Shown piece by piece: positions 1 through 64,000 of a stretch of 64,000 nucleotides of DNA. Numbering within the stretch: the first letter of the stretch is position 1; every line of letters begins with the position of its first letter. Location of the stretch: assembly GCF_014652355.1 (NCBI RefSeq), contig NZ_BMYQ01000001.1, forward strand, positions 184,180 through 248,179. The letters are read 5' to 3'. The translations under genes and the position numbers were made by a program. The notes under the pieces are model-generated. The model was given only the letters and a program-made list of their open reading frames with translations, was not told the origin of the DNA and searched no databases. The stretch is from Gemmobacter lanyuensis. GTDB lineage: Bacteria; Pseudomonadota; Alphaproteobacteria; Rhodobacterales; Rhodobacteraceae.

Positions 1-1605
1 GCGGTGTGGTTTTCCCTGCGCGAGGCCCCGCGCGTAGCGCTTTATCCCGGCATCGCCGAGGCCGAGAAGGCCCGCATGATCGAATCCCTGACGGGCGCGG
101 GCATCCCCGCTGCGATCAGCGCCTCGACCGGCGAGGTCGAGGTGGATCAGGCCGACTATTACAAGGCCCGCATGGCCCTTGCGGCCGAAGGGTTGCCCGA
201 AACGCTGCCCGATGCTGAAACCGCGCTTGGGGCCTTGCAGCTTGGCACCTCGCGCCCGGTCGAGGCGACGCGGCTGCGTCAAGCGCAGGAACTGGAGCTT
301 GCCCGCTCGATCACTGAAATCGCCGGCGTGGATTCGGCGCGGGTGCATCTGGCGCTGCCCGAACGCACGGCCTTTCTGCGCGATACCCAACCCCCGCGCG
401 CCTCGGTCTTTCTGCAGCTGGAACAGGGGCGCGCGCTGGCCTCGGGCCAGGTCGATGCCATCGTGAACCTTGTCGCCTCGGCCATTCCGGGGCTGCCGCG
501 CGAAAGCGTGTCGGTGGTGGATCAGCGGGGACAGCTTCTGTCGCGGGTAGGCGATGATCCGGCGCTGGCGCTGACGGACCGGCAGATGCAGCAGCGGGTG
601 CAGCTGGAAGATCTGTATCGCACCCGCATCGAACAGCTGCTGACCCCCATCACGGGGCTGGGCAACATGTCGGTCCAGGTGTCGCTGGACATGGATTTCA
701 CCCGCTCCGAAATCCGGGAAGAGCGGATGGATCCCCAGGGATCGGTCCTGCGCAGCGAACAGGTGGAGAACAGCGAAACCCGCAATTCCCCCGCCCGCGG
801 CATTCCGGGCCAGGTGTCGAATACCCCCCCGGCCGAGGCGACGCCCGCAGCCGGTTCTCCGCCAACGGCCGAAGGCAATACCGCGCCCCCCAAGGATGAT
901 GCCAATGCGCCGACCAATTCTACATCCGGCACCACCCGCAACTATGAGGTCAGCCGCCGCTTTGAAACGATCCAGCCCGCGACTGGCCGTATCACCCGCA
1001 TCAATGCCGCCATTCTGGTGCGCGCCGTGCCTGCGCCCGCGCCCGCCGACGGAAGCGAGCCGCCCGCCGATGCCCCGTTGATCCCCCCGGCGCAGATTGC
1101 GGACATGGAACGTCTGGTGCAAAGCGCGATCGGCTTTGACGACAAGCGCGGCGACAGCATTACCATCATGGCCCAGCCTTTCCTGGACCCTGCCGAAGAG
1201 GTCTTGCCCACCGCCACCGCAGATAGCGGCTGGTTGGGTGATGCGATCCGTCAGGGCAGCCTGATCCTGATCCTGGGCATTGTGGCCCTTGGTATCGTCC
1301 GCCCCTTGCTGATGCGGTTGACCGCGCCGACCGAGGCCGCCCCCGCCGGCATGGCCAATGCTCTGACCGATGGCAGCACTGCAACCGCGCAGCTTGAAGC
1401 GCCGTCCGCCCCGCCGGAAGACACGCCCGAACATCTTGAGGCGCAGGCCATGGCCCGCCGCATCGGGCTGGCGCGTCAGGCGCTCAGCGCCGGATCGCGG
1501 GACGAGAAATTCGCGATCCTGCGCCAGCTGGCCGAGGAGGATCCCGTCCGCATCGCAACCGTGCTGCGGCGGATGATGAAGGACGAAATCGAGAAGGTGG
1601 TCTGA
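1..1605 (+). CDS. fliF: Flagellar MS-ring protein FliF, 5' partial
   Basis: FliF forms the membrane MS ring that nucleates the basal body and carries the rotor switch. The reading frame is open from the first base, and the first transmembrane helix expected near the FliF N-terminus is missing, so the gene begins upstream of the window. Visible parts are the YscJ/FliF ring-building domain (about residues 10-190), a low-complexity Pro/Thr-rich periplasmic stretch (about 255-320), a second transmembrane helix (about residues 415-440) and a cytoplasmic tail ending in acidic and basic helices that normally binds FliG. The stop lies one base before the fliG start, so the two are translationally coupled. 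The GTG at position 4 is an artefact of the edge, not a real start. Confidence 0.95.
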   Translation, partial: AVWFSLREAPRVALYPGIAEAEKARMIESLTGAGIPAAISASTGEVEVDQADYYKARMALAAEGLPETLPDAETALGALQLGTSRPVEATRLRQAQELELARSITEIAGVDSARVHLALPERTAFLRDTQPPRASVFLQLEQGRALASGQVDAIVNLVASAIPGLPRESVSVVDQRGQLLSRVGDDPALALTDRQMQQRVQLEDLYRTRIEQLLTPITGLGNMSVQVSLDMDFTRSEIREERMDPQGSVLRSEQVENSETRNSPARGIPGQVSNTPPAEATPAAGSPPTAEGNTAPPKDDANAPTNSTSGTTRNYEVSRRFETIQPATGRITRINAAILVRAVPAPAPADGSEPPADAPLIPPAQIADMERLVQSAIGFDDKRGDSITIMAQPFLDPAEEVLPTATADSGWLGDAIRQGSLILILGIVALGIVRPLLMRLTAPTEAAPAGMANALTDGSTATAQLEAPSAPPEDTPEHLEAQAMARRIGLARQALSAGSRDEKFAILRQLAEEDPVRIATVLRRMMKDEIEKVV

Positions 1606-1606
1606 G

Positions 1607-2611
1607 ATGTCTGGCATGGTTGCCCCGCGCAGCGAAGAAGCCGCAATCCTGATGATGCTTTTCGGTGAGGAGGCCGCCGCCATGGTGATGCGCCACCTCA
1701 GCCCGATCGAGGTGCAACATCTTGGCACCGCCATGTATGGCGTGCGCGAGGTGGGCCAGACCCGCCTGGATGAGATCGTGGACAATTTCCTGTCTCTCAT
1801 GTCGCGGGAAACCGGCGTGGGGCAGGGTGCCTCGGCCTATATCCAGTCGGTGATGACCCAGGCGCTGGGGCAGGACAAGGCGCAGTCGGTGATCAGCCGC
1901 ATCAATCCGCGGTCCACCGAACGGCCCATCGAACTTCTCGACTGGATGGATGCCCGCTCGATTGCAGAGCTGATCGAGGATGAACATCCCCAGATCATGG
2001 CGCTGGTGGTGGCCTGTCTGGAATACGGGCTTGCGGCCTCGGTCGTGGCGCTTTTGCCCGAAGACACGCAGACCGATGTCGTCCGCCGCGTGGCCGAGCT
2101 TAACACGGTCCCGCCCGAGGCCTTGCGCGATCTGGAACAGGTGCTGCAGCGCAAGTTCAAGGCCTCGACCAGTTCGCGCGCCTCGCAGCTGGGCGGGGTG
2201 AAGGCTGCGGCCCGCATCATGAACCACACCCGGACCGAGGTCGAACAACGCATCCTGCGCGACATCCGCAAGGATGACAAAGTGCTGATGCAGTCCATCC
2301 AAGACAATATGTTCGTCTTCGACAATCTCATCAAATCCGATGACCGGTCGCTGCAGACGCTGCTGCGGAACGTGGAAACCGAACAGCTGGTTCTGGCGCT
2401 GAAGGGCACGGATGATGCGCTGCGGGACAAGCTGCTGGGCTGCATGTCCACCCGCGCCGCCGCCAATATCCGCGACGAGATGGAGGCGATGGGCCCCGTC
2501 AAGCTAACCGATGTGCAAGAGGCGCAGAAACAGATCATCGCCGTGGCCCGCCGCCTGTCGGATGAAGGCACCATCGTGCTGGCCGGGCGCGGCGGCGAAC
2601 AGATGGTGTGA
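1607..2611 (+). CDS. fliG: Flagellar motor switch protein FliG
   Basis: FliG is the rotor protein that binds the MS ring at its N-terminus and meets the stator through charged residues in its C-terminal domain. The 334-residue length is normal. The EHPQ motif of the middle domain lies near residue 126, and the C-terminal torque helix region with alternating K, D, E and R residues covers about 225-310. The gene follows fliF by one base. Its stop overlaps a possible GTG start of the next gene, which points to a tightly coupled fliF-G-H-I-J unit. Confidence 0.96.
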   Translation: MSGMVAPRSEEAAILMMLFGEEAAAMVMRHLSPIEVQHLGTAMYGVREVGQTRLDEIVDNFLSLMSRETGVGQGASAYIQSVMTQALGQDKAQSVISRINPRSTERPIELLDWMDARSIAELIEDEHPQIMALVVACLEYGLAASVVALLPEDTQTDVVRRVAELNTVPPEALRDLEQVLQRKFKASTSSRASQLGGVKAAARIMNHTRTEVEQRILRDIRKDDKVLMQSIQDNMFVFDNLIKSDDRSLQTLLRNVETEQLVLALKGTDDALRDKLLGCMSTRAAANIRDEMEAMGPVKLTDVQEAQKQIIAVARRLSDEGTIVLAGRGGEQMV

Positions 2612-2613
2612 CC

Positions 2614-3495
2614 ATGGCCGACCAGACCGCCGCCCTTGCCGCCCGTGTTGCCGCCATGACGGCGGTGGATGCCGCGGGCCTGCCGCATTTGCTGCGTGCG
2701 GCCCAGGCGCAGCCCTTCCGTTTCGACATGGCCGAGGCGCCCGAGGATGTGTTCCAGGCCTTCGACCCCAGTCAGCTGCCCCGCGCGGTTCCGGTGCCGG
2801 GGGTGGGCATAGCCAGCGATGCCGAGGCGCCCGACCCGGCAGCCCTTGGTCCCGACGATGATGCACTGATCGCGCCGGACGAACGGGAGGCGCCGGAAGA
2901 CGCCCCGCACCCTGCGCCCCGTCCGACCGGCCCGCAGGCGCAGATCATCGACGCGGGCAGCTCTGTCTGGGAGGAGGCCCATGCCGCGGGCTATGCCGAA
3001 GGCCATGCGGCGGGCTATGCCGATGGCCATCGCGCGGGCCTGACCGAAGGTCATGCCGCAGGTCTGGCCGAGGGGCAGGGTGCCGCCGAAGCCCAGGTCG
3101 CCGAGGCCGCCCGCCACCTTGCCGCCGCCCATGCCCGCCTGACCGACCTGCGCCCCGAAGATGTCGCCCAGTTGGCCCAGGCCATCGAAACCGCCGTCCG
3201 GGCGCTGGCCGCCGAACGGGCCGGGCAGCTGATCGATGCCGGTCCCTTGCCCTTCGTTGCCCGGATCGAGGCACTGGCCGACCGTGTCGGGCAGGGCGTG
3301 CGCGAGATCACGCTGCGGCTCAGCCCGCCCGATCATGCTGCGGTGCTGCCGCATCTGCCGGGGTCGGATGTGCTGTCTGAGGCGCGGGTCGTGGCCGATC
3401 CCCGCCTGCAGCGCGGCGATGTCGAGGTGCGCGCGCCCGGCATCCGTCTTGCAGATCTTCTGCCGCAGTTACCGCAACCGGGGACCAGCGCATGA
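2614..3495 (+). CDS. fliH: Flagellar assembly protein FliH
   Basis: FliH is the peripheral stalk-like regulator of the export ATPase FliI. The protein has a Pro/Asp-rich N-terminal third. It then carries a run of glycine-spaced repeats of the type AAGYxxGHAAG (about residues 123-155), which is a hallmark of FliH helix packing, and a C-terminal domain of the FliH/HrpE type. A GTG at 2608 would overlap the fliG stop by four bases; I preferred the ATG at 2614, and neither has a strong ribosome binding site. The stop overlaps the fliI start (ATGA). Identity rests on the glycine repeats and on position. Confidence 0.85.
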   Translation: MADQTAALAARVAAMTAVDAAGLPHLLRAAQAQPFRFDMAEAPEDVFQAFDPSQLPRAVPVPGVGIASDAEAPDPAALGPDDDALIAPDEREAPEDAPHPAPRPTGPQAQIIDAGSSVWEEAHAAGYAEGHAAGYADGHRAGLTEGHAAGLAEGQGAAEAQVAEAARHLAAAHARLTDLRPEDVAQLAQAIETAVRALAAERAGQLIDAGPLPFVARIEALADRVGQGVREITLRLSPPDHAAVLPHLPGSDVLSEARVVADPRLQRGDVEVRAPGIRLADLLPQLPQPGTSA

Positions 3496-4826
3496 ACATG
3501 ATGATCGACCGTCTGTGCCGGGTGGCCGCCCGCGTGCCCGCCCGCGCCGCCGCCGTGGTGACGGGCCGGGTGCTGCGCTATGACGGCCTGGTGCTGGAGG
3601 CCACGGGCTTTCCCGCCAGCCCCGGCACGCTCTGCCGCGTCGCCACCGAAACCGGCCCCGCGGCCGAGGCCGAGGTGATCGGCTTTGCCAATGGCAAGAC
3701 CTTGCTCTTTCTGGATCAGCCCAAGGCCGCGGTGATCGCCGGGGCCGAGGTGCGGGTGATCCCCGGCGGGCAGGAGACCGATGTCGGCCCCGAAGTTCTG
3801 GGCCGCGTGCTGGATGCCAAGGGCGCGCCGCTGGATGATCTGCCCGCGCCCGATTGCGCGGCAAGCTGGCCCCTGGGCGGCATCACGATGAACCCGCTGA
3901 AACGCACGCCGGTGGAACGGCCGCTGGATGTGGGGGTGCGGGTGCTGAATGCCGCGCTGACCGTGGGGCAGGGCCAGCGCATCGGCATCGTCGCAGGCTC
4001 GGGCGTCGGGAAATCGGTGCTGATGGAGATGATGGCCCGCTATACCAGCGCCGAGGTGGTGGTGATCGGTCTGATCGGCGAACGCGCGCGTGAGGTGGGC
4101 CATTTCGCCCATCGTCTGATGCATGGCGAGGCGGCAAAGAAGGTTTGCATGATCGCCGTGCCCGCCGACCGGTCGCCCCTTTTGCGTCTGCGTGGCGCGC
4201 GGCGGGCCACGGCGGTGGCGGAATATTTCCGCGCGCAGGGCAAGCAGGTGCTGCTGATGATCGACAGTCTGACCCGCGTGGCCCATGCACAGCGCGAGAT
4301 CGGCCTTGCCCTGGGCGAACCGCCGACGGCCAAGGGCTATCCCCCTTCGGTCGTCTCGCTCATCCCGTCGCTGATCGAACGGGCGGGGCCGGGGCTGCCG
4401 GGCGAAGGGGCCATCACGGCCATCTATACCGTTCTGGCCGATGGCGATGACACCACGAACGACCCGGTGGTCGATACCGCCCGCGCCATTCTGGACGGCC
4501 ATTTCGTGCTGTCGCGCCGCCAGACGCAGATGGGCATCTATCCGGCCGTCGATGTGACGCAATCGGTCAGCCGGGTGATGAATGATATCGTCGATCCCGA
4601 TCACCGGCGCGCGGCTGTCCGATTGAAACAGCTGATCTCGATCTGGATGGACAACCGCGACCTCATGCTCATGGGCGGTTATGTCGCGGGTCAGGATGCC
4701 GATCTGGACACGGCCGTGCGGCTTTGGCCGAAGATCCGCGCCTTTCTGGCGCAGGACATGGACGAGCCTTCGGATTTCATGGCCAGCCGTCAGGCGCTGA
4801 TTGATCTTGTCGGGGGTGCCGCATGA
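3492..4826 (+). CDS. fliI: Flagellum-specific ATPase FliI
   Basis: FliI is the F1-beta-like ATPase of the flagellar type III export apparatus. The Walker A motif GSGVGKS lies near residues 169-175, the Walker B region reads LLMIDSLTR (about 253-261), and the family signature around GYPPSVVSLIPSLIERAG follows (about 282-299). The length of 444 residues is normal. The start overlaps the fliH stop and the end overlaps the fliJ start, both by four bases (ATGA). Confidence 0.97.
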   Translation: MNMMIDRLCRVAARVPARAAAVVTGRVLRYDGLVLEATGFPASPGTLCRVATETGPAAEAEVIGFANGKTLLFLDQPKAAVIAGAEVRVIPGGQETDVGPEVLGRVLDAKGAPLDDLPAPDCAASWPLGGITMNPLKRTPVERPLDVGVRVLNAALTVGQGQRIGIVAGSGVGKSVLMEMMARYTSAEVVVIGLIGERAREVGHFAHRLMHGEAAKKVCMIAVPADRSPLLRLRGARRATAVAEYFRAQGKQVLLMIDSLTRVAHAQREIGLALGEPPTAKGYPPSVVSLIPSLIERAGPGLPGEGAITAIYTVLADGDDTTNDPVVDTARAILDGHFVLSRRQTQMGIYPAVDVTQSVSRVMNDIVDPDHRRAAVRLKQLISIWMDNRDLMLMGGYVAGQDADLDTAVRLWPKIRAFLAQDMDEPSDFMASRQALIDLVGGAA

Positions 4827-5245
4827 CCGGACGCAGCCGGATTCTGGGGTTGATGGCGCGGCGCACCTCGGCCGAAATTGCGCGTGAACAGGCCGAGATG
4901 CTGCGCCTGTCGCGCACCCATACCGAGGCGCAGGGCATGGTGGACCGGCTGGGGTCCATGCTGGAGGAACGCCGCACCAAGCCGGGTCAGGGCGGCCTTG
5001 CCGCCGATCTGCGGCTGAACGGGGCGCTTTGCGCGCAGATTGCCGCGGAAAGCGCGCGCCAGCAGGACCGCGCTGCCGCGCTTGAGGTCGAACTGGCCGC
5101 CAAACAGACCGAGATCGCCCGCCGTGACCGCAAGCGCCAGAAGCTCGAGGAAGCCTATCGCGATGCCCGCACCGCCGAGGCCGATGCGCGCGAGGCCCGC
5201 AATGCCGCAGCCCTGCCGCCGCGGATGCCGGGGGCCGGGCGCTGA
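4823..5245 (+). CDS. fliJ: Flagellar export chaperone/stalk protein FliJ
   Basis: This is a 140-residue, almost wholly helical protein rich in Ala, Arg, Glu and Gln. It has two long stretches predicted to form an antiparallel coiled coil (about residues 12-55 and 65-125). FliJ inserts into the FliI hexamer and promotes export. The primary sequence is poorly conserved, so the call rests on length, coiled-coil character and the position directly after fliI with a four-base overlap. It is the last gene before the sigma-54 promoter of the fliK unit. Confidence 0.75.
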   Translation: MTGRSRILGLMARRTSAEIAREQAEMLRLSRTHTEAQGMVDRLGSMLEERRTKPGQGGLAADLRLNGALCAQIAAESARQQDRAAALEVELAAKQTEIARRDRKRQKLEEAYRDARTAEADAREARNAAALPPRMPGAGR

Positions 5246-5257
5246 CCCGGCGCGGGA

Positions 5258-5273
5258 TGGCATCCTTCTTGCA
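5258..5273 (+). promoter_or_regulatory. Sigma-54 promoter of the fliK operon
   Basis: TGGCAT-CCTTC-TTGCA matches the sigma-54 consensus TGGCAC-N5-TTGCW with one mismatch. The -12 GC lies 62 bases before the fliK start, and the site sits in the only gap between fliJ and fliK. Confidence 0.82.
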
Positions 5274-5333
5274 GTAAGGGCCCTGACGCCGGGGCCCAGC
5301 CCCCTTCCCACAAGCCCTTGATGCGGATGTGAC

Positions 5334-7181
5334 ATGCAGATTGTAGCCAGCACCGACATTCTGTCTTCGGACCTGCCGCAGCTGCAACGCGGTCCTCTGG
5401 CGGTGCCTGCGCCCCAGCTGCGCGCAGCCTCTGGCCTCCCGACCCCAGAGGGAACCGACACCCCGCGCCCGGGATTTGGAGCGGCGTTTGACCGCGAACT
5501 TGCGACCAAGACGCCCGCGCCCAAGGGCGCCCCGGCTGTTGCCCCCACCGATCCGGCCGCTGATCTGGGTGCCGATCCGGGGGCATGGCCGGTTGCCCGT
5601 CCCGCGCCGCCGACCAGTGTCGCCGCGATGGCCACCGGGGCAGCGGCTCCTCTGCCGCAGGTGCCGATGCAAGCCCCGGTCGACGCCCGCGCCGAGGCAA
5701 GGGTTCCCCCCGCTCCCCCGCAGATCACGCGGGCTGACGCCTCATTGCCGCATGGGGCGACCGGCGCAGCGCCTGTTCCTGCCACACCGCCACGTCCGGC
5801 CCCGCCCTTGCCGCGTGCTGCCGAATTGCCCCCCGAGCGTCCGATGGATACTCCGGTGGCCGAGACGCTGGCCCTGCGCCAGCACCCTGTGCCCGTTGAC
5901 CCGCAGCCCGCGCCGCGCGGGCCTGTGGCCCCGGTGACGGATGCCCTTCCGGCAGAGCCGCTTGACGCCGCGCCCCCCGCGCGGCCTCTGCCCGCGGCAG
6001 GCTCGATGCCGTCCTCGGACGCGCCGCCTGTGACTGCAGCGGAGCCAGAGCTTGCGCCCCCTGTGGCGAAACCGTTTGCAGCTGCCCCCCCGCCCGCCGT
6101 GGCACCGATGCCTCAGCCCGCCGATCGTTCCGAAGCCCCCGTGCTGACCATGGCCGAGGCGCAGCCGGTGCGGGCGCCCGATCCAACCCCGCCGCGCGTG
6201 CCGCAGCCAGTGGAGGCGACGCCGCGCCCGGACATCCCCCTCGCGCCCCGTCCGGTGGCGCAAGATGACACATCCGTCCCGCAGCCGGAGGAGGAGGCTG
6301 ATCGGCCCGAAGCGCCCGAAGCCCCGGCATTTATCGCGGCCCCGATCATCTTGCCGCCCGTTGCGCCGATGACGCCTGTGCTGACGGCATCTGCGGCGGA
6401 CGGGCCGTTGACGGCGCAAGGGGCTGTGGCCAGTGGCCCCTTGGTCCCGGTGCTCCCCACAGGCGGGGGGGCGGACAGGGCGGCGGATCCGGCCCCTGAT
6501 GCACCCGCGACCGGGTTCGCGCTGCCGGACATGCAGGTGCCTGTCGCCCCGACGGCGCCTTCGGGCACGGCTTTTGCGCCACAGGACCTGACCGCACCCG
6601 AACCCGTGTCGCGCCGCTCCTTGATCCAATCCCCGCCGGATGCCCCGCCCGAGGCGATGCTTTCGCCCGCCCCCCTAGCCCAGCCCCCGCAAAGCAGCGG
6701 TCCTGTCGCCCTGCCGCAGGTGGATACCGCCCGCAGCGATTGGACCCAGGCCGTCGCCGGTCACGTGATCGCGAAAGTGGAAGAGGGCGGGTTGGAGCTG
6801 GATCTCGCGCCGGAACATCTGGGCCGGCTGCGCGTGCGGGTGGAAATGGTCGATGGCGCCGCCCGCGTGACTTTTGTCACCGAAACCGCCGAAGCGGCAC
6901 GCCTCCTGCAAGAGGCACAGGGAAAGCTGGGCCACAGCCTGTCGCAATCCGGCCTGACCCTGGCCGCCCATGAAGCCCGGAGCGGGGCCGATTTCGCCGC
7001 CACGGGCCAGGGCCAGAATTTCAGCCAGAGCTCTGGCCAGATGCCTGGCCAGAACGGCGACCCGGGGGCGCAGGGACGCGCTGTCTTTGGCCTGCCTGCT
7101 GATCGTGGCCGCGCCGTCGGCGCCGAGCTGCCCCAACCTGCCGCCGCCCCGATCCGGGGCAGCATCAACCTGATTGCCTGA
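5334..7181 (+). CDS. fliK: Flagellar hook-length control protein FliK
   Basis: FliK is the secreted ruler that sets hook length and switches export specificity through FlhB. The first 450 residues or so are extremely rich in Pro and Ala with almost no predicted fold, as expected for the ruler part. The conserved C-terminal switch domain lies at about residues 470-550 and includes LELDLAPEHLGRLRVRVEM, followed by a Gln/Gly-rich tail. At 615 residues it is longer than the 405-residue Salmonella protein. It heads the fliKLMNOPQR-flhB series and is preceded by a sigma-54 promoter. Confidence 0.92.
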   Translation: MQIVASTDILSSDLPQLQRGPLAVPAPQLRAASGLPTPEGTDTPRPGFGAAFDRELATKTPAPKGAPAVAPTDPAADLGADPGAWPVARPAPPTSVAAMATGAAAPLPQVPMQAPVDARAEARVPPAPPQITRADASLPHGATGAAPVPATPPRPAPPLPRAAELPPERPMDTPVAETLALRQHPVPVDPQPAPRGPVAPVTDALPAEPLDAAPPARPLPAAGSMPSSDAPPVTAAEPELAPPVAKPFAAAPPPAVAPMPQPADRSEAPVLTMAEAQPVRAPDPTPPRVPQPVEATPRPDIPLAPRPVAQDDTSVPQPEEEADRPEAPEAPAFIAAPIILPPVAPMTPVLTASAADGPLTAQGAVASGPLVPVLPTGGGADRAADPAPDAPATGFALPDMQVPVAPTAPSGTAFAPQDLTAPEPVSRRSLIQSPPDAPPEAMLSPAPLAQPPQSSGPVALPQVDTARSDWTQAVAGHVIAKVEEGGLELDLAPEHLGRLRVRVEMVDGAARVTFVTETAEAARLLQEAQGKLGHSLSQSGLTLAAHEARSGADFAATGQGQNFSQSSGQMPGQNGDPGAQGRAVFGLPADRGRAVGAELPQPAAAPIRGSINLIA

Positions 7182-7192
7182 GGACCAGACCG

Positions 7193-7783
7193 ATGACCAA
7201 AGAGACCAAAGAAGACAAGCCCAAGGGCGGGCTGGTCGGAAAGCTGTTGAAAGGGCTGATCTTTTTGCTGGCCGTGGCGGTCTTCGTGGGCGTCGGGTTC
7301 GGCGCGGGCTATATCTATTTCGCCAACCCGATGTCGCCGGCCAAGGATGTGCTGCGCCTGATGGAAAAACAGGCCGAACCCGCCGCTGCCGAAGAACACG
7401 CGGCCGAAGAGGTTGACCCCAACCAGCCCCAGAAAGTGCCGCGCGAAACCCCCGAGGAAGAGGCCTATGTCACAAGCTATTTCACCTTCAAGGATCCTCT
7501 GACCTCGAACATCAAGGATTCGCGGCGTTTCCTTCAGCTGGGGGTCGGCCTGTCCACCGAATATGACGCCAAGGTCTTTGAACGGGTGCAGACGCATGAG
7601 CTTGCGCTCAAATCCGAGATCCTGAAGGTCGTCACCAATTTCACCGAAGAGGAACTGAAAACCGGGGAAGGCCGCGACAAGCTGGCGCTGCAGATCCGCG
7701 ATGCGCTGAACAAGAAGCTGGAAGAGCTTGAGGACTTCGGCGGCATCAAGGACGTGTTCTTCCCCTCCTTCGTCATGCAGTAA
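7193..7783 (+). CDS. fliL: Flagellar basal-body protein FliL
   Basis: FliL is a single-pass inner-membrane protein that surrounds and supports the stator; in Rhodobacter it is needed for rotation. The 196-residue protein has a short basic cytoplasmic N-terminus, a transmembrane helix at about residues 20-42, an acidic Glu/Ala linker, and a periplasmic stomatin-like domain (about 85-196) containing LQLGVGLSTEYDAKVFERV. The start is 11 bases after the fliK stop. Confidence 0.93.
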   Translation: MTKETKEDKPKGGLVGKLLKGLIFLLAVAVFVGVGFGAGYIYFANPMSPAKDVLRLMEKQAEPAAAEEHAAEEVDPNQPQKVPRETPEEEAYVTSYFTFKDPLTSNIKDSRRFLQLGVGLSTEYDAKVFERVQTHELALKSEILKVVTNFTEEELKTGEGRDKLALQIRDALNKKLEELEDFGGIKDVFFPSFVMQ

Positions 7784-7792
7784 GGTCGCAAG

Positions 7793-8839
7793 ATGGCCAA
7801 GCCGAGAAAGCTCTCTTCCAATGAGGTCGCAGCCCTTGTGGGCGGCCTCATCGATATGGATCTGGGCGCCAACGCGGGGGCGGAAGGATCCGATGTTCGC
7901 CCCTATGTCTTTGGCGCCAATGATCTTTCGCTGGTCGGGGATTACTACGGCCTGCGGATGATCAATGAACGCTTCTGCCGCATCGCACGGGCGGCCTTTC
8001 TGCCCATGCTGCGCTTCCAGCCGCGGATTTCCTGCTTCCCGCCGGAAATCCGCACCTTTGACGATTACCGCAACGGCCAGGAAAACTTTGTCAGCCTGAC
8101 GCAAAGCCGCATTGAGGAACTGCGCGGCAACCAGCTGATCGTGATCCCGCCCAGCTTTGTCTGGATGTTGACCGATGCCTATTATGGCGGGTCGATCCGC
8201 ACGCTGAAATCCAGCCGCACGGAATTCACCGGCACTGAACAGCGTGTGATCGAGCTGATCACCGACCGGCTGAACCATGCCCTGCAACTGGCGTGGCGCG
8301 ACCTGATGACGGTGACTTTCAATGTCTCGAGCCGGGAAGAGAACATGCAGTTCGCGGCCTTCGTCGATGGCGAGGACCATGTGGTGAACTGTTCCTTCAT
8401 GGTTCAGCTGCCGGGGCTAGAACCCGCAAGCTTCGACATCCTCTATCCGCTGCAGGCACTGAAGCCGATTTCGGGGCAGCTGCGGTCGCGGATGCAATCG
8501 GATTTCATCGACGAAAACGACAACTGGCGCAGCCGTCTGGAACGGGCGGTGATGGCGGTACCGCTGACCGTTTCGGCCCGGCTGGCCGAACCCGAAATGT
8601 CGCTCCGGCAGGTGCTTCAGATGCAAGAGGGCGATGTCGTGCCGGTCAGCCTGTCGGAAACCGTCGAGGTGATGGTCGAGGGCGTGCCGCTGTTCCGCGC
8701 GCGGCCCGGCGCCATTCGTGGCCATGCGGCGCTGAGCGTGACGCAATCTTCGCTGGGGGCGGGGCAGTCGGTCTCGCTTCAGGTGCCGGGGCAGTCGCCC
8801 GGCGATGCGCAGGGCCATATGGCTGCTGCCGCAGAATGA
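7793..8839 (+). CDS. fliM: Flagellar motor switch protein FliM
   Basis: FliM forms the C-ring and binds phosphorylated CheY. The N-terminal segment LSSNEVAALVGG (about residues 5-16) corresponds to the CheY-binding peptide LSQDEIDALL, though several positions differ from the enterobacterial form. The CheC-like middle domain covers about 45-235, and a SpoA domain that pairs with FliN covers about 255-330. At 348 residues it is of normal size. It starts 9 bases after fliL. Confidence 0.95.
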   Translation: MAKPRKLSSNEVAALVGGLIDMDLGANAGAEGSDVRPYVFGANDLSLVGDYYGLRMINERFCRIARAAFLPMLRFQPRISCFPPEIRTFDDYRNGQENFVSLTQSRIEELRGNQLIVIPPSFVWMLTDAYYGGSIRTLKSSRTEFTGTEQRVIELITDRLNHALQLAWRDLMTVTFNVSSREENMQFAAFVDGEDHVVNCSFMVQLPGLEPASFDILYPLQALKPISGQLRSRMQSDFIDENDNWRSRLERAVMAVPLTVSARLAEPEMSLRQVLQMQEGDVVPVSLSETVEVMVEGVPLFRARPGAIRGHAALSVTQSSLGAGQSVSLQVPGQSPGDAQGHMAAAAE

Positions 8840-8860
8840 CACCGGAAAGGCAGGAAAGAC

Positions 8861-9145
8861 ATGAGCGACATGAATGATCGTGGCAATCCCGACGGAATGC
8901 GCTTGCTGGAAAACATCGCCGTCAAGCTGACGGTCGAGGTGGGGCGGGCGGAACTGACCATCCGTGATCTGCTGCGCCTGTCCGAAGGCTCGGTCATCGA
9001 GCTGGACCGGCTGGCGGGTGACCCGCTGGATGTGCTGGTGAACGGCACCCCGATCGCCAAGGGCGAGGTGGTGGTGGTGGGCGAACGCTTCGGCATTCGC
9101 TTTGGCGAGATCATCGACCCCGAAAAACGCGCCGAGTCGGTCTGA
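8861..9145 (+). CDS. fliN: Flagellar motor switch protein FliN
   Basis: This is a 94-residue protein made of one SpoA (surface presentation of antigens) domain, with the family core VKLTVEVGRAELTIRDLL (about residues 22-39) and VLVNGTPIAKGEVVVV (about 57-72). FliN completes the C-ring and docks the FliH/FliI complex. It starts 21 bases after fliM, with an AGGAAAG ribosome binding site before the ATG. Confidence 0.95.
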   Translation: MSDMNDRGNPDGMRLLENIAVKLTVEVGRAELTIRDLLRLSEGSVIELDRLAGDPLDVLVNGTPIAKGEVVVVGERFGIRFGEIIDPEKRAESV

Positions 9146-9148
9146 CCA

Positions 9149-9164
9149 CGGCACGCGAATTGCA
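9149..9164 (+). promoter_or_regulatory. Sigma-54 promoter before fliO
   Basis: CGGCAC-GCGAA-TTGCA matches the sigma-54 consensus except for the first base; the invariant GG and GC are in place. The -12 GC is about 35 bases before the fliO start, so the export-gate genes fliO-P-Q-R-flhB can be transcribed independently of fliK. Confidence 0.78.
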
Positions 9165-9197
9165 CGGCTTTGGCGTGAAACCCGCCTGAGGTGTGCC

Positions 9198-9518
9198 ATG
9201 ACCCAAACCCTGCCCGACGCGGCCCCGGTTCCCCTTTCGGTGATCCGGCCCGACCAGATCCTTGTGACGCTGCTGTTTCTGGCGGTTCTTGGGGCGGTCT
9301 GGCTGGGGGTGCGGGTCTGGAAGGGGCAGGGCGGCGCGATCCGCACGACCGCCGGGAGCCGCATGAAGGTGGCCGAGGTGCTGGCCCTGTCGCCCGCCGA
9401 CCGCGCCATGATCCTGCGGGTGGACGAGACGGAATTTCTGGTCCTGCGGCTGCGCGGCGCCGCCCCCGTGATCACCCAGTTGCCGAGCGTGGCCAGCATG
9501 ACGGGGGACGCAGCATGA
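9198..9518 (+). CDS. fliO: Flagellar biosynthesis protein FliO
   Basis: FliO is a small membrane scaffold that helps assemble the FliP ring. This 106-residue protein has one transmembrane helix (about residues 22-43) followed by a cytoplasmic beta-rich domain with MILRVDETEFLVLRL (about 72-86), typical of FliO. A longer reading frame runs upstream to 9102, but it would include the sigma-54 promoter and the end of fliN, so I used the ATG at 9198. Its stop overlaps the fliP start. Confidence 0.85.
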   Translation: MTQTLPDAAPVPLSVIRPDQILVTLLFLAVLGAVWLGVRVWKGQGGAIRTTAGSRMKVAEVLALSPADRAMILRVDETEFLVLRLRGAAPVITQLPSVASMTGDAA

Positions 9519-10267
9519 AGCGCATGCATCTTCTGGTTGGCCTTGCCGTTGCGGCCGGGGTTCTGGGTCTGGCACTGCCCGCCCTTGGCCAGGGATTGCC
9601 CGCACTGACCATGAACGACAGTGGCGATGGCGTGACCTATTCGCTGTCCTTCCAGATCGTCGCGTTGATGACGGTTCTGACGGTGCTGCCCTCGATCGTC
9701 TTGGGGATGACGGCCTTCACCCGCATCATCATCGTTCTGTCGATCCTGCGGCAGGCGCTTGGCACGCAGCAGACCCCGCCCAATCAGGTGCTGATCGCGC
9801 TGGCGATGTTCCTGACCTTTTTCGTCATGCAGCCCACGCTGGACCGGCTTTATACCGAGGTGGCGACCCCCGTGCTGGAAGGCACCATGACGGCGCCCGA
9901 GGGGTTGAAGGCGGGCACGACCATCATGCGCGGGTTCCTGATCGAAAATACCCGGCAGAATGACCTGCTGATGTTTTCCGACCTGTCGGGGCAGGGCCCC
10001 TTTGCCACGCCCGACGACGTGCCGATGACGGTGCTGCTGCCGGCTTTCCTGACATCCGAGCTGAAGACCGCCTTCCAGATCGGCTTTCTGATCTACCTGC
10101 CGTTTCTGGTGATCGACATGGTGGTGGCCTCGATCCTGATGGCGCTGGGGATGATGATGCTCAGCCCGATCCTCGTGTCCTTGCCGCTGAAGCTTTTGCT
10201 GTTCGTCATGGTGGATGGCTGGTCGCTGCTGGTCGGATCGCTGGCCGCCGGATACGGGATGCGCTGA
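9515..10267 (+). CDS. fliP: Flagellar export gate protein FliP
   Basis: FliP forms the pentameric core of the export gate with FliQ and FliR. The 250-residue protein begins with a cleavable signal peptide (about residues 1-25), followed by a transmembrane helix, the FliP signature FTRIIIVLSILRQALGTQQTPPNQ (about 68-91), a periplasmic loop and two C-terminal helices. The longest open frame reaches back to 9191, but the ATG at 9515, overlapping the fliO stop, gives the normal family N-terminus. Confidence 0.96.
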   Translation: MKRMHLLVGLAVAAGVLGLALPALGQGLPALTMNDSGDGVTYSLSFQIVALMTVLTVLPSIVLGMTAFTRIIIVLSILRQALGTQQTPPNQVLIALAMFLTFFVMQPTLDRLYTEVATPVLEGTMTAPEGLKAGTTIMRGFLIENTRQNDLLMFSDLSGQGPFATPDDVPMTVLLPAFLTSELKTAFQIGFLIYLPFLVIDMVVASILMALGMMMLSPILVSLPLKLLLFVMVDGWSLLVGSLAAGYGMR

Positions 10268-10268
10268 G

Positions 10269-10535
10269 ATGGACGCCGCAGCCAGCATCGAACATCTTAA
10301 AATCGCCTATTGGAACATCCTGATCACCGCCGGGCCGGTGCTGGGTGTGGCGCTGCTGGTAGGGATCGTCGTCGGGGTCCTGCAGGCTGCGACCTCGATC
10401 AACGATGCCACCATCGGTTTCGTGCCGAAGCTTGGGATCGTGCTGCTGACCATGGCGCTGATGGCCAGCTTCATGCTGGGCCGGATGACCGATTACTTCA
10501 CCTTCGTCTTTCAGACCATTGCGACCCTGCACTGA
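10269..10535 (+). CDS. fliQ: Flagellar export gate protein FliQ
   Basis: This is an 88-residue protein with two transmembrane helices (about residues 15-40 and 52-76) and the FliQ core VGVLQAATSINDATIGFVPK between them. It wraps the FliP5-FliR1 gate. The ATG at 10269 follows the fliP stop by one base. The stop overlaps the fliR start. Confidence 0.95.
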   Translation: MDAAASIEHLKIAYWNILITAGPVLGVALLVGIVVGVLQAATSINDATIGFVPKLGIVLLTMALMASFMLGRMTDYFTFVFQTIATLH

Positions 10536-11341
10536 TGGAGATGCAGCCCCTCCTTCCCGGGCTTGACCTTCAGCCCCTGTTCCAGCTTGCGGTGCATCAC
10601 CTGATCCTGATGCTGCGGGTGGGCAGTTTCATGGTGGCTGCGCCGTTCTTTGGCGCGCGTTACCTGCCGCTTCAGGTGCGGATCGTGGTTTCGGTGGTGC
10701 TGCCGTTGCCCTTGCAGGGGTTGGTCCCTTTGCCGCCGGTCGAACAGATCGCGGCCCTGACAGGGGTGACGCTGGTGCTGGGCGAGCTGGTGCTGGGACT
10801 GGCCGCAGGGACGGTGCTGATGCTGTTCTTCGCCGCGGCCGCCAAGGCGGGCGACCAGATCGCCAATACCGCGGGCTTGGGCTTTGCCGCGCAATTCGAT
10901 CCCTCGGCCGGCGCGCAGACGCCCGTGGTCAGCCAGTTCTTCAGCATGCTGCTTGTCATGCTGTTCGTCTCGACCGACAGCCACCTGACGGCGCTGCGGA
11001 TCGTGCTGGACAGCTATCAGGCCATTCCGCCGGGGCAGGGGTTTGATGCCTTTGCCCTGGTCTCGACCGGGGTGGCCACGGGCGCGGCGCTGTTCGTGCT
11101 GGCGCTCAAGCTCACGCTGCCAGTGGCGACGCTGCTTTTGCTGTTGAACCTTGCGGTGGGGGTGCTGACGCGATCGGCACCGCAGTTCAACGTCTTCTCT
11201 TTCGGGTTCCCGCTGACGATGACGGCAACGCTTCTGATGCTGCTGATCACCGCCCCGCGGCTTGGCACCGAACTTGAAGGTCTGATCGACATGGGCCTTG
11301 CGGCCATTTCGGGGATGCTGGGGACAGGCCATGGCGGATGA
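10535..11341 (+). CDS. fliR: Flagellar export gate protein FliR
   Basis: FliR is the single asymmetric subunit of the export gate. The 268-residue protein has about six hydrophobic helices and family segments such as QIANTAGLGFAAQFDP (about residues 109-124). Its ATG overlaps the fliQ stop (TGATG). The gene ends 11 bases inside flhB. The longest upstream frame to 10310 overlaps fliQ and is not the real start. Confidence 0.94.
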   Translation: MEMQPLLPGLDLQPLFQLAVHHLILMLRVGSFMVAAPFFGARYLPLQVRIVVSVVLPLPLQGLVPLPPVEQIAALTGVTLVLGELVLGLAAGTVLMLFFAAAAKAGDQIANTAGLGFAAQFDPSAGAQTPVVSQFFSMLLVMLFVSTDSHLTALRIVLDSYQAIPPGQGFDAFALVSTGVATGAALFVLALKLTLPVATLLLLLNLAVGVLTRSAPQFNVFSFGFPLTMTATLLMLLITAPRLGTELEGLIDMGLAAISGMLGTGHGG

Positions 11342-12488
11342 AGACAGCGATCTGGAAAAGACGGAAGAACCAACCCCCCGAAAACGCGAACAGGCGCTGG
11401 AAAACGGACAGATCCTGACCTCGCAAGAGGCCTTTGTTTTTGGCGCAATGGCAGTGGCCACGGGATTGTGCATGTTCGTGGTGGGGCAGTTGCCGCAGAT
11501 CGCCGGGGCCTGGGGCCGGATGCTGCGGATCGAAGGCGATCTGGACGCGCTGATGATCGACCGGCTGGGCGATCTGGGGTGGTATGTGCTGCTCTTCGGA
11601 CTGGGGGCCGCGGTGCCGGTGATGATGTCTGTCATCGGGTTGCAGGCGCTGATGGGGGGGCTGCATTTCAACGGCCCCAGCTTCAAGGGTGAAAAGCTGA
11701 ACCCCTTTTCCGGCATGAAGCGCATGGTTTCGATGCAGGCGCTGATCAACCTTCTGAAATCCCTGATCAAGGTCGGAATTCTGGGGGTTCTGGCCTATAC
11801 GGTGTTCAAGGCGATCCTGCTGGATCTTGATGGGCTGGGTGCGTTGGAACCTGCCACCGCGGCCGCCCGGATCGGGCAGATGGTGGTGGATCTGCTCAGC
11901 CGTCTGGCCCTGGGCCTGGCCGCGATCGCGGCGGTCGATCTGGCCTGGCAATACCGCACCCTGATGAAGGGGCTGATGATGACCAAGGATGAGGTCAAGC
12001 GCGAATCCAAGGAACAGAACGGCTCGCCCGAGCTGAAGGGCAAGATCCGGCAGAAACAGATGCAGGCCGCCCGCCGCGCCGGACGTCAGCGCAAGGCGCT
12101 GGCCGATGTGCCGCAGGCCACGGCAATCATCACCAACCCTACGCATTTCGCCGTGGCGCTGCGCTATGTGCCGGGTGAAACCGATGCCCCTGTCATCCTT
12201 GCCATGGGCCGCGGTCCCATCGCGCATGAGATCATGGATATCGGTCGCAAAGCCGCGATCCACACCCTGCGTCTGCCGCCTCTGGCCCGCGCGCTTTACT
12301 ATTCGGGCGAGATCGGGATGCAGATCGACGACCGGCTCTTTGCTGCCGTGGCGGCGGTGCTGGCGCATGTGTTCCGCGTGGACCGTGGCGAGGCCGTGGA
12401 TCTGCCTGACATCGACCTTCCGTCCGAGATGCGCTTTGACGTGCATGGCCGCCCCGAGACGCCCGAGCCGCCCCGGAGCGCGCCATGA
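11331..12488 (+). CDS. flhB: Flagellar export switch protein FlhB
   Basis: FlhB cleaves itself to change export specificity from rod/hook to filament substrates. The 385-residue protein begins with the family motif EKTEEPTPRKREQALENGQ. It has four membrane helices up to about residue 210, and a cytoplasmic domain with the autocleavage site N269-P270-T271-H272. The ATG at 11331 lies inside the end of fliR. It is the last gene of the fliO-flhB unit. Confidence 0.96.
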   Translation: MADEDSDLEKTEEPTPRKREQALENGQILTSQEAFVFGAMAVATGLCMFVVGQLPQIAGAWGRMLRIEGDLDALMIDRLGDLGWYVLLFGLGAAVPVMMSVIGLQALMGGLHFNGPSFKGEKLNPFSGMKRMVSMQALINLLKSLIKVGILGVLAYTVFKAILLDLDGLGALEPATAAARIGQMVVDLLSRLALGLAAIAAVDLAWQYRTLMKGLMMTKDEVKRESKEQNGSPELKGKIRQKQMQAARRAGRQRKALADVPQATAIITNPTHFAVALRYVPGETDAPVILAMGRGPIAHEIMDIGRKAAIHTLRLPPLARALYYSGEIGMQIDDRLFAAVAAVLAHVFRVDRGEAVDLPDIDLPSEMRFDVHGRPETPEPPRSAP

Positions 12489-12531
12489 TGCAGCGGAAAT
12501 GCCCGCCCTTGTGCCGCACAGGCGCCTGACA

Positions 12532-12547
12532 TGGCACGGAAGTTGCC
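12532..12547 (+). promoter_or_regulatory. Sigma-54 promoter of the motF-like gene
   Basis: TGGCAC-GGAAG-TTGCC is a near-perfect sigma-54 site. It lies one base inside the longest reading frame (ATG 12531), so transcripts starting about 12 bases downstream cannot carry that start codon. Confidence 0.85.
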
Positions 12548-12632
12548 AGACAGCCCCAAACCCGCCCGGCGCAAGCCGGCTGCGCGCAAGAAATCCGGCC
12601 CCCGCAAGGGCCGCACCCGCCAGGAGACCGTG

Positions 12633-13382
12633 ATGAGCCAGGAGAATGAGCAGCTTGCCGAAGCCATCCGCAACGCACTTGCGGCGGCCGAGGCGGCGAC
12701 CGATGCCGCGGCCGAGGCGGCTGCCGCGATCGAGGGCCAGCTGCGTGGCACAGAGGCGCTGCAAAAGGCGCAGCGACGGCTTGGCGTCTTGACCATCGCC
12801 GCCACGGGCGGGGCACTTCTCTCGGTCGCGGTTTCGGCGCTGGTCTATTTCCGATCGGTTGCTGATCTGCGTGAAGCGTCAGAGCTTCAAGCGGCGGCGA
12901 CGGGGGCCTGGGTGCAGAAATTCGGCGATATCGACGAATTGGTCAGTCGGTTGGATGTCCCCGAAATGGCGCAGAAGGCCGATCTGGAAAACCTGCGTAC
13001 CGATGTTCTGACCGCGCTTGCCCAGAACGCCCTGCCGGAAGACCCGCCTGCCGCCGCTGGCGGCGCCGATCTGGAAAAGCTGCGCACCGATGTGCTGACC
13101 GCCATTGCCGCAGTGGAATTGCAGGTCAGTGATCTGAAAAAGGCCACGGGCGGTGAACAGGCTGCACAGCTGACGATGATGCTGGGGGAAACCCTGCGGC
13201 GGCTTGAGGGCACGGCCGGGGCGGCCCCCGCAAAGTCAGCCGAGGCGGCCCCCGCACCCAAGCCCAAACCGGCGCCGGTTTCCAAACCCGCAAGTGGCGG
13301 CAGCAGCCGCCCGAAGCCCGCGCCCAAACCGGCGGCGGCGGCCCAGACGGCGCCCGAACCTTCGCCCTTCAGCTATCCCTGA
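12633..13382 (+). CDS. motF: Bitopic membrane protein, probable MotF (motor rotation)
   Basis: MotF of R. sphaeroides is a single-span protein with a periplasmic C-terminus that is needed for Fla1 rotation; its gene is the first of a two-gene unit of hypothetical genes next to rpoN2. This protein fits in place and shape. It has an Ala/Glu-rich cytoplasmic helix (1-45), one transmembrane helix (about 50-73), coiled-coil segments with two copies of the phrase DLEKLRTDVLTA (near residues 115 and 145), and a Pro/Lys/Ala-rich tail. I used ATG 12633 (249 residues, after CAGGAGACCGTG) because the sigma-54 promoter overlaps the longer frame starting at 12531. The name is inferred from context and topology, not from sequence alignment. 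Confidence 0.6.
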   Translation: MSQENEQLAEAIRNALAAAEAATDAAAEAAAAIEGQLRGTEALQKAQRRLGVLTIAATGGALLSVAVSALVYFRSVADLREASELQAAATGAWVQKFGDIDELVSRLDVPEMAQKADLENLRTDVLTALAQNALPEDPPAAAGGADLEKLRTDVLTAIAAVELQVSDLKKATGGEQAAQLTMMLGETLRRLEGTAGAAPAKSAEAAPAPKPKPAPVSKPASGGSSRPKPAPKPAAAAQTAPEPSPFSYP

Positions 13383-13396
13383 TCCCTGAGGTTGCC

Positions 13397-14101
13397 ATGA
13401 GTGATGCGATCCCCACCACCCTTGCGCTTGCGCCCGGGGGGCTGGCCCGCGCGGGCTGGTCCTTGTGCCTTCGTCCCGGGGATGTGCTGCTGGCCGTGGA
13501 CGGGCGGGCCTTCACCGGCACGGCCGAAGATCTGGCACTGCGCTTTCCGATGACCTTGGCCGAACCGCCGGTGGTCTTGACCTTTCTTCGCGGCGATGTG
13601 GTCTTTTCGGTCTTTGCGGCCACGCCTGCGCTGGGACAGTGGGATCCGGTCGCCCTGCCCGTGGGGCAGACCTTGCCGGAACCTCCGGCAGGCCCGGCGC
13701 AGAACTGGGTGGTGATGCGCGATGGCGCAGGCCTTTTCGAGGTGCTGGACCAGACGCCCCCCCTGCTGGCGCTGATCGCGGCGCCATTGTGGCTTTTGCA
13801 GATGCGGCTTTGGCTGACGCTGGCAACCCATGCGGCCACCCTGGCCGTGGCGGGGGTGGTGTCGCCCTGGCTGGCGCTGCCGCTTTATGCGGCGCTGTCG
13901 CTGCATCTGTGGCGGCGTGGCCCCCGGATTCTTCTTTCGGAACGGCGCATTGCCGGGGCGATCCCCGTGGCCTTTCTGGCGGCTGCGACGGAAGCAGAGG
14001 CCGTGGCCACCTTCCTGCGACTTGATCCTGCCGCGCAGTATCGCTGGGGAAGCAAGGCCGCAGGCCCCGCCGCGCAAGACCCTGACACCGCGCTGGCCTG
14101 A
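13397..14101 (+). CDS. Membrane protein with a PDZ-like start, second gene of the motF unit
   Basis: I do not recognise this 234-residue protein. Residues 22-40 (RPGDVLLAVDGRAFTGTAE) look like the ligand-binding turn of a PDZ domain. The hydrophobic stretch at about 115-172 can form two membrane helices, and the tail is short and polar. It starts 14 bases after the motF-like gene with no promoter of its own visible. In R. sphaeroides motF is also followed by a hypothetical gene before rpoN2, so the pair seems conserved. The role is unknown; a part in motor function is only an inference from the operon. Confidence 0.6.
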   Translation: MSDAIPTTLALAPGGLARAGWSLCLRPGDVLLAVDGRAFTGTAEDLALRFPMTLAEPPVVLTFLRGDVVFSVFAATPALGQWDPVALPVGQTLPEPPAGPAQNWVVMRDGAGLFEVLDQTPPLLALIAAPLWLLQMRLWLTLATHAATLAVAGVVSPWLALPLYAALSLHLWRRGPRILLSERRIAGAIPVAFLAAATEAEAVATFLRLDPAAQYRWGSKAAGPAAQDPDTALA

Positions 14102-14150
14102 CCGGGCGCCCGGGTGCCGCCGCCCTTGCGGCAAGGGCAGAAAAGGAAAA

Positions 14151-14182
14151 GGCGGCCTGCCATCGGGGCGGGCCGCCTTTTT
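14151..14182. terminator. Bidirectional terminator between the motF unit and rpoN
   Basis: GGCGGCC and GGCCGCC form a 7-bp stem. A T-run follows on the + side and an A-rich run precedes it, so it can end both converging transcripts. Confidence 0.75.
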
Positions 14183-14197
14183 CATCGGGCATGCGGA

Positions 14198-15556
14198 TCA
14201 GCGCGTCTGCGCGTCAAGGATCGCCCGGCGGCGGCGCGCGGCCGAGCTGGGGATATCCATCATCTCGCGGTATTTGGCGACGGTGCGCCGTGCCAGCTGG
14301 ATCCCCTCGGAGGAAACGATCTGGGCGATGGCCTCGTCGCTCAGCGGGTCGCGGGGGGATTCCGCGCGGATCAGTTCACGGATACGGTGGCGCACCGCGC
14401 CTGCCGACCCGGCCTCATCGCCGCTGCTGGCCGAAAGGGCCGCGGTGAAGAAGTGCTTGAGCGGGAAACACCCCTGCGGCGTCGCCATCATCAGGCCGGA
14501 ACAGACGCGGCTGACGGTGCTTTCATGCACGCCCACCGCCTCGGCCACTTCGCGCAGCGTCATCGGGCGCAGGCTCGCCGGGCCGTGTTCCAGAAAGCCC
14601 TGCTGGCGGCGCACGATCTCGGCGCCGATGCGGAGGCTGGTTTCATTGCGGTGGGCCACCGCGCGCGCCAGCCAGCGCGCCACCGACAGCCGTTCCGCGA
14701 TATAGCGCGCGGCCTCGGCCCGGGCGGCGGGTTCCCGCGGGGTGGGCTGGTCCTTGTCGCCCGCCCGTACGACGATGCTGGGCAGGGTCGAGCGGTTGAG
14801 ATCCACCACCCAGCCATCCGCCCCACGCCGGGCGATCAGGTCGGGCGGCAGTTGCGGCACGGGCGTCGCGTCGAATTGCGCACCCGGTTTGGGGTCAAGG
14901 GCGCGCAGCTCGCGCAGGGCGGGGCGCAGATCCTCGATCTGGCAGCGGCAGACGCGGGCCAGACCGGCCATGTCTGCGGCGGCGACCAGCGGCAGGTTGC
15001 GCAGCACGGCCTCGAACACGGGGGTCAGCAGGCGCTGTGCGCGGGCCTGCAGATACAGGCATTCGGCCAGATTGCGGGCAAAAAGCCCCGCGGGTTCGAT
15101 GCGCTGCATCAGGTTCAGCACGGTTTCGGCTTCGGTTTCGGTCACGCCCGCCTGGGCGGCAACTTCGGCCACGCTCTGCCCGATCCAGCCCGAGGGTTCC
15201 AGCGCATCCAGAAAGGCGCCCGCGATGCGGGCTTCGCGCGGGGTCAGGCCAAGGGCCTCCACATGCGCCTCGACATGGGCATAGAGCGAGGGGCCACGAT
15301 CATCGGGCAGGGCGGCGATGCGGTCCCAGTCATCGTCCGACGACCGGCGCGTGACCGATGCAGGCAAAGGGCGGTCGCGGGGGGGCGCGGGCTGGGGCGC
15401 GCGGGCATCGACAAAGGGATTTTCTTCGGCCTGGGCTTCAATAAAGCCCTGAAGTTCGGTGTTGCCCATCTGAAGCAGGCGGATTGCCTGCTGCAGCTGG
15501 GCCGTCACGACAAGCGACTGGCGCTGATGAAATGCGTGTGAGGGTCCGATATGCAT
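14198..15556 (-). CDS. rpoN: RNA polymerase sigma-54 factor RpoN (flagellar type)
   Basis: RpoN directs transcription from -24/-12 promoters when an enhancer-binding ATPase is present. The Gln-rich activator-contact region lies at the start (RQSLVVTAQLQQAIRLLQMG), a helix-turn-helix near residues 355-380 reads LREVAEAVGVHESTVSRVC, and the diagnostic RpoN box ARRTVAKYRE lies at about 422-431. I chose ATG 15556, preceded by AAAGGCAGG; a GTG six codons upstream would place that motif inside the gene. Its place in the flagellar cluster matches RpoN2 of R. sphaeroides, which is dedicated to Fla1 genes. The activators FleQ/FleT are not in the window. Confidence 0.95.
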   Translation of the reverse strand: MHIGPSHAFHQRQSLVVTAQLQQAIRLLQMGNTELQGFIEAQAEENPFVDARAPQPAPPRDRPLPASVTRRSSDDDWDRIAALPDDRGPSLYAHVEAHVEALGLTPREARIAGAFLDALEPSGWIGQSVAEVAAQAGVTETEAETVLNLMQRIEPAGLFARNLAECLYLQARAQRLLTPVFEAVLRNLPLVAAADMAGLARVCRCQIEDLRPALRELRALDPKPGAQFDATPVPQLPPDLIARRGADGWVVDLNRSTLPSIVVRAGDKDQPTPREPAARAEAARYIAERLSVARWLARAVAHRNETSLRIGAEIVRRQQGFLEHGPASLRPMTLREVAEAVGVHESTVSRVCSGLMMATPQGCFPLKHFFTAALSASSGDEAGSAGAVRHRIRELIRAESPRDPLSDEAIAQIVSSEGIQLARRTVAKYREMMDIPSSAARRRRAILDAQTR

Positions 15557-15680
15557 GATGAGCCTGCCTTTCACAGGCAGATTTCACGCCCGGCCTGCAA
15601 AACGCAAAAAATACGTTTGACACCCCTAAAATGTCGGAAAGCCGACGCTTACGCCACGTAAACCTGAATGTGGCGCGCAA

Positions 15681-15712
15681 GAAAAAACCCCCGGCGCCGC
15701 AGCGCCGAGGGC
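15681..15712 (-). terminator. fliC terminator
   Basis: On the - strand, CCTCGGCGC, a four-base loop and GCGCCGGGG form a strong stem followed by TTTTTTC, 27 bases after the fliC stop. Confidence 0.88.
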
Positions 15713-15738
15713 GGAAAATTTCAAGGAAAATCAGAAGA

Positions 15739-17232
15739 TTAGCCCTTGATGAGCGAAAGAACCTGTTTCTGGTTCGAGTTGGCCTGAGCCAGCATCGCCT
15801 GCGACGCCTGCGCAATGATCTGCGAACGGGCGAGGTTCGTCGATTCTTGGGCATAGTCGGCGTCCATGATCTGCGACTTGGCGGCCGAGACCGAGGTCGA
15901 GATCGAGGACAGGTTCGAGATGGTGCTGTCCAGACGGTTCGACACGGCACCCAGATCGGCGCGGGATTTGGCGATGGCCTGCATCGCGGTATCCAGCACG
16001 GTGATCGCCTCCGAGGCTTTCTTGGCCGACGACAGGTCGATTTCCGCAACCGAGGTCAGATCGGCAGAGACCGCATCGCGGGTATCCTTGAAGAAGGTGG
16101 TGCCGTCATCTTCGGTCGCCAGACCGCCGCCCGAGGGGTCAACCGAGCCCGCCGAGAAATCAAAGGCCGAAGTCATGGTGACCGAACCGGTGATGGTCGC
16201 GGCGTCGTCAGCGGCTTCGTCCAGCGTGACCGGCCCGGTCACCGCGTCGGTGCCGTCCGTTTCCAGGGCCTGGGCCGACATGGTGGCGGCATCGTCACCC
16301 ACGTCGTAGTTTTCCAGCTTGATGTCATCGCCGTTGGCGTCGGTCAGGATGATTTCGCCGTTGGTGTCGCCCATCTTCGCGGTGACGCCGGTCTGGTTCG
16401 ACACGTTGTTGATGGCGTCGCGCAGCGAGGTCAGGTCGCTGGTGTCGGCGATGTTCACCGTGCCGATCGACACGCCGTTCACGTCGAAGCTGACGGTGGT
16501 GGCGGCCGACATGCCCGACAGTTTCACATTGGTTTCGGCGGTCGCGGTCACACCGGTCTGGGCGGTGTTGTCGTTCACGGCCTGCGCCAGTTCAGCCGCC
16601 GACTGGTTGGCGTCGGTGGTGATGGTGGCCGAACCCAGGTAACCTGTGATCGAGATATCGGTGCCGGCTGCGATGCCGCTGGCGTTGCCCGCGGTGTTCG
16701 AGGCGTTGGTCTTGATGGTGTAGGAACCGATGTCGGTCGCCTTGGCGCTGTCGATGTTGATTTCCATCGCCTGACCCTGGTCAGCACCGATCTGGAAGGT
16801 CTTGCCTTTGAACGAGCCGTCCAGGATGTTCATGCCGTTGAAGGTCGTGGTTTCGGCGATGCGGTTGATCTCCGAGACGAGCTGCTTCGATTCCGAGGTC
16901 AGCGAGGCGCGGTCAAGGCCGGTGTTGGTATCCGACGACGATTGTACGGCGACTTCACGCAGACGCTGCAGCATCGAGGTGATCTCTTTCTGCGCGCCTT
17001 CGGCCGTGTTCACCAGCGACTGACCGTCGGTGGCGTTCCGGATCGCCTGCTCGATGCCCATGACCTGCGCGGTCATCTTTTCACCGATCGCCAGACCGGC
17101 GGCATCGTCAGCGGCCGAGTTCACGCGCAGACCGGTCGACAGACGGGTCATGGCCTGTTGGTAGTCGCCCTCGATCTGGTTCATGCTCGCCTGGGCGGTG
17201 ATGGCGGAGATGTTCGTGTTAATAACGCTCAT
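15739..17232 (-). CDS. fliC: Flagellin FliC
   Basis: This is the filament subunit. The conserved D0/D1 N-terminus reads MSVINTNISAITAQASMNQ, and the matching C-terminus has QASQAMLAQANSNQKQVLSLI. Between them lies a Thr/Asp/Ala-rich variable domain (about residues 175-390). The protein is 497 residues. The open frame extends to 17304, but ATG 17232 has an AAGGAGG ribosome binding site and the universal flagellin N-terminus. There is no other flagellin gene in the window. Confidence 0.97.
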   Translation of the reverse strand: MSVINTNISAITAQASMNQIEGDYQQAMTRLSTGLRVNSAADDAAGLAIGEKMTAQVMGIEQAIRNATDGQSLVNTAEGAQKEITSMLQRLREVAVQSSSDTNTGLDRASLTSESKQLVSEINRIAETTTFNGMNILDGSFKGKTFQIGADQGQAMEINIDSAKATDIGSYTIKTNASNTAGNASGIAAGTDISITGYLGSATITTDANQSAAELAQAVNDNTAQTGVTATAETNVKLSGMSAATTVSFDVNGVSIGTVNIADTSDLTSLRDAINNVSNQTGVTAKMGDTNGEIILTDANGDDIKLENYDVGDDAATMSAQALETDGTDAVTGPVTLDEAADDAATITGSVTMTSAFDFSAGSVDPSGGGLATEDDGTTFFKDTRDAVSADLTSVAEIDLSSAKKASEAITVLDTAMQAIAKSRADLGAVSNRLDSTISNLSSISTSVSAAKSQIMDADYAQESTNLARSQIIAQASQAMLAQANSNQKQVLSLIKG

Positions 17233-17302
17233 GTGTAGCCTCCTTGGCTTGCCGTCGCGGCGTCTTCGGGGCGTCATGCCTTGCCAGCCGCGTCTGATAG
17301 GC

Positions 17303-17328
17303 AAAACGGCGCAGTGCAGGAATGTTTA
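17303..17328 (-). promoter_or_regulatory. FliA (sigma-28) promoter of fliC
   Basis: On the - strand TAAA, 14 bases, then GCCGTTTT. This resembles the sigma-28 pattern TAAA-N15-GCCGATAA and shares GCCGTT with the other late promoters found here. It is about 70 bases from the fliC start. Confidence 0.65.
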
Positions 17329-17590
17329 GCGAGCCTGTGGAAAATGCTGGCGCCTGCCAGGTCCGACGGGGGCGGCCGGGCGGGTCCGGTGCAGCCAAGG
17401 GTTGACCAGGATCCCGCCGCGCCGCCCGCGCTGCGCGAGGTTGCGCGGCATCACCTCGTCAAGCCCCTTCAAGGAACGCGCACACGCGAGCACACGCGCG
17501 AGGGTGAGGGGCCTTCAGGGGACCCCGCGAAAAAAAATCATGTCCCCTACTGCGGCGCCGACCTTTCGCGGCGGGGCGGCGGTCGGCGTC

Positions 17591-17618
17591 TAAACAAATT
17601 GCGCCGATGCGCCGTTTT
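17591..17618 (+). promoter_or_regulatory. FliA (sigma-28) promoter of fliD
   Basis: CTAAAC, 15 bases, then GCCGTTTT, about 27 bases before the fliD start. The -10 block GCGCCGTTTTGCC is identical to that of fliC. Confidence 0.65.
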
Positions 17619-17644
17619 GCCGTGTGCAGCCAGAGGAATGACGC

Positions 17645-19297
17645 ATGGCCCAGATCGACCTTCTTTCCAAGTTGAACAAGACCGGCTCCGGCGTGGATCT
17701 GAAAGAGCTTGCGACCTCGCTGGTCGAAGCCTCGATCTCGGTCCCGAAGCAGACGGCGCAGGATCGGCTGGACAAGACGGAAGTGTCGATTTCCGCCATC
17801 GGCACTGTCCGGTCGCAGCTCTTGTCGGTGCAATCATCGCTCAGCGCGATTGCCGCCAATGACGTGCTGAGCGTGCGGAGCAGTTCCGGCACGGTCGGGA
17901 CGAAGGTCACCGATCGCAACGCCCTTGCCATGGGCGAGACGACAGTCGGTGTCTTGCAGGTGGCAAAATCACAGGTTCTCGAATTTACAGGGTTTTCCTC
18001 CAAAACGGCCACGCTTCCGGCCGGGAAAGTCACACTGGACTTTGGCGCCTGGTACACGCCGGAAGGTGCGACGGAGGAAAGCTTTGCGGTTAAGCCGGGG
18101 ACGCAGACCCTGACGCTGAATGTGTCAGAGGGCACGACGCTGGAAACCTTCGCGCGCCAGATCGATGCGCTTTATGGCCTTACCGCCGCGGTGCTGGACA
18201 AGGGGGACGGGACCTTCTCGCTCGGGGTGCTGACCCAGCCCGGCGCCGGAAACGCCATCCGCCTGACGGTCGAGGAAACCACGCCCGGGTCCGGTCTGGC
18301 CCGCTTTGACACCACCACCACGAATTCGACCGTGCAGGCCCAGGCGGCGCAGAATGCTGTCGTGACCGTGAATGGCATCCAGATTTTCCGTGAAACCAAC
18401 ACCTTGACCGATGTTGTGCCGGGGATGGAGCTGACGATCAGCCAGCCCGGCACCTCGACCCGGCTGACCGTATCGCGGGATCAGGAGATTGCACGCACCA
18501 ACCTCATGACCCTGGTGGAAAAGGTCAACGCGGCCCAGGCCATGCTGACCAAGATGACCGCCCGGGAAACCGAAGACGAAGAGGCGGGTGATCTGGCCGG
18601 AAATGCCGGTCTTCAGGGGTTGAAGCGGCAGCTTGACAGCCTGATCCGCCGCCCGATTGCGGGGTATGGCGACAAACCCGTCTATCTGACCGAACTAGGC
18701 CTGCGGACCCAGCAGGACGGCAGCCTGACGCTGAATGCCAAGGCCTTTGAAAAGGCCTTCGCGGACAATCCATCCGCCTTCGACGCGGTCTTTTCCAACC
18801 GTCTGACGGCCGATGACGAGGGCGTCTCGGTCGTCGGGGTTTCGACCAGGAAGATGACGCCCGGCGTGTTCAGCTTCCAGCGCAATCCGGCGACGGCCGA
18901 GGCCACGATGGGCGATACCACCTTTTCCGGTGTGGATATGGGCGATGGCCGCACCTTCTTTACCGCCGCCGCGGGCGAATTTTCGGGTCTGATCCTGAAG
19001 GTGGATGATGAGGTCGCCTCGGCCCGGATTTCCTATGGCAAGAGCTTCCTGACCCTGCTGGATGAGGTGATCAGCAGCGCCACGGCCAATTCCGGCACCC
19101 TGGACATGATGCGCAACACCGTCACGGCCGAGGCGACGGATGCGCAAAAGACGCTGACCGAACTTGATACCCGGGCCGAGTCGCTCAAGACCATGTATGC
19201 CCAGCGGTTCGGCGCGATGGAGGCCGCAGTGACGCGCTTCAACAGCACGAGCAGCTATCTCGACAGTCTGGTTGCCCAATGGAACAAGAACGAGTGA
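17645..19297 (+). CDS. fliD: Flagellar filament cap protein FliD
   Basis: FliD (HAP2) caps the filament and folds flagellin at the tip. The 550-residue protein has the family N-terminus (about 1-100, with LSKLNKTGSGVDLKELATSL), a beta-rich middle, and the FliD C-terminal domain (about 270-545, with LDTRAESLKTMYAQRFGAME). The start ATG follows CAGAGGAATGACGC. The end overlaps the next gene. Confidence 0.93.
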   Translation: MAQIDLLSKLNKTGSGVDLKELATSLVEASISVPKQTAQDRLDKTEVSISAIGTVRSQLLSVQSSLSAIAANDVLSVRSSSGTVGTKVTDRNALAMGETTVGVLQVAKSQVLEFTGFSSKTATLPAGKVTLDFGAWYTPEGATEESFAVKPGTQTLTLNVSEGTTLETFARQIDALYGLTAAVLDKGDGTFSLGVLTQPGAGNAIRLTVEETTPGSGLARFDTTTTNSTVQAQAAQNAVVTVNGIQIFRETNTLTDVVPGMELTISQPGTSTRLTVSRDQEIARTNLMTLVEKVNAAQAMLTKMTARETEDEEAGDLAGNAGLQGLKRQLDSLIRRPIAGYGDKPVYLTELGLRTQQDGSLTLNAKAFEKAFADNPSAFDAVFSNRLTADDEGVSVVGVSTRKMTPGVFSFQRNPATAEATMGDTTFSGVDMGDGRTFFTAAAGEFSGLILKVDDEVASARISYGKSFLTLLDEVISSATANSGTLDMMRNTVTAEATDAQKTLTELDTRAESLKTMYAQRFGAMEAAVTRFNSTSSYLDSLVAQWNKNE

Positions 19298-19986
19298 TCC
19301 GCAGCGCTGGCTTGGCGCTGTGCCTGTGTCTGTCCCTGGGGGCCGCCATGCCCGCCGGATCGGCCATCGAACCCGGCGCCGCTGACCTGCCTGCGCCCGT
19401 TCCCGCCACGTCGGACGACACCGCCGCCTTCAACGCGGCGGTTGAAGCTTACGCTGCGGGCGATACCAGCCGCGCGGCGGTTCTTTTTGCCGATCTGGCG
19501 CGGGCGGGGGATCCTGATGCCCAGTTCAATCTGGCGCTGATCTATCATTCCGGCGAAGGTGTGCCGCGCAATGATCGTGAGGCGCTGTATTGGGCCTGGC
19601 GCGCGCGGATCGAGGGGCTTCCCGCCGCCGAGCCGCTGATCCGGATGCTGACCGAGCAGGGAGCGCCGGGCCTTGGCCCGTCGATTGCCCCGCGGCTTCT
19701 GACGGATCTTCAGGACGCGCTCAAGGCCGGCCACGGGCATGCCATGCTGGGTGCCGCGCTGGTCATGGCGCAGCTCTCCGATCCTCCGGACCCCGAGGGG
19801 GCCTATCTTTGGCAATCCCTTGCCGCCGCCCTGGGTGAGCCGGGCGCCGCCTCGGCCCGGGACGAAACGCTGGCGGCCCTGCCACCCGAAAGCTGGGCCG
19901 ATCTGGAAGACCGCGCCATGAAGAAGTTCGGCGAATGGTGCGCCACGGCCATTGCGCCGCCCATGGCCTGCAAGCTGGTGAAGTGA
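19279..19986 (+). CDS. Secreted Sel1-like repeat protein
   Basis: This 235-residue protein has an N-terminal signal peptide (hydrophobic core about 9-22). Its Sel1-type helical repeats are seen in AAVLFADLARAGDPDAQFNL (about residues 65-84), continuing with ALIYHSGEGVPRND and EALYWAWRARIEG. A second set covers about 145-190. Sel1 repeats serve protein-protein contacts. Vibrio MotX, a stator-ring protein, is also a secreted Sel1-repeat protein of similar size, but I cannot show orthology. The start may be ATG 19279 or GTG 19294, both overlapping fliD, so it is co-transcribed with the cap gene. Confidence 0.75.
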   Translation: MEQERVIRSAGLALCLCLSLGAAMPAGSAIEPGAADLPAPVPATSDDTAAFNAAVEAYAAGDTSRAAVLFADLARAGDPDAQFNLALIYHSGEGVPRNDREALYWAWRARIEGLPAAEPLIRMLTEQGAPGLGPSIAPRLLTDLQDALKAGHGHAMLGAALVMAQLSDPPDPEGAYLWQSLAAALGEPGAASARDETLAALPPESWADLEDRAMKKFGEWCATAIAPPMACKLVK

Positions 19987-20072
19987 GTTTTGGGCACCGA
20001 GAACCCGGTGCCAAGGCGCAGGCCTGATCCCTGCGCCGTCCGCGCTGACAGCCGTCTCTGCCCCCAAGCACC

Positions 20073-20108
20073 AAAAAAGACCCCGGCATCCAACGGGATA
20101 CCGGGGTC
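20073..20108 (-). terminator. Terminator of the flgP-flgT-flgA-flgM unit
   Basis: Perfect 8-bp stem GACCCCGG/CCGGGGTC followed on the - strand by TTTTTT, 40 bases after the stop of the DUF2802-like gene. Confidence 0.88.
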
Positions 20109-20148
20109 AGGAAGGACGCGCCTTGCAAACGTCCGTGGGTGGGGAGGA

Positions 20149-20523
20149 TCAGTGGCTGCGGAACAATGCGATGGTGCGCGCGGTATCCAGCGAAAGACCC
20201 ATCTCGTCGCTGATGCGGTCGGGGGTCATGCCCTTGCGGACCAAGGCGCTGGCCTGTTCGATCATGCGTTCATCCGCCAGCCATTCGATATCGGCGCGGG
20301 TGGCCGAAATCAGGTCTTCGATCCGGGCGATGGCCACATCATGGCCGCTGTCCAGACGCAGCACACTTTGCTGCAGATTTGCCAGACGTTCATCGATGCG
20401 GGCCAGCTCGGCCCGTTCCTTCCGCAGCTCGCGGAAATGGCGGAAGCCCTGCCACAACAAGGTTGCGGCAACACCAAGCGCCGTGACTGCCAAGGTAATC
20501 AGGGTCAGGGTAAGGGCTGTCAT
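20149..20523 (-). CDS. DUF2802-like membrane protein downstream of flgM
   Basis: This is a 124-residue protein with one N-terminal transmembrane helix (about 4-24), a coiled coil (about 30-60), and a C-terminal segment MIEQASALVRKGMTPDRISDEMGLSLDTARTIALF that resembles the short helix-turn-helix-like motif of DUF2802 proteins. Those occur in flagellar clusters of gamma-proteobacteria. It starts 14 bases after flgM and ends before a strong terminator. FlgN usually occupies this spot, but FlgN is soluble and this protein is membrane-bound, so I do not call it FlgN. Function is unknown. Confidence 0.65.
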   Translation of the reverse strand: MTALTLTLITLAVTALGVAATLLWQGFRHFRELRKERAELARIDERLANLQQSVLRLDSGHDVAIARIEDLISATRADIEWLADERMIEQASALVRKGMTPDRISDEMGLSLDTARTIALFRSH

Positions 20524-20537
20524 CTGGGCACTCCGGT

Positions 20538-20834
20538 TTAGTGCGCGAACTCGAACAGATCCCGCGTCAGGCTTTCCGCGATCCGCTCGGGGTCGGGCTT
20601 GTAGCTGCCATCGGCAATTGCGGATTTGATCGCGTTCACCCGTTCAAAATCAATGGGCGGCCCCGCTTGCAACGCCGCAGGAAGGGCGGTTGCCTCGGTG
20701 CTCAGGCTTACGGTTTCCGAACCGGTCGTGGTCGCAGGACCATCCGGTGCGGCGGTGCGGGCGCGGCTGTCGATCGCGGTGGGATCACCTTGCAGCAGCA
20801 CGCGACCCGGCTGTGTGTTGATAGGCTGGACCAT
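20538..20834 (-). CDS. flgM: Anti-sigma-28 factor FlgM
   Basis: FlgM holds FliA inactive until the hook is finished and FlgM is exported. The 98-residue protein has an unstructured N-terminal half and the conserved sigma-binding C-terminus, with FERVNAIKSAIADGSYKPDP followed by ERIAESL. I chose ATG 20834, which follows GAGGGGG at good spacing; a start at 20870 would put that site inside the gene. It has its own late promoter upstream, so FliA would induce its own inhibitor. Confidence 0.93.
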   Translation of the reverse strand: MVQPINTQPGRVLLQGDPTAIDSRARTAAPDGPATTTGSETVSLSTEATALPAALQAGPPIDFERVNAIKSAIADGSYKPDPERIAESLTRDLFEFAH

Positions 20835-20860
20835 TTGGGCATCCCCCTCATTTGAAGAGC

Positions 20861-20887
20861 TAAACGGCACTCTTTCACGGAGTGTTA
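20861..20887 (-). promoter_or_regulatory. FliA (sigma-28) promoter of flgM
   Basis: On the - strand TAAC, 15 bases, then GCCGTTTA, about 27 bases before the flgM start. It overlaps the last codons of flgA and contains the small inverted repeat CACTC/GAGTG. Confidence 0.68.
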
Positions 20888-21582
20888 GCCGCCATTGCCA
20901 AGTTATCCCGGCCGATCACGCGGGCGCGAATTTCGCGGCCGCTGACGGGGTGGCGCAATCGGATCACCTCGCCTGTTTCCCCATTTTCAAGGGGAAGAAC
21001 GGTCACGGTGACCGAAATGCCCCGGGTCGTCAGGGTCAGGGTGGCGGGTGTATCTGCCTCGACGGCATAGTCAGTCTCCAATTGGCGGGCGAGCAACGGC
21101 TGACCGCCGCCCAGGCCCTGTTTCAGCCGCCGCCCGATGACCAGGGCGGGGTCTTCGAAGACCTCGGCCCGGCCAAGGGCAGAGGCGGGTTGCAGTGCAA
21201 TGTCCTCGGGGCCAATCACGGCGCCCTTGGGCAGGCTGCGGGTCAGCACCAGAACCTCGCGCTGTGGCGCTTCGGGCGCCTTTGCGCCGCGCGGGAGCGC
21301 GCTGGGGCTGGCGGCACTGCGCAGCACCCGTTTCCAGACCGGGTCGGCGCAGCGCAATTCGATGGACCGCCAGCTGCCCTGAAACGGCAGGACTTCGGGC
21401 GGGGTCGTGCAGGCGGGCAGGGGGCGCGCCGGGACGGTGATCTCGGTGGCGGGCTGACCCGCAGCCTCCATTGCCGCCCGCACCAGTGCCTGCACCTCGA
21501 GCGCCTCAAGTGCGCGGGCCTGCGGCGCGAGCATCGCCGCGATCAGGGCGCCGTAGCCCAACACTCGGGCCGGGGCGATCAT
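20875..21582 (-). CDS. flgA: Flagellar P-ring assembly chaperone FlgA
   Basis: FlgA is a periplasmic chaperone for the P-ring protein FlgI. The 235-residue protein has a signal peptide (about 1-24), an N-terminal linker domain, and the SAF/FlgA domain (about 110-235), with LTRSLPKGAVIGPEDIAL and, near the end, VSGREIRARVIGRDNLAM. Its ATG overlaps the flgT stop by four bases. Confidence 0.93.
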   Translation of the reverse strand: MIAPARVLGYGALIAAMLAPQARALEALEVQALVRAAMEAAGQPATEITVPARPLPACTTPPEVLPFQGSWRSIELRCADPVWKRVLRSAASPSALPRGAKAPEAPQREVLVLTRSLPKGAVIGPEDIALQPASALGRAEVFEDPALVIGRRLKQGLGGGQPLLARQLETDYAVEADTPATLTLTTRGISVTVTVLPLENGETGEVIRLRHPVSGREIRARVIGRDNLAMAANTP

Positions 21583-22661
21583 GGGTCGCTTTCCAGAAAC
21601 TGGACCGGCCGGCCCGCAAAGGCCGAGGCGGGTTGACCGGGATCAAGCGGCCGCAGCACCACGCGTTCGGCGCCCAGCTCGACAATCTCCAGCATTTCGG
21701 TGCTGGCGTTGCGGTCGGCGGTAAAGGCGATGGCCCCGCGGGTCAGACCCTGCGCCCGCCCCACCGGGGCCGAGATGGTGCCGCCGCTGACTGACAGCAC
21801 GATGCTGACGGGTTCGCACAGCTTCTGTTGCATGAGATCGGCGAAATAGGGCTCTGCCTCGCCCGCCAGATCGGCGGCCAGCCGGTCGCGGCCGGGTTTC
21901 GCAAGTTCGGCCACCCGCCCCAACGGCGAGACGCCCGGAAGCTTGACCGCGCGATGCAGGCGGTAGGTCTTGCTCTCGCCCTGACCGCCCAGAAAGGTGA
22001 TGTCGAGATCCAGCGTCAGCGCCTTGCCCGAAAGGCCCGCGGCCTCGGTGTTCATGTCGATCCGCAGGACCAGACCTTGATCGCCGGGGTTCAGGTGGAC
22101 GGACCCCTGGGTCAAGGTCAGGTAATCGCTGGTCTGACCCTGTCTGGGCGGGGGGCGGTTGGTGATCTGCTTGACCGTCACATCCCGCGTGCGGGCCAGA
22201 CGTTCGAGGATGGTGCGGCTGATCCGCTGCGCCAGCGGCTCGGCCCAGGCGGGCGCCGAGGAGGAGACGCGGATTTCCGGCGCATAGGCGATGACCTGCA
22301 TCTTGCGGTTCTGGCAGCCGCCCGCGCCCTCGGGGCCGACGGTGGCCCGGATGGTCACCTGACAGACCCCGCCCGCGCAGGATTGCGCCAGCACCTGATG
22401 GCCCAACACACGCCCCACCGGCCGCACGATCACCAGGTCCGAGGTGATGCGCGCCTTGTCCAGCACGCTATGGCCCGTGACCTTTGCCCCCCCGGCCATG
22501 GCGGCTTGCAACAGCGCGTCGGCAAGCGCACGGCGGCGCGCGCTGTCCTGATCGTCGGTGCTGTTCTGCAGCGCCTGACCTGTGACATCAATCACCAGGG
22601 TCTGGGCCGTGGCCGCGACGGGCGGGGCCAGCAGGCAAAGCGACAGGGCCAGCGCGCGCAT
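21579..22661 (-). CDS. flgT: Flagellar H-ring protein FlgT
   Basis: FlgT is a periplasmic protein first described in the Vibrio H ring; a distant R. sphaeroides homologue interacts with MotB and FliL and is needed for rotation. This 360-residue protein has a signal peptide (1-19), an N-terminal domain resembling LPP20/FlgT-N (about 25-110, with DSARRRALADALLQAAM), a middle domain (about 110-270) and a C-terminal small beta domain (about 285-360). It sits between flgP and flgA. The call relies on domain layout and gene order because the sequence is divergent. Confidence 0.75.
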   Translation of the reverse strand: MRALALSLCLLAPPVAATAQTLVIDVTGQALQNSTDDQDSARRRALADALLQAAMAGGAKVTGHSVLDKARITSDLVIVRPVGRVLGHQVLAQSCAGGVCQVTIRATVGPEGAGGCQNRKMQVIAYAPEIRVSSSAPAWAEPLAQRISRTILERLARTRDVTVKQITNRPPPRQGQTSDYLTLTQGSVHLNPGDQGLVLRIDMNTEAAGLSGKALTLDLDITFLGGQGESKTYRLHRAVKLPGVSPLGRVAELAKPGRDRLAADLAGEAEPYFADLMQQKLCEPVSIVLSVSGGTISAPVGRAQGLTRGAIAFTADRNASTEMLEIVELGAERVVLRPLDPGQPASAFAGRPVQFLESDP

Positions 22662-22666
22662 CGGGA

Positions 22667-23209
22667 TCAGTACCCCCGCGCCATGCGGACGATATAGCCC
22701 AGCGTGCCGCGGTCGATTTCCAGTTCGACCTCATAGCCGTCGGTGCCGCGCGGGGTGATGCGGCGGGTCTTGGCGCCCCGCAGCGTCCCGGAAATGCGCG
22801 CGGCGAGCTGGTCGATCTCGATCCGGCTGCCGGTCATGTTGGTCGAGCTTTGCAGCGCGATGCCGTGGATCTGTTCGGTGAGGTCGCGCATCGCCTCAAG
22901 GCGGGCGGCACGGATGGCGAGCAGGCGTTTTTCGTTATGGGTCTTGCCGGGCTGCGTCGCGATCTGGGCAAAGCCGCGCCCGACCAGCGGTTCGACCGTT
23001 GGGGCAGGGGCTGCAGCAGCAGCGGCGGCGATGCCCGGGGCCTGCAGCGGCGCCGAGACGGAATCAAGCTGGTCCTTCACCTCGGCCAGCGCCTTGGCGC
23101 GGGGGCCGGGGTCGGGGGGCAGGGCTTGCCGGGCCGTCTGCGGGCCACAGGCCGCCACCGCAATCGGCAGCGCCAGGATGAGGGGCAAGGATCGGGTCAG
23201 CGGCGGCAC
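22667..23209 (-). CDS. flgP: Flagellar outer-membrane lipoprotein FlgP
   Basis: FlgP is an outer-membrane lipoprotein with an LPP20 domain, required for flagellum assembly in R. sphaeroides. The protein has a lipoprotein signal ending in PIAVAAC (Cys at residue 21), a Pro/Ala linker, and the LPP20 domain (about 85-175), with LLAIRAARLEAMRDLTEQIH and the C-terminal phrase VELEIDRGTLGYIVRM. No ATG gives this N-terminus; GTG 23209, eight bases after GGAG, is the best start, and GTG 23218 is possible. It is the first gene of the flgP-flgT-flgA unit. Confidence 0.8.
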   Translation of the reverse strand: MPPLTRSLPLILALPIAVAACGPQTARQALPPDPGPRAKALAEVKDQLDSVSAPLQAPGIAAAAAAAPAPTVEPLVGRGFAQIATQPGKTHNEKRLLAIRAARLEAMRDLTEQIHGIALQSSTNMTGSRIEIDQLAARISGTLRGAKTRRITPRGTDGYEVELEIDRGTLGYIVRMARGY

Positions 23210-23256
23210 TTTGGGCACTCCATCTCGGGCGGGCAGCAGGTTTCGGAAGGGCTCAG

Positions 23257-23272
23257 TGCAAAGCCCGTGCCA
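23257..23272 (-). promoter_or_regulatory. Sigma-54 promoter of flgP-flgT-flgA
   Basis: On the - strand TGGCAC-GGGCT-TTGCA, a perfect match to the sigma-54 consensus, with the -12 GC about 50 bases before the flgP start. Confidence 0.85.
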
Positions 23273-23386
23273 TCTGCAGCGGCAGGTTGGGGCATTGCAG
23301 GCAGAGGCCGCGATCCCCCGCCGTTCCTCCGAGTGTCTAGCGCGCGCGGGCCGCCGTTCGTGATCGTCCGGCAGGCTCAGGCCTAG

Positions 23387-23476
23387 GGCAAGTGTTTCCC
23401 GCGCGCGGGCCTCCGGGCGCTGACGGGACAGCCACGTCTCGCGATGGCAAGCGTTTCCCGCGCGCGCGGGCCTCCG
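23387..23476. repeat. Two direct repeats between divergent sigma-54 promoters
   Basis: GGCAAGTGTTTCCCGCG at 23387 and GGCAAGCGTTTCCCGCG at 23446 begin two near-identical units of 29 and 31 bp ending in GCGGGCCTCCG. Each contains a perfect palindrome of the form CCC(GC)nGGG. They lie 115-205 bp upstream of the flgP promoter and 90-180 bp upstream of the flhA promoter, the usual distance for activator-binding sites. Confidence 0.6.
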
Positions 23477-23565
23477 CCTTGCCTGCCCCCGCCTTGCCCG
23501 CCCGTGATCCCTCATTCTGCCCGGCTGCCGCCTGCCCGCGCAGGGCGAGCGGGCCACCCTCGGCT

Positions 23566-23581
23566 TGGCATGGCACTTGCA
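23566..23581 (+). promoter_or_regulatory. Sigma-54 promoter of flhA
   Basis: TGGCAT-GGCAC-TTGCA matches the consensus with one mismatch. It begins one base after the ATG of the longest flhA reading frame, so the true start must lie downstream. Confidence 0.82.
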
Positions 23582-23669
23582 GACCTCTGCCCGAACCCAG
23601 CCTTCGGAGCCGATCCATGTCCGACGCCAGCCTTTCCCTTTCCTGCGCCCCGCGCTGCGGAGCCCGTGC

Positions 23670-25832
23670 ATGACTGCCCCGGCCCGCGTCTCTGCCGGTG
23701 ATCAGGGCTTCAAGGCCCAGCTGGGCACACTGGCGCTGCCGGTCGGTATCCTGTGCATGCTGGCCATGATGATCGTGCCGCTGCCGGTGGCGCTGCTCGA
23801 TATCTTCTTCGTGGGCAATATCCTGCTGTCGCTGCTGGTGCTGATGGTGGCGATCAACAGCCAGCGCCCGCTGGATTTCTCAAGCTTTCCAAGCCTCTTG
23901 CTGATCGGAACGGTGCTGCGTCTGGCCCTGAACGTCGCTTCGACCCGCGTCGTGCTGGGCGAAGGACACACCGGTCATGGCGCGGCGGGCCAGGTGATCC
24001 AGGCTTTCGGCGATTTCGTCATCGCGGGCAATTTCGTGGTGGGCTTTCTGGTGTTTGCCATTCTGGTCATCATCAACCTTGTGGTGCTGACCAAGGGGGC
24101 GGGCCGCGTGTCCGAAGTTTCGGCCCGCTTCACGCTGGACGCCATGCCCGGCAAGCAGATGGCCATCGATGCCGATCTGAACGCGGGCCTGATGACCCCG
24201 GATGAGGCCAAGGCCCGCCGGATCGAAGTTGCGGCCGAGGCCGACTTTTACGGCTCGATGGATGGTGCGTCGAAATTCGTGAAGGGCGACGCGGTTGCCG
24301 GTATCCTCATCCTGGCGATCAACGTGATCGGCGGGGTGCTGATCGGCACGCTGCAACACGGGCTGACGTTGAACGAGGCCGCCTCGACCTATGTGCTTCT
24401 GGCCATCGGGGACGGGCTTGTCGCGCAGATCCCGGCACTGCTTCTGTCGATCGCCACCGCCATCATCGTGACCCGCGCGGCCGCAGCCAGCAACATGGGT
24501 GCGCTGATCGGCAAACAGGTCAACATGCCGGATGCCTGGATGCCGGTTGCGGGCGTTCTGCTGACGCTGGGCCTTGTGCCGGGGATGCCGAACCTTATCC
24601 TGCTGACGGCTGCGGCGATTGCCGGGGGCTTTGGCTGGTCTTCCCGCCGCAAGCTTGACGGGGAGGCTGCCGCTGCCGCAGGGGCCAAGGGCGGGGCAGC
24701 CCCGGCTGCAAAGGGTGGCGGTGCCGCACCTGGCAAGGCGTCCTCGGGTGGTGCTGCATCGCAGGATGCGATCACCCCGGAAGAAGTTTCCGATCACGCG
24801 CCGCTCTCGCTCCAGATCGGCTATGGCCTGATCCCGCTGGCCGGGGATGGTGGCGGGGTGCTGGTGCCGCGCATCACCGCGATCCGCCGCGAAATCTCGC
24901 GCGCAATGGGGTTCGTGGTGCCGGGGGTGCGCATCCGCGATGACCTGACGCTGGGGCCGAACCAGTACCGCATCCGCATCGGCCAGACCATCATGGGCGA
25001 GGATGTTGTCTATCCTGACCGCAAGCTTGCCATTCCCGGTGCTGGCTCCACGCGCAAGCTCAAGGGCGTGAACGTCAAGGACCCCAGCTTCGGTCTCGAT
25101 GCAGTGTGGATCCTGCCCCATCAACAGGTCGAGGCCGAGGCCGATGACCATATGGTCATCGAACCCGAGGCGGTTATCGCGACCCATCTGGGGCAGGTGT
25201 TGCAGAAACACGCAGGCGACCTGATCGGCCCCGATGAGGTGCAGGCTCTGCTGGATACGCTGGCCAAGGCCGCGCCCACGCTGGTGCAGTCGGTGGTGCC
25301 GAAACTGGTGCCGCTGCATGTGGTCACCTCGGTCCTGCGCTGCCTGCTGAATGAACGGGTGCCGATTTCCGACATGCGCAAGATCCTCGAGGGTCTGGCA
25401 CTGGTGTCGGGGCGTACCCAGAACCCGCAGGAAATGGCCGAGGCGCTGCGCCCCGCGCTGGTGCCGCTGCTGCTGCAGCAACTGGTGCCCGTCACCGCGC
25501 CGCTGCCGCTCATCACCTTGGAACCCGATCTGGAACAGATGCTGATGCGCGCCCGCCGCCCTGCGCCCGACGAAGGGCTGGTCATCGACGGTGGCCTTGC
25601 GGGCACCATGGTGCGCTCGTTGTCGCAAACGCTCGAGGCCGCATCGGGCCGCGGGCAGCGCCCGGTGGTGATCGTGGCCCAGGCCCTGCGCCGCAGCTTT
25701 GCCGCTTTCCTGCGGCCGCACCTGTCGGATGCCGTGGTGCTGGGCATTCATGAATTGCCCGAAGCCCGGCGCATCGAAGTCATCGCCGCGATTGGCGGGC
25801 CCTCGGCCCTGCCCGGCCAGAAAGAAGGGTGA
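23670..25832 (+). CDS. flhA: Flagellar export gate protein FlhA
   Basis: FlhA forms the nonameric export ring that docks substrate-chaperone complexes. The 720-residue protein has about eight membrane helices in the first 330 residues, the FHIPEP signature region (about 140-180, with FTLDAMPGKQMAIDADLNAG), an Ala/Gly-rich linker (about 330-370), and the cytoplasmic docking domain. I chose ATG 23670, which follows a GCGGAG motif and gives the usual short N-terminus; the longer frame from 23565 includes the promoter. It leads the flhA-flhF-fliA unit. Confidence 0.95.
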   Translation: MTAPARVSAGDQGFKAQLGTLALPVGILCMLAMMIVPLPVALLDIFFVGNILLSLLVLMVAINSQRPLDFSSFPSLLLIGTVLRLALNVASTRVVLGEGHTGHGAAGQVIQAFGDFVIAGNFVVGFLVFAILVIINLVVLTKGAGRVSEVSARFTLDAMPGKQMAIDADLNAGLMTPDEAKARRIEVAAEADFYGSMDGASKFVKGDAVAGILILAINVIGGVLIGTLQHGLTLNEAASTYVLLAIGDGLVAQIPALLLSIATAIIVTRAAAASNMGALIGKQVNMPDAWMPVAGVLLTLGLVPGMPNLILLTAAAIAGGFGWSSRRKLDGEAAAAAGAKGGAAPAAKGGGAAPGKASSGGAASQDAITPEEVSDHAPLSLQIGYGLIPLAGDGGGVLVPRITAIRREISRAMGFVVPGVRIRDDLTLGPNQYRIRIGQTIMGEDVVYPDRKLAIPGAGSTRKLKGVNVKDPSFGLDAVWILPHQQVEAEADDHMVIEPEAVIATHLGQVLQKHAGDLIGPDEVQALLDTLAKAAPTLVQSVVPKLVPLHVVTSVLRCLLNERVPISDMRKILEGLALVSGRTQNPQEMAEALRPALVPLLLQQLVPVTAPLPLITLEPDLEQMLMRARRPAPDEGLVIDGGLAGTMVRSLSQTLEAASGRGQRPVVIVAQALRRSFAAFLRPHLSDAVVLGIHELPEARRIEVIAAIGGPSALPGQKEG

Positions 25833-25837
25833 GGACC

Positions 25838-26845
25838 ATGCCAAGGATCACCGTGCGCGCCAAGGACTCGGCTCTCGCCATGGACGAGGTGCTCGATCGC
25901 TTGGGGCCTGACGCCTATATCCTGTCCACGCGCCATGAACAGGGGATGGTCGTGATCGAGGCGGCGTCGGATGCTGCCGCCGCAGACCCGCGCCCGCAGG
26001 GCGGGGCCTTTCAGCGCCGGAACGGCTATGCGGGGTCAGGGGCCGGTGCAAGGCGATCCCGGTCCGATTTCGCCCGCGAATTGCATGGACAGATGCAAGA
26101 GCCCGCCGCCGAGACTTCGCCCCCCACCTGGGCCGGCACGGCGCCGCTCTGGATGGCTGATCTGTCGGCCGATCTGCAGCGCGAGACGCCGCAGGCCGCC
26201 TTTGCCGATCTTCTGCGGCTGCTTCCCCCCGAGGGTGAGGTCTGGCCGAGTGACCGGCTCGTGCTTTGTGGCCCGCTGGCCGAAGACCGCGTGCAGGCTG
26301 CGCTACGCATCGCCGCAGCCTGGCGCAAGGCGGATGCGGGCTGCCGTCCCCAGTTGATCGAGGCGCTGACCCATGTGCCCTTCCGCGAAACGGCGCTCCG
26401 GTCCTGGTCGCGGCTTCTGGGGCTGGACCATGTGGTCACGGCCGAGGGGGATCTTTCGGTGCCCACCCCCGGCGCCCCGCAGCTTGTCTGCGTCCCGTGG
26501 GAGGCCGACCCGGTGGAGATCATGGCCCTGACCCGCGCCGAGGGCGAGGTGCTGCTGGTGTTGCCCGCCGGGCTGCATCCGCGCCGCCTGTCGCGGCTGA
26601 TCGCGCCCTGGCGCGGAAGCGGAGCTGGCGTCTGTCTTTGCGGGCTGACCGATGAACCGCCGCAGCCCGAAGAACTGATGCTGCTGGCCCAGGCCGGGCT
26701 GGTGCTGCGTCTGACCGGCTGGGGCAGCGATCTGATGGATGCGCTGGATACGCCCGGGTCGGAAGACCTGCGCGATTGGGCGCAAATCTGGTGCGACGAA
26801 GCCGGCCTTACCCTTTCCCAAGCCGAACAGGAGGTTGCTGCATGA
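25838..26845 (+). CDS. flhF: FlhF-like protein lacking GTPase motifs
   Basis: FlhF is normally an SRP-type GTPase that sets flagellar place and number. The N-terminus matches FlhF (ITVRAKDSALAMDEVLDRLG then PDAYILSTRHEQG, residues 4-36), and position between flhA and fliA is the classic one. The rest follows the FlhF layout but without its nucleotide-binding motifs. Where the P-loop GPTGVGKTTT should be, residues 145-152 read GPLAEDRV; the DTAG motif is replaced by VPWEAD (about 219-224); TKLD is reduced to GLTDE (about 269-273). The open frame is intact, so it does not look like a pseudogene. ATG 25838 follows GGGTGAGG. The symbol is tentative. Confidence 0.65.
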   Translation: MPRITVRAKDSALAMDEVLDRLGPDAYILSTRHEQGMVVIEAASDAAAADPRPQGGAFQRRNGYAGSGAGARRSRSDFARELHGQMQEPAAETSPPTWAGTAPLWMADLSADLQRETPQAAFADLLRLLPPEGEVWPSDRLVLCGPLAEDRVQAALRIAAAWRKADAGCRPQLIEALTHVPFRETALRSWSRLLGLDHVVTAEGDLSVPTPGAPQLVCVPWEADPVEIMALTRAEGEVLLVLPAGLHPRRLSRLIAPWRGSGAGVCLCGLTDEPPQPEELMLLAQAGLVLRLTGWGSDLMDALDTPGSEDLRDWAQIWCDEAGLTLSQAEQEVAA

Positions 26846-27570
26846 CCCTGCATGCCTACGGCTATTCCATGGCCTCCGGGCCGAAAGCGATCGAACAGGC
26901 GCATCTGGATCTGGTGCGCAAGATTGCCTGGCATTTCCATGGCCGGGTCGGACAGCGGGTGGAAATCGACGACCTGCTTCAGGTGGGCCATCTGGGGCTG
27001 CTGGATGCCAGCCGCCGCTATGTGCCCCAGCCTGGCGTGACCTTCGCCGCCTATGCCGCCATCCGCATTCGGGGTGCCATCGTGGATTATCTCCGCAGTG
27101 CCTCGAACCTCTGTCGGGCGACGATCCAGATCCAGCGCAAGGTGGATGCCGCCTCGCGCAAACTGGAGCAAAAGCTGATGCGCGCGCCGACCGAGGCGGA
27201 AATCGCACAGGCGCTGGACATGACCGCCGAAGACCTGGCCCGCCAGCGTGCTGAAACCGGGGCCGGGCAGGTGATGTCGCTGGACGATGTCTATACCGAC
27301 CATTCGCTGATCTTCCGCGATGGCAATGTCTCGGCCGAGGATCGGCTGGAACTGGGCGAGATGAAGCGCAATCTGGCCCGCGCGGTCAGTGAATTGCCCG
27401 AACGGGAACAGCTGGTGATTCAGCTTTACTACGTTGAGGAACTGAACGTCTACGAAGTGGCCGAGGTTCTGGGCGTGACCACAGGCCGTGTGTCGCAGAT
27501 CAAGAAATCCGCCGTCACCCACCTGCGCGAGGCGATGGACCGGCTGGAAAAGGAAACGGCGGGACAATGA
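26842..27570 (+). CDS. fliA: RNA polymerase sigma-28 factor FliA
   Basis: FliA directs late flagellar transcription. The 242-residue protein has sigma region 2 (about 25-95, with RVEIDDLLQVGHLGLLDASR), region 3 (about 100-145) and region 4 (about 180-235, with YEVAEVLGVTTGRVSQIKKS). ATG 26842 overlaps the flhF stop and follows AGGAGG. Its partner FlgM is encoded 6 kb upstream on the other strand, and six promoters of matching type lie in the window. Confidence 0.95.
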   Translation: MTLHAYGYSMASGPKAIEQAHLDLVRKIAWHFHGRVGQRVEIDDLLQVGHLGLLDASRRYVPQPGVTFAAYAAIRIRGAIVDYLRSASNLCRATIQIQRKVDAASRKLEQKLMRAPTEAEIAQALDMTAEDLARQRAETGAGQVMSLDDVYTDHSLIFRDGNVSAEDRLELGEMKRNLARAVSELPEREQLVIQLYYVEELNVYEVAEVLGVTTGRVSQIKKSAVTHLREAMDRLEKETAGQ

Positions 27571-27600
27571 TCCCGCCGCATTCTTCCATCTGACCTGATC

Positions 27601-27625
27601 TTCGGCCGCCGTTCAGGCGGCCGAA
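27601..27625. terminator. Perfect hairpin between fliA and the GAF-like gene
   Basis: TTCGGCCGCC, loop GTTCA, GGCGGCCGAA form a perfect 10-bp stem. There is no T-run on either side. It overlaps the last codons of the - strand gene and may block converging transcription. Confidence 0.5.
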
Positions 27626-28881
27626 TTCATCAGCGGGGACACCTTCGCCGCCGCCGCCATGCGCCGCGACCACGACCGCACATCCGGCCCGATGCGGTCG
27701 GCCAGATCCGGCCAAAGCTGGGTCAGCGCACAAAGGGCGCGTTCGCGGGTGCGGTCCATCCCGTCCAGCCGCGAGGGATCGACCTCGTTGCGCAGCGGCT
27801 GCCAGTCTTGTCCCAGAACGCAGATCTCGTGCCCGTCCTCGCCGGGGCGGATCGACCAGCTCAAGCCGTGAAGGTCATAGATTTCCGCAACCTCCGTCAC
27901 GGCCACGTCGCGACGGCGGATCATATGCATCACGGCATAATGGCGCGTGACATCGGTGGTGAGCGCGAGAACCTCGGCGGCGATATCGGGCCAGCCGTCG
28001 GCCAGATTGTGCGACAGGGGCGCCCAGTCCGAATTTGCCCCGGCCGCGCGGAAGGCCAACGGCTCGTCCTCGCCCGCCTCGGCAATGTCGAATTCGGCCT
28101 CGTTCACCACCAGACGGGCGAAGGCGGTCCAGGTGGGCAAGGGTCGTGCCGGCGGCAGTGATGACAGCGAAGCCTCCAAGGCCTGTGCTGCGGCCTGGCC
28201 ATTGGTGGGCAGACGGCTGATCCCCGCCCGAGCCAGCACATTGCGCCCCTCGATCGTCAGGTTCACCTGGTTGCCGGACAGTTCGGCCAGGCCGGCGATG
28301 CGCAGGGCCGTCACCTCGACCATGCTGGGCGATTGCCCCGCCGCCAGATGCAAAAGCCCCGTCAGCACGCGCGAGGCCGCGGCTTCGTCATGGTCCTGCA
28401 CCTGTTCGATCAGCGCCAGCATCTGTGCCGGAACCCCCACCCCCAGCGCCACCAGGCGCCGCAGCTGCGCCGCCAGCAGCCGACCATAGAGCGTGAGAAC
28501 CTGCGTCTGCCGCCCCGACATCACATCGGTGCGCGCGTCATGCAGCTCGACCACGGCCAGCAGACCTTCGGCATCGACGACCGGCACGCCGACCGAAACG
28601 GAATCCGAATTCGTGCTGTTGGGGTTGTGCAGGCGCATGATGCTTGACGACACCGGCTGATCGTCCTGCCCCGCTTCCGGAGGGGGGCAGTCGATGCCTG
28701 CGGTGACGAATTCGTGCTGCAGCATCCGCAGCGCGGGGGCGAGATGCGTCAGCCGCAGCGTCTGAGCGTCCGATGCGCGCCGCGCCAGCGCGCAGAGGTC
28801 AAGTATTTCAGCAAAGATCTGCGCCTGCGACGGTTCGAGCCATCTTTGCGCCGAAAGGGACGGGGAAACGGAAAGAGACAT
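27613..28881 (-). CDS. GAF-like protein of unknown function, probable late flagellar gene
   Basis: I do not recognise this 422-residue soluble protein. Residues 94-143 (VSVGVPVVDAEGLLAVVELH and the following helix) look like the end of a GAF sensory domain, preceded by a helical N-terminus. The middle is helical with LTGLLHLAAGQSPSMVEVTA (about 172-191), and the last 150 residues contain a mixed alpha/beta region. It has no signal peptide or membrane helix. Neighbours are fliA and the DFSAF-repeat gene. A FliA-type promoter lies 31 bases before the ATG, so it should be expressed with the filament and chemotaxis genes. Confidence 0.7.
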   Translation of the reverse strand: MSLSVSPSLSAQRWLEPSQAQIFAEILDLCALARRASDAQTLRLTHLAPALRMLQHEFVTAGIDCPPPEAGQDDQPVSSSIMRLHNPNSTNSDSVSVGVPVVDAEGLLAVVELHDARTDVMSGRQTQVLTLYGRLLAAQLRRLVALGVGVPAQMLALIEQVQDHDEAAASRVLTGLLHLAAGQSPSMVEVTALRIAGLAELSGNQVNLTIEGRNVLARAGISRLPTNGQAAAQALEASLSSLPPARPLPTWTAFARLVVNEAEFDIAEAGEDEPLAFRAAGANSDWAPLSHNLADGWPDIAAEVLALTTDVTRHYAVMHMIRRRDVAVTEVAEIYDLHGLSWSIRPGEDGHEICVLGQDWQPLRNEVDPSRLDGMDRTRERALCALTQLWPDLADRIGPDVRSWSRRMAAAAKVSPLMNSAA

Positions 28882-28911
28882 GAGTGGCTCCGTGACGAGA
28901 CGTTTACAGGT

Positions 28912-28939
28912 CTAACGGCAGGGCTCAGCCGCATGTGAG
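28912..28939 (-). promoter_or_regulatory. FliA-type promoter of the GAF-like gene
   Basis: On the - strand CTCAC, 15 bases, then GCCGTTAG. It is the same form as the promoter of the neighbouring DFSAF-repeat gene. A GGAG ribosome binding site follows before the ATG. Confidence 0.5.
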
Positions 28940-28969
28940 CGCGCGAACCATGCTTGACGCAAGGGAGGG

Positions 28970-30286
28970 TCAGGGTTGCGGCGGATCGTCGCTGTCGGGC
29001 AGATCGTCAAAGGCCGCAAAGGCCGAGAAATCGAGTTTTGGCTTGCCTTGGGGCGGAGTGGGTTCGGGCGGCGCGTCGTCGGTTTGGGCTGTTGCGGCAT
29101 CGGGTGCCGGGGTCACGAGCGTCTCGAATTCATCGGACGCAAGGGTGACCGGCGGCGCCTTCGGGGCCCGGCGCCGCTTTGGTGCAGCGGGGTTTTTCGG
29201 TGCGGGCGGAAGGATTTCAACCTCGGGCATTGCCGTGTCGTCCTCTTCGCCCGGCAAAAGGGTAAATGCCTCTGCCACCGGCAGGGATGCGCCCGATAGG
29301 GTCGCAAATTCTGCCTCGCCGTCGGCGGCATCCGGGGAGGCTGCCGTGTCATCGCTAAAGGCCGAGAAATCGGCCGTGAAGGGCGGCGGCGGGCCCTCGG
29401 CCTCGCTCTCCCCGAAGGCCGAGAAATCCACGGCGAATTTCGGGGCGGGGTCCGGGGGTGCCTCGGTTGCGGCCGGTTCGTCGTCGCCAAAGGCCGAGAA
29501 ATCGGCCTTGAAGGGCGGCGTCGGGGCCTCGGCCTCGCTGTCTCCGAATGCCGAGAAATCCACGGCAAATTTGGGTGCAGGGTCCGGGGCGGCCTTGGCT
29601 GCGGTCGGTTCGTCGTCGCCAAAGGCCGAGAAATCGGCCTTGAAGGGCGGCGTCGGGGTCTCGGTCTCGCTGTCTCCGAATGCCGAGAAATCCACGGCGA
29701 ATTTCGGGGTGGGGTCCAGGGCGGCCTCGGCTGCGGCTGGTTCGTCGTCGCCAAGGGCCGAGAAATCGGCCGTAAAGGGCGGCGTCGGGGCCTCGGCCTC
29801 GCTGTCGCCAAAGGCCGAGAAATCCACCGCGAATTTCGGGGTGGGGTCGGCTGGCGGATCTTCGGTGTCGAAGGCGGAAAAATCGATCTCGAGTTTGGGC
29901 TTCCCTGCCTCGGCGACCGGCGCCGCAGCTTCGGGTGGCGGGTCTTCGACCGCACCCAGCATCTTGGCCACATCATCCAGAGCCAGCATCGTGACCAGCC
30001 CTTTGGGCTTGGGTTTGGGCGGCGGCGGCGGTGGTTCCTCGATCACGGGTTCGGGTGGCAGTTCGGGTTCTGCGACCACGGCCGGTGTCTCTTGCAGGCG
30101 GCGCAGCACGGCGATCCGCAGTGCAAGCAGCATGCGACGTTCCGCCCCCCGGTCACTTTCGGCATAAAGCTTGCCAAAGCGTTTGAGCGCCTTTGGCAAA
30201 AGCGGCAGCTCCAGCGCCGCAACGGTGCTGTGCGCGATCGGCATGACCGCAGCGGCTGCGGTCGATCGCAGGGCGGTTTTCGGCAC
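28970..30286 (-). CDS. DFSAF tandem-repeat protein of unknown function
   Basis: This 438-residue acidic, Pro-rich protein belongs to no family I know. Residues 1-70 form a helical domain with [21 protein letters not shown] Pro/Lys hinge (about 73-98) and a short helix ([19 protein letters not shown]) follow. Four tandem 44-residue repeats cover 151-326; each carries two copies of DFSAF followed by Gly/Ser and acidic residues. Single extra copies occur at about residue 135 and near the C-terminus, ten in all, one as DFSAL. The start is GTG 30286 after GGGGGTAAGCC. It lies between the GAF-like gene and flgB and has a FliA-type promoter. The repeated short motif suggests a multivalent binding protein. 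Confidence 0.75.
29309..29836 (-). repeat. Four tandem 132-bp coding repeats
   Basis: Four copies of a 132-bp unit (marker GAATTTC or its variant at 29435, 29567, 29699 and 29831). Because the unit length is divisible by three, each copy adds 44 residues in frame. The copies are highly similar at DNA level, so copy number may change by recombination. Confidence 0.9.
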
Positions 30287-30321
30287 GGCTTACCCCCGGA
30301 AATGCGCAAGGGCGATGCGTT

Positions 30322-30337
30322 TGGCATCCTCCTTGCA
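30322..30337 (+). promoter_or_regulatory. Sigma-54 promoter of the flgB operon
   Basis: TGGCAT-CCTCC-TTGCA matches the sigma-54 consensus with one mismatch; the -12 GC lies about 60 bases before the flgB start. Confidence 0.83.
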
Positions 30338-30351
30338 AGGCTCATGTCCGA

Positions 30352-30379
30352 AGAACGGCAGATCGCCGAGAAATGTGAG
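30352..30379 (-). promoter_or_regulatory. FliA-type promoter of the DFSAF-repeat gene
   Basis: On the - strand CTCAC, 15 bases, then GCCGTTCT, about 65 bases before the GTG start. It lies within the leader of the oppositely oriented flgB transcript. Confidence 0.5.
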
Positions 30380-30394
30380 AAGGGGAAATACGCG

Positions 30395-30784
30395 ATGACG
30401 CTGAGCCTGCGCGACAGCCTCGGGGTTCATGCCGATGCACTCGTCCTGCGCGAGACGCGAAACACCGTCCTGCACGGAAACATCTCGAACGCCGCGACGC
30501 CGGGCTACAAGGCCCGCGATTTCGATTTCACGGCTGCCCTGCGCGATGCCACCGGGCGCAGCAGCGACCTGCCGCTCGAGGGCGGAACCCCCGAGGCGGC
30601 CCACGGGCTCGATACCCCCGATCTGGGTTTTCGCGTGCCGGTGTCGATGGCGCTGGATGGAAATACTGTCGATATGGGCGTGGAACAGGTGCAGTTTTCC
30701 GAAAATACCCTGCGCTACCAGGCCAGCCTCGATCTGCTCAACCGCCGCATCTCGGGGTTGATGACCGCGATCAAGGGAGAGTGA
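30395..30784 (+). CDS. flgB: Flagellar proximal rod protein FlgB
   Basis: This is the 129-residue rod subunit at the base of the axial structure. The rod-protein N-terminal motif is seen in [20 protein letters not shown] (about 25-44), and the C-terminal helix [20 protein letters not shown] is conserved. ATG 30395 follows AGAAGGGGA. The open frame reaches back to 30092, but that part overlaps the divergent gene and the sigma-54 promoter. Confidence 0.94.
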
Positions 30785-30787
30785 CGG

Positions 30788-31207
30788 ATGGCCAATGAAA
30801 TCCGCAACGTCTTTGATGTCGGGGCGCGGGCGCTGACGGCGCAGATGCAGCGTCTGAACACCACCGCCAGCAATATTGCCAATGCGGGCGCCGTTTCCAG
30901 TTCCGCCGAAGAAGCCTTCCGCCCGCTGCGCCCGGTCTTTGACACGGCCTTCAGCGCTGCCATGGGCGATGGTGTGCTGGCCGCCCCCGAGGTGGAACAG
31001 ATCGTCCAGCTTGACCGCGAACCCATCCGCGAACGCCGTCCCGACAGTCCCAAGGCGGACAAGGACGGCTTTGTCTATATCGCGCCCATCAATTCCGACG
31101 AAGAGATGGTCGAGATGGTCGAAGCCAGCCGTCAGTATCAGGACGTGCTGGAAACCCTCAGCACCCTGCGCGGCCTGATGGCCCGCACCCTGAAAATGGG
31201 GCAATAA
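30788..31207 (+). CDS. flgC: Flagellar proximal rod protein FlgC
   Basis: This is a 139-residue rod subunit. It has the usual N-terminal helix (LTAQMQRLNTTASNIANAGA) and the C-terminal MVEASRQYQDVLETLSTLRG. It starts three bases after flgB. Confidence 0.94.
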   Translation: MANEIRNVFDVGARALTAQMQRLNTTASNIANAGAVSSSAEEAFRPLRPVFDTAFSAAMGDGVLAAPEVEQIVQLDREPIRERRPDSPKADKDGFVYIAPINSDEEMVEMVEASRQYQDVLETLSTLRGLMARTLKMGQ

Positions 31208-31210
31208 ACC

Positions 31211-31885
31211 ATGAGCACGATCGACAGCCTGATGTCCGCCGCGACACGTTCGGGCTCGGGCAATACCACCGGCGCGACGGGGCGCAACAATCTGGGGCAG
31301 GATGCGTTTCTGACGCTGCTGACCACGCAGCTGCAGAACCAGAACCCGCTGGAGCCGATGCAGAACGCCGAATTTGTGGCGCAGATGGCGCAGTTTTCCA
31401 CCGTCAGCGGCATCAGCGAAGTGAACACTACGCTGGGCGGTATCGCCTCGGGGCTGAGCGGTCTGGGTCTTTCGGCGGCCTCGGGTCTGATCGGGCGCGA
31501 CGTGCTGGTTGAAACCTCGGCCGTGATGCCCGACCGGACCGGCGCCCTGCGCGGCAGTGTCCGGCTTGAGGAAGCGGCAAGCTCGCTTGTCATCACCTAT
31601 TCCGACGCCGAAACCGGCCAGTTGCTGAATACCCAGTCCCTGGGGGCGCAGGCGGCTGGCACGGTCGATTTTGCCTGGGAAAACCTTCCGGCTGATGTGA
31701 TCGGCAGCGGCCATCGCATCGCGGTGGGCGTTCAGGCCAACCGGGCCGGGGGCAGCGTCGATCTGCCGCCCTCACTTTATTCGCGCGTCACCGGGGCCAT
31801 GATCGACCCGGCCAGCGGCGAAACCACCCTGCAAGTTGCCGATTTCGGGGCGCTGAGCGCGCTCGAGGTCCAGTCCCTTCGTTGA
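31211..31885 (+). CDS. flgD: Hook assembly scaffold FlgD
   Basis: FlgD caps the growing hook. The 224-residue protein has the conserved N-terminal export and scaffold segment (GRNNLGQDAFLTLLTTQLQN then QNPLEPMQNAEFVAQMAQFS, about 21-60). Beta-rich FlgD Ig and tudor-like domains follow (about 85-220). It starts three bases after flgC. Confidence 0.94.
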   Translation: MSTIDSLMSAATRSGSGNTTGATGRNNLGQDAFLTLLTTQLQNQNPLEPMQNAEFVAQMAQFSTVSGISEVNTTLGGIASGLSGLGLSAASGLIGRDVLVETSAVMPDRTGALRGSVRLEEAASSLVITYSDAETGQLLNTQSLGAQAAGTVDFAWENLPADVIGSGHRIAVGVQANRAGGSVDLPPSLYSRVTGAMIDPASGETTLQVADFGALSALEVQSLR

Positions 31886-31904
31886 TCCAAAAGGAAGCCC
31901 TTCC

Positions 31905-33167
31905 ATGTCGATGAATACCGCCCTCAGTGGCATTCAGGCCGCCCAGACCGATATCTCGGCGACCTCGCACAATATCGCCAACGTCTCGACCACCGGGTTC
32001 CGGTCGAGCGACGTGTCCTTTGCCGATGTCTACAACAGCTCGCCCTATTCGGTGGCGCGCACGCAGGTCGGGTCGGGCACGCGGGTGACGCAGGTCAGCC
32101 AGAACTTCGCGCAGGGGAATATCACCACCACCGGGCGGGCGCTGGATCTGGCGATCCAGGGGCAGGGGTTCTTTGCCACGCAGCAGATTTCGGACACGGG
32201 CGAGCGCACGGGGGCCGCGCTATATACCCGGGCGGGGGACTTCACGCTGACGGCCGAAGGGCGGATCACCAATACGGCCGGTAACGCCCTGCTGGGCTGG
32301 CCCGTCAGTGCCGAGGGGGGCGCGCTGAGCCAGATCGCCGCCGATGCGGGGCCGATTTCGGTGCCGCTCTCGATGGGGCAGACGGTTGCGTCGACTGCCT
32401 TGAATGTGGATGTCAGCCTTCCGACCTCGGGCGCGCTTTTGGGGCAGCAAGCGGCGGTTCCCCCGGCGGCCTTCGACAGCGGCGATGCAACCACCTGGGC
32501 GCATCGCACCACGGTTCCCATGGTCAGTGGCAATGGCCAAGTGATCGAGGGCGAGCTTTATTTCGTCAAGACCGATGCCCCCGATGCCGCAGACCCTTCG
32601 TCGCAATGGCAGGTGCATCTCGTCGTGGACGGCGTGACCACCACCTCGGCCGCATCAGACCTGACCTTTGATGGTGATGGCACCCTGACCACGGCCCAGC
32701 CGATGGCCTTCACCGATGCGTCGGGCGGCACCTTCAGTCTGGACATGTCCGGCTCCAGGCTGGCGGACAATCCCTTCACCGTGCAATCGGCCACCGCCGA
32801 CGGTACCCGTCAGGCCACCATGACCTCGCTCGAGGTCGATGACACCGGCACCATCTGGGCATCCTATGGTGCGGGGCGGCCGATCGCCATGGGCAAGGTG
32901 ATGGTGGCGACATTTGCCAACCCGCAGGGCCTTGCGCCGCAGGGCAACGCCAGCTTCCGTGCTTCCTCGGCGTCGGGCGAGCCGCTGGTGGGCGCACCGG
33001 GGTCGGCCGGTTTCGGGTCGCTCCGGTCGGGCGCGCTGGAGGAATCGAACGTCGATCTGACGAGCGAGCTGGTGGACCTGATCACGGCGCAGCGCAATTA
33101 TCAGGCTTCGGCCAAGGCGCTCGAGACGAATTCGTCCCTGATGCAGTCGATCATCAAGATCAGCTGA
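31905..33167 (+). CDS. flgE: Flagellar hook protein FlgE
   Basis: This is the 420-residue hook subunit. The N-terminal axial motif reads LSGIQAAQTDISATSHNIAN (about 6-25), the middle D1/D2 domains cover about 75-360, and the C-terminus has EESNVDLTSELVDLITAQRN. It follows flgD by 19 bases with an AAAGGAAG ribosome binding site. Confidence 0.95.
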   Translation: MSMNTALSGIQAAQTDISATSHNIANVSTTGFRSSDVSFADVYNSSPYSVARTQVGSGTRVTQVSQNFAQGNITTTGRALDLAIQGQGFFATQQISDTGERTGAALYTRAGDFTLTAEGRITNTAGNALLGWPVSAEGGALSQIAADAGPISVPLSMGQTVASTALNVDVSLPTSGALLGQQAAVPPAAFDSGDATTWAHRTTVPMVSGNGQVIEGELYFVKTDAPDAADPSSQWQVHLVVDGVTTTSAASDLTFDGDGTLTTAQPMAFTDASGGTFSLDMSGSRLADNPFTVQSATADGTRQATMTSLEVDDTGTIWASYGAGRPIAMGKVMVATFANPQGLAPQGNASFRASSASGEPLVGAPGSAGFGSLRSGALEESNVDLTSELVDLITAQRNYQASAKALETNSSLMQSIIKIS

Positions 33168-33182
33168 CCCTGAGGAGGCAAG

Positions 33183-33944
33183 ATGGACCGTCTGATCCAC
33201 ACGGTCGGCAATGCGCTGACCAATCTGCGGGATACGCAAATCATTTCGGCCCAGAACCTCGCCAACCAGTCGGTGCCGGGCTACCGGCGCGACATGAGCG
33301 GCGAGGGGTCCACCGTCTTTGCCATGCAACTGGATGGCCTGGGGGTCCGGGCCTTCCAGCAACCCGCGGAAAGTTATTCCTTTTCCGAGGATTCCGGCTT
33401 TCTTGACCAGACGGGCGAACCGCTGGACATCGCAATTGCCGACAAGGGCTATTTCTACGTCAAACCCGAAGAAGGCCCCCCGGCGCTCACCCGTCGGGGC
33501 GATCTGCGTGTCGATCTGCGCGGGCGGCTTCTGAACGGGGCGGGCGAAGAGGTGCTGGATGCCCAGCAGGCGCCCATCGTCGTGCCACCGTTTACCGACA
33601 TCGTGGTGAACGAGATCGGCGAGCTGTCGATCCAGCCGCCCGATGCCCCACCGGGTGAACGTGTGCTGGTTGCTACACTTGGCACCTATGTGCCTGACGG
33701 AACCCAAGTTCTGCGCAAGGGCGAAGATGGCCAGATCCGGCTGGAAAACGGCCAGGTGCCGCCGTCGAACCAGCTGGCCGAGGTGCGTCAGGGCGTTCTG
33801 GAACGCAGCAATGTCAACACCACGGACGAGCTGATCAATGCCATCGACCTTCAACGCGGGTTCGAGCTGAACATGAAGATGGTCTCCGAGGCCAAGCGTC
33901 TGGATGAGGCCGCCGGATCGCTTGTGAAATTGCCCGAGGGCTGA
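33183..33944 (+). CDS. flgF: Flagellar proximal rod protein FlgF
   Basis: This 253-residue rod protein has the axial N-terminus (LRDTQIISAQNLANQSVPGY, about 16-35) and the C-terminal NVNTTDELINAIDLQRGFEL (about 213-232). The ribosome binding site is GAGGAG, and flgE ends 15 bases upstream. A sigma-54 promoter follows before flgG, which splits the flgB-flgF and flgG-flgL groups. Confidence 0.93.
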   Translation: MDRLIHTVGNALTNLRDTQIISAQNLANQSVPGYRRDMSGEGSTVFAMQLDGLGVRAFQQPAESYSFSEDSGFLDQTGEPLDIAIADKGYFYVKPEEGPPALTRRGDLRVDLRGRLLNGAGEEVLDAQQAPIVVPPFTDIVVNEIGELSIQPPDAPPGERVLVATLGTYVPDGTQVLRKGEDGQIRLENGQVPPSNQLAEVRQGVLERSNVNTTDELINAIDLQRGFELNMKMVSEAKRLDEAAGSLVKLPEG

Positions 33945-33947
33945 GGC

Positions 33948-33963
33948 TGGCACGGAAATTGCT
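33948..33963 (+). promoter_or_regulatory. Sigma-54 promoter of flgG
   Basis: TGGCAC-GGAAA-TTGCT is a perfect consensus match, with the -12 GC 50 bases before flgG. Confidence 0.86.
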
Positions 33964-34011
33964 CTTGTTTCTGCAGGACCGGCCCAGCCGGAATTGTGAC
34001 AGGAGAGCGCG

Positions 34012-34800
34012 ATGTCCACCAACGCGATGAACGTGGCAAAGACCGGGCTGAATGCCCAGCAGACCCGGCTTCAGGTGATTTCCAACAACCTGGCCAACGT
34101 GAATACGACCGGTTTCAAACGCGACCGGGCCAATTTCGAAACGCTGCTTTACCAAGTCACCCGACCCGCAGGGGCGCCCACCTCGGATACCACGAGCCTC
34201 ACCTCGCCGCTGGCCGTGGGGACCGGGGTCCGGGTTGTCAGCACAGACAAGCTGTTCACGCAGGGCGCGCTGTCCACCACCGACAACGCGCTGGATGTGG
34301 CCATCGACGGGCAGGGGTTCCTGCAGGTGCTGCTGCCTGATGGCCGCATCGGCTATACCCGCGACGGGGCGCTGTCGCGCAATGCCGACGGCACGCTGAC
34401 CACGGCGTCGGGCTATGTGCTGCAACCCGAAATCACCATCCCCGAAGAGGCCACCCAGATCGTCATCTCCTCTGACGGCATCGTCAGCGTGCAGACCCAG
34501 GGTGAGGCCCAGATGCAGGAGGTGGGCCAGATCACCCTGGCCAGCTTTGCCAACCCCCGCGGTCTGGAACCCGGCGGCGAGAACCTGCTGCTGGAAACCA
34601 CCGCCAGCGGCCCCGCCAATGTGACCGCCCCGCTTGAGGCGGGGATGGGCAAGATGGTGCAGGGCGCGCTTGAGGGGTCAAACGTCAACGTCGTGCAAGA
34701 GCTGGTCGACATGATCGAAACCCAGCGCGCTTACGAAGTCAGCTCCAAGGCCATCAGCGCCGCCGACGAGATGATGAAATTCGCTTCGAACAATCTCTGA
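34012..34800 (+). CDS. flgG: Flagellar distal rod protein FlgG
   Basis: This is the 262-residue distal rod subunit. It has the near-invariant N-terminus KTGLNAQQTRLQVISNNLAN (about 8-27) and the C-terminal segment EGSNVNVVQELVDMIETQRA. The start follows CAGGAGAGCGCG. It has its own sigma-54 promoter and leads flgG-H-I-J-K-L. Confidence 0.96.
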   Translation: MSTNAMNVAKTGLNAQQTRLQVISNNLANVNTTGFKRDRANFETLLYQVTRPAGAPTSDTTSLTSPLAVGTGVRVVSTDKLFTQGALSTTDNALDVAIDGQGFLQVLLPDGRIGYTRDGALSRNADGTLTTASGYVLQPEITIPEEATQIVISSDGIVSVQTQGEAQMQEVGQITLASFANPRGLEPGGENLLLETTASGPANVTAPLEAGMGKMVQGALEGSNVNVVQELVDMIETQRAYEVSSKAISAADEMMKFASNNL

Positions 34801-34817
34801 CAGCCAAGGGTCTTCCG

Positions 34818-35477
34818 ATGCTGAAACGCCTTACCTTTGCCCTTTGCCTGCTGCCCATGGCCTGCTCGACCTATATCGAGGACAAGGCATCGGACGACTT
34901 CGCCCCCGTGATGCCCGAACCGGCCAGCTTTGTCGAACCTCAGGCCGTGACCGGCGGCATCTATACCGCAAGTTCCCCGGGGCTGTTCGCGTCAGACCGC
35001 CGGGCGGCGCGGGCCGGGGATATTCTGACCGTGCAATTCACCGAGAAATTCGCGGCCTCGAAATCCCAAAGCGCGCGGGGGTCGCGGTCGAACGAATATG
35101 AGATCGACCTGCCCAACCTTGTTACCGGCGGGTTTGATGATGGCCAGCTGTCCAATTCCACCGATCAGAGCTTTGCCGGGTCGGGTGGGGCGCAGCAGTC
35201 GAATTCGCTGACGGGCCGCCTGTCGGTGATCGTCGCGCGCGAATTCCCCAATGGCACGCTGGAAATCATCGGGCAGAAGAAACTGACGCTGAACAATGGC
35301 AATGAATATGTCCGCCTGACCGGGATCGTGCGGCCCGAAGACATCAATGCCGACAACGTCGTGTTGTCAGAGCGCATCGCCAATGCCGATATCCGCTATG
35401 TCGGGGCGGGCGACACCGCCGATACCGCGCGGCCCGGTTGGGTGCGCCGCTTCCTTGCCATGGCGTCGCCGCTATGA
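34818..35477 (+). CDS. flgH: Flagellar L-ring lipoprotein FlgH
   Basis: FlgH forms the outer-membrane L ring. The 219-residue protein has a lipoprotein signal (LCLLPMAC, Cys at about residue 15), and the family core covers about 55-200, with [20 protein letters not shown] and the later [20 protein letters not shown]. Its stop overlaps the flgI start by four bases. Confidence 0.95.
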
Positions 35478-36598
35478 TCTGGGGGCGCATCATCCTGGTC
35501 GCCGCGGCGCTGGCGCTTCCGGCGCTGCCTGCGGGCGCCGACCGTCTGAAAGACATCGCCAAGGTCGCGGGCGTGCGGTCGAACCCGCTTCTGGGCTATG
35601 GCATCGTGGTGGGCCTGTCCGGCACGGGCGATGGCAATTCGGGCCTGACGCTGCAATCCATGCAGTCCATGATTTCGCGGCTGGGCCTTGAACTCGATAC
35701 GGCCGAGATCGATGCCAAGAACGCCGCCGCCGTCATGGTCACGGCCGAACTGCCGCCCTTCACCAAGCTGGGCCAGCAGATCGACGTGACGGTTTCGACC
35801 GTGGGCAAGGCCAAATCGCTGCAAGGCGGCACGCTGCTCATGACCCCGCTGATGGGCGCCGATGGCGAGGTCTATGCCGTGGCCCAAGGCAATCTGGTGG
35901 TGGGCGGAATGGGCGTAGAAGGGGCAGACGGATCGTCCCTGACCGTCAATATCCCGACGGTGGGCCGTGTGCCGGGGGGGGGCGCGGTCGAACGTATGGT
36001 CGAAAGCCCCTTTGCCAGCAGCGACATGGTGGTGCTGAACCTCAACAAACCCGACTTCTCGACCGCCGCCGCCGCGGCCAAGGCCATCAACCAGACTTTC
36101 GGGCCGGATGTGGCTGAACCCATCGACGGGACCTCGATCAAGGTGGCCGCCCCCTATGATCCGGGTCAGCGCGTGACCTTCATGGGGCTGCTCGAAAATG
36201 TCGAGGTTGTGCCCGATGCCGCGCAGGCGAAGGTGGTGATCAATTCGCGCACCGGGACCATCGTGATCGGGGGGAATGTCAAGGTCAGCCCCGCCGCCGT
36301 GACCCATGGGTCGCTGACGGTACGCGTGACCGAAGACCAGAACGTTGCGCAGGGGGCGACGGTGGTGGCCGGGAACGGCGCGACGGTGGTGGCCCCCGGC
36401 GCCCCGGTCGTGACGCCCAACAGCACCATCACCGCCAATCAGCAACCGGCGCGGGCCTTCGTCTTCGACCCTGGTGTCTCGCTGTCGTCGCTGGTCGATT
36501 CCATCAATGCCGTGGGCGCAACCCCCGCCGATCTGGTCGGTATCCTTGAGGCCCTGCGCGAAGCGGGCGCCCTGCGCGCCGAACTTGTGGTGATCTGA
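35474..36598 (+). CDS. flgI: Flagellar P-ring protein FlgI
   Basis: FlgI forms the periplasmic P ring around the rod. The 374-residue protein has a signal peptide (about 1-21) followed by the strongly conserved [20 protein letters not shown] and [14 protein letters not shown] 35474, overlapping the flgH stop, gives the proper signal peptide; the longer frame from 35438 does not. Its chaperone FlgA is encoded 15 kb upstream. Confidence 0.96.
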
Positions 36599-36606
36599 GG
36601 TCCGGT

Positions 36607-36912
36607 ATGAAACTTGACACTGCCCCCCTTCTCGGCCTTGCCCCTGCGCCTGGTTTGCAGCCCGCGCGCGGCAATGATGCCGCCGCCATCGCGCAGGTCG
36701 CGAAGGGCTTTGAGGAACTTTTCCTCGGCCTGCTCCTAAAATCCGGCCGCGCGGCATCGTTGGGAGAAGATATCGCCGGCAGCAATGCGGTGACCGCCAC
36801 GCGCGACATGCTGGACGCGCAACTTGCGCGCGAAGGTGCCCAGCGTGCCGGTTTCGGCATCGCCGAAGCGGTTGCACGCCAGTTTTCGCCCAATCTTCAC
36901 GGGAAGGGGTAA
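36607..36912 (+). CDS. flgJ: Rod-binding protein FlgJ, short form
   Basis: This 101-residue protein corresponds only to the N-terminal rod-scaffold half of enteric FlgJ (VAKGFEELFLGLLLKSGRAA, about 31-50). The C-terminal peptidoglycan hydrolase domain is absent. This short form is usual in alphaproteobacteria; R. sphaeroides uses a separate lytic transglycosylase (SltF), which I do not see in the window. It sits between flgI and flgK with short gaps. Confidence 0.88.
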   Translation: MKLDTAPLLGLAPAPGLQPARGNDAAAIAQVAKGFEELFLGLLLKSGRAASLGEDIAGSNAVTATRDMLDAQLAREGAQRAGFGIAEAVARQFSPNLHGKG

Positions 36913-36915
36913 GAC

Positions 36916-39900
36916 ATGTCTTCGCTGCTTGATATCGCCCGCAGCGGCCTGATGGCCTACCAGAATGCCCTTGCGGTCGCTGGCGAGAACATCAGCAATG
37001 TCAACACCGAAGGCTATGTACGCCAAAACGTTCAGCTTTCCAATCAGCCCGGGGCGCAGGCCTCGCCGCTGTGGCAGCCTTCGGGGGGCGGTGGTGTCAC
37101 GGTTGAAGAGGTTCAGCGCGCCTTTTCCGAACTTCTGGCAAACCGTGCGCGCCGCGCCGAAGGCGCAGAGGTTTCGGCCCAGACCCGCGTTGATTACACC
37201 GCCTCGATCGAAAATCTGCTGATCCCCGGCAAGGGCGGGATCGACACCTCGATGCAGGAATTCTTTTCGGCGCTGTCGGATCTGTCTTCCAGCCCCGCCA
37301 GCCTCCCGCTTCGGCAGGTGACGATGCAGGCGGGCGGGTCGCTTGCGGCGGCCGTGGTGCAGGTGGCCACGGGCCTGTCCACCCTGCGCGAGGATCTGGC
37401 CTTTGCCGCAGGCCAGACCGCCAGCCAGACCCAGGGCCTTCTGTCGGATCTGGCCAAGCTGCAGGAACAGATGCTGGCGCAGTCGACCGGCAGCATGACC
37501 GCCAATGCCATGGCCACGCAGCGCGACGCCATTCTGGACCGCATCGGCCAGAATATCGGGATTTCGGTCAGCTTCGATGACCGGGGCCGGGCGGAGGTCA
37601 GTCTGGGGGAAAGCGGCATCCTGCTGGTCGAACGGGCCACGGCGGCCAAGCTGAGCGTTCAGGTCGACGACCGGCTGTCGCTTGTCGTTGATGGTCCGAG
37701 CGGGCGAACCGAAACCCGCCTGATGACATCGGGCAAGATGGAGGGCTTGTCGCAGGCGCTTGGCGCGCTGGACTATGCCATCAGCGAACTGGATGAATTC
37801 GCCCGCCGCATGGCCGATGCCATGAACGGGGTGCAGACGGCTGGGCATGACCTGAACGGCGATCCTGGCGCGGCCATGTTCAGCCTGTCGGGCTGGCAGG
37901 CGACGCCCGGTGTGACCAATCAGGGGCTGACGCAGCTCCAGATCCGCCCGGGCGCCGGCACGGCGGGGGACGGGGCGCTGACGCTGGTCCGCAGCGGCAG
38001 TCTCTGGGAGGCGACCGACGCCTCGGGCGCGGTCCTTGGCACCGGGGCAAACCGGTTGAGCCTGCCGGGCCTTGAAATCGAACTGTCGGGCACCGCCGCC
38101 GAAGGGGACCGTTTCACCATCGACAGGACAGACGGCAAGGCGATCAACATGACCTTCCTTCTGTCGAATGCCCGGGAGGTGGCCGCAGCGGCCTCGGCCC
38201 TGGTGCAGCCCCTTCCGGCCAATGGCGGCAGCGCCGCCCTGACCATGATCCCGGCGACCATTCCCGAGGCAACCGCGGTTGACCTGCCGGATCTGCTGTC
38301 GGCAGGCAAGACGGCCTCGGATGCCGTGACGCTGTTGCAAAGCGGCGTGGTTGCGCGCATTCCGGCCAGCGGCGGCAGCCTGAACCTCGCCGCTCTGGGC
38401 CAGCAATCGACGGTCGAGTTTGCGCTGACGCCGGGGGCTCTGGATGCGGCCACCGCGTTGACCGTCACTGCGGGCGGAACCTCCTACAGCTTTGACCTGT
38501 CGGTCATGGCCGATGGATCGGCCCGGCCTTCGGGCTGGACGGGCGGCGATCTGGCAGAGGCGCTGAATTCGGGCGCCCTGCTGGCGGGCGGGCAGACGCT
38601 GGCACAGCTGGGCCTGCGCGCGGCGGGGGCGGGTGGGCAATTCTCGCTCGCGTCAGGCAATGCCGCCATCACGGCGGGCGATCTGACCGGACCGGGCCTT
38701 GCGCTGGCGGGCACGGCGGTACCGGGCAGCCCCGTCGGGGGCGATGTGCAGGTCTTTACCCGCAATGGTGTGCATCTGGCCGGAAGCCCGCTCACGCCCG
38801 CGCAGGCGGCGTCGCTTCTGACCGAGGCAAACGGCTTTCTGCCCGGCGCCACCTATGATGCGACGCGCCTGAACACCGGCTACCGCGGGATGGAGGCCGA
38901 TGTCGTGACCCTTCCGGGGCGCGAGGAGGCCACGGTCGCACTGGCCGGAATTGCCAGCTGGTCGGGCAGCCTCCCGGCTGCCGCCACCCCCCCGCAGGTG
39001 GTGCAGCTGTCGCGCACGGGCGAAGGCACGGCCCCCATCACCGTGCCCGAGGGCGCGACCGCCGCGCTGGCCGCCGCGCGCATGAACGGCGCGCTGCCGG
39101 GGCTTACCGCAACGGCCACGACCGCGGTGCAGCTGAGCGCGACGGACGGCACTTTGACCTTCGAACTGTCGGGCGACAATTCAACCCCCATCACCCTGTC
39201 TGCCCGCGTGGCGGGTGGCGACATGACGGCGGTTGCAGGACAGATCAACCGCGTCGCCACCGTCACCGGCCTGCGGGCCGAGGTGGCGCCGGACCGGAGC
39301 CGTCTGCTCATGGTCAGCGACACCGGTGCGACGATCACCCTTGGCAGCTTCCGGCATGATGCGGGCGGCACGCTGTCCATTGCCGAGGCCACGCCCGAAG
39401 GCAGCCTTCTGGGCGGCAGTGTCGCGCTCGGGGCGGGGCTGTCCTCGGCGCGGATCACCGGGCGGGTGGAGTTGACGTCGCCCGAAGACTTTTCGGTCAC
39501 GCAGGCGGGGGTGACCACCGCCTCGGCCGTGGACGGGCTGGAAGGCGGGTTGATTGCCCGGACCAGCAGCAATGCCGGGGCCACGCAGGCGCTGTCCTTC
39601 CGCTTTGATGCGGCACTGGACGGGGCCGGTACCAGCGCCGATGGCACGACGGCGACCGCCGCAGGCACCCAATACAGCGTCACGCTGGGGGGCAAGACGG
39701 TCAGTGTCGATGCCGGGATGATCGGGGCGGCCGATGCCGCCGATGTCACCCGTGCCCTGGCCACCGCGCTGCGTGCGGGCACGCCGGATGTGACATTGAC
39801 AGGCGTTGCCGTCCCCGGCTTGCCGCCTGATGGCGCGGCGCTGGATCTGACCGTCGATGGCCAGACCTACCAGCTGTCGATGCAGAATGGCACGCCGGTG

Positions 39901-41010
39901 GTGACCGGGCCGGAACCTGGCCGGGTGCAGGCGTCCTTTGATGCGTCGAACCGTCTGACGCTCAGACTCACCGGCACCACCGACGGCAGCGGCATCGGCC
40001 TGAAGCCCAGTGCAGACAGCGCGGCGCGGGCCTTCGGCCTTGCCTCCAGCGACGGGCCGATGATGCGGGTCCGTGGCGGCGGGGTCAGTGCGGCAGGCCT
40101 GCCCGCAGGCGGTGCGACCTTGCGGGTGTCTGTCGCCGGGAATGTCTATTCGTTGCAGGTGATGAACTTTGGCGGCACCGTACAGGTGCAGACGCCTGCT
40201 GGCTTTCCGGGGGCGGCTTCGGTCGGGGCGGACGGCGCGATCAGCCTGCTGCTGCCTGCCCACGCCGGGTCGGTGGCCGTGGGCCCGCCGCCCGAAGCGG
40301 GGTTCGATACGCTGGGGGCCAGCGTGGCCGCGACGGGCGACAGCCTGACCATGACATCGGCCGACGGCGGTGCGCTGATGGTGTCCGCCGGGGCGACCGC
40401 CCTGTCCGGGAACCGGCTGCAACTGGATGGCCTGCCGCCCGAGGATCTGCTGGTCGCCATGACCGGCAGCGGCACCCTGCGCCTTGCAGGCGGTCTTGAG
40501 GCGGAAGCACCCGCATCCGCCAATGTCGAGCTGCGCGTTCTGGATGCCGGGCGCAAACAGGTGGGCCTGTTCGACAGCATCACGGGCGACCAGATCGCTG
40601 CGACCTTCCTTGGTGCAGACGGCCGGGCCACGCTGGCAGGTTATTCCATCAACCTTGGGCAGGGGGCGCAGACGGGCGACCGCTATGCCCTGACGCGCAC
40701 TGGCGCCGGATCGGCGGATGGCAGCAACCTTGAAAACTTCCTGTCCTTCTGGACGGGGGATGAAAGCATGACCACGCGCTTTGCGGTCTTTCTGTCCGAT
40801 ATCGGCAGCAGCACCTCTGCCGCGAAAAGCCGGCTCTCTGCCGCGCAGACCCAGAACATGTCGGCGCAATCGGCCAAGGCAGAGCTCTCTGCCGTCGATC
40901 TGGATACCGAGGCCGCCAATCTGCTGGAACTCCAGCAGGCCTATCAGGGCAATGCCCAGGCCCTGGGCGTGGCGCGCGACCTGTTTGAGACCCTACTGAA
41001 AGCTCTCTGA
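36916..41010 (+). CDS. flgK: Hook-filament junction protein FlgK, very large
   Basis: FlgK (HAP1) joins hook and filament. Both ends are typical: the N-terminus has ARSGLMAYQNALAVAGENIS (about 8-27), and the C-terminus has LDTEAANLLELQQAYQGNAQ. The protein is 1364 residues against roughly 550 in enterobacteria. The extra part (about 330-1290) is Ala/Gly/Thr-rich and beta-like, with few charged helices, and would extend outward from the junction. It is one open frame without signs of fusion or frameshift. It starts three bases after flgJ and ends two bases before flgL. Confidence 0.93.
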   Translation: MSSLLDIARSGLMAYQNALAVAGENISNVNTEGYVRQNVQLSNQPGAQASPLWQPSGGGGVTVEEVQRAFSELLANRARRAEGAEVSAQTRVDYTASIENLLIPGKGGIDTSMQEFFSALSDLSSSPASLPLRQVTMQAGGSLAAAVVQVATGLSTLREDLAFAAGQTASQTQGLLSDLAKLQEQMLAQSTGSMTANAMATQRDAILDRIGQNIGISVSFDDRGRAEVSLGESGILLVERATAAKLSVQVDDRLSLVVDGPSGRTETRLMTSGKMEGLSQALGALDYAISELDEFARRMADAMNGVQTAGHDLNGDPGAAMFSLSGWQATPGVTNQGLTQLQIRPGAGTAGDGALTLVRSGSLWEATDASGAVLGTGANRLSLPGLEIELSGTAAEGDRFTIDRTDGKAINMTFLLSNAREVAAAASALVQPLPANGGSAALTMIPATIPEATAVDLPDLLSAGKTASDAVTLLQSGVVARIPASGGSLNLAALGQQSTVEFALTPGALDAATALTVTAGGTSYSFDLSVMADGSARPSGWTGGDLAEALNSGALLAGGQTLAQLGLRAAGAGGQFSLASGNAAITAGDLTGPGLALAGTAVPGSPVGGDVQVFTRNGVHLAGSPLTPAQAASLLTEANGFLPGATYDATRLNTGYRGMEADVVTLPGREEATVALAGIASWSGSLPAAATPPQVVQLSRTGEGTAPITVPEGATAALAAARMNGALPGLTATATTAVQLSATDGTLTFELSGDNSTPITLSARVAGGDMTAVAGQINRVATVTGLRAEVAPDRSRLLMVSDTGATITLGSFRHDAGGTLSIAEATPEGSLLGGSVALGAGLSSARITGRVELTSPEDFSVTQAGVTTASAVDGLEGGLIARTSSNAGATQALSFRFDAALDGAGTSADGTTATAAGTQYSVTLGGKTVSVDAGMIGAADAADVTRALATALRAGTPDVTLTGVAVPGLPPDGAALDLTVDGQTYQLSMQNGTPVVTGPEPGRVQASFDASNRLTLRLTGTTDGSGIGLKPSADSAARAFGLASSDGPMMRVRGGGVSAAGLPAGGATLRVSVAGNVYSLQVMNFGGTVQVQTPAGFPGAASVGADGAISLLLPAHAGSVAVGPPPEAGFDTLGASVAATGDSLTMTSADGGALMVSAGATALSGNRLQLDGLPPEDLLVAMTGSGTLRLAGGLEAEAPASANVELRVLDAGRKQVGLFDSITGDQIAATFLGADGRATLAGYSINLGQGAQTGDRYALTRTGAGSADGSNLENFLSFWTGDESMTTRFAVFLSDIGSSTSAAKSRLSAAQTQNMSAQSAKAELSAVDLDTEAANLLELQQAYQGNAQALGVARDLFETLLKAL

Positions 41011-41012
41011 TC

Positions 41013-42260
41013 ATGACCATTGGCAATGCCCTCTATACCCGCTTCACCACGACGCGGTTCGACAGCATCAACAGCGAGCTGAACGCGCTGCAGGGGCAGA
41101 TCGCCGAGGGCACAAACGACGCGCGCCCCTCGGCCGATCCGACGCGGGCGGCCATGCTGTCTGCCGCGCGGGACCAACAGGCGCTGATCAAGAGCTATGC
41201 CTCCAATGCCGCCAGCGCCGACAACCGCCTGTCGCTGGCCGACGCGGCCATGGGCGAGATGTCGGCCCTGATGCGGCAGGTCAAGGACGTCGCCCTGCAG
41301 ATGGCCAATACCGCGACTTCGGAGATCGGTTATGCCACCCTGCGCAGCGAGGCGGCGCAGCTGCGCGAGGCGCTGGTGGGCGTGGCCAATACGCGCGATG
41401 CCGCAGGCCAACCGCTGTTTTCGGGCCTCTCCAGCGAAACCCCGTTCCGTGTGACGCCGCAAGGCGTGACCTATGGTGGAGACACCGGCCAGACCCAGGT
41501 CCAGATTTCAGAGAGTCTGCGGGTGATGACCGGGCTGAGCGGGGCGGATCTGCTGATGTCGGTTCCGACCGAACAGGGGGTGCGCAGCGTCTTTGACATC
41601 TTCAAGGATCTCGACACCTCGATGTCTACCCTGGCCAGCACCGTCGCCCGGTCTTCGGCCATGTCGGGGGCCAGACTGGATCTCACCACCTCGACCCATC
41701 CCAAACCGGTGACCTTCACCCTGTCCGGCCCTGCGGGCGAGGCAGAGGTGGATGTTTTGCCTCAGACCGGCGCGCCGGGCCCGGTGATTGACGCGATCAA
41801 TGCACAAACTTCGAAGACGGGGGTGAAGGCTCGCCTCGCGGAAGACGGGATCGGCATCCTTCTTGCAGCAACCGGAACGATTGCCGTGTCCGGGTTTTCG
41901 GCAGAGGAGGATGAAGGTGTGATGGCGAAATTCCAGGCGACAGAAGGGTCAGGGGGGCCGGTGCAGGCGCTGCGATCGGCGCGCATGTCCAATGACTCGA
42001 TCCTCGCGGCGCTGAACGACGCGCTTGACCATCTGTCCGATCAGCAGGGTCGGCTGGGGTCGGTGGCGGCCCAGGTCGATGCCCAGGGAAAGCGCCTTGT
42101 CGAGCGGCAGGCCACCGTCGATCAGGCGGTCTCGGGGCTTAACGACCTTGATCTTGCGGCAGCCTCGACGCGGTTGGCGCAGCTTATGACGTCGCAGCAG
42201 GCAGCGATGCAGACCTACTCGATGATCACAAGCAAAACCCTGTTCGATTACCTCGGCTGA
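41013..42260 (+). CDS. flgL: Hook-filament junction protein FlgL
   Basis: This is the 415-residue HAP3 protein. The flagellin-like N-terminus has YTRFTTTRFDSINSELNALQ (about 7-26), and the helical C-terminus has LDLAAASTRLAQLMTSQQAA. Between them is a variable domain. It starts two bases after flgK and ends the flgG-L unit; a hairpin follows. Confidence 0.92.
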   Translation: MTIGNALYTRFTTTRFDSINSELNALQGQIAEGTNDARPSADPTRAAMLSAARDQQALIKSYASNAASADNRLSLADAAMGEMSALMRQVKDVALQMANTATSEIGYATLRSEAAQLREALVGVANTRDAAGQPLFSGLSSETPFRVTPQGVTYGGDTGQTQVQISESLRVMTGLSGADLLMSVPTEQGVRSVFDIFKDLDTSMSTLASTVARSSAMSGARLDLTTSTHPKPVTFTLSGPAGEAEVDVLPQTGAPGPVIDAINAQTSKTGVKARLAEDGIGILLAATGTIAVSGFSAEEDEGVMAKFQATEGSGGPVQALRSARMSNDSILAALNDALDHLSDQQGRLGSVAAQVDAQGKRLVERQATVDQAVSGLNDLDLAAASTRLAQLMTSQQAAMQTYSMITSKTLFDYLG

Positions 42261-42291
42261 CACGGGTCCGAAGCGGGCCAGACGAACGGAT

Positions 42292-42312
42292 GCCGGAATC
42301 CATCCTTCCGGC
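42292..42312 (+). terminator. Hairpin after flgL
   Basis: GCCGGAA, loop of seven bases, TTCCGGC is a perfect 7-bp stem 32 bases after the flgL stop. No T-run follows, so it would be a weak or factor-assisted terminator. Confidence 0.45.
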
Positions 42313-42314
42313 TA

Positions 42315-42343
42315 ATCACATATTCACCTTCTCCTGCCGTTTC
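42315..42343 (+). promoter_or_regulatory. FliA-type promoter of the chemotaxis operon
   Basis: TCAC, 16 bases, then GCCGTTTC, 32 bases before the first gene of the operon. The -10 block matches the other late promoters; the -35 block is the CTCAC-like variant. Confidence 0.5.
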
Positions 42344-42374
42344 TACCTGCAGGACCATCATCGGGGCAGATGCG

Positions 42375-42683
42375 ATGCTTTCCAAGACCTACCACCTGAA
42401 ATTCCCTAGTCTCGACGCTGCGCAGATTGCTGCCCCCTTTGTCGTCGAGGCCCTGGGGAATGCGATTCCGGCCTGCAACCTGAACGGGTTGAACGTGCTG
42501 ATCAGCAAGGAAGGGGACGTGTCGATCAATGTCTTCTTCCCCGGAATTTCCGATCTGAAGACCTTCGAGAAAAACCACGGCGGTTTCCTCGAGACCATGA
42601 AAAAGACCTTCCTGTTCAAATCCACCGGCTTCGACGGTGTCTGCATCTTCAACTACGACCGCAACGCCGACGAAGCAGCGTGA
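42375..42683 (+). CDS. Small protein of unknown function heading the chemotaxis operon
   Basis: This is a 102-residue soluble protein I do not recognise. The pattern of strands and helices (YHLKFPSLD, VSINVFFPGISDLKTFEK, FLETMKKTF, VCIFNYDRN) is compatible with a small ferredoxin-like or antibiotic-monooxygenase-like alpha/beta fold, but no catalytic motif is visible. It lies about 90 bases before cheA4, behind the late promoter, and is probably co-transcribed with the chemotaxis genes. Confidence 0.65.
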   Translation: MLSKTYHLKFPSLDAAQIAAPFVVEALGNAIPACNLNGLNVLISKEGDVSINVFFPGISDLKTFEKNHGGFLETMKKTFLFKSTGFDGVCIFNYDRNADEAA

Positions 42684-42771
42684 CGGCCGGTCAGGATGAA
42701 GGGCAGGGGTGCGCGATGGCACAGGACGGCAACAAGCGCGGCGTGATGCACGCCCATCGGGAGGCGCGACC

Positions 42772-43977
42772 ATGAGCACGCCATCCCCCGAGGCTGGGGC
42801 CTCTGACGGCGGCCTGATGCGGGTCGCATCGGACAAGATCTCGCGCTTGATGGATCTTGTCGGTGAACTTTCGCTCAGTGTTGCGGAAACCGTCCATTCC
42901 CCGGATTTGCAGGGGTTGGAACTTTCGCGGTTTGACGCGGCGGCCCATCGGCTGGGCATGATCGTGCGCGAGGTGCAGGATGCGGCGACCGAGCTGCGTC
43001 TGGTCCCCGTGGATGAGGTGTTCCGCCGTCTGCGGCGGATGATCCGGGAACTGGAACGCCAGACCGGCAAACGTATCGACCTTGCGGTCGAGGGCGCGGA
43101 TACCGCCATCGACAAGCTGGTCGCCGACCGGCTCTATGACCCGCTGCTGCATGTGTTGCGCAACGCCGCCGATCACGGGATCGAACCGCCCGAGGAACGC
43201 CGCGCCAATGGCAAGTCCGAAGCCGGGACGATCCTTCTTGCGGCCCAGCAGGTGGGCAGCGAAGTCCGCATCATCGTAGCCGATGACGGCCGTGGCCTGA
43301 GCCGCGAAAAGATCCTCAGGAAGGCGCGGGAAAAGGGGCTGTTCGGTCCGACCGAGGAACCCGAACCCTCGGCATTGTGGAAGGTGATCTTCGAGCCGGG
43401 GTTTTCCACCGCCGAAACCGTGTCGAACCTGTCGGGGCGCGGCGTGGGGATGGATGTGCTGAATGCCACCATGACGGCCCTGCGCGGCCGCATCGCGGTG
43501 GACAGCAACGCAGGCCACGGCACCCGTGTGTCCCTGCATATTCCCGTGTCGCTGGCTTTCCTCGATTGCCTGATCCTGCGTCTGGGTGAACAGCTTTTCG
43601 CGGTGCCGATCGACGTGGTGTCGGAAATCACGCGGCCGAACCGGGGCGACCTGCCCACCATTTCCGCCCAGGGCGGGGTCGAGCTGCTGCGCCTGCGCGG
43701 CGTCCATATCCCCGTCTGTCGGCTTGAACATTACTACCGCGGGACCGCGCCCGGCACCAATGCCGCAGACAAGCAGGTCTTCGTGGTCTTTGCCACCAGC
43801 CAGGGCCAGCTGGCCGTGCCGGTGGATGAAATCCTCGACCGCCAGCAGGTGGTGATGAAACCTCTGGCCGGGCGACTGGCACAGGTGCGGGCCAGCTTTG
43901 GCTGCGCGCTTCTGGGCACCGGCGAGGTGGCCCTTGTCCTGGACTGTGAACGTCTGGGTGCGGGGGGCATGGTATGA
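42772..43977 (+). CDS. cheA4: Chemotaxis histidine kinase CheA4 (P3-P4-P5, no P1)
   Basis: This is half of a split kinase. The 401-residue protein has a P3 dimerisation segment (about 15-75), an intact P4 ATP-binding domain with N box HVLRNAADHG (127-136), G1 box DDGRGL (171-176), F box around IFEPGFSTAE and G2 box GRGVGMD (about 222-228), and a P5 domain for CheW and receptor binding (about 265-401). There is no P1 domain and so no phosphorylatable histidine. In R. sphaeroides CheA4 phosphorylates CheA3. ATG 42772 follows GGGAGGCG. Confidence 0.9.
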   Translation: MSTPSPEAGASDGGLMRVASDKISRLMDLVGELSLSVAETVHSPDLQGLELSRFDAAAHRLGMIVREVQDAATELRLVPVDEVFRRLRRMIRELERQTGKRIDLAVEGADTAIDKLVADRLYDPLLHVLRNAADHGIEPPEERRANGKSEAGTILLAAQQVGSEVRIIVADDGRGLSREKILRKAREKGLFGPTEEPEPSALWKVIFEPGFSTAETVSNLSGRGVGMDVLNATMTALRGRIAVDSNAGHGTRVSLHIPVSLAFLDCLILRLGEQLFAVPIDVVSEITRPNRGDLPTISAQGGVELLRLRGVHIPVCRLEHYYRGTAPGTNAADKQVFVVFATSQGQLAVPVDEILDRQQVVMKPLAGRLAQVRASFGCALLGTGEVALVLDCERLGAGGMV

Positions 43978-44786
43978 CCTCTGCGGAACTGGCCGGGCTG
44001 GAAACGCTGCGCGGGTGGCTGAATGAACGCTGCGGGATCGCCTATCCCGACCACAAACGCGACCTGCTGGTCCAGCGTCTGAGCCGGGTGCAGCGGGCCC
44101 ACAACCTGCGCGGCCTTGCCGATCTGGCCCATGAGGTGACGCAAAGCCAGCAGCACGAAATCCAGCTGGCGGTGATGCATGCGGCATCGACCAATCACAC
44201 CTATTTCTTCCGCGAAATCAGTGTGCTGGATCAATTCCGCTCGATCATCCTGCCGTCTTTGTCGGGTCGCGGCGAATACCGCTTCTGGAGTGCCGCCTGC
44301 TCGACCGGGGATGAGGCCTACACCATGGCGATCATCCTGGCCGAAACCGAAGGCCTGCAGGCGCTGCGCCGGACCCAGATTCTCGGCACCGATATCAGCG
44401 CGCCGGTCGTCGAACGGGCCGAGCAGGGCATCTACAGCCTGCGCCAGCTGGGCTATGTGCCCCCCGACATCCTGAAACGCTATTTCGTGCCTATCGGGAT
44501 CGACCAGTTCCAGGTCATCCCCGAATTGCGCGCCTGTTGCACCTTCCGTCGCATGAACCTCAAGACAACACCCTATCCGTTCAAACGCCCCTTTCAGGCC
44601 GTCTTTTGCCGCAACATCCTGTATTACTTTGAAAAACCAGATCAAGAAGCCACCTTGCGCGCCATTTATGACGTGACCGAACCGGGCGGCTGGCTTGTGA
44701 CATCCGTCACCGAAAACGTGCGCGATCTGAATACGCGCTGGACCATCACCGGCAGCGGGATCGCACGCAAGGACGGGGGGCACTGA
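43974..44786 (+). CDS. cheR: Chemoreceptor methyltransferase CheR
   Basis: CheR transfers methyl groups from S-adenosylmethionine to receptor glutamates. The 270-residue protein has the N-terminal helical domain (1-75) and the SAM-binding domain with TNHTYFFRE (about 73-81), FWSAACSTGDEAYTMA (about 103-118) and VFCRNILYYF (about 208-217). The start overlaps the cheA4 stop by four bases. Confidence 0.95.
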   Translation: MTSAELAGLETLRGWLNERCGIAYPDHKRDLLVQRLSRVQRAHNLRGLADLAHEVTQSQQHEIQLAVMHAASTNHTYFFREISVLDQFRSIILPSLSGRGEYRFWSAACSTGDEAYTMAIILAETEGLQALRRTQILGTDISAPVVERAEQGIYSLRQLGYVPPDILKRYFVPIGIDQFQVIPELRACCTFRRMNLKTTPYPFKRPFQAVFCRNILYYFEKPDQEATLRAIYDVTEPGGWLVTSVTENVRDLNTRWTITGSGIARKDGGH

Positions 44787-44787
44787 G

Positions 44788-45864
44788 ATGAGCAGAACCG
44801 TCCGTGTCCTGATCGTCGACGACTCGGCCATGGTGCGCCGGGTCTTGATGATGGGGCTGTCCTCCGACCCGGAAATCGAAGTGATCGGCAGTGCGTCAAA
44901 CGCGACGCAGGCCTGGGACATGATGCAGGCGCAGCGCCCCGATGTGATCACGCTGGATGTGGAAATGCCCGCGACGGACGGTGTGACCTTCCTCAGCCGC
45001 TACATGCAGGTCATGCCCATCCCGACGGTGATGATCTCGGCGCTGACGTCGGAATCCGCCCCTGTCACCTTGCAGGCCATGGAGGCCGGCGCCGTCGATG
45101 TGATCGAGAAACCCTCGCTTGGCGTCGAAGGCATGTCGGGCATGATGCGCGACATCTGCGAACGGGTTCGGGCCGCCGCCTCGGCGCGGCCGGTCCTCCG
45201 GCGTGCGCGCGTCAGACAGGCGCCCCCCGTCGCCCCGCCGCCACAATATGATGAACGCGCGGCCCACGGCACGCTGATGGCCATCGGGTCTTCCACCGGC
45301 GGGGTGCAGGCGCTCAGCCGTATACTGCCAATGTTTCCCGCGGCTTCGCCGCCGATCCTGATCGTACAGCACATGCCCGAAGGCTTTACCGGGGCCTTCG
45401 CCCGCCGTCTGGATGCCGTGTGCAACATGTCGGTCTGCGAAGCCCGCGACGGTGAGGAAGTGCGCTTTGGCACGGTCTATATCGCGCCGGGCGGTCAACG
45501 CCATATGACCGTGCGGCGTGAGGGGGCATCGTCCTGGTCCATCTTGCTCGAACCGGGGGACCCGGTCAGCTATTCGCGCCCCTCGGTCGATGTGCTGTTC
45601 GCCTCGGTCGCGCAGCAGGCGGGGCGCAAGGCGATTGCGGCCCTGCTGACCGGCATGGGCCGGGATGGCGCCCGCGGCATGCTGGCGATCCGCCAGGCGG
45701 GCGGCACAACCTTTGCACAGGATGAGGCGACTTCGGTTGTCTACGGCATGCCTTTTGCAGCCGTGGAACTGGGCGCCGCGAAAGAGACGCTGCCGCTCGA
45801 CGATATTCCCGACCGGATGCTGCGCTGCATCACCGTGAGCCAGGCCCGCGCGGCCCGGCCCTGA
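44788..45864 (+). CDS. cheB: Chemotaxis methylesterase CheB
   Basis: CheB removes receptor methyl groups when phosphorylated. The receiver domain has D11, D12 and the phospho-acceptor D57. A basic/proline linker (about 130-155) leads to the esterase domain with its catalytic serine in GSSTGG (about 168-173), the histidine in QHMP (about 194-197) and the aspartate in GMGRDGARG. The length is 358 residues. It starts one base after cheR. Confidence 0.95.
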   Translation: MSRTVRVLIVDDSAMVRRVLMMGLSSDPEIEVIGSASNATQAWDMMQAQRPDVITLDVEMPATDGVTFLSRYMQVMPIPTVMISALTSESAPVTLQAMEAGAVDVIEKPSLGVEGMSGMMRDICERVRAAASARPVLRRARVRQAPPVAPPPQYDERAAHGTLMAIGSSTGGVQALSRILPMFPAASPPILIVQHMPEGFTGAFARRLDAVCNMSVCEARDGEEVRFGTVYIAPGGQRHMTVRREGASSWSILLEPGDPVSYSRPSVDVLFASVAQQAGRKAIAALLTGMGRDGARGMLAIRQAGGTTFAQDEATSVVYGMPFAAVELGAAKETLPLDDIPDRMLRCITVSQARAARP

Positions 45865-45884
45865 GCCACTGAGAGGAGAACACC

Positions 45885-46412
45885 ATGGCCGAACTTGGCG
45901 CCGACATGAAGACCAGCCACAGCGACGGCATCTCGCTGGCGGAAACGGACAACATCGATGACATGTATCTGACCTTCGCGCTGGCCGACGAGGATTACGG
46001 CGTCGGCATCGGCGGCGTGGTCGAGATCGTGGGCATGCAGCGGATCATGCCGATCCCGGACATGCCCGAATATGTGAAGGGTGTGATCAACCTGCGCGGC
46101 AAGGTCATTCCGCTGATGGATGTGCGGCTGCGCTTTGGCATGCCGGAGCGCGCCTATGACGAGCGCACCGTCATCATCGTCATGGATGTCGAGGATGCGC
46201 CCATCGGGCTGATCGTCGATGCCGTGCGCGAGGTGCTGGAGATCCCGCCCGGCCAGGTCGACCGTCCGGCACAGTTTTCGCGGGGCGGGGCGCGGTCGCT
46301 GATTTCCGGCATTGGCCGCATCGGGGACCGGGTCGCCATCCTGCTGGATACGGCCGCGCTTGTGTCGGAAGAGGATCTGCGCCTGCCCGAGGATCTTGCG
46401 GGGGTCGCATGA
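45885..46412 (+). CDS. cheW: Chemotaxis adaptor CheW
   Basis: CheW links receptors to the kinase. The 175-residue protein has a 20-residue extension before the CheW SH3-like double domain, with RIMPIPDMPEYVKGVINLRG (about 47-66) and KVIPLMDVRLRFGM. The ribosome binding site is AGAGGAGAA. Its stop overlaps the parA-like start by four bases. Confidence 0.94.
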   Translation: MAELGADMKTSHSDGISLAETDNIDDMYLTFALADEDYGVGIGGVVEIVGMQRIMPIPDMPEYVKGVINLRGKVIPLMDVRLRFGMPERAYDERTVIIVMDVEDAPIGLIVDAVREVLEIPPGQVDRPAQFSRGGARSLISGIGRIGDRVAILLDTAALVSEEDLRLPEDLAGVA

Positions 46413-47131
46413 AGGTCGTCATTTTCAACCAGAAGGGCGGGGTCGGCAAGACCACCACAGCTGTGAACCTCGGCGCCGCGCTGGCGCGGTCCGGGGCAGG
46501 GCGGGTGGTTTTGGCCGATCTGGACCCGCAGATGCACCTGACGGCCTCGCTGGGGTTTGACCCCGAGGCCGCGGGCTGGACGGCGGCCGATTGGCTGGCC
46601 GGGCGGCCCGGTGCGCCGGTCGAGGTTCCCGATGAGCCGGGGCTCTCGCTGGTGCCGGGCGCGGCCGATCCGCTGTCGGCGGAAGGGGGCCTGCCCGAGG
46701 TTGCGGATGACTGGTTGATCATGGACTGCGCCCCCGTCTGGAGCCCGCTTGTCCTGGGCTTCATCAAGGCCTGCGATCTGGTGATCTGCCCGCTCGAGCC
46801 GGATTTCTTGGGCCTTTCAGGGGTGAACCGCCTGCTGCGCCAGCTGCGCCAGGAAGGTCTGCCACTGGATCGCATCCGGCTTCTGGTCAGCCGCTACAAC
46901 CGCCGTCTGGTGGTTCACCGCGAGGTGCGGGCGCGGCTTCTGGAACGGTTTGGCGACGGGATGTTGCTGCCCGTCGAAATCAACAGCTCGGTCCGGCTGG
47001 CGGAAACGCCCGGCTATGGCCGCACCATCTTTACCCACGCCCCCGACAGCACGGGCGCCACGGATTTCACGACCCTTGCCAGCCTTCTGACGGGCCGGGG
47101 CAAGAAAAAGACAAGGAGGCAGGACGCATGA
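46409..47131 (+). CDS. ppfA: ParA-family partitioning ATPase PpfA
   Basis: This 240-residue ATPase resembles the R. sphaeroides protein that positions and segregates the cytoplasmic chemoreceptor cluster on the nucleoid. It has the deviant Walker A KGGVGKTTT (residues 9-17), with the signature lysine K9, and DLDPQ (about 38-42). Its place between cheW and the cytoplasmic receptor gene matches the known operon. Both flanking junctions are four-base overlaps. Confidence 0.88.
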   Translation: MKVVIFNQKGGVGKTTTAVNLGAALARSGAGRVVLADLDPQMHLTASLGFDPEAAGWTAADWLAGRPGAPVEVPDEPGLSLVPGAADPLSAEGGLPEVADDWLIMDCAPVWSPLVLGFIKACDLVICPLEPDFLGLSGVNRLLRQLRQEGLPLDRIRLLVSRYNRRLVVHREVRARLLERFGDGMLLPVEINSSVRLAETPGYGRTIFTHAPDSTGATDFTTLASLLTGRGKKKTRRQDA

Positions 47132-49089
47132 CACGCCGCAAGACCCCATCGAACAGCCGGCTGCCAGCCGACCCGCTTGCCTGGGTCGAACCTGTCGCCG
47201 CCGATCCCGTTTCCGGCCCCCCGACCGGCGACCCCCCCCCGGAAACCGCAGACCCGCCCTCTGCCGAATTGCCTGTCTCCACGCCCGAGACCAACCCCGT
47301 TAGGAGCCCCGCCATGACAACTGCCGCGCAATCCGCCCAGCGTTCAGACTGGGAAAACCTGACCAGCGCGCAGGCGCTGAATGTGCTCAGCAACCCGGTG
47401 ATGATTGCAACATCGGATCTGGTGATCCGCTTCGTCAACGATGCCGCCTATGCGATGTTCGAGCGGATCGAAGATGACATCCGTCGTGATCTGCCGCACT
47501 TTGTGGCGCGGGATGTGATCGGGAAATCCATCGACGTGTTCCACAAGAAGCCGGAATTCCAGCGTCGGATCATGTCGGGGCTGACGGCCGCACATGACGG
47601 CCGTTTCGTGATCGGCGGTCAGACCCTGTCCTTCCGGGCGACCCCGGTGATGGATGGGCAGAACAAGATGGCCTATGTCATCGTGGAATGGAACGACCGC
47701 ACCGCCGAAGTCGCCGCCAAGGCTCAGGTCGATCTTCTGGTAAAAACCATCGAGGACATGACCGCCCAGCACATGGCGGGCGAAATTGAGTTCTTCATGG
47801 ATACCGACGGCTTTACCGACGACATGCGCCGCGTGGTCGAAGGCGCAAATGCGATGGTGCGCGAACATATCAGCACCAAGAAGAAAATCCTGACGGTGGT
47901 GCAGGAATTCGCGCAGGGCAATTTCGATGCCCCGCTTGAAAAATTCTCGGGCAAGCGGTTCTTCATCAACGACACCATCGAACAGGTTCGCGGGGCCTTC
48001 CGCGGTGTGACATCGGAAATCGAACGTCTGGCGCAGGCGATCAGCGATGGTCGTCTGGACGTGGAGGTCGATGCCAGCAAGTTCTCGGGCCAGTATCGCC
48101 GCGTGGTCGATGCGCTGGACCGCGTTCTGGCCTCGATGAACCATACCGTCAGCCGGACGTCGGAACAGGTCGAACAGATCGCGGGCACCGTGGCCATGAT
48201 GGCCAAGTCCAGCACCGCACTGGCGACCAACAGCCAGATCCAGTCCGCCTCGGTCGATGAGGTTTCGGCCTCGACCGAGGAAACCGACGCCCAGGTCAAG
48301 GCCAATGCCGCCGCCGCCGGCACGGCAAGCCAGCTGGTCAATTCGGCCTCGGTCGTGGCGCAGGACGGGCGCGACAAGATCAGCCAGATGGTGGCCGCGA
48401 TGGAAGGCATCCGCGTGTCGTCGCAGGATATTGCCAAGATCATCAAGGTCATCGACGAGATCGCCTTCCAGACCAACCTTCTCGCCCTGAACGCCGCCGT
48501 CGAGGCAGCACGTGCAGGCCAGCATGGCCGCGGTTTCGCGGTGGTGGCGCAGGAGGTCCGCAATCTTGCCGGTCGCTCGGCCAAGGCGGCGCGCGAAACC
48601 TCGGATTACATCGAGGATGCGACGGTGCGGGTGCGCGATGGCGTGCGGATTGCAGACGAGACGAGCAAGTCCTTCGGCCAGATCGTGGATGACATCGAAA
48701 AGGTCCGCGCCCTCGTGTCTGACATTGCCACCGCCAGCGAAGAACAATCGCGCGGCGTGGCCCAGATCAACATCGCCATCGGCGAGGTCGCCCGTTCGGC
48801 CCTGTCCACCAGCCAGCAGGCCGATGAACTGGCCGCGTCAAGCAGCCAGATGCAATCGGCGGCCGAAGCGATGCGTCAGGAAATGTCGCGCTTCAGCCTG
48901 CGCAAGGCCGCGGCGACCCCGCTGTCCGCCATCCCCGGTCTTGAGATGCTGCCGCCCGAAATGCTGGCCCAGATCCAGCGGATGATGGCCGGTAACGGGG
49001 GTGTCCCCGCGGCGCTGGCGATGCCGGTCAGCAATGGCCAGGGGCCGCGCTCGGCCGATCATGATGAACGTGGTTTCGCCGGGTTCTGA
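47128..49089 (+). CDS. tlpT: Cytoplasmic chemoreceptor TlpT
   Basis: This is a 653-residue receptor with no transmembrane helix. Residues 1-65 are basic at the start (MTRRKTPSNSR) and then Pro-rich; in R. sphaeroides this N-terminus works with PpfA much as ParB works with ParA. A PAS-like domain covers about 70-190, a HAMP-like or linker region about 200-335, and the signalling coiled coil follows, with the conserved tip region DEIAFQTNLLALNAAVEAAR and AGQHGRGFAVVAQEVRNLAG (about 443-483). ATG 47128 overlaps the ppfA stop; an internal ATG at 47314 would remove the basic N-terminus. Confidence 0.9.
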   Translation: MTRRKTPSNSRLPADPLAWVEPVAADPVSGPPTGDPPPETADPPSAELPVSTPETNPVRSPAMTTAAQSAQRSDWENLTSAQALNVLSNPVMIATSDLVIRFVNDAAYAMFERIEDDIRRDLPHFVARDVIGKSIDVFHKKPEFQRRIMSGLTAAHDGRFVIGGQTLSFRATPVMDGQNKMAYVIVEWNDRTAEVAAKAQVDLLVKTIEDMTAQHMAGEIEFFMDTDGFTDDMRRVVEGANAMVREHISTKKKILTVVQEFAQGNFDAPLEKFSGKRFFINDTIEQVRGAFRGVTSEIERLAQAISDGRLDVEVDASKFSGQYRRVVDALDRVLASMNHTVSRTSEQVEQIAGTVAMMAKSSTALATNSQIQSASVDEVSASTEETDAQVKANAAAAGTASQLVNSASVVAQDGRDKISQMVAAMEGIRVSSQDIAKIIKVIDEIAFQTNLLALNAAVEAARAGQHGRGFAVVAQEVRNLAGRSAKAARETSDYIEDATVRVRDGVRIADETSKSFGQIVDDIEKVRALVSDIATASEEQSRGVAQINIAIGEVARSALSTSQQADELAASSSQMQSAAEAMRQEMSRFSLRKAAATPLSAIPGLEMLPPEMLAQIQRMMAGNGGVPAALAMPVSNGQGPRSADHDERGFAGF

Positions 49090-49169
49090 ACCCCGCTCTG
49101 CCAGATGCCAATATCGCGGCGCCGGGACTGATCCGGGTGCCGCCCCCCTGAACGGGAAAGGATGACAAG

Positions 49170-49574
49170 ATGCCCTTTAATGTGATGATCGTTGACGATG
49201 CGGCGATGATGCGTCTGTACATCGCGAGCTTCATCAAGACCTTGCCGGATTTCAAGGTGGTCGCCCAGGCCGCCAATGGCCAGGAGGCGCTCGACAAGCT
49301 GGCGACCACGCCCCAGGTCGACCTGATCCTGCTCGATATCGAGATGCCGGTGATGGATGGTCTCGAATTCCTTCGGCATGCCAAGCTCAAGACCCGGGCC
49401 AAGATCTGCATGCTGTCCTCGGTGGCGGTGTCGGGGTCGCCCCATGCGGCCAAGGCGCGCGAACTGGGCGCCGACGGTGTGGTCGCCAAACCCTCCGGCA
49501 CGGTGTCGCATGACCTCGAGGAAAAGACCGGCGAGGAACTGGCGCGCACGATGCGGTCGCTTTGCGCGGCCTGA
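49170..49574 (+). CDS. cheY6: Chemotaxis response regulator CheY6
   Basis: This is a 134-residue single receiver domain. D9, D10 and the phospho-acceptor D56 are present, with the Ser in MLSSVAVSG and the Lys in VAKPSG. The C-terminal third is CheB-receiver-like. In R. sphaeroides CheY6 binds FliM of the Fla1 motor and is dephosphorylated by CheA3. It lies between tlpT and cheA3 as in that species. Confidence 0.9.
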   Translation: MPFNVMIVDDAAMMRLYIASFIKTLPDFKVVAQAANGQEALDKLATTPQVDLILLDIEMPVMDGLEFLRHAKLKTRAKICMLSSVAVSGSPHAAKARELGADGVVAKPSGTVSHDLEEKTGEELARTMRSLCAA

Positions 49575-49603
49575 TCTTGGCGTAACGGGAAGGGGACCCC
49601 GGC

Positions 49604-52600
49604 ATGGAAGACGAAATGGACGAAATCTGGGCGCTTTACGCCGATGATGGGCAACAGGCGCTCGACGCGATGGAAACGGCGCTGGATGCGCTGGCCGGTT
49701 GCGACAAATCCGCGGAAGAAAGCCATATCTCGGCTTTGTTCCGGGCCGTCCATACGTTCAAGGGCAACTCGCGGGTGCTGGGTCTGGCGGTGGTCGAAAG
49801 CCGCGCCCACCTGGCCGAAGATCTGATCGGTCTGGTCCGCGATCAGGGGGTGCCGCTGGATGAGGAGATCCGCGACATCCTGCTGCTGGCCGCCGATGTG
49901 CTGCGCGGCATGCTGGAGGAAACCGCACAGACCCGCGCCGATGTGAGCCCGGACGGGTCCGAAAACCTGATGGACCGGCTGCGCGACAAGATCGCGCGCT
50001 GCAGCGGTGCCGAACCGGCACCCCCTGCCGCGGCGCCAACGCCGTCTGTTGCGGTGGCGCCGGAACCTGCACGCGTGGTGGAGGCCGCCCCGGTGCCCAC
50101 ACCCGCCCCGGAACCGGCCCCCGCCGAGGGGGTATTCGTGCCGGACAGTTTCGATGAACTGCCCGCCGAACCGGAGCCTGATGATTACGGCCTGGTTGCC
50201 AATCCGGCGCCCCCGCCGGAACCCGCCCCGGCGGCAGATCTGCCTTCGCGGTCGCGGCTGGTGGATGATCCGGTCTATCGCAAGATCTTTCTGGGCATGG
50301 TCGAGGAAACGACCGAAAAGCTGCGGGCCCAGATCGCCGCTTCGGATGATGCGGGAATGGCGGCCTTCCGCAATGCGCTGGACGGCCTGGCCCATGCTTC
50401 GGGGCAGATCGGGCTGCCCGACTGGGCGGCAATGCTGTCGGGGTATTTGGCAGATCCCGCCCCGGGCAAGGAAAAGCTCGCCCAGCTCATGCTGGATATT
50501 GATGATCGGATGCAGGCCGATTTTCTGGCGCCGGTCGCGGTGCTGGATTCGGATGATGATTATCTGGGCGGCCTGCGCGTGCCGCTGGCCGAACTGGCCA
50601 AGCTCGGCCTTGATTTTGCCGATACGCCCGATCACCGCGCAAAGCGAGAAGAGCTGGCGCAGCAGATCATTGCCGCGACGCAGCCCCTTGGCTTTGTCCG
50701 GGTGATCGAGGCTGCACAGGCCCTGACCCGTGTCACGAACCAGGCGGCCTACCGCGAGGGCGAACTGGCGCTTTATGAAGAACTGGCCGCGGTTGAGGCG
50801 GTTCTGCCGGAAGAGGCGCGCAAGGAAGGCGCAAGCCCGCGGGCGCTGCTGCTCAATTGGTGCGCCGATCATATCTTCGACACGCTGGCGGAAACCTCAT
50901 CGCTGCTGGAACGGCTGCAGAAGGAAAGCGACCGCGACCCGATGTTCGCGCGCTTCTCGCAGATGATGCGGCGCATCCATCGTGCCTGTCAGCATTACCG
51001 CATCGACATGGCGGCGCAGCTGTCGATGTCGTTGCTTGACCTCTTTGCCCGTCAACAGACGGTCGGCGGGGCGCCGGATGCCATTCTGAACCACATCGCC
51101 CAGGGGTTCATCAGCACCATCGAACTTGTGTTCGATCGTTTGGCGGAATCCGATGAGGTGACGGAATATGACGCGCTCCAGCGTCTCTTTGCCGAAGCTT
51201 CAAGCGTGGCTTTCGTTTCGGAAGGGGTGATCTCGGCGAGCGCGATCGAACGCAAGCTGGGTCTGCCGCGCGAATTCCACCGTGTGATGTCGCCCGAGAG
51301 CGTGCGTGCGGCGGCGGATGCGCTGGACAAAGGCATGCGCTTTCACATCCTGCGCGCCGACATCAACGATGATGAACGCATCGCCGAGGCCTTCCTTGAT
51401 TGGCTGGGCCAGCATGGCAACCGCCCGATCACCAATGTCACCGTGTTCCGCGGCAATGAGACGCTGTTCGATTTCCTGCTGGCCTCGCCCCTGACCGAGG
51501 GCAGCGTGGTCGAGGCGCTTGCCGTGCTGGACCCGGGCGGGCGCAAGCTTTTGCTGCTGCAGACCTTGACCCCGGCCAATAGCGACACTGTTCTGGCGGA
51601 AGAAGAGCCGGGGTCGGCCATCCCGCAGGCAGCGGCCGTCAGTGTCGAGATGCTCGAACAGATCGGGGAAATCGCCACCGGCCAGGCGATGATCCACCAT
51701 ATGCTGGGCGAGTTGGCCGAGGCCGATATCGTGGGCCAGCTGGACAGCCTGCTGCGCGGGCTTGGCATTGCCGCCGGTCCCCGGGGCGAGGTGCGCGCCG
51801 CATTGACCGAATACAGCGACCGTCTGCGCGACATTGTGCAGCTGGAAACGCAGCTTCTGGCGCAGATGGCGCATCTGCAGGAGGAAACCGTCACCCTGCG
51901 CACCCGTCCGGCCGACAGTGTGCTGCGGCCGGTGGCGACGCTGGCCCAGACCCTGTCGCGCCACCGCGGCCGCGATCTGAGCGTGACCACGCTTGGCGGG
52001 GAACTGGCGCTGGACGTCACGCTGCTTGAAACCCTGCGCGGGGTGCTGCGGACGCTCGCCACGGCACGGGTCGAGGCGGCTGACGGGCCGAAATCCATGT
52101 GCCTGACCTTCCGCCGGGACGAGGAAAGCGTGCAGGTCACGCTAGAGGATGATGGCGCCAGCCCCATTTCCGAAACCGCCCTTGCCCCGGTTCTGGCGAC
52201 CGTCCAGCGCCAGCATGGGCGGCTGCGGCAAGTGCAGGTGCCGGGCGGGCGTCAGCGCATCCATGTCTCGCTCCCCATGACCATGGTGGTTCTGGATGGC
52301 ATGGTGGTGGGGGTCGATGGCGTGCGCTATGTGCTGCCGGTCGATGCGATCAGCACGATCGTGCAATCCGATCCCTCGGCGCGCATCCGCGTGGCGGCGG
52401 GCGGGGGCCAGCAGCTGCTGCGCCTGTCGAAAAACGAAATCGTCCCGATCCGGTCGATGCTGAACCGCGACGCAGCCAATGATGTCTATGTCATCCTGTC
52501 CTCGAACGGGGCGCGTGTCGCCCTGCCGGTGGATGAGGTGGTGGGCCAGCAACTCGTGTTGCTGCGTCCCCTGCGGGGGGTGCTGAAACGCCTGCGCAAC

Positions 52601-52687
52601 CTGAATGGCATCGCGTTGCTTGCGGGGGGCGAGGTCGGGATGGTGCTGTCCACCTCGGCGCTGTGCGGTGCCGAAGCGGCTGCCTGA
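49604..52687 (+). CDS. cheA3: Chemotaxis kinase partner CheA3 (P1 and P5 with a long middle)
   Basis: CheA3 receives phosphate from CheA4 on its P1 domain and passes it to CheY6; in R. sphaeroides it is also a CheY6-P phosphatase. P1 is at about 1-105 with H50 in VHTFKGNSRVLG. A Pro/Ala linker covers about 130-215. P5 is at about 883-1027. The middle holds a degenerate Hpt-like segment near 252-275 and, at about 675-880, a stretch resembling a decayed P3-P4: EMLEQIGEIATGQAMIHHML resembles P3, the N box is lost, and the G1 box reads DDGASPI. At 1027 residues it is near the known CheA3 size. Confidence 0.9.
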   Translation: MEDEMDEIWALYADDGQQALDAMETALDALAGCDKSAEESHISALFRAVHTFKGNSRVLGLAVVESRAHLAEDLIGLVRDQGVPLDEEIRDILLLAADVLRGMLEETAQTRADVSPDGSENLMDRLRDKIARCSGAEPAPPAAAPTPSVAVAPEPARVVEAAPVPTPAPEPAPAEGVFVPDSFDELPAEPEPDDYGLVANPAPPPEPAPAADLPSRSRLVDDPVYRKIFLGMVEETTEKLRAQIAASDDAGMAAFRNALDGLAHASGQIGLPDWAAMLSGYLADPAPGKEKLAQLMLDIDDRMQADFLAPVAVLDSDDDYLGGLRVPLAELAKLGLDFADTPDHRAKREELAQQIIAATQPLGFVRVIEAAQALTRVTNQAAYREGELALYEELAAVEAVLPEEARKEGASPRALLLNWCADHIFDTLAETSSLLERLQKESDRDPMFARFSQMMRRIHRACQHYRIDMAAQLSMSLLDLFARQQTVGGAPDAILNHIAQGFISTIELVFDRLAESDEVTEYDALQRLFAEASSVAFVSEGVISASAIERKLGLPREFHRVMSPESVRAAADALDKGMRFHILRADINDDERIAEAFLDWLGQHGNRPITNVTVFRGNETLFDFLLASPLTEGSVVEALAVLDPGGRKLLLLQTLTPANSDTVLAEEEPGSAIPQAAAVSVEMLEQIGEIATGQAMIHHMLGELAEADIVGQLDSLLRGLGIAAGPRGEVRAALTEYSDRLRDIVQLETQLLAQMAHLQEETVTLRTRPADSVLRPVATLAQTLSRHRGRDLSVTTLGGELALDVTLLETLRGVLRTLATARVEAADGPKSMCLTFRRDEESVQVTLEDDGASPISETALAPVLATVQRQHGRLRQVQVPGGRQRIHVSLPMTMVVLDGMVVGVDGVRYVLPVDAISTIVQSDPSARIRVAAGGGQQLLRLSKNEIVPIRSMLNRDAANDVYVILSSNGARVALPVDEVVGQQLVLLRPLRGVLKRLRNLNGIALLAGGEVGMVLSTSALCGAEAAA

Positions 52688-52707
52688 AGCACCGGCTTAA
52701 ACCACCG

Positions 52708-52732
52708 GCCGTCAGCCCAAGGGGCTGGCGGC
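52708..52732. terminator. Hairpin between cheA3 and the Crp/Fnr gene
   Basis: GCCGTCAGCCC and GGGCTGGCGGC pair over 11 bases with one G-T pair. It lies at the meeting point of two converging genes and has no T-run. Confidence 0.5.
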
Positions 52733-53446
52733 TTCAATGCTGCCGGGGCGCGCTTCTGGCCCGTCGATCAGCGGATCAAGCCGCGCCAGCGTTGCAAGGC
52801 GCTCCGGATCATGGATCAGCACCGTCGTCCCGGTGATGCGAACCCCGTCGGCATCCAGCGTCTTGAGCGCGCGTGAGAAATTTTCGGGCGTCATGCCCAG
52901 ATAGGACGCGATCAGCTTTTTCTCGACCTGCAGCGGAAACTGCACGGCACCGCCCTGCTGACGCGACAGATTGAGCAGATAGGCCGCGATCCGTTCGCGT
53001 GAATTGCGCAGCTTCAACCCTTTGGCGTGACGCACCATGATGCGGAAATGGGTGGCAAGCTCGGTGATGCTCGAGACTGCAAATTCCGGGTCGCGCCGGA
53101 ACACCGCCCGCAGATCCGATGCCGGCACCAGCACCAGACGCGATTTTTCCAGCGTGCGCGCCGACATGAGATAGGGCACATCCTTGATGCAGGCGGCCAG
53201 GATGAAGGTTCCAACCGGCCGGACCACCTCCATCGTGCAATCCTGCGTGCCCCAGTGGCTGTACAGTTCGACCGCGCCGTCCAGCACGATATGCAGGTAA
53301 TCGGCCGGGTCGCCCTGGCGGATCAGCTCGGCCCCGGCGGGAAAGGTCTGCGCGTAGGCGGCCTGCATCAATTGTTCGAAATTGCTCTGCAGCATGTCCC
53401 GGAACAGCGGCAGGTGGCGGATTTCCGGCAGGTCTTCTGGGCGCAT
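52712..53446 (-). CDS. Crp/Fnr-family transcription regulator
   Basis: This is a 244-residue regulator with a cyclic-nucleotide-binding-like sensor domain (about 15-130), a dimer helix (about 130-160) and a winged helix-turn-helix (about 165-215, with KKLIASYLGMTPENFSRALK). Only two cysteines are visible (in DCTMEV and AACIKD), so a four-cysteine Fnr iron-sulfur cluster is not possible. A DNR/NNR-like heme or NO sensor, or another ligand, is possible. No target operon is adjacent. A TTGTC-N4-GTCAA palindrome lies just upstream. Confidence 0.85.
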   Translation of the reverse strand: MRPEDLPEIRHLPLFRDMLQSNFEQLMQAAYAQTFPAGAELIRQGDPADYLHIVLDGAVELYSHWGTQDCTMEVVRPVGTFILAACIKDVPYLMSARTLEKSRLVLVPASDLRAVFRRDPEFAVSSITELATHFRIMVRHAKGLKLRNSRERIAAYLLNLSRQQGGAVQFPLQVEKKLIASYLGMTPENFSRALKTLDADGVRITGTTVLIHDPERLATLARLDPLIDGPEARPGSIEAASPLG

Positions 53447-53488
53447 GGGACTCGTTCACCTTTGGATGGGCGGATCTGTCTCTTCGCC

Positions 53489-53502
53489 TTGTCAAAAGTC
53501 AA
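53489..53502. promoter_or_regulatory. Fnr/NNR-type palindrome upstream of the regulator gene
   Basis: TTGTC-AAAA-GTCAA, similar to the Fnr box TTGAT-N4-ATCAA but with the outer-inner bases changed as in NNR/DNR sites. It is 43 bases before the regulator start, so autoregulation is possible. Confidence 0.5.
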
Positions 53503-53706
53503 TCGGGACTTGTGAAAATCACGGCAGTTTGCGTGAAACTACGGGCGTTTTGCGCGTTTTCGGGCAGCTGACGGCGGTCATGCACCCTTTGCGTGTTCCA
53601 CCCCCGAACCCAGGGAAGAGGGAAGTGGCCGATCTTTGTGCTGTCCCCTTTTCCTTCGCCGCGCGCATCGTTACTTTCGGTGCAACCAAACAAGGAGACT
53701 GACGGC

Positions 53707-54216
53707 ATGGCCGACATCAAAGATCCCGAAAACACCATCATCATGACGCTCAAGGACGGCGATGTGGTGATCGAGCTGCTGGCGGACGTTGCCCCCAAGC
53801 ACAGCGAGCGCATGAAGACGCTGGCGCGCGCCGGTGCCTATGACAATGTCTGTTTCCACCGCGTGATCGAGGGCTTCATGGCCCAGTCGGGCGATGTCGA
53901 AAACGGCAATATGGAAAAGAATTTCAACCTGCGCCGCGCCGGCACGGGCGGGTCCGAGCTTCCGGATCTTCCGGCCGAATTCTCCAAGCTGCCGCATGAC
54001 CGTGGCACGCTGGGCGCGGCCCGGTCGATGAACCCGAACTCGGCCAACAGCCAGTTCTTCATCAACTTCAAGGACAACCATTTCCTGAACGGCCAATACA
54101 CCGTCTATGGCCGCGTGATCTCGGGGATGGAACATGTGGACAAGATCGTCCGCGGCGAGCCGCCGGCCAATCCAGACCGCATGATCAAGGTCATGGTGGC
54201 CGCCGATGTCAAGTAA
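53707..54216 (+). CDS. Cytoplasmic peptidyl-prolyl isomerase (cyclophilin)
   Basis: This is a 169-residue cyclophilin of the PpiB type, with the active-site Arg in FHRVIEGFMAQSGDV (about 50-64), ANSQFFI (about 113-119) and TVYGRVISGM. There is no signal peptide. ATG 53707 follows AAGGAGACTGACGGC; the longer frame from 53593 lacks support. The next gene overlaps its end by 11 bases and encodes an exported copy. Confidence 0.94.
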   Translation: MADIKDPENTIIMTLKDGDVVIELLADVAPKHSERMKTLARAGAYDNVCFHRVIEGFMAQSGDVENGNMEKNFNLRRAGTGGSELPDLPAEFSKLPHDRGTLGAARSMNPNSANSQFFINFKDNHFLNGQYTVYGRVISGMEHVDKIVRGEPPANPDRMIKVMVAADVK

Positions 54217-54769
54217 GGCGCTGATCGCCGCGCTCGCGCTGATCGCGGCCCCCGCGTTTGCCCAGGAAGACGGCCCCGGCCCGAACCTGACCATCGCCGT
54301 CGATGGCAGCACCCAGGGCGAGATCGTCATCGACCTTCTGCCCGATGTGGCGCCCAAGCATGTCGAACAGATCGTCACGCTGGCCAAGCGCGGCGATTAT
54401 GACGACGTGGTCTTTCACCGCGTGATCGACGGCTTCATGGCCCAGACGGGCGATGTGCAATACGGCAAGGCCGGCGGGTCCGACATGGCCGGCATGGGCG
54501 GGTCGGATCTGCCCGACCTTCCGGCCGAATTCTCCTCGGTCAGCTTTGATCGCGGCATCGTGGGCATGGCCCGCTCGATGGACCCGAACTCGGCCAACAG
54601 CCAGTTCTTCATCATGTTCGCCCCCGCGCCGCATCTGGATGGTCAATACACCGTCGTCGGCCGGGTCATCTCGGGCATGGATGTGGTCGATGCCATCAAG
54701 AAAGGCACCGGCGGCAATGGCGAGGTCGATACCCCCGACCGCATGGCCAAGGTCACGGTCAGCGAGTGA
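54206..54769 (+). CDS. Periplasmic peptidyl-prolyl isomerase (cyclophilin)
   Basis: This 187-residue cyclophilin has a signal peptide (1-19, ending in AFA). The core is close to that of the gene before it (FHRVIDGFMAQTGDVQYG, ANSQFFIMF, TVVGRVISGM), so the pair arose by duplication. It acts on proline isomers in the periplasm. Its ATG lies inside the upstream gene. Confidence 0.94.
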   Translation: MSSKALIAALALIAAPAFAQEDGPGPNLTIAVDGSTQGEIVIDLLPDVAPKHVEQIVTLAKRGDYDDVVFHRVIDGFMAQTGDVQYGKAGGSDMAGMGGSDLPDLPAEFSSVSFDRGIVGMARSMDPNSANSQFFIMFAPAPHLDGQYTVVGRVISGMDVVDAIKKGTGGNGEVDTPDRMAKVTVSE

Positions 54770-54790
54770 TCGCAGCTATCCGGCAAATCA

Positions 54791-54824
54791 GGGCTGCGCG
54801 GGCAACTGCGCGGCCCTTTGTTTT
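54791..54824 (+). terminator. Terminator of the cyclophilin pair
   Basis: GGGCTGCGCG and CGCGGCCC form an imperfect stem followed by TTTGTTTT. Confidence 0.65.
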
Positions 54825-54831
54825 GGCCCAA

Positions 54832-54857
54832 TGAAAAGGGCGGCCGAAGCCGCCCTT
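54832..54857 (-). terminator. tyrS terminator
   Basis: On the - strand AAGGGCGGC, loop TTCG, GCCGCCCTT, then TTC. It is a strong stem with a stable tetraloop, 24 bases after the tyrS stop. Confidence 0.82.
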
Positions 54858-54880
54858 GGGTTCCGATCGGGGCAGGGCGG

Positions 54881-56131
54881 TCAGCCCAGCGTCACCAGCG
54901 CGTGCCGCTTCTTCCCGGCCGTCAGCTTCAGCGGCTCGACCAGATCGGCGGCGTGGATCTTGTGACCCGCGTCCAGCACCGGCTCGTCGTTCAGACGCGC
55001 GCCGCCTTCCTGGATCAGGCGCTTGGCCTCTTTCCCCGAAGGCGAAAGCCCCGCCCGCACGAAAAGCTGCGCCACGGTGATACCTTCGGCCACATCGGCC
55101 AGATCGAGCGCGACGGTCGGCAGATCTGCGCCCACGCCGCCCTTCTCGAACACTTCGCGCGCCGTGGCCTCGGCCGCAGCCGCCGCATCAGCCCCGTGGA
55201 GCAGGCCCGTCACCTCATTGGCGAGGATGATCTTCGCGGCATTGATCTCCGATCCGGCCAGCTTGCCCAGACGGTCGCATTCCTCCAGCGGCAGATCAGT
55301 GTAAAGCCGCAGGAAGCGCCCCACATCGGCATCGGTCGTATTGCGCCAGAACTGCCAGAATTCATAGGACGACAGCATCGCCCCGTTCAGCCAGACCGCG
55401 CCCGAGGCCGATTTGCCCATCTTCTTGCCGTCGCTCGTGGTCAGCAGCGGCGAGGTCAGGCCATAGATCTCGCGATCCAGCACCCGGCGGGTCAGGTCGA
55501 TCCCGTTGACGATATTGCCCCACTGGTCGCTGCCGCCCATCTGCAGCAGACAGCCATAGCGGCGGTTCAGCTCCAGGAAGTCATAGGCCTGCAGGATCAT
55601 GTAGTTGAATTCAAGGAAGGACAGGCTCTGTTCCCGGTCCAGCCGCGACTTGACCGATTCAAACGACAGCATCCTGTTCACGCTGAAATGCCGCCCGATG
55701 TCGCGCAGGAAATCGAGGTAGTTCAGGCTGTCCAGCCATTCGGCATTGTTGAGCATGATGGCATCGGTCGCCCCGTCGCCATAGCTCAGGTAACGGCCGA
55801 AGACCTGCTTCATGCCCTGGATGTTCTCGTCGATCTTTTCAGGCGTCAGCAGCGGGCGCTCATCGGCGCGGAAGCTCGGGTCGCCCACCTTGGTGGTGCC
55901 GCCCCCCATCAGGGTGATCGGCTTGTGCCCGGTCTTTTGCAGCCAGCGCAACATCATGATGTTGAGCAGGTGCCCCACATGCAACGAGGCGGCCGTCGCG
56001 TCATAGCCGATATAGGCTGGCACGACCCCCTTCCGCAGCGCCTCGTCGAGCGATTGATAATCGGTGCAATCAGCCAGATAGCCGCGCTCGATCATCACAC
56101 GCATGAAGTCGGATTTCGGGTGGTAGGTCAT
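54881..56131 (-). CDS. tyrS: Tyrosyl-tRNA synthetase
   Basis: This 416-residue class I aminoacyl-tRNA synthetase charges tRNA-Tyr. The HIGH-type motif reads HVGHLLN (about 52-58), the KMSKS-type motif reads KKMGKS (about 236-241), and the C-terminal S4 RNA-binding domain is at about 345-415. The start is ATG 56131; the longer frame to 56395 overlaps the divergent anmK gene. Confidence 0.96.
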
Positions 56132-56208
56132 CGCTCTCTCGTGTTTTATGACGACGAGACAGCGTATAGCGGCCGTGGGGGCCAAGGGAAAGTGCTTTGG
56201 GGGCAGCC

Positions 56209-57309
56209 ATGTTGAAGGCCGGACCGATCTGGGCTCTGGGGGCGATGTCGGGCACCTCGCTCGACGGGGTCGATGCGGCCCTCGTGCTGACCGATGGCGA
56301 ACGCATCCTCGATTTCGGCGAAACCGGCTACCGCCCCTATGATGAGGAGGAACGCGCGCTGATCCGCGCGGCGCTCGGCCGTTGGCCCGGCGCACCCGAG
56401 GTCGAGATGGCCGCCGAAATCGTCGAAACTGCCCATGCCGAACTCCTCAGCCAGTTCGGCGCCGCGGCCCTGGTGGGGTTCCACGGCCAGACGCTGGCGC
56501 ATGATCCGCGCGGCCGCGGCACACATCAGGCCGGCAATGGCGCCGTCCTGGCCGAGGTGCTGGGCGTGCCCGTGGTCTGGGATTTCCGCTCAAGCGACGT
56601 GGCATTGGGCGGGCAGGGCGCACCGCTCGCTCCCTTCTTTCACTTCGCGCTGGCCAAACGCATCGGCGCGACGGCACCCCTCGCTTTCCTCAACCTCGGC
56701 GGGGTCGGCAATCTCACCTGGGTCGATCCGTCAAAACCCGGCCCCGAAAGCCCCGGCGCCTGCCTCGCCTTCGACACCGGCCCTGCCAATGCCCCCGTGA
56801 ATGATCTCCTCCGCAGCCGTCGCGGCCTGACGCAGGATACCGGCGGGGAACTGGCGGCCAGCGGCACGCCCGATGCAGGCATCATCGCCGATTTCCTGGC
56901 CCATCCCTATTTCCTGCGGATGCCGCCCAAATCGCTCGACCGGAATGATTTCAACGCGCTGCTCGCCGCGGTGGCGCCGCTCCCGGATGCCGATGCCGCA
57001 GCGACCCTCACCCGCGCCGCAGCCGAAGCCGTGGTCCGCGGCACCGAACATTTCCCCACCCCGGTCGAGCGCCTTCTCGTCACCGGCGGCGGGCGCCATA
57101 ATGCCACGCTCATGACCGATCTGGCGGCACGTCTGCCCTGCACCGTCGCCCCGGTCGAAAGCGTGGGCCTTGATGGCGACATGCTGGAGGCGCAGGCCTT
57201 CGCCTATCTCGCGGTGCGCGTGGCCCGCGGCCTGCCCACCTCCGGCCCCACGACAACCGGCGTCATGGCCCTCGTGGGCGGCGGCCAGATCAGCCATCCC
57301 GGCGTCTGA
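56209..57309 (+). CDS. anmK: Anhydro-N-acetylmuramic acid kinase
   Basis: AnmK phosphorylates anhydroMurNAc during peptidoglycan recycling. The 366-residue protein has the family signature [17 protein letters not shown] near the start, [11 protein letters not shown] (about 89-99), [11 protein letters not shown] and FDTGPANAP (about 185-193). It is divergent from tyrS. ATG 56209 was chosen over the TTG at 56197. Confidence 0.95.
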
Positions 57310-57349
57310 TCGCCCGCATTTTCTGTCTGAAAATATCCTCGGGGTGAAT

Positions 57350-57386
57350 GGGCGCGCCTGCGCGCCCAGAGGGGCAGACAGCCCCT
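57350..57386. repeat. Double hairpin element between anmK and rarD
   Basis: GGGCGCGC-CT-GCGCGCCC followed at once by AGGGGC-AGACA-GCCCCT, two perfect hairpins between converging genes. The preceding GAAAATATCCTCGGGG is of a type often repeated between genes in Rhodobacteraceae; only one copy is in this window. Confidence 0.55.
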
Positions 57387-57409
57387 CCCTGCCTTCCCGG
57401 CAGCGCCCC

Positions 57410-58309
57410 TTACGCCGGGCGGCGGGCGTGGCGCACCATGCCATAGGTATAGATCGCCAGCGCCGACCAGATCAGCGCAAAGGCCACCATCTTCGCCGTG
57501 CTGAAAGGTTCGTGGAACACGAAGACCGCCACCAGAAAGATCAGCGTGGGCGAGACATATTGCAGGATCCCGATGGTCGACAGGCGCAGAAGCTTGGCCC
57601 CGTTGGCATAAAGGATCAGCGGCACCGCCGTCACCACCCCGGCCGAGGCCAAGAGCAGCGTATCCGTCAGATCCGGCCCCATGAACTTGGCCGTCCCCGT
57701 CACCCCGGCATAGACCGCATATCCCAGCGCCAGCGGCAACAACAGCAACACTTCCAGCAGGAACCCCTGGTTCGGCCCGATCGGCAGCTGCTTCTTGGCA
57801 TAGGCATAGGCGGCCCAGGTAAAGGTCATCCCCAGCGCCAGCACCGGCAGGCGCCCGGCATCGACCGTCAGCACCACCACCGCAACGCCCGCCAATCCCA
57901 CGGCAATCTTTTGCGGCAGGTTCATCGGCTCGCGCAGCACCACCGCGCCAAGAAGGATCGAAAACAGCGGGTTGATGTAATAGCCAAGCGCCGCATCCAG
58001 CGCATGGCCCGTCTGGATGGCCCAGACATAGATCCCCCAGTTCATCGAAATCAGCGCCGCCGTGACACAGCCCATGGCCAGCATCCGCGGCGTGCGGATC
58101 GCCGTCATCAGATCGCGCGTCCGCCCCAGCCAGATCAGCAAGAGCCCCGCCACCGGCACCGACCACATCACGCGATGGGCCAGAACCTCAAAGGTCGGCA
58201 CATGCGAAAGCGCCTTCATGTAAAGCGGCAAGAACCCCCAGAGCACATAGGCACCCAAGGCAAAGGCAAGGCCACGCGGAGAATCCGAAGACTGATTTTG
58301 CTGTGTCAT
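57410..58309 (-). CDS. rarD: RarD-type EamA transporter
   Basis: This 299-residue inner-membrane protein has about ten transmembrane helices in two EamA halves. It carries the RarD-type features YVLWGFLPLYMKALSHVPTF near the N-terminus and ALDAALGYYINPLFSILLGA (about 100-119). The substrate of RarD proteins is not established. It ends facing anmK. Confidence 0.9.
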   Translation of the reverse strand: MTQQNQSSDSPRGLAFALGAYVLWGFLPLYMKALSHVPTFEVLAHRVMWSVPVAGLLLIWLGRTRDLMTAIRTPRMLAMGCVTAALISMNWGIYVWAIQTGHALDAALGYYINPLFSILLGAVVLREPMNLPQKIAVGLAGVAVVVLTVDAGRLPVLALGMTFTWAAYAYAKKQLPIGPNQGFLLEVLLLLPLALGYAVYAGVTGTAKFMGPDLTDTLLLASAGVVTAVPLILYANGAKLLRLSTIGILQYVSPTLIFLVAVFVFHEPFSTAKMVAFALIWSALAIYTYGMVRHARRPA

Positions 58310-58389
58310 GATGAAGATTGCCTAAATCTTTGGCGGGGCAGAGGCCACGGCAATCTTGTCACCGCCACAATTCCCCCCCCGAACGCAAA

Positions 58390-58440
58390 CGGCGCGCCCG
58401 GTTCGGGGCGCGCCGCTGCGGCGACCGGCGCGGGCCGGTC
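58390..58440 (-). terminator. Enolase terminator region
   Basis: Two hairpins follow eno: GACCGGC/GCCGGTC and then a perfect 10-bp stem CGGCGCGCCC/GGGCGCGCCG, with only TTT beyond it. Confidence 0.6.
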
Positions 58441-58457
58441 CGTCATCTTGGGGCGTC

Positions 58458-59780
<1,323 letters not shown>

Positions 59781-59853
59781 TCAAGCTCGCGGGCCAAGGA
59801 AAGCACAGATGGCGCTACCATGGCCGGAACTTGTATCGAAAAGACGACGCGCG

Positions 59854-60783
59854 TCAGGCCGCCTCGCGCAGGGCGTCTGCTACGGCGGCACTGCGGGCGG
59901 CGCGCGCCTCGGCGCGGGCGCGCATCCTTTCGCGGGCAAATGTGTAGAGCCCTGATCCGATGATCAGCGCAGCCCCCGTCAGGGTCAGCGCATCAGGGCG
60001 TTCGCCAAAAACGATGATGCCGATGATCATCGCATAGACAAGGCGCGAATAGCGGAAGGGCGTCACCACCGCGACTTCGCCCACGCGCATGGCCTGCGTC
60101 ACTGCCCAATAGGCCGCGACCCCGAAGGACAGCGCCCCCCCGATCCAGAGGGCCGCCTTCAGGTCAGGCACCTGCGCCCCGCCCGAAACCACCAGCATCC
60201 CGGCCCCCAACAGCCCCACCGCCGCAAAGCCCCAGGCTGCGACCTGTGCCGTGACGATGCGGGCAGGGATGCGCCGCGTGGCCACATCGCGCACCGAGAG
60301 GCCGAAAACCGCCAGCACCGACCAGAGCGAGGCCAGCTGGAACCCGTCAAATCCGGGGCGGATGATCACCATCACGCCCAGAAAGCCCACCGAAATTGCC
60401 GTCCAGCGCCGCCAGCCGACCTTTTCCCCCAGAAAGAGCGCGGCGCCCAACGTCACCGCCAGCGGGCTTGCCTGAAAGATCGCCGTGGCGGTGGTCAGTT
60501 CGGTCAGCGCCAAGGCGGTGATGAAGCCGAAGGTGCCGACCATTTCGCCGATATTGCGCCACATCACCGCCGGGTGCAGCAGATCGCGCGTCCAGAACGA
60601 TCCGCCCTGGTGCCGCGCCATGAGCGCGAAGACCGGCGTGCCGAAGATCCCCAGCAGCAGCAGGATCTGCCCGGTGGGCAGATCCTGCGCGGCCCATTTG
60701 ACGAACATGTCCTCGATCGCGAAGCCGCCCATGGCCAGAAGCATCAGGACGATGCCGCGAAGGTTGTCTCTGGTATCGCTCAC
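59854..60783 (-). CDS. DMT-family (EamA) transporter
   Basis: This is a 309-residue protein with about ten hydrophobic helices in two EamA repeats, starting MSDTRDNLRGIVLMLLAMGG, and a basic Arg/Ala-rich cytoplasmic tail. Such proteins export metabolites or amino acids; the substrate cannot be read from the sequence. It lies upstream of, and in the same direction as, eno. Confidence 0.88.
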   Translation of the reverse strand: MSDTRDNLRGIVLMLLAMGGFAIEDMFVKWAAQDLPTGQILLLLGIFGTPVFALMARHQGGSFWTRDLLHPAVMWRNIGEMVGTFGFITALALTELTTATAIFQASPLAVTLGAALFLGEKVGWRRWTAISVGFLGVMVIIRPGFDGFQLASLWSVLAVFGLSVRDVATRRIPARIVTAQVAAWGFAAVGLLGAGMLVVSGGAQVPDLKAALWIGGALSFGVAAYWAVTQAMRVGEVAVVTPFRYSRLVYAMIIGIIVFGERPDALTLTGAALIIGSGLYTFARERMRARAEARAARSAAVADALREAA

Positions 60784-60971
60784 GTCGGGGTCTTTCTGGC
60801 CGCTTGCCCAAGAAATACCGCTGCGCGGCAGGCAGCCGGGCGGCGGTGCAGGGCGGCAGGCGCCGCCCGGTCTTGGCCCGCCTTAGGGGATTCGCAGCCC
60901 CTCTGCCATCTTCAAACCGACAGACTGGTCATTCCCCGACGGATGATCGCGCGGATGTGAGCGCAGGGGCG

Positions 60972-61748
60972 TCAAACCTGTAGGCGCGGCGCCCCGGCGG
61001 CGTCATGGATCTCGGTCACTTCGGCCGGGGTCAGGCCAAGTGCGCGGGCCAGCGCGGCCAGGTAATCGGCCTCGGCCCGGCTGTCGAGATCGATGGCGGC
61101 CAGCGAAATCGCATAGACCTGCGCCTCCATCCCCACCGGAACCTGCGCGGCGAGGCCTTCGATGTCGCTCTCGGCGGCGAGTTCGGCATTGACGAAATCC
61201 AGCTCTTGCCGGGTTGCGCCGTCCAGCGTCTCCATCAGGCGGCGCTTTTCGGCGGCGTCCATCTGGCCATCGGCCTTGATCGCCTGTATCATCGCCCGCA
61301 GCATCAGCGCCGCACCCAGTTCCTGCGCGGGGGTGGGGGCCTCATCCTCGGTCTTGCCGGAAAGCGCACGGTCCAGAAGCACGCCCAGACCGCCCGTGCC
61401 GCCCTTGGCCGCAGCCCCGCCCGCCAGCGCCCCGCCCAGAAGCCCGCCGCCCGAGGCCAGAAGCGCCTCAAACCCCGAAGGCGCCTTGCGTGCGCGGGTC
61501 TTGGGGATGTTCGACGGGCCCGCACCTGACCCACCCAGACTGTCGATCAGCCCGCCAAGCGCACGGCTGCTGCCGCCCTTGCCGCCCAGCATCCCGCCGA
61601 TCTGGCCCAGCAGATCCCCTGATCCGCCCAAGTGGGGCGTGGAACCACCGCTGCCCCGTTTCGGCAGCCCTTTCTTCGCCACATAGCTGGCGCCCTTGGC
61701 AATCGCCACGCCAAGCGCGACCTTGGCCAGTGTCTTCACGAAACTCAT
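60972..61748 (-). CDS. DUF533/TerB-like membrane-associated protein
   Basis: This is a 258-residue protein. An N-terminal hydrophobic segment (MSFVKTLAKVALGVAIAKGA) is followed by a long Gly/Ser/Ala-rich region (about 40-120) and a C-terminal helical TerB-like domain (about 140-250, with MIQAIKADGQMDAAEKRRLM). This layout is that of DUF533 proteins, whose function is unknown. ATG 61748 follows AAGGGTGTGCGG; the longer frame to 61778 puts this site inside the gene. Confidence 0.82.
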   Translation of the reverse strand: MSFVKTLAKVALGVAIAKGASYVAKKGLPKRGSGGSTPHLGGSGDLLGQIGGMLGGKGGSSRALGGLIDSLGGSGAGPSNIPKTRARKAPSGFEALLASGGGLLGGALAGGAAAKGGTGGLGVLLDRALSGKTEDEAPTPAQELGAALMLRAMIQAIKADGQMDAAEKRRLMETLDGATRQELDFVNAELAAESDIEGLAAQVPVGMEAQVYAISLAAIDLDSRAEADYLAALARALGLTPAEVTEIHDAAGAPRLQV

Positions 61749-61883
61749 CCGCACACCCTTTCTGAATGGCCCTTCCAAGGGGCTCTCCCTTTAGGTGGGG
61801 ATTGCGCGCGCGGCTGCAAAGGGGGAGAAAGGCGGCTCTTTCGACCGGATGGTCAAGATCGGGGTCGCAGCACGGGGCAGGCG

Positions 61884-62762
61884 ATGCGTAAAGACAGGCT
61901 GGACGGCACGGGCATCGCGGCCCTTCTGGGGGTGACGGCGCTGCTCGCGGCCAATCAGGTCATCGTCAAGATCACCACCGCAGGGTTGCAGCCGGTGTTC
62001 TTTGCAGGTGCTCGGTCGGCGCTGGCGGTGCTGTTCGTCTGGGGCTGGATGGTCTGGAAGGGCCGGGCGCCGCGCTACACCCCCGGCACGCTGGGGCCGG
62101 GGCTTTTGATCGGGGCGGTCTTCGCGGTCGAATTCCTCTGTCTGTTCATGGCGCTGGACCTGACCACGGTCAGCCGCGCCGCGATCATCTTCTATTCCAT
62201 GCCGGTCTGGCTGGGCCTGGCCGCGCATTTCGGGCTGCCGGGCGAAAGGCTGACGAAGGTGCGGGCGCTGGGGCTCTTGCTGGCCTTTTGCGGCACGGCC
62301 TGGGCGATCCTCGACCGGGGCAGCAGCGGCGGGCAGGGCAGCCTTGCGGGCGATCTTTATGCGCTGGTCGGCGCCTTTGGATGGGCGGGAACGGCCTTCA
62401 TCGCCCGCAGGCCGCGCATGGCCGCTGTCGGCCCCGAGATGCAGCTGCTGTGGATGGTCGCCGTCTCGGCCCCGATGCTGCTGATCGTCGCGCCCGCCTT
62501 CGGCCCCTTTCTACGCGCGGTCGAGCCGATGCACTGGGTCTGGCTGGTGTTTCAGGCAGGGGTCGTGGTGGCGGGGGGCTTCATCAGCTGGCTCTGGCTT
62601 CTGTCGCGCTACCCGGCCGCGACAGTGGCGAGCTTCAGCTTCCTCACGCCCATTTTCAGCCTGACGCTGGGCTGGCTGCTGATGGGGGAACATCTGGGAT
62701 GGTCGATCCTGGGGGCCGGTGGACTGGTCGCGGCGGGAATCATCCTGATCAATCGCAGGTAA
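61884..62762 (+). CDS. DMT-family (EamA) transporter
   Basis: This is a 292-residue protein with about ten transmembrane helices in two EamA repeats. It has ANQVIVKITTAGLQPVFFAG near residues 23-42 and a C-terminal LTPIFSLTLGWLLMGEHLGW typical of the family. It is not closely similar to the two other transporters nearby. ATG 61884 was chosen over the very long upstream frame, which overlaps the divergent gene. Confidence 0.88.
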   Translation: MRKDRLDGTGIAALLGVTALLAANQVIVKITTAGLQPVFFAGARSALAVLFVWGWMVWKGRAPRYTPGTLGPGLLIGAVFAVEFLCLFMALDLTTVSRAAIIFYSMPVWLGLAAHFGLPGERLTKVRALGLLLAFCGTAWAILDRGSSGGQGSLAGDLYALVGAFGWAGTAFIARRPRMAAVGPEMQLLWMVAVSAPMLLIVAPAFGPFLRAVEPMHWVWLVFQAGVVVAGGFISWLWLLSRYPAATVASFSFLTPIFSLTLGWLLMGEHLGWSILGAGGLVAAGIILINRR

Positions 62763-62910
62763 GGGCCGGCTCTGCGGGACAGCGCCAGTGGCAGCTGGTG
62801 CGCCAAAGCCACGGCACCGGCGGGAAATGGCCCATCATTTTGGCGGTGTCATCGCCCCGAAGGGATCAGATTCTGCCCGAAAAGCGGCCCTCTGCCACCC
62901 GCGGGCGGAG

Positions 62911-63087
62911 TTATCCACAGCTGATACGCCGTCTGAGGCTTGCGCCCGAACCCTGCCGGAACATTGCGCTTTTTCGCGGCCCGCGCGGCGCCGCGGAAAA
63001 ATCGGCAACAGATTTCCCACAGAATAATCCACAGGCGCGGGGGGAGATCCGGGTCCCTCGGCCAAGCTATCCACCGCTTGTGGGTAA
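62911..63087. promoter_or_regulatory. Cluster of DnaA-box-like sites
   Basis: One perfect (TTATCCACA) and up to four imperfect nine-base DnaA-type sites in 177 bp. DnaA is known to control ribonucleotide reductase genes in some bacteria. Confidence 0.5.
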
Positions 63088-63099
63088 GCTGCGCGTCAA

Positions 63100-63196
63100 C
63101 ACCAAATCAGGTGGCTGCCCGCAAATTTCTCAGTTGATTGGCCCCGCAAATTCCGACAACTTGTCCCCGCAAACCCGCGGGCCACCACATTTGGTG
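63100..63196. promoter_or_regulatory. Pair of CACC-N6-GGTG palindromes, possible NrdR sites
   Basis: ACACCAAATCAGGTGG and CCACCACATTTGGTGTG share the layout CACC-N6-GGTG. Their centres are 83 bp apart, about eight helical turns. NrdR boxes upstream of reductase genes are paired palindromes of similar size, but the match to that consensus is partial. Confidence 0.4.
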
Positions 63197-63371
63197 TGTG
63201 GCGAACGGAATAGGCGATCCATACCACCAGATGCGCCGCGCCCGTTGCGGCGCCGCCCGCCCCGTCTCCGGGCGGGAGGATCGCTTATGTCCGCCCGGGT
63301 CTGCGCGAGAGACAGTCCTGACCACAGCACAAAAGACGGGCCGAGCCCGCCGGATATGAAGCGAGGGGTAG

Positions 63372-64000
63372 ATGAAGATCGAGCGGAAGTTCACGACCGA
63401 GGAAACCGGCGCCTATGGCGCGCTGTCCTTCGGCACCACCACCTCTGAGATCCGCAATCCGGATGGCAAGGTGGTCTTCCGCAACGAGGCCGTCGAAATC
63501 CCCGAGGGCTGGAGCCAGGTCGCAAGCGATGTTCTGGCGCAGAAATACTTCCGCAAGGCCGGTGTGCCTGCCCGTTCGAAGCGCGTGGCCGAAAAGGGCG
63601 TGCCGGAATTCCTGTGGCGTTCGGTTCCCGATTCCGAAGCCATGGCCGATCTGCCCGAGGAGGCACGCTTTGGCGGCGAAACCTCGGCCAAGCAGGTCTT
63701 TGACCGTCTGGCCGGGGCCTGGGCCTATTGGGGCTGGAAGGGCGGCTATTTCACCGCCGAATCCGATGCCCGCGCCTATTACGATGAAATGCGCTTCATG
63801 CTGGCCCGCCAGATGGCCGCGCCCAATTCGCCGCAATGGTTCAACACGGGGCTGCACTGGGCCTATGGCATCGACGGCCCCGGTCAGGGCCATTTCTATG
63901 TCGATTATCAGACCGGCAAGCTCACCCCCTCTGACAGCGCCTATGAACATCCGCAGCCGCATGCCTGCTTCATCCAGTCGGTCAAGGATGATCTGGTGAA
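63372..64000 (+). CDS. nrdJ: B12-dependent ribonucleotide reductase NrdJ, 3' partial
   Basis: Class II reductase that makes deoxynucleotides with adenosylcobalamin. The frame is open from ATG 63372 (after GAGGGGTAG) to the end of the window. The N-terminus MKIERKFTTEETGAYGALSF is typical of the alphaproteobacterial enzyme, followed by ARQMAAPNSPQWFNTGLHWA (about 149-168) and the substrate-region Cys in PHACFIQSVKDDL (about 197-209). About 210 of some 1200 residues are present; the active-site and C-terminal zinc domains lie beyond the edge. Confidence 0.93.
   Translation, partial: MKIERKFTTEETGAYGALSFGTTTSEIRNPDGKVVFRNEAVEIPEGWSQVASDVLAQKYFRKAGVPARSKRVAEKGVPEFLWRSVPDSEAMADLPEEARFGGETSAKQVFDRLAGAWAYWGWKGGYFTAESDARAYYDEMRFMLARQMAAPNSPQWFNTGLHWAYGIDGPGQGHFYVDYQTGKLTPSDSAYEHPQPHACFIQSVKDDLV

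Follow-up and report, generated by a model that had tools for sequence, protein, structure and literature searches.

The window analysed here is a 64,000-nucleotide stretch of the Gemmobacter lanyuensis genome (G000:C1:184180-248179) that holds a flagellar gene cluster. The cluster comprises fliF to flhB, rpoN, flagellin, fliD, flgM, flgA, flgT, an LPP20-like (flgP-like) gene and flhA, together with a divergent flhF, fliA, an uncharacterised gene that we call P2, the repeat protein gene that is our subject, flgB to flgL, and a chemosensory module (a CheA4-like protein, a ParA-family ATPase, a PAS-HAMP receptor and CheA); many of these genes were named from their order and from reading the sequence rather than from a family match. 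The fliM gene (7793..8839, plus strand) encodes an N-terminal EVAAL variant of the EIDAL motif, and the cheA4-like gene of the chemosensory module lies at 42817..43977 (plus strand). The FlhF-like protein (25829-26845, plus strand) has a weak FlhF match (E 0.0007) and no recognisable P-loop, with GPLAEDRVQ in its place; the P-loop is kept in G055 and G040 (GPSGSGKT/GPSGSGRS; type B, see below) and in G037 (GPSGAGKS; type A). Searches of ten same-genus genomes returned P2 matches in none (E<=0.001) and FliA matches in none (E<=1e-20).

The repeat protein gene occupies 28970..30286 on the minus strand and encodes 438 amino acids from a GTG start. Its divergent neighbour, flgB (30395..30784, plus strand), served as our synteny anchor. 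On the strand of the repeat gene, P2 (27613..28881, minus strand) comes next after a gap of 88 bp; it has no Pfam or NCBIfam match. The repeat protein is acidic (pI 4.1), contains 17% Pro and 19% Ala, and carries DFSA[FL] motifs starting at residues 135, 155, 174, 199, 218, 243, 262, 287, 306, and 419, nine of them DFSAF and one, at residue 174, DFSAL. The first nine span residues 135-310 (29357..29884, minus strand), a region that includes four 44-residue units beginning at 151, 195, 239, and 283, with eight of the ten motifs inside the units; the tenth, DFSAF at residues 419-423, is encoded at 29018..29032 (minus strand). None of 2000 shuffles of the protein contained more than one DFSA[FL], and TRF identified a 132-bp array of 3.8 copies with 89% matches. 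The tandem repeats on an acidic, Pro-rich chain described in the original prediction are confirmed by these results in number, form and arrangement.

A single-sequence model of the whole protein, of low confidence (mean pLDDT 47.5), has helices at residues 10-23, 27-41, and 46-66 and a short one at 104-110, the rest being loops, with short strands at the repeats; the P2 model is poor too (mean pLDDT 38.5). The first three helices support the helical N-terminal domain that had also been proposed (residues ~10-66; 30089..30259, minus strand). Downstream, after a Pro-rich linker, is an amphipathic motif region, M1 (residues ~96-118; 29933..30001, minus strand), picked by eye in a 13-sequence alignment. 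Neither Pfam nor NCBIfam assigned the repeat protein to a named family, consistent with the statement that no characterised protein of its kind is known, and the best match of the N-domain in a PDB profile search was weak (E 0.0063, to a lipase chaperone). An identity as FlgM was discarded, as flgM is already present at 20538-20834.

An antisense ORF of 410 amino acids (28935..30167, plus strand) overlaps the gene. A gene finder that had learned codon usage from 12 genes of the window preferred the minus frame over this ORF, with an ATG at 30244 as its start, and the homologues described below are encoded on the matching strand. Based on these two observations we took the minus frame as coding, and the antisense ORF was judged non-coding and dropped as a candidate gene. 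The differences between repeats do not by themselves settle the strand, as the repeat-to-repeat pN/pS is 0.49 in the sense frame and 0.61 in the antisense frame. Within the 44-residue units the pentapeptide columns are less variable than the spacers: pairwise codon comparison gives 7 synonymous and 3 nonsynonymous differences for the former vs. 28 and 63, respectively, for the latter, in counts whose pairs are not independent.

The gene had originally been placed among the late genes on the basis of a FliA-type promoter, a claim for which we found no support. The FliA consensus that we took by eye from the regions upstream of flagellin and fliD, which a divergent site could escape, occurs nowhere in the window beyond those source sites, and a looser form has five matches (3.65 expected), none of them between the repeat gene and flgB. 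FliA control was therefore rejected, there being no FliA-type match upstream, and the promoter-like sites that are present are of the sigma-54 type; like the FliA-type sites, these are predictions from sequence matches. One such site, TGGCATCCTCCTTGCA (30322..30337, plus strand), faces flgB and has a counterpart in all 25 family intergenic regions. On the gene's own strand, 19 of the 25 regions have a sigma-54-like site (p<=0.006 each, 500 mononucleotide shuffles), and 18 of these, all except that of G037, share by position a TGCA core with the flgB site. Five regions are without an own-strand site and that of G171 is poor (p 0.116); the window is among the five, having only a degenerate element (30333..30350, minus strand) with a GG to GC spacing of 13 instead of 12, which we read by eye and did not score as a site.

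A direct search of 394 genomes of the host's family yielded one real relative (G171, E 8.8e-5), which adjoins flgB in divergent orientation, and it was this synteny that led to the remaining relatives. FlgB matched in 24 of the same 394 genomes, and in 23 of these, window included, a candidate family gene is divergent from flgB, giving 24 loci since G348 carries two; the exception, G388, has a FliE-like gene upstream of flgB instead. In a search of the class, 10 of 289 genomes, window included, had a FlgB match; six of the other nine, from four other alphaproteobacterial families, have the gene, and the remaining three, which belong to family f13, have a MotA-like gene. Of two plasmids examined, that of Octadecabacter arcticus has the gene, annotated as a hypothetical protein, and that of Qipengyuania citrea does not. 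The total is 31 flgB-divergent loci, which supports the flagellar association proposed originally, with the qualification that flgB or cluster synteny was the route to every relative except G171, which makes the link partly one of construction. The six members outside the host's family were assigned by eye, as were the relatives' start codons, types and M1 boundaries.

Other searches added no members. A direct plasmid search returned no relative, none of 121 stretches from a pattern search of genome contigs was confirmed as a relative, and a search of 101 genomes with residues 1-139 produced, aside from the match in the source genome itself, only two weak ones (E 0.004 and 0.007), which we judged to be chance. 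A DNA pattern for two DFSAF copies, which requires GAT as first codon and misses other spellings, matched 56 genome-contig stretches in scattered organisms, judged from their titles to be chance also. The family gene is a conserved, real and overlooked one, and not a lone oddity.

We divided the family into two types, type A with 13 loci, window included, and type B with 18 loci, 12 of which were aligned (G326 of type A and G348a of type B are cut at contig ends). The types have an N-domain of ~60 residues in common: their N-domain profiles matched by hhalign with a probability of 94.5% (P 7.9e-8). In the 25-sequence set, cross-type scores of single members ranged from E 2e-7 down to no score, and the window protein alone reached only E 0.0043 against the type-B profile. 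In type B the N-domain is followed by a domain of ~43 residues that matched Pfam DUF7302 in four of the five proteins scanned (best E 8.5e-6), and the best type-B match in the PDB profile search was weak (E 0.074). No such C-terminal domain was detected in the repeat protein with the type-B domain profile or Pfam. In type A, M1, as picked by eye, follows a Pro-rich linker in 13 of 13 members, and the tail beyond it contains from 0 to ~40 motif copies, whose form is DFSAF in the window, DPFAAF in G049, DLSDMMAAF in G326 and DDLAALMDS in G228. DFSAF is a local form; conservation is seen in the N-domain and in a single amphipathic motif that follows the Pro-rich linker. The type-A member of G101 (388 aa) has the N-domain, Pro linker and M1 along with a relict of the type-B domain (profile E 1.4e-7, no Pfam match). 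What we describe of the family, its synteny, the domain exchange, the motif enrichment, the co-occurrences and the sigma-54-like sites comes from sequence comparison, and the direction of the exchange between the types is inferred.

At 11 type-B loci, a number that counts both query loci (tblastn E<0.1), and at two more by eye, the type-B gene is followed by a small lipoprotein or membrane gene (SRFEQ...DC...F.M; L023:15659-16012 and equivalents). None was found beside a type-A gene in the stretches examined.

The motif forms can be described by a core pattern, [FLMIV][SADGEQTN]A[FLM], which was chosen after the sequences had been seen. It exceeds shuffles at p<=0.009 in eight of 13 type-A and none of 12 type-B proteins, the latter having 0 or 1 match each, and the other five type-A members show little or no enrichment (p above 0.009). 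Matches number 11 in the window protein (1.0 expected), 40 in G049 (3.35), 17 in G326 (1.23) and 13 in G228 (2.25). The G049 relative (L130) is 1271 residues long and its 40 matches are mostly DPFAAF-like. Of the original suggestion that short docking motifs gather several copies of one partner, the docking-type array has support from this post hoc pattern, and we infer the multivalent binding itself. In the DFSAF array, a docking-type tail has been amplified locally. Not every member needs the array, since G164 (156 aa) and G037 (145 aa) have M1 and no array. These two short members also suit an explanation in which the array is a near-neutral expansion of low complexity and the tail a spacer, the N-domain and M1 doing the work; copy number and motif vary widely between members, and slippage can produce tandem 132-bp repeats. 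We consider this rather unlikely, however, as related hydrophobic-acidic cores recur in divergent members and the core columns are less variable than the spacers.

The position of the gene invites comparison with export chaperones. In enterics flgN, flgM, and flgA are divergent from flgB, and a FlgN-like role for hook or rod proteins would fit the gene's divergence from flgB, the sigma-54-like sites in common with rod and hook genes, and the lack of a FlgN match among the window proteins scanned (part of the window's set). In G418, moreover, the gene stays with flgB-flgL and the rest of the cluster was not found in the 100 kb examined. Against this, Pfam FlgN matched none of the 23 family N-domains scanned, and the single SctY-chaperone match (E 0.038, one of 23) is at chance level. 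Acidic repeats are, to our knowledge, not a chaperone feature, and we regard such a role as improbable.

The best and most economical reading, and one to which we give about an even chance of being correct, is that the protein is a cytoplasmic multivalent docking adaptor made with the rod and hook. On this view most of the chain would be disordered and the protein would serve the flagellum in an accessory role, with one sigma-54 promoter region probably driving both its gene and the rod/hook operon. A cytoplasmic location is suggested by hydropathy: no 19-residue stretch in 25 family members exceeds a mean of 1.45, so that the family probably has no membrane segment. The helical N-domain of ~60 residues would anchor the protein to a conserved flagellar or cytoplasmic component, and the hydrophobic-acidic motifs of the tail, here one M1 helix and ten DFSA[FL], would hold several copies of one partner, for which P2 and a chemosensory or switch protein are the first candidates. 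In a lineage without detectable FlhG, the motif tail takes the place of the small DUF7302-like domain of type B.

One concrete form of the adaptor reading makes P2 the client or co-factor of the array. The two genes are on the same strand and 88 bp apart in the window, and within the host's family P2 was matched (E<=0.001) in 11 of the 13 type-A genomes and in none of the 10 type-B genomes (Fisher 7e-5; the six type-B genomes of other families are omitted from this count). Yet P2 is adjacent in none of the other ten type-A genomes that have it, lying beside fliA in G101, beside flhB in G049 and ~59 kb away in G171; it is not detectable in G418 and G356, and is matched in G290, G288, and G273, which have no FlgB match. 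The association may also be a single clade event, as may the other type-A co-occurrences. In a FlgB-FlgC tree the 13 type-A members group together with a support of only 50, so a single origin of type A is not established and Fisher values overstate independence. We view P2 as an unlikely client. Of 13 P2 matches in other genomes, seven cover only about its last 170-190 residues.

Type A also differs from type B in switch and chemosensory proteins. A CheA4 orthologue at >=70% identity was found in 10 of 13 type-A vs. 0 of 16 type-B genomes, with weaker CheA matches, near 37%, in both types, and where this FliM is present its N-terminus reads EVAAL in 10 of 10 type-A and EV[DNES]AL in 16 of 16 type-B genomes. 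The array core, [DE]-Phi-[SA]-A-Phi, is similar to EIDAL/EVAAL, and EIDAL binds CheY (PMC6946799). The repeats could accordingly mimic the FliM N-terminal peptide and hold many CheY, or another peptide reader, near the motor as a sink or store. The profile tests did not bear this out: with an M1 profile, FliM N-termini ranked no higher than the rest of the window's proteins (E above 0.4 throughout), and against a profile built from type-A FliM just one of 25 family tails outscored all 20 shuffles, that of G164 and not that of the window (19 were outscored in G049 and 18 each in G037, G184, and G348b). Mimicry detectable by profile was thus rejected, and we retain the idea as a rival of low probability. 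A further difficulty is that G418, G184, and G356 keep the type-A gene, with its array, beside rod and hook genes, yet searches of these genomes detected neither this FliM nor CheA4; this argues against a role confined to the switch or to chemotaxis. Of the remaining cluster genes, the 60-100 kb examined yielded none apart from P2 in G184 and weak cross-matches, and other rod-type genes occur elsewhere in the three genomes. At these loci (L201, L205, and L209), where only rod and hook genes of this cluster type accompany the gene, we may be seeing remnants or hybrid flagella.

None of the 13 type-A genomes had a FlhG match (E<=1e-25 to the G040 query), whereas 15 of the 16 type-B genomes, all except G393, had one. 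According to PMC12826062, the FliM N-terminus is contacted by FlhG. A more speculative extension, which we think distinctly unlikely, is that in this FlhG-less lineage, whose FlhF lacks the P-loop in the present species, a folded adaptor was rebuilt as a disordered, polyvalent hub and assumed some of the tasks that FlhG performs at the switch complex (control of the number, site or assembly of a single flagellum), with the FliM N-terminus changing alongside. The failure to detect FlhG in 13 of 13 type-A genomes raises the testable question of how flagellar number and site are controlled without it.

Among known proteins, the polar landmark proteins HubP/FimV, which are tied to flagellar placement, have acidic tandem repeats of ~45 residues, along with a transmembrane segment, a LysM domain and a FimV C-terminal domain. 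The repeat protein is like them in its acidic repeats, but none of these three features was found in it and it has no Pfam match. Eukaryotic Eps15/epsin-type scaffolds, disordered chains studded with short acidic motifs of DPF/FxxF-like form, are an analogy in mode of action only, with no homology claimed. Closer is the type-B gene of Octadecabacter arcticus, OA238_RS27295, which has the same place, a profile-level homologous N-domain and the same promoter layout as the window gene; type-B proteins such as this differ in having a small DUF7302/DUF7210-like domain in the place of M1 and the array, and in the small lipoprotein or membrane gene that comes next in most loci. At one locus, then, a folded domain has been exchanged for motif arrays of widely differing copy number.

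The cluster as a whole resembles the sigma-54/FliA flagellar system of C. sphaeroides as presented in PMC7277832, a system termed fla3-type in a 2025 mSystems paper (PMC12363192) and delimited there as RSP_0032 to RSP_0083. In G101 the stretch from fliA to flgB measures 56.6 kb, the size that PMC7277832 gives for the fla1 locus; G101 is very probably the genome of Cereibacter (Rhodobacter) sphaeroides 2.4.1, and the family copy of this species is very probably RSP_0084. In PMC9779115, RSP_0083 is flgB and RSP_0084 a hypothetical protein that changes along with the motility genes (log2FC 2.86 when UdsC is induced, -1.81 when it is mutated), and a 2010 paper gives RSP0032-RSP0084 as the functional flagellar set (PMC3024229). 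Our search of the open-licence literature found no study of RSP_0084 function, nor any on DUF7302/DUF7210. By locus number RSP_0084 is next to flgB, like the window gene, and the G101 member shares the N-domain, Pro linker and M1 with the window protein, differing in its relict DUF7302-like domain and its lack of a DFSAF array. The family adds a conserved, overlooked gene to the flagellar system of a model organism, C. sphaeroides.
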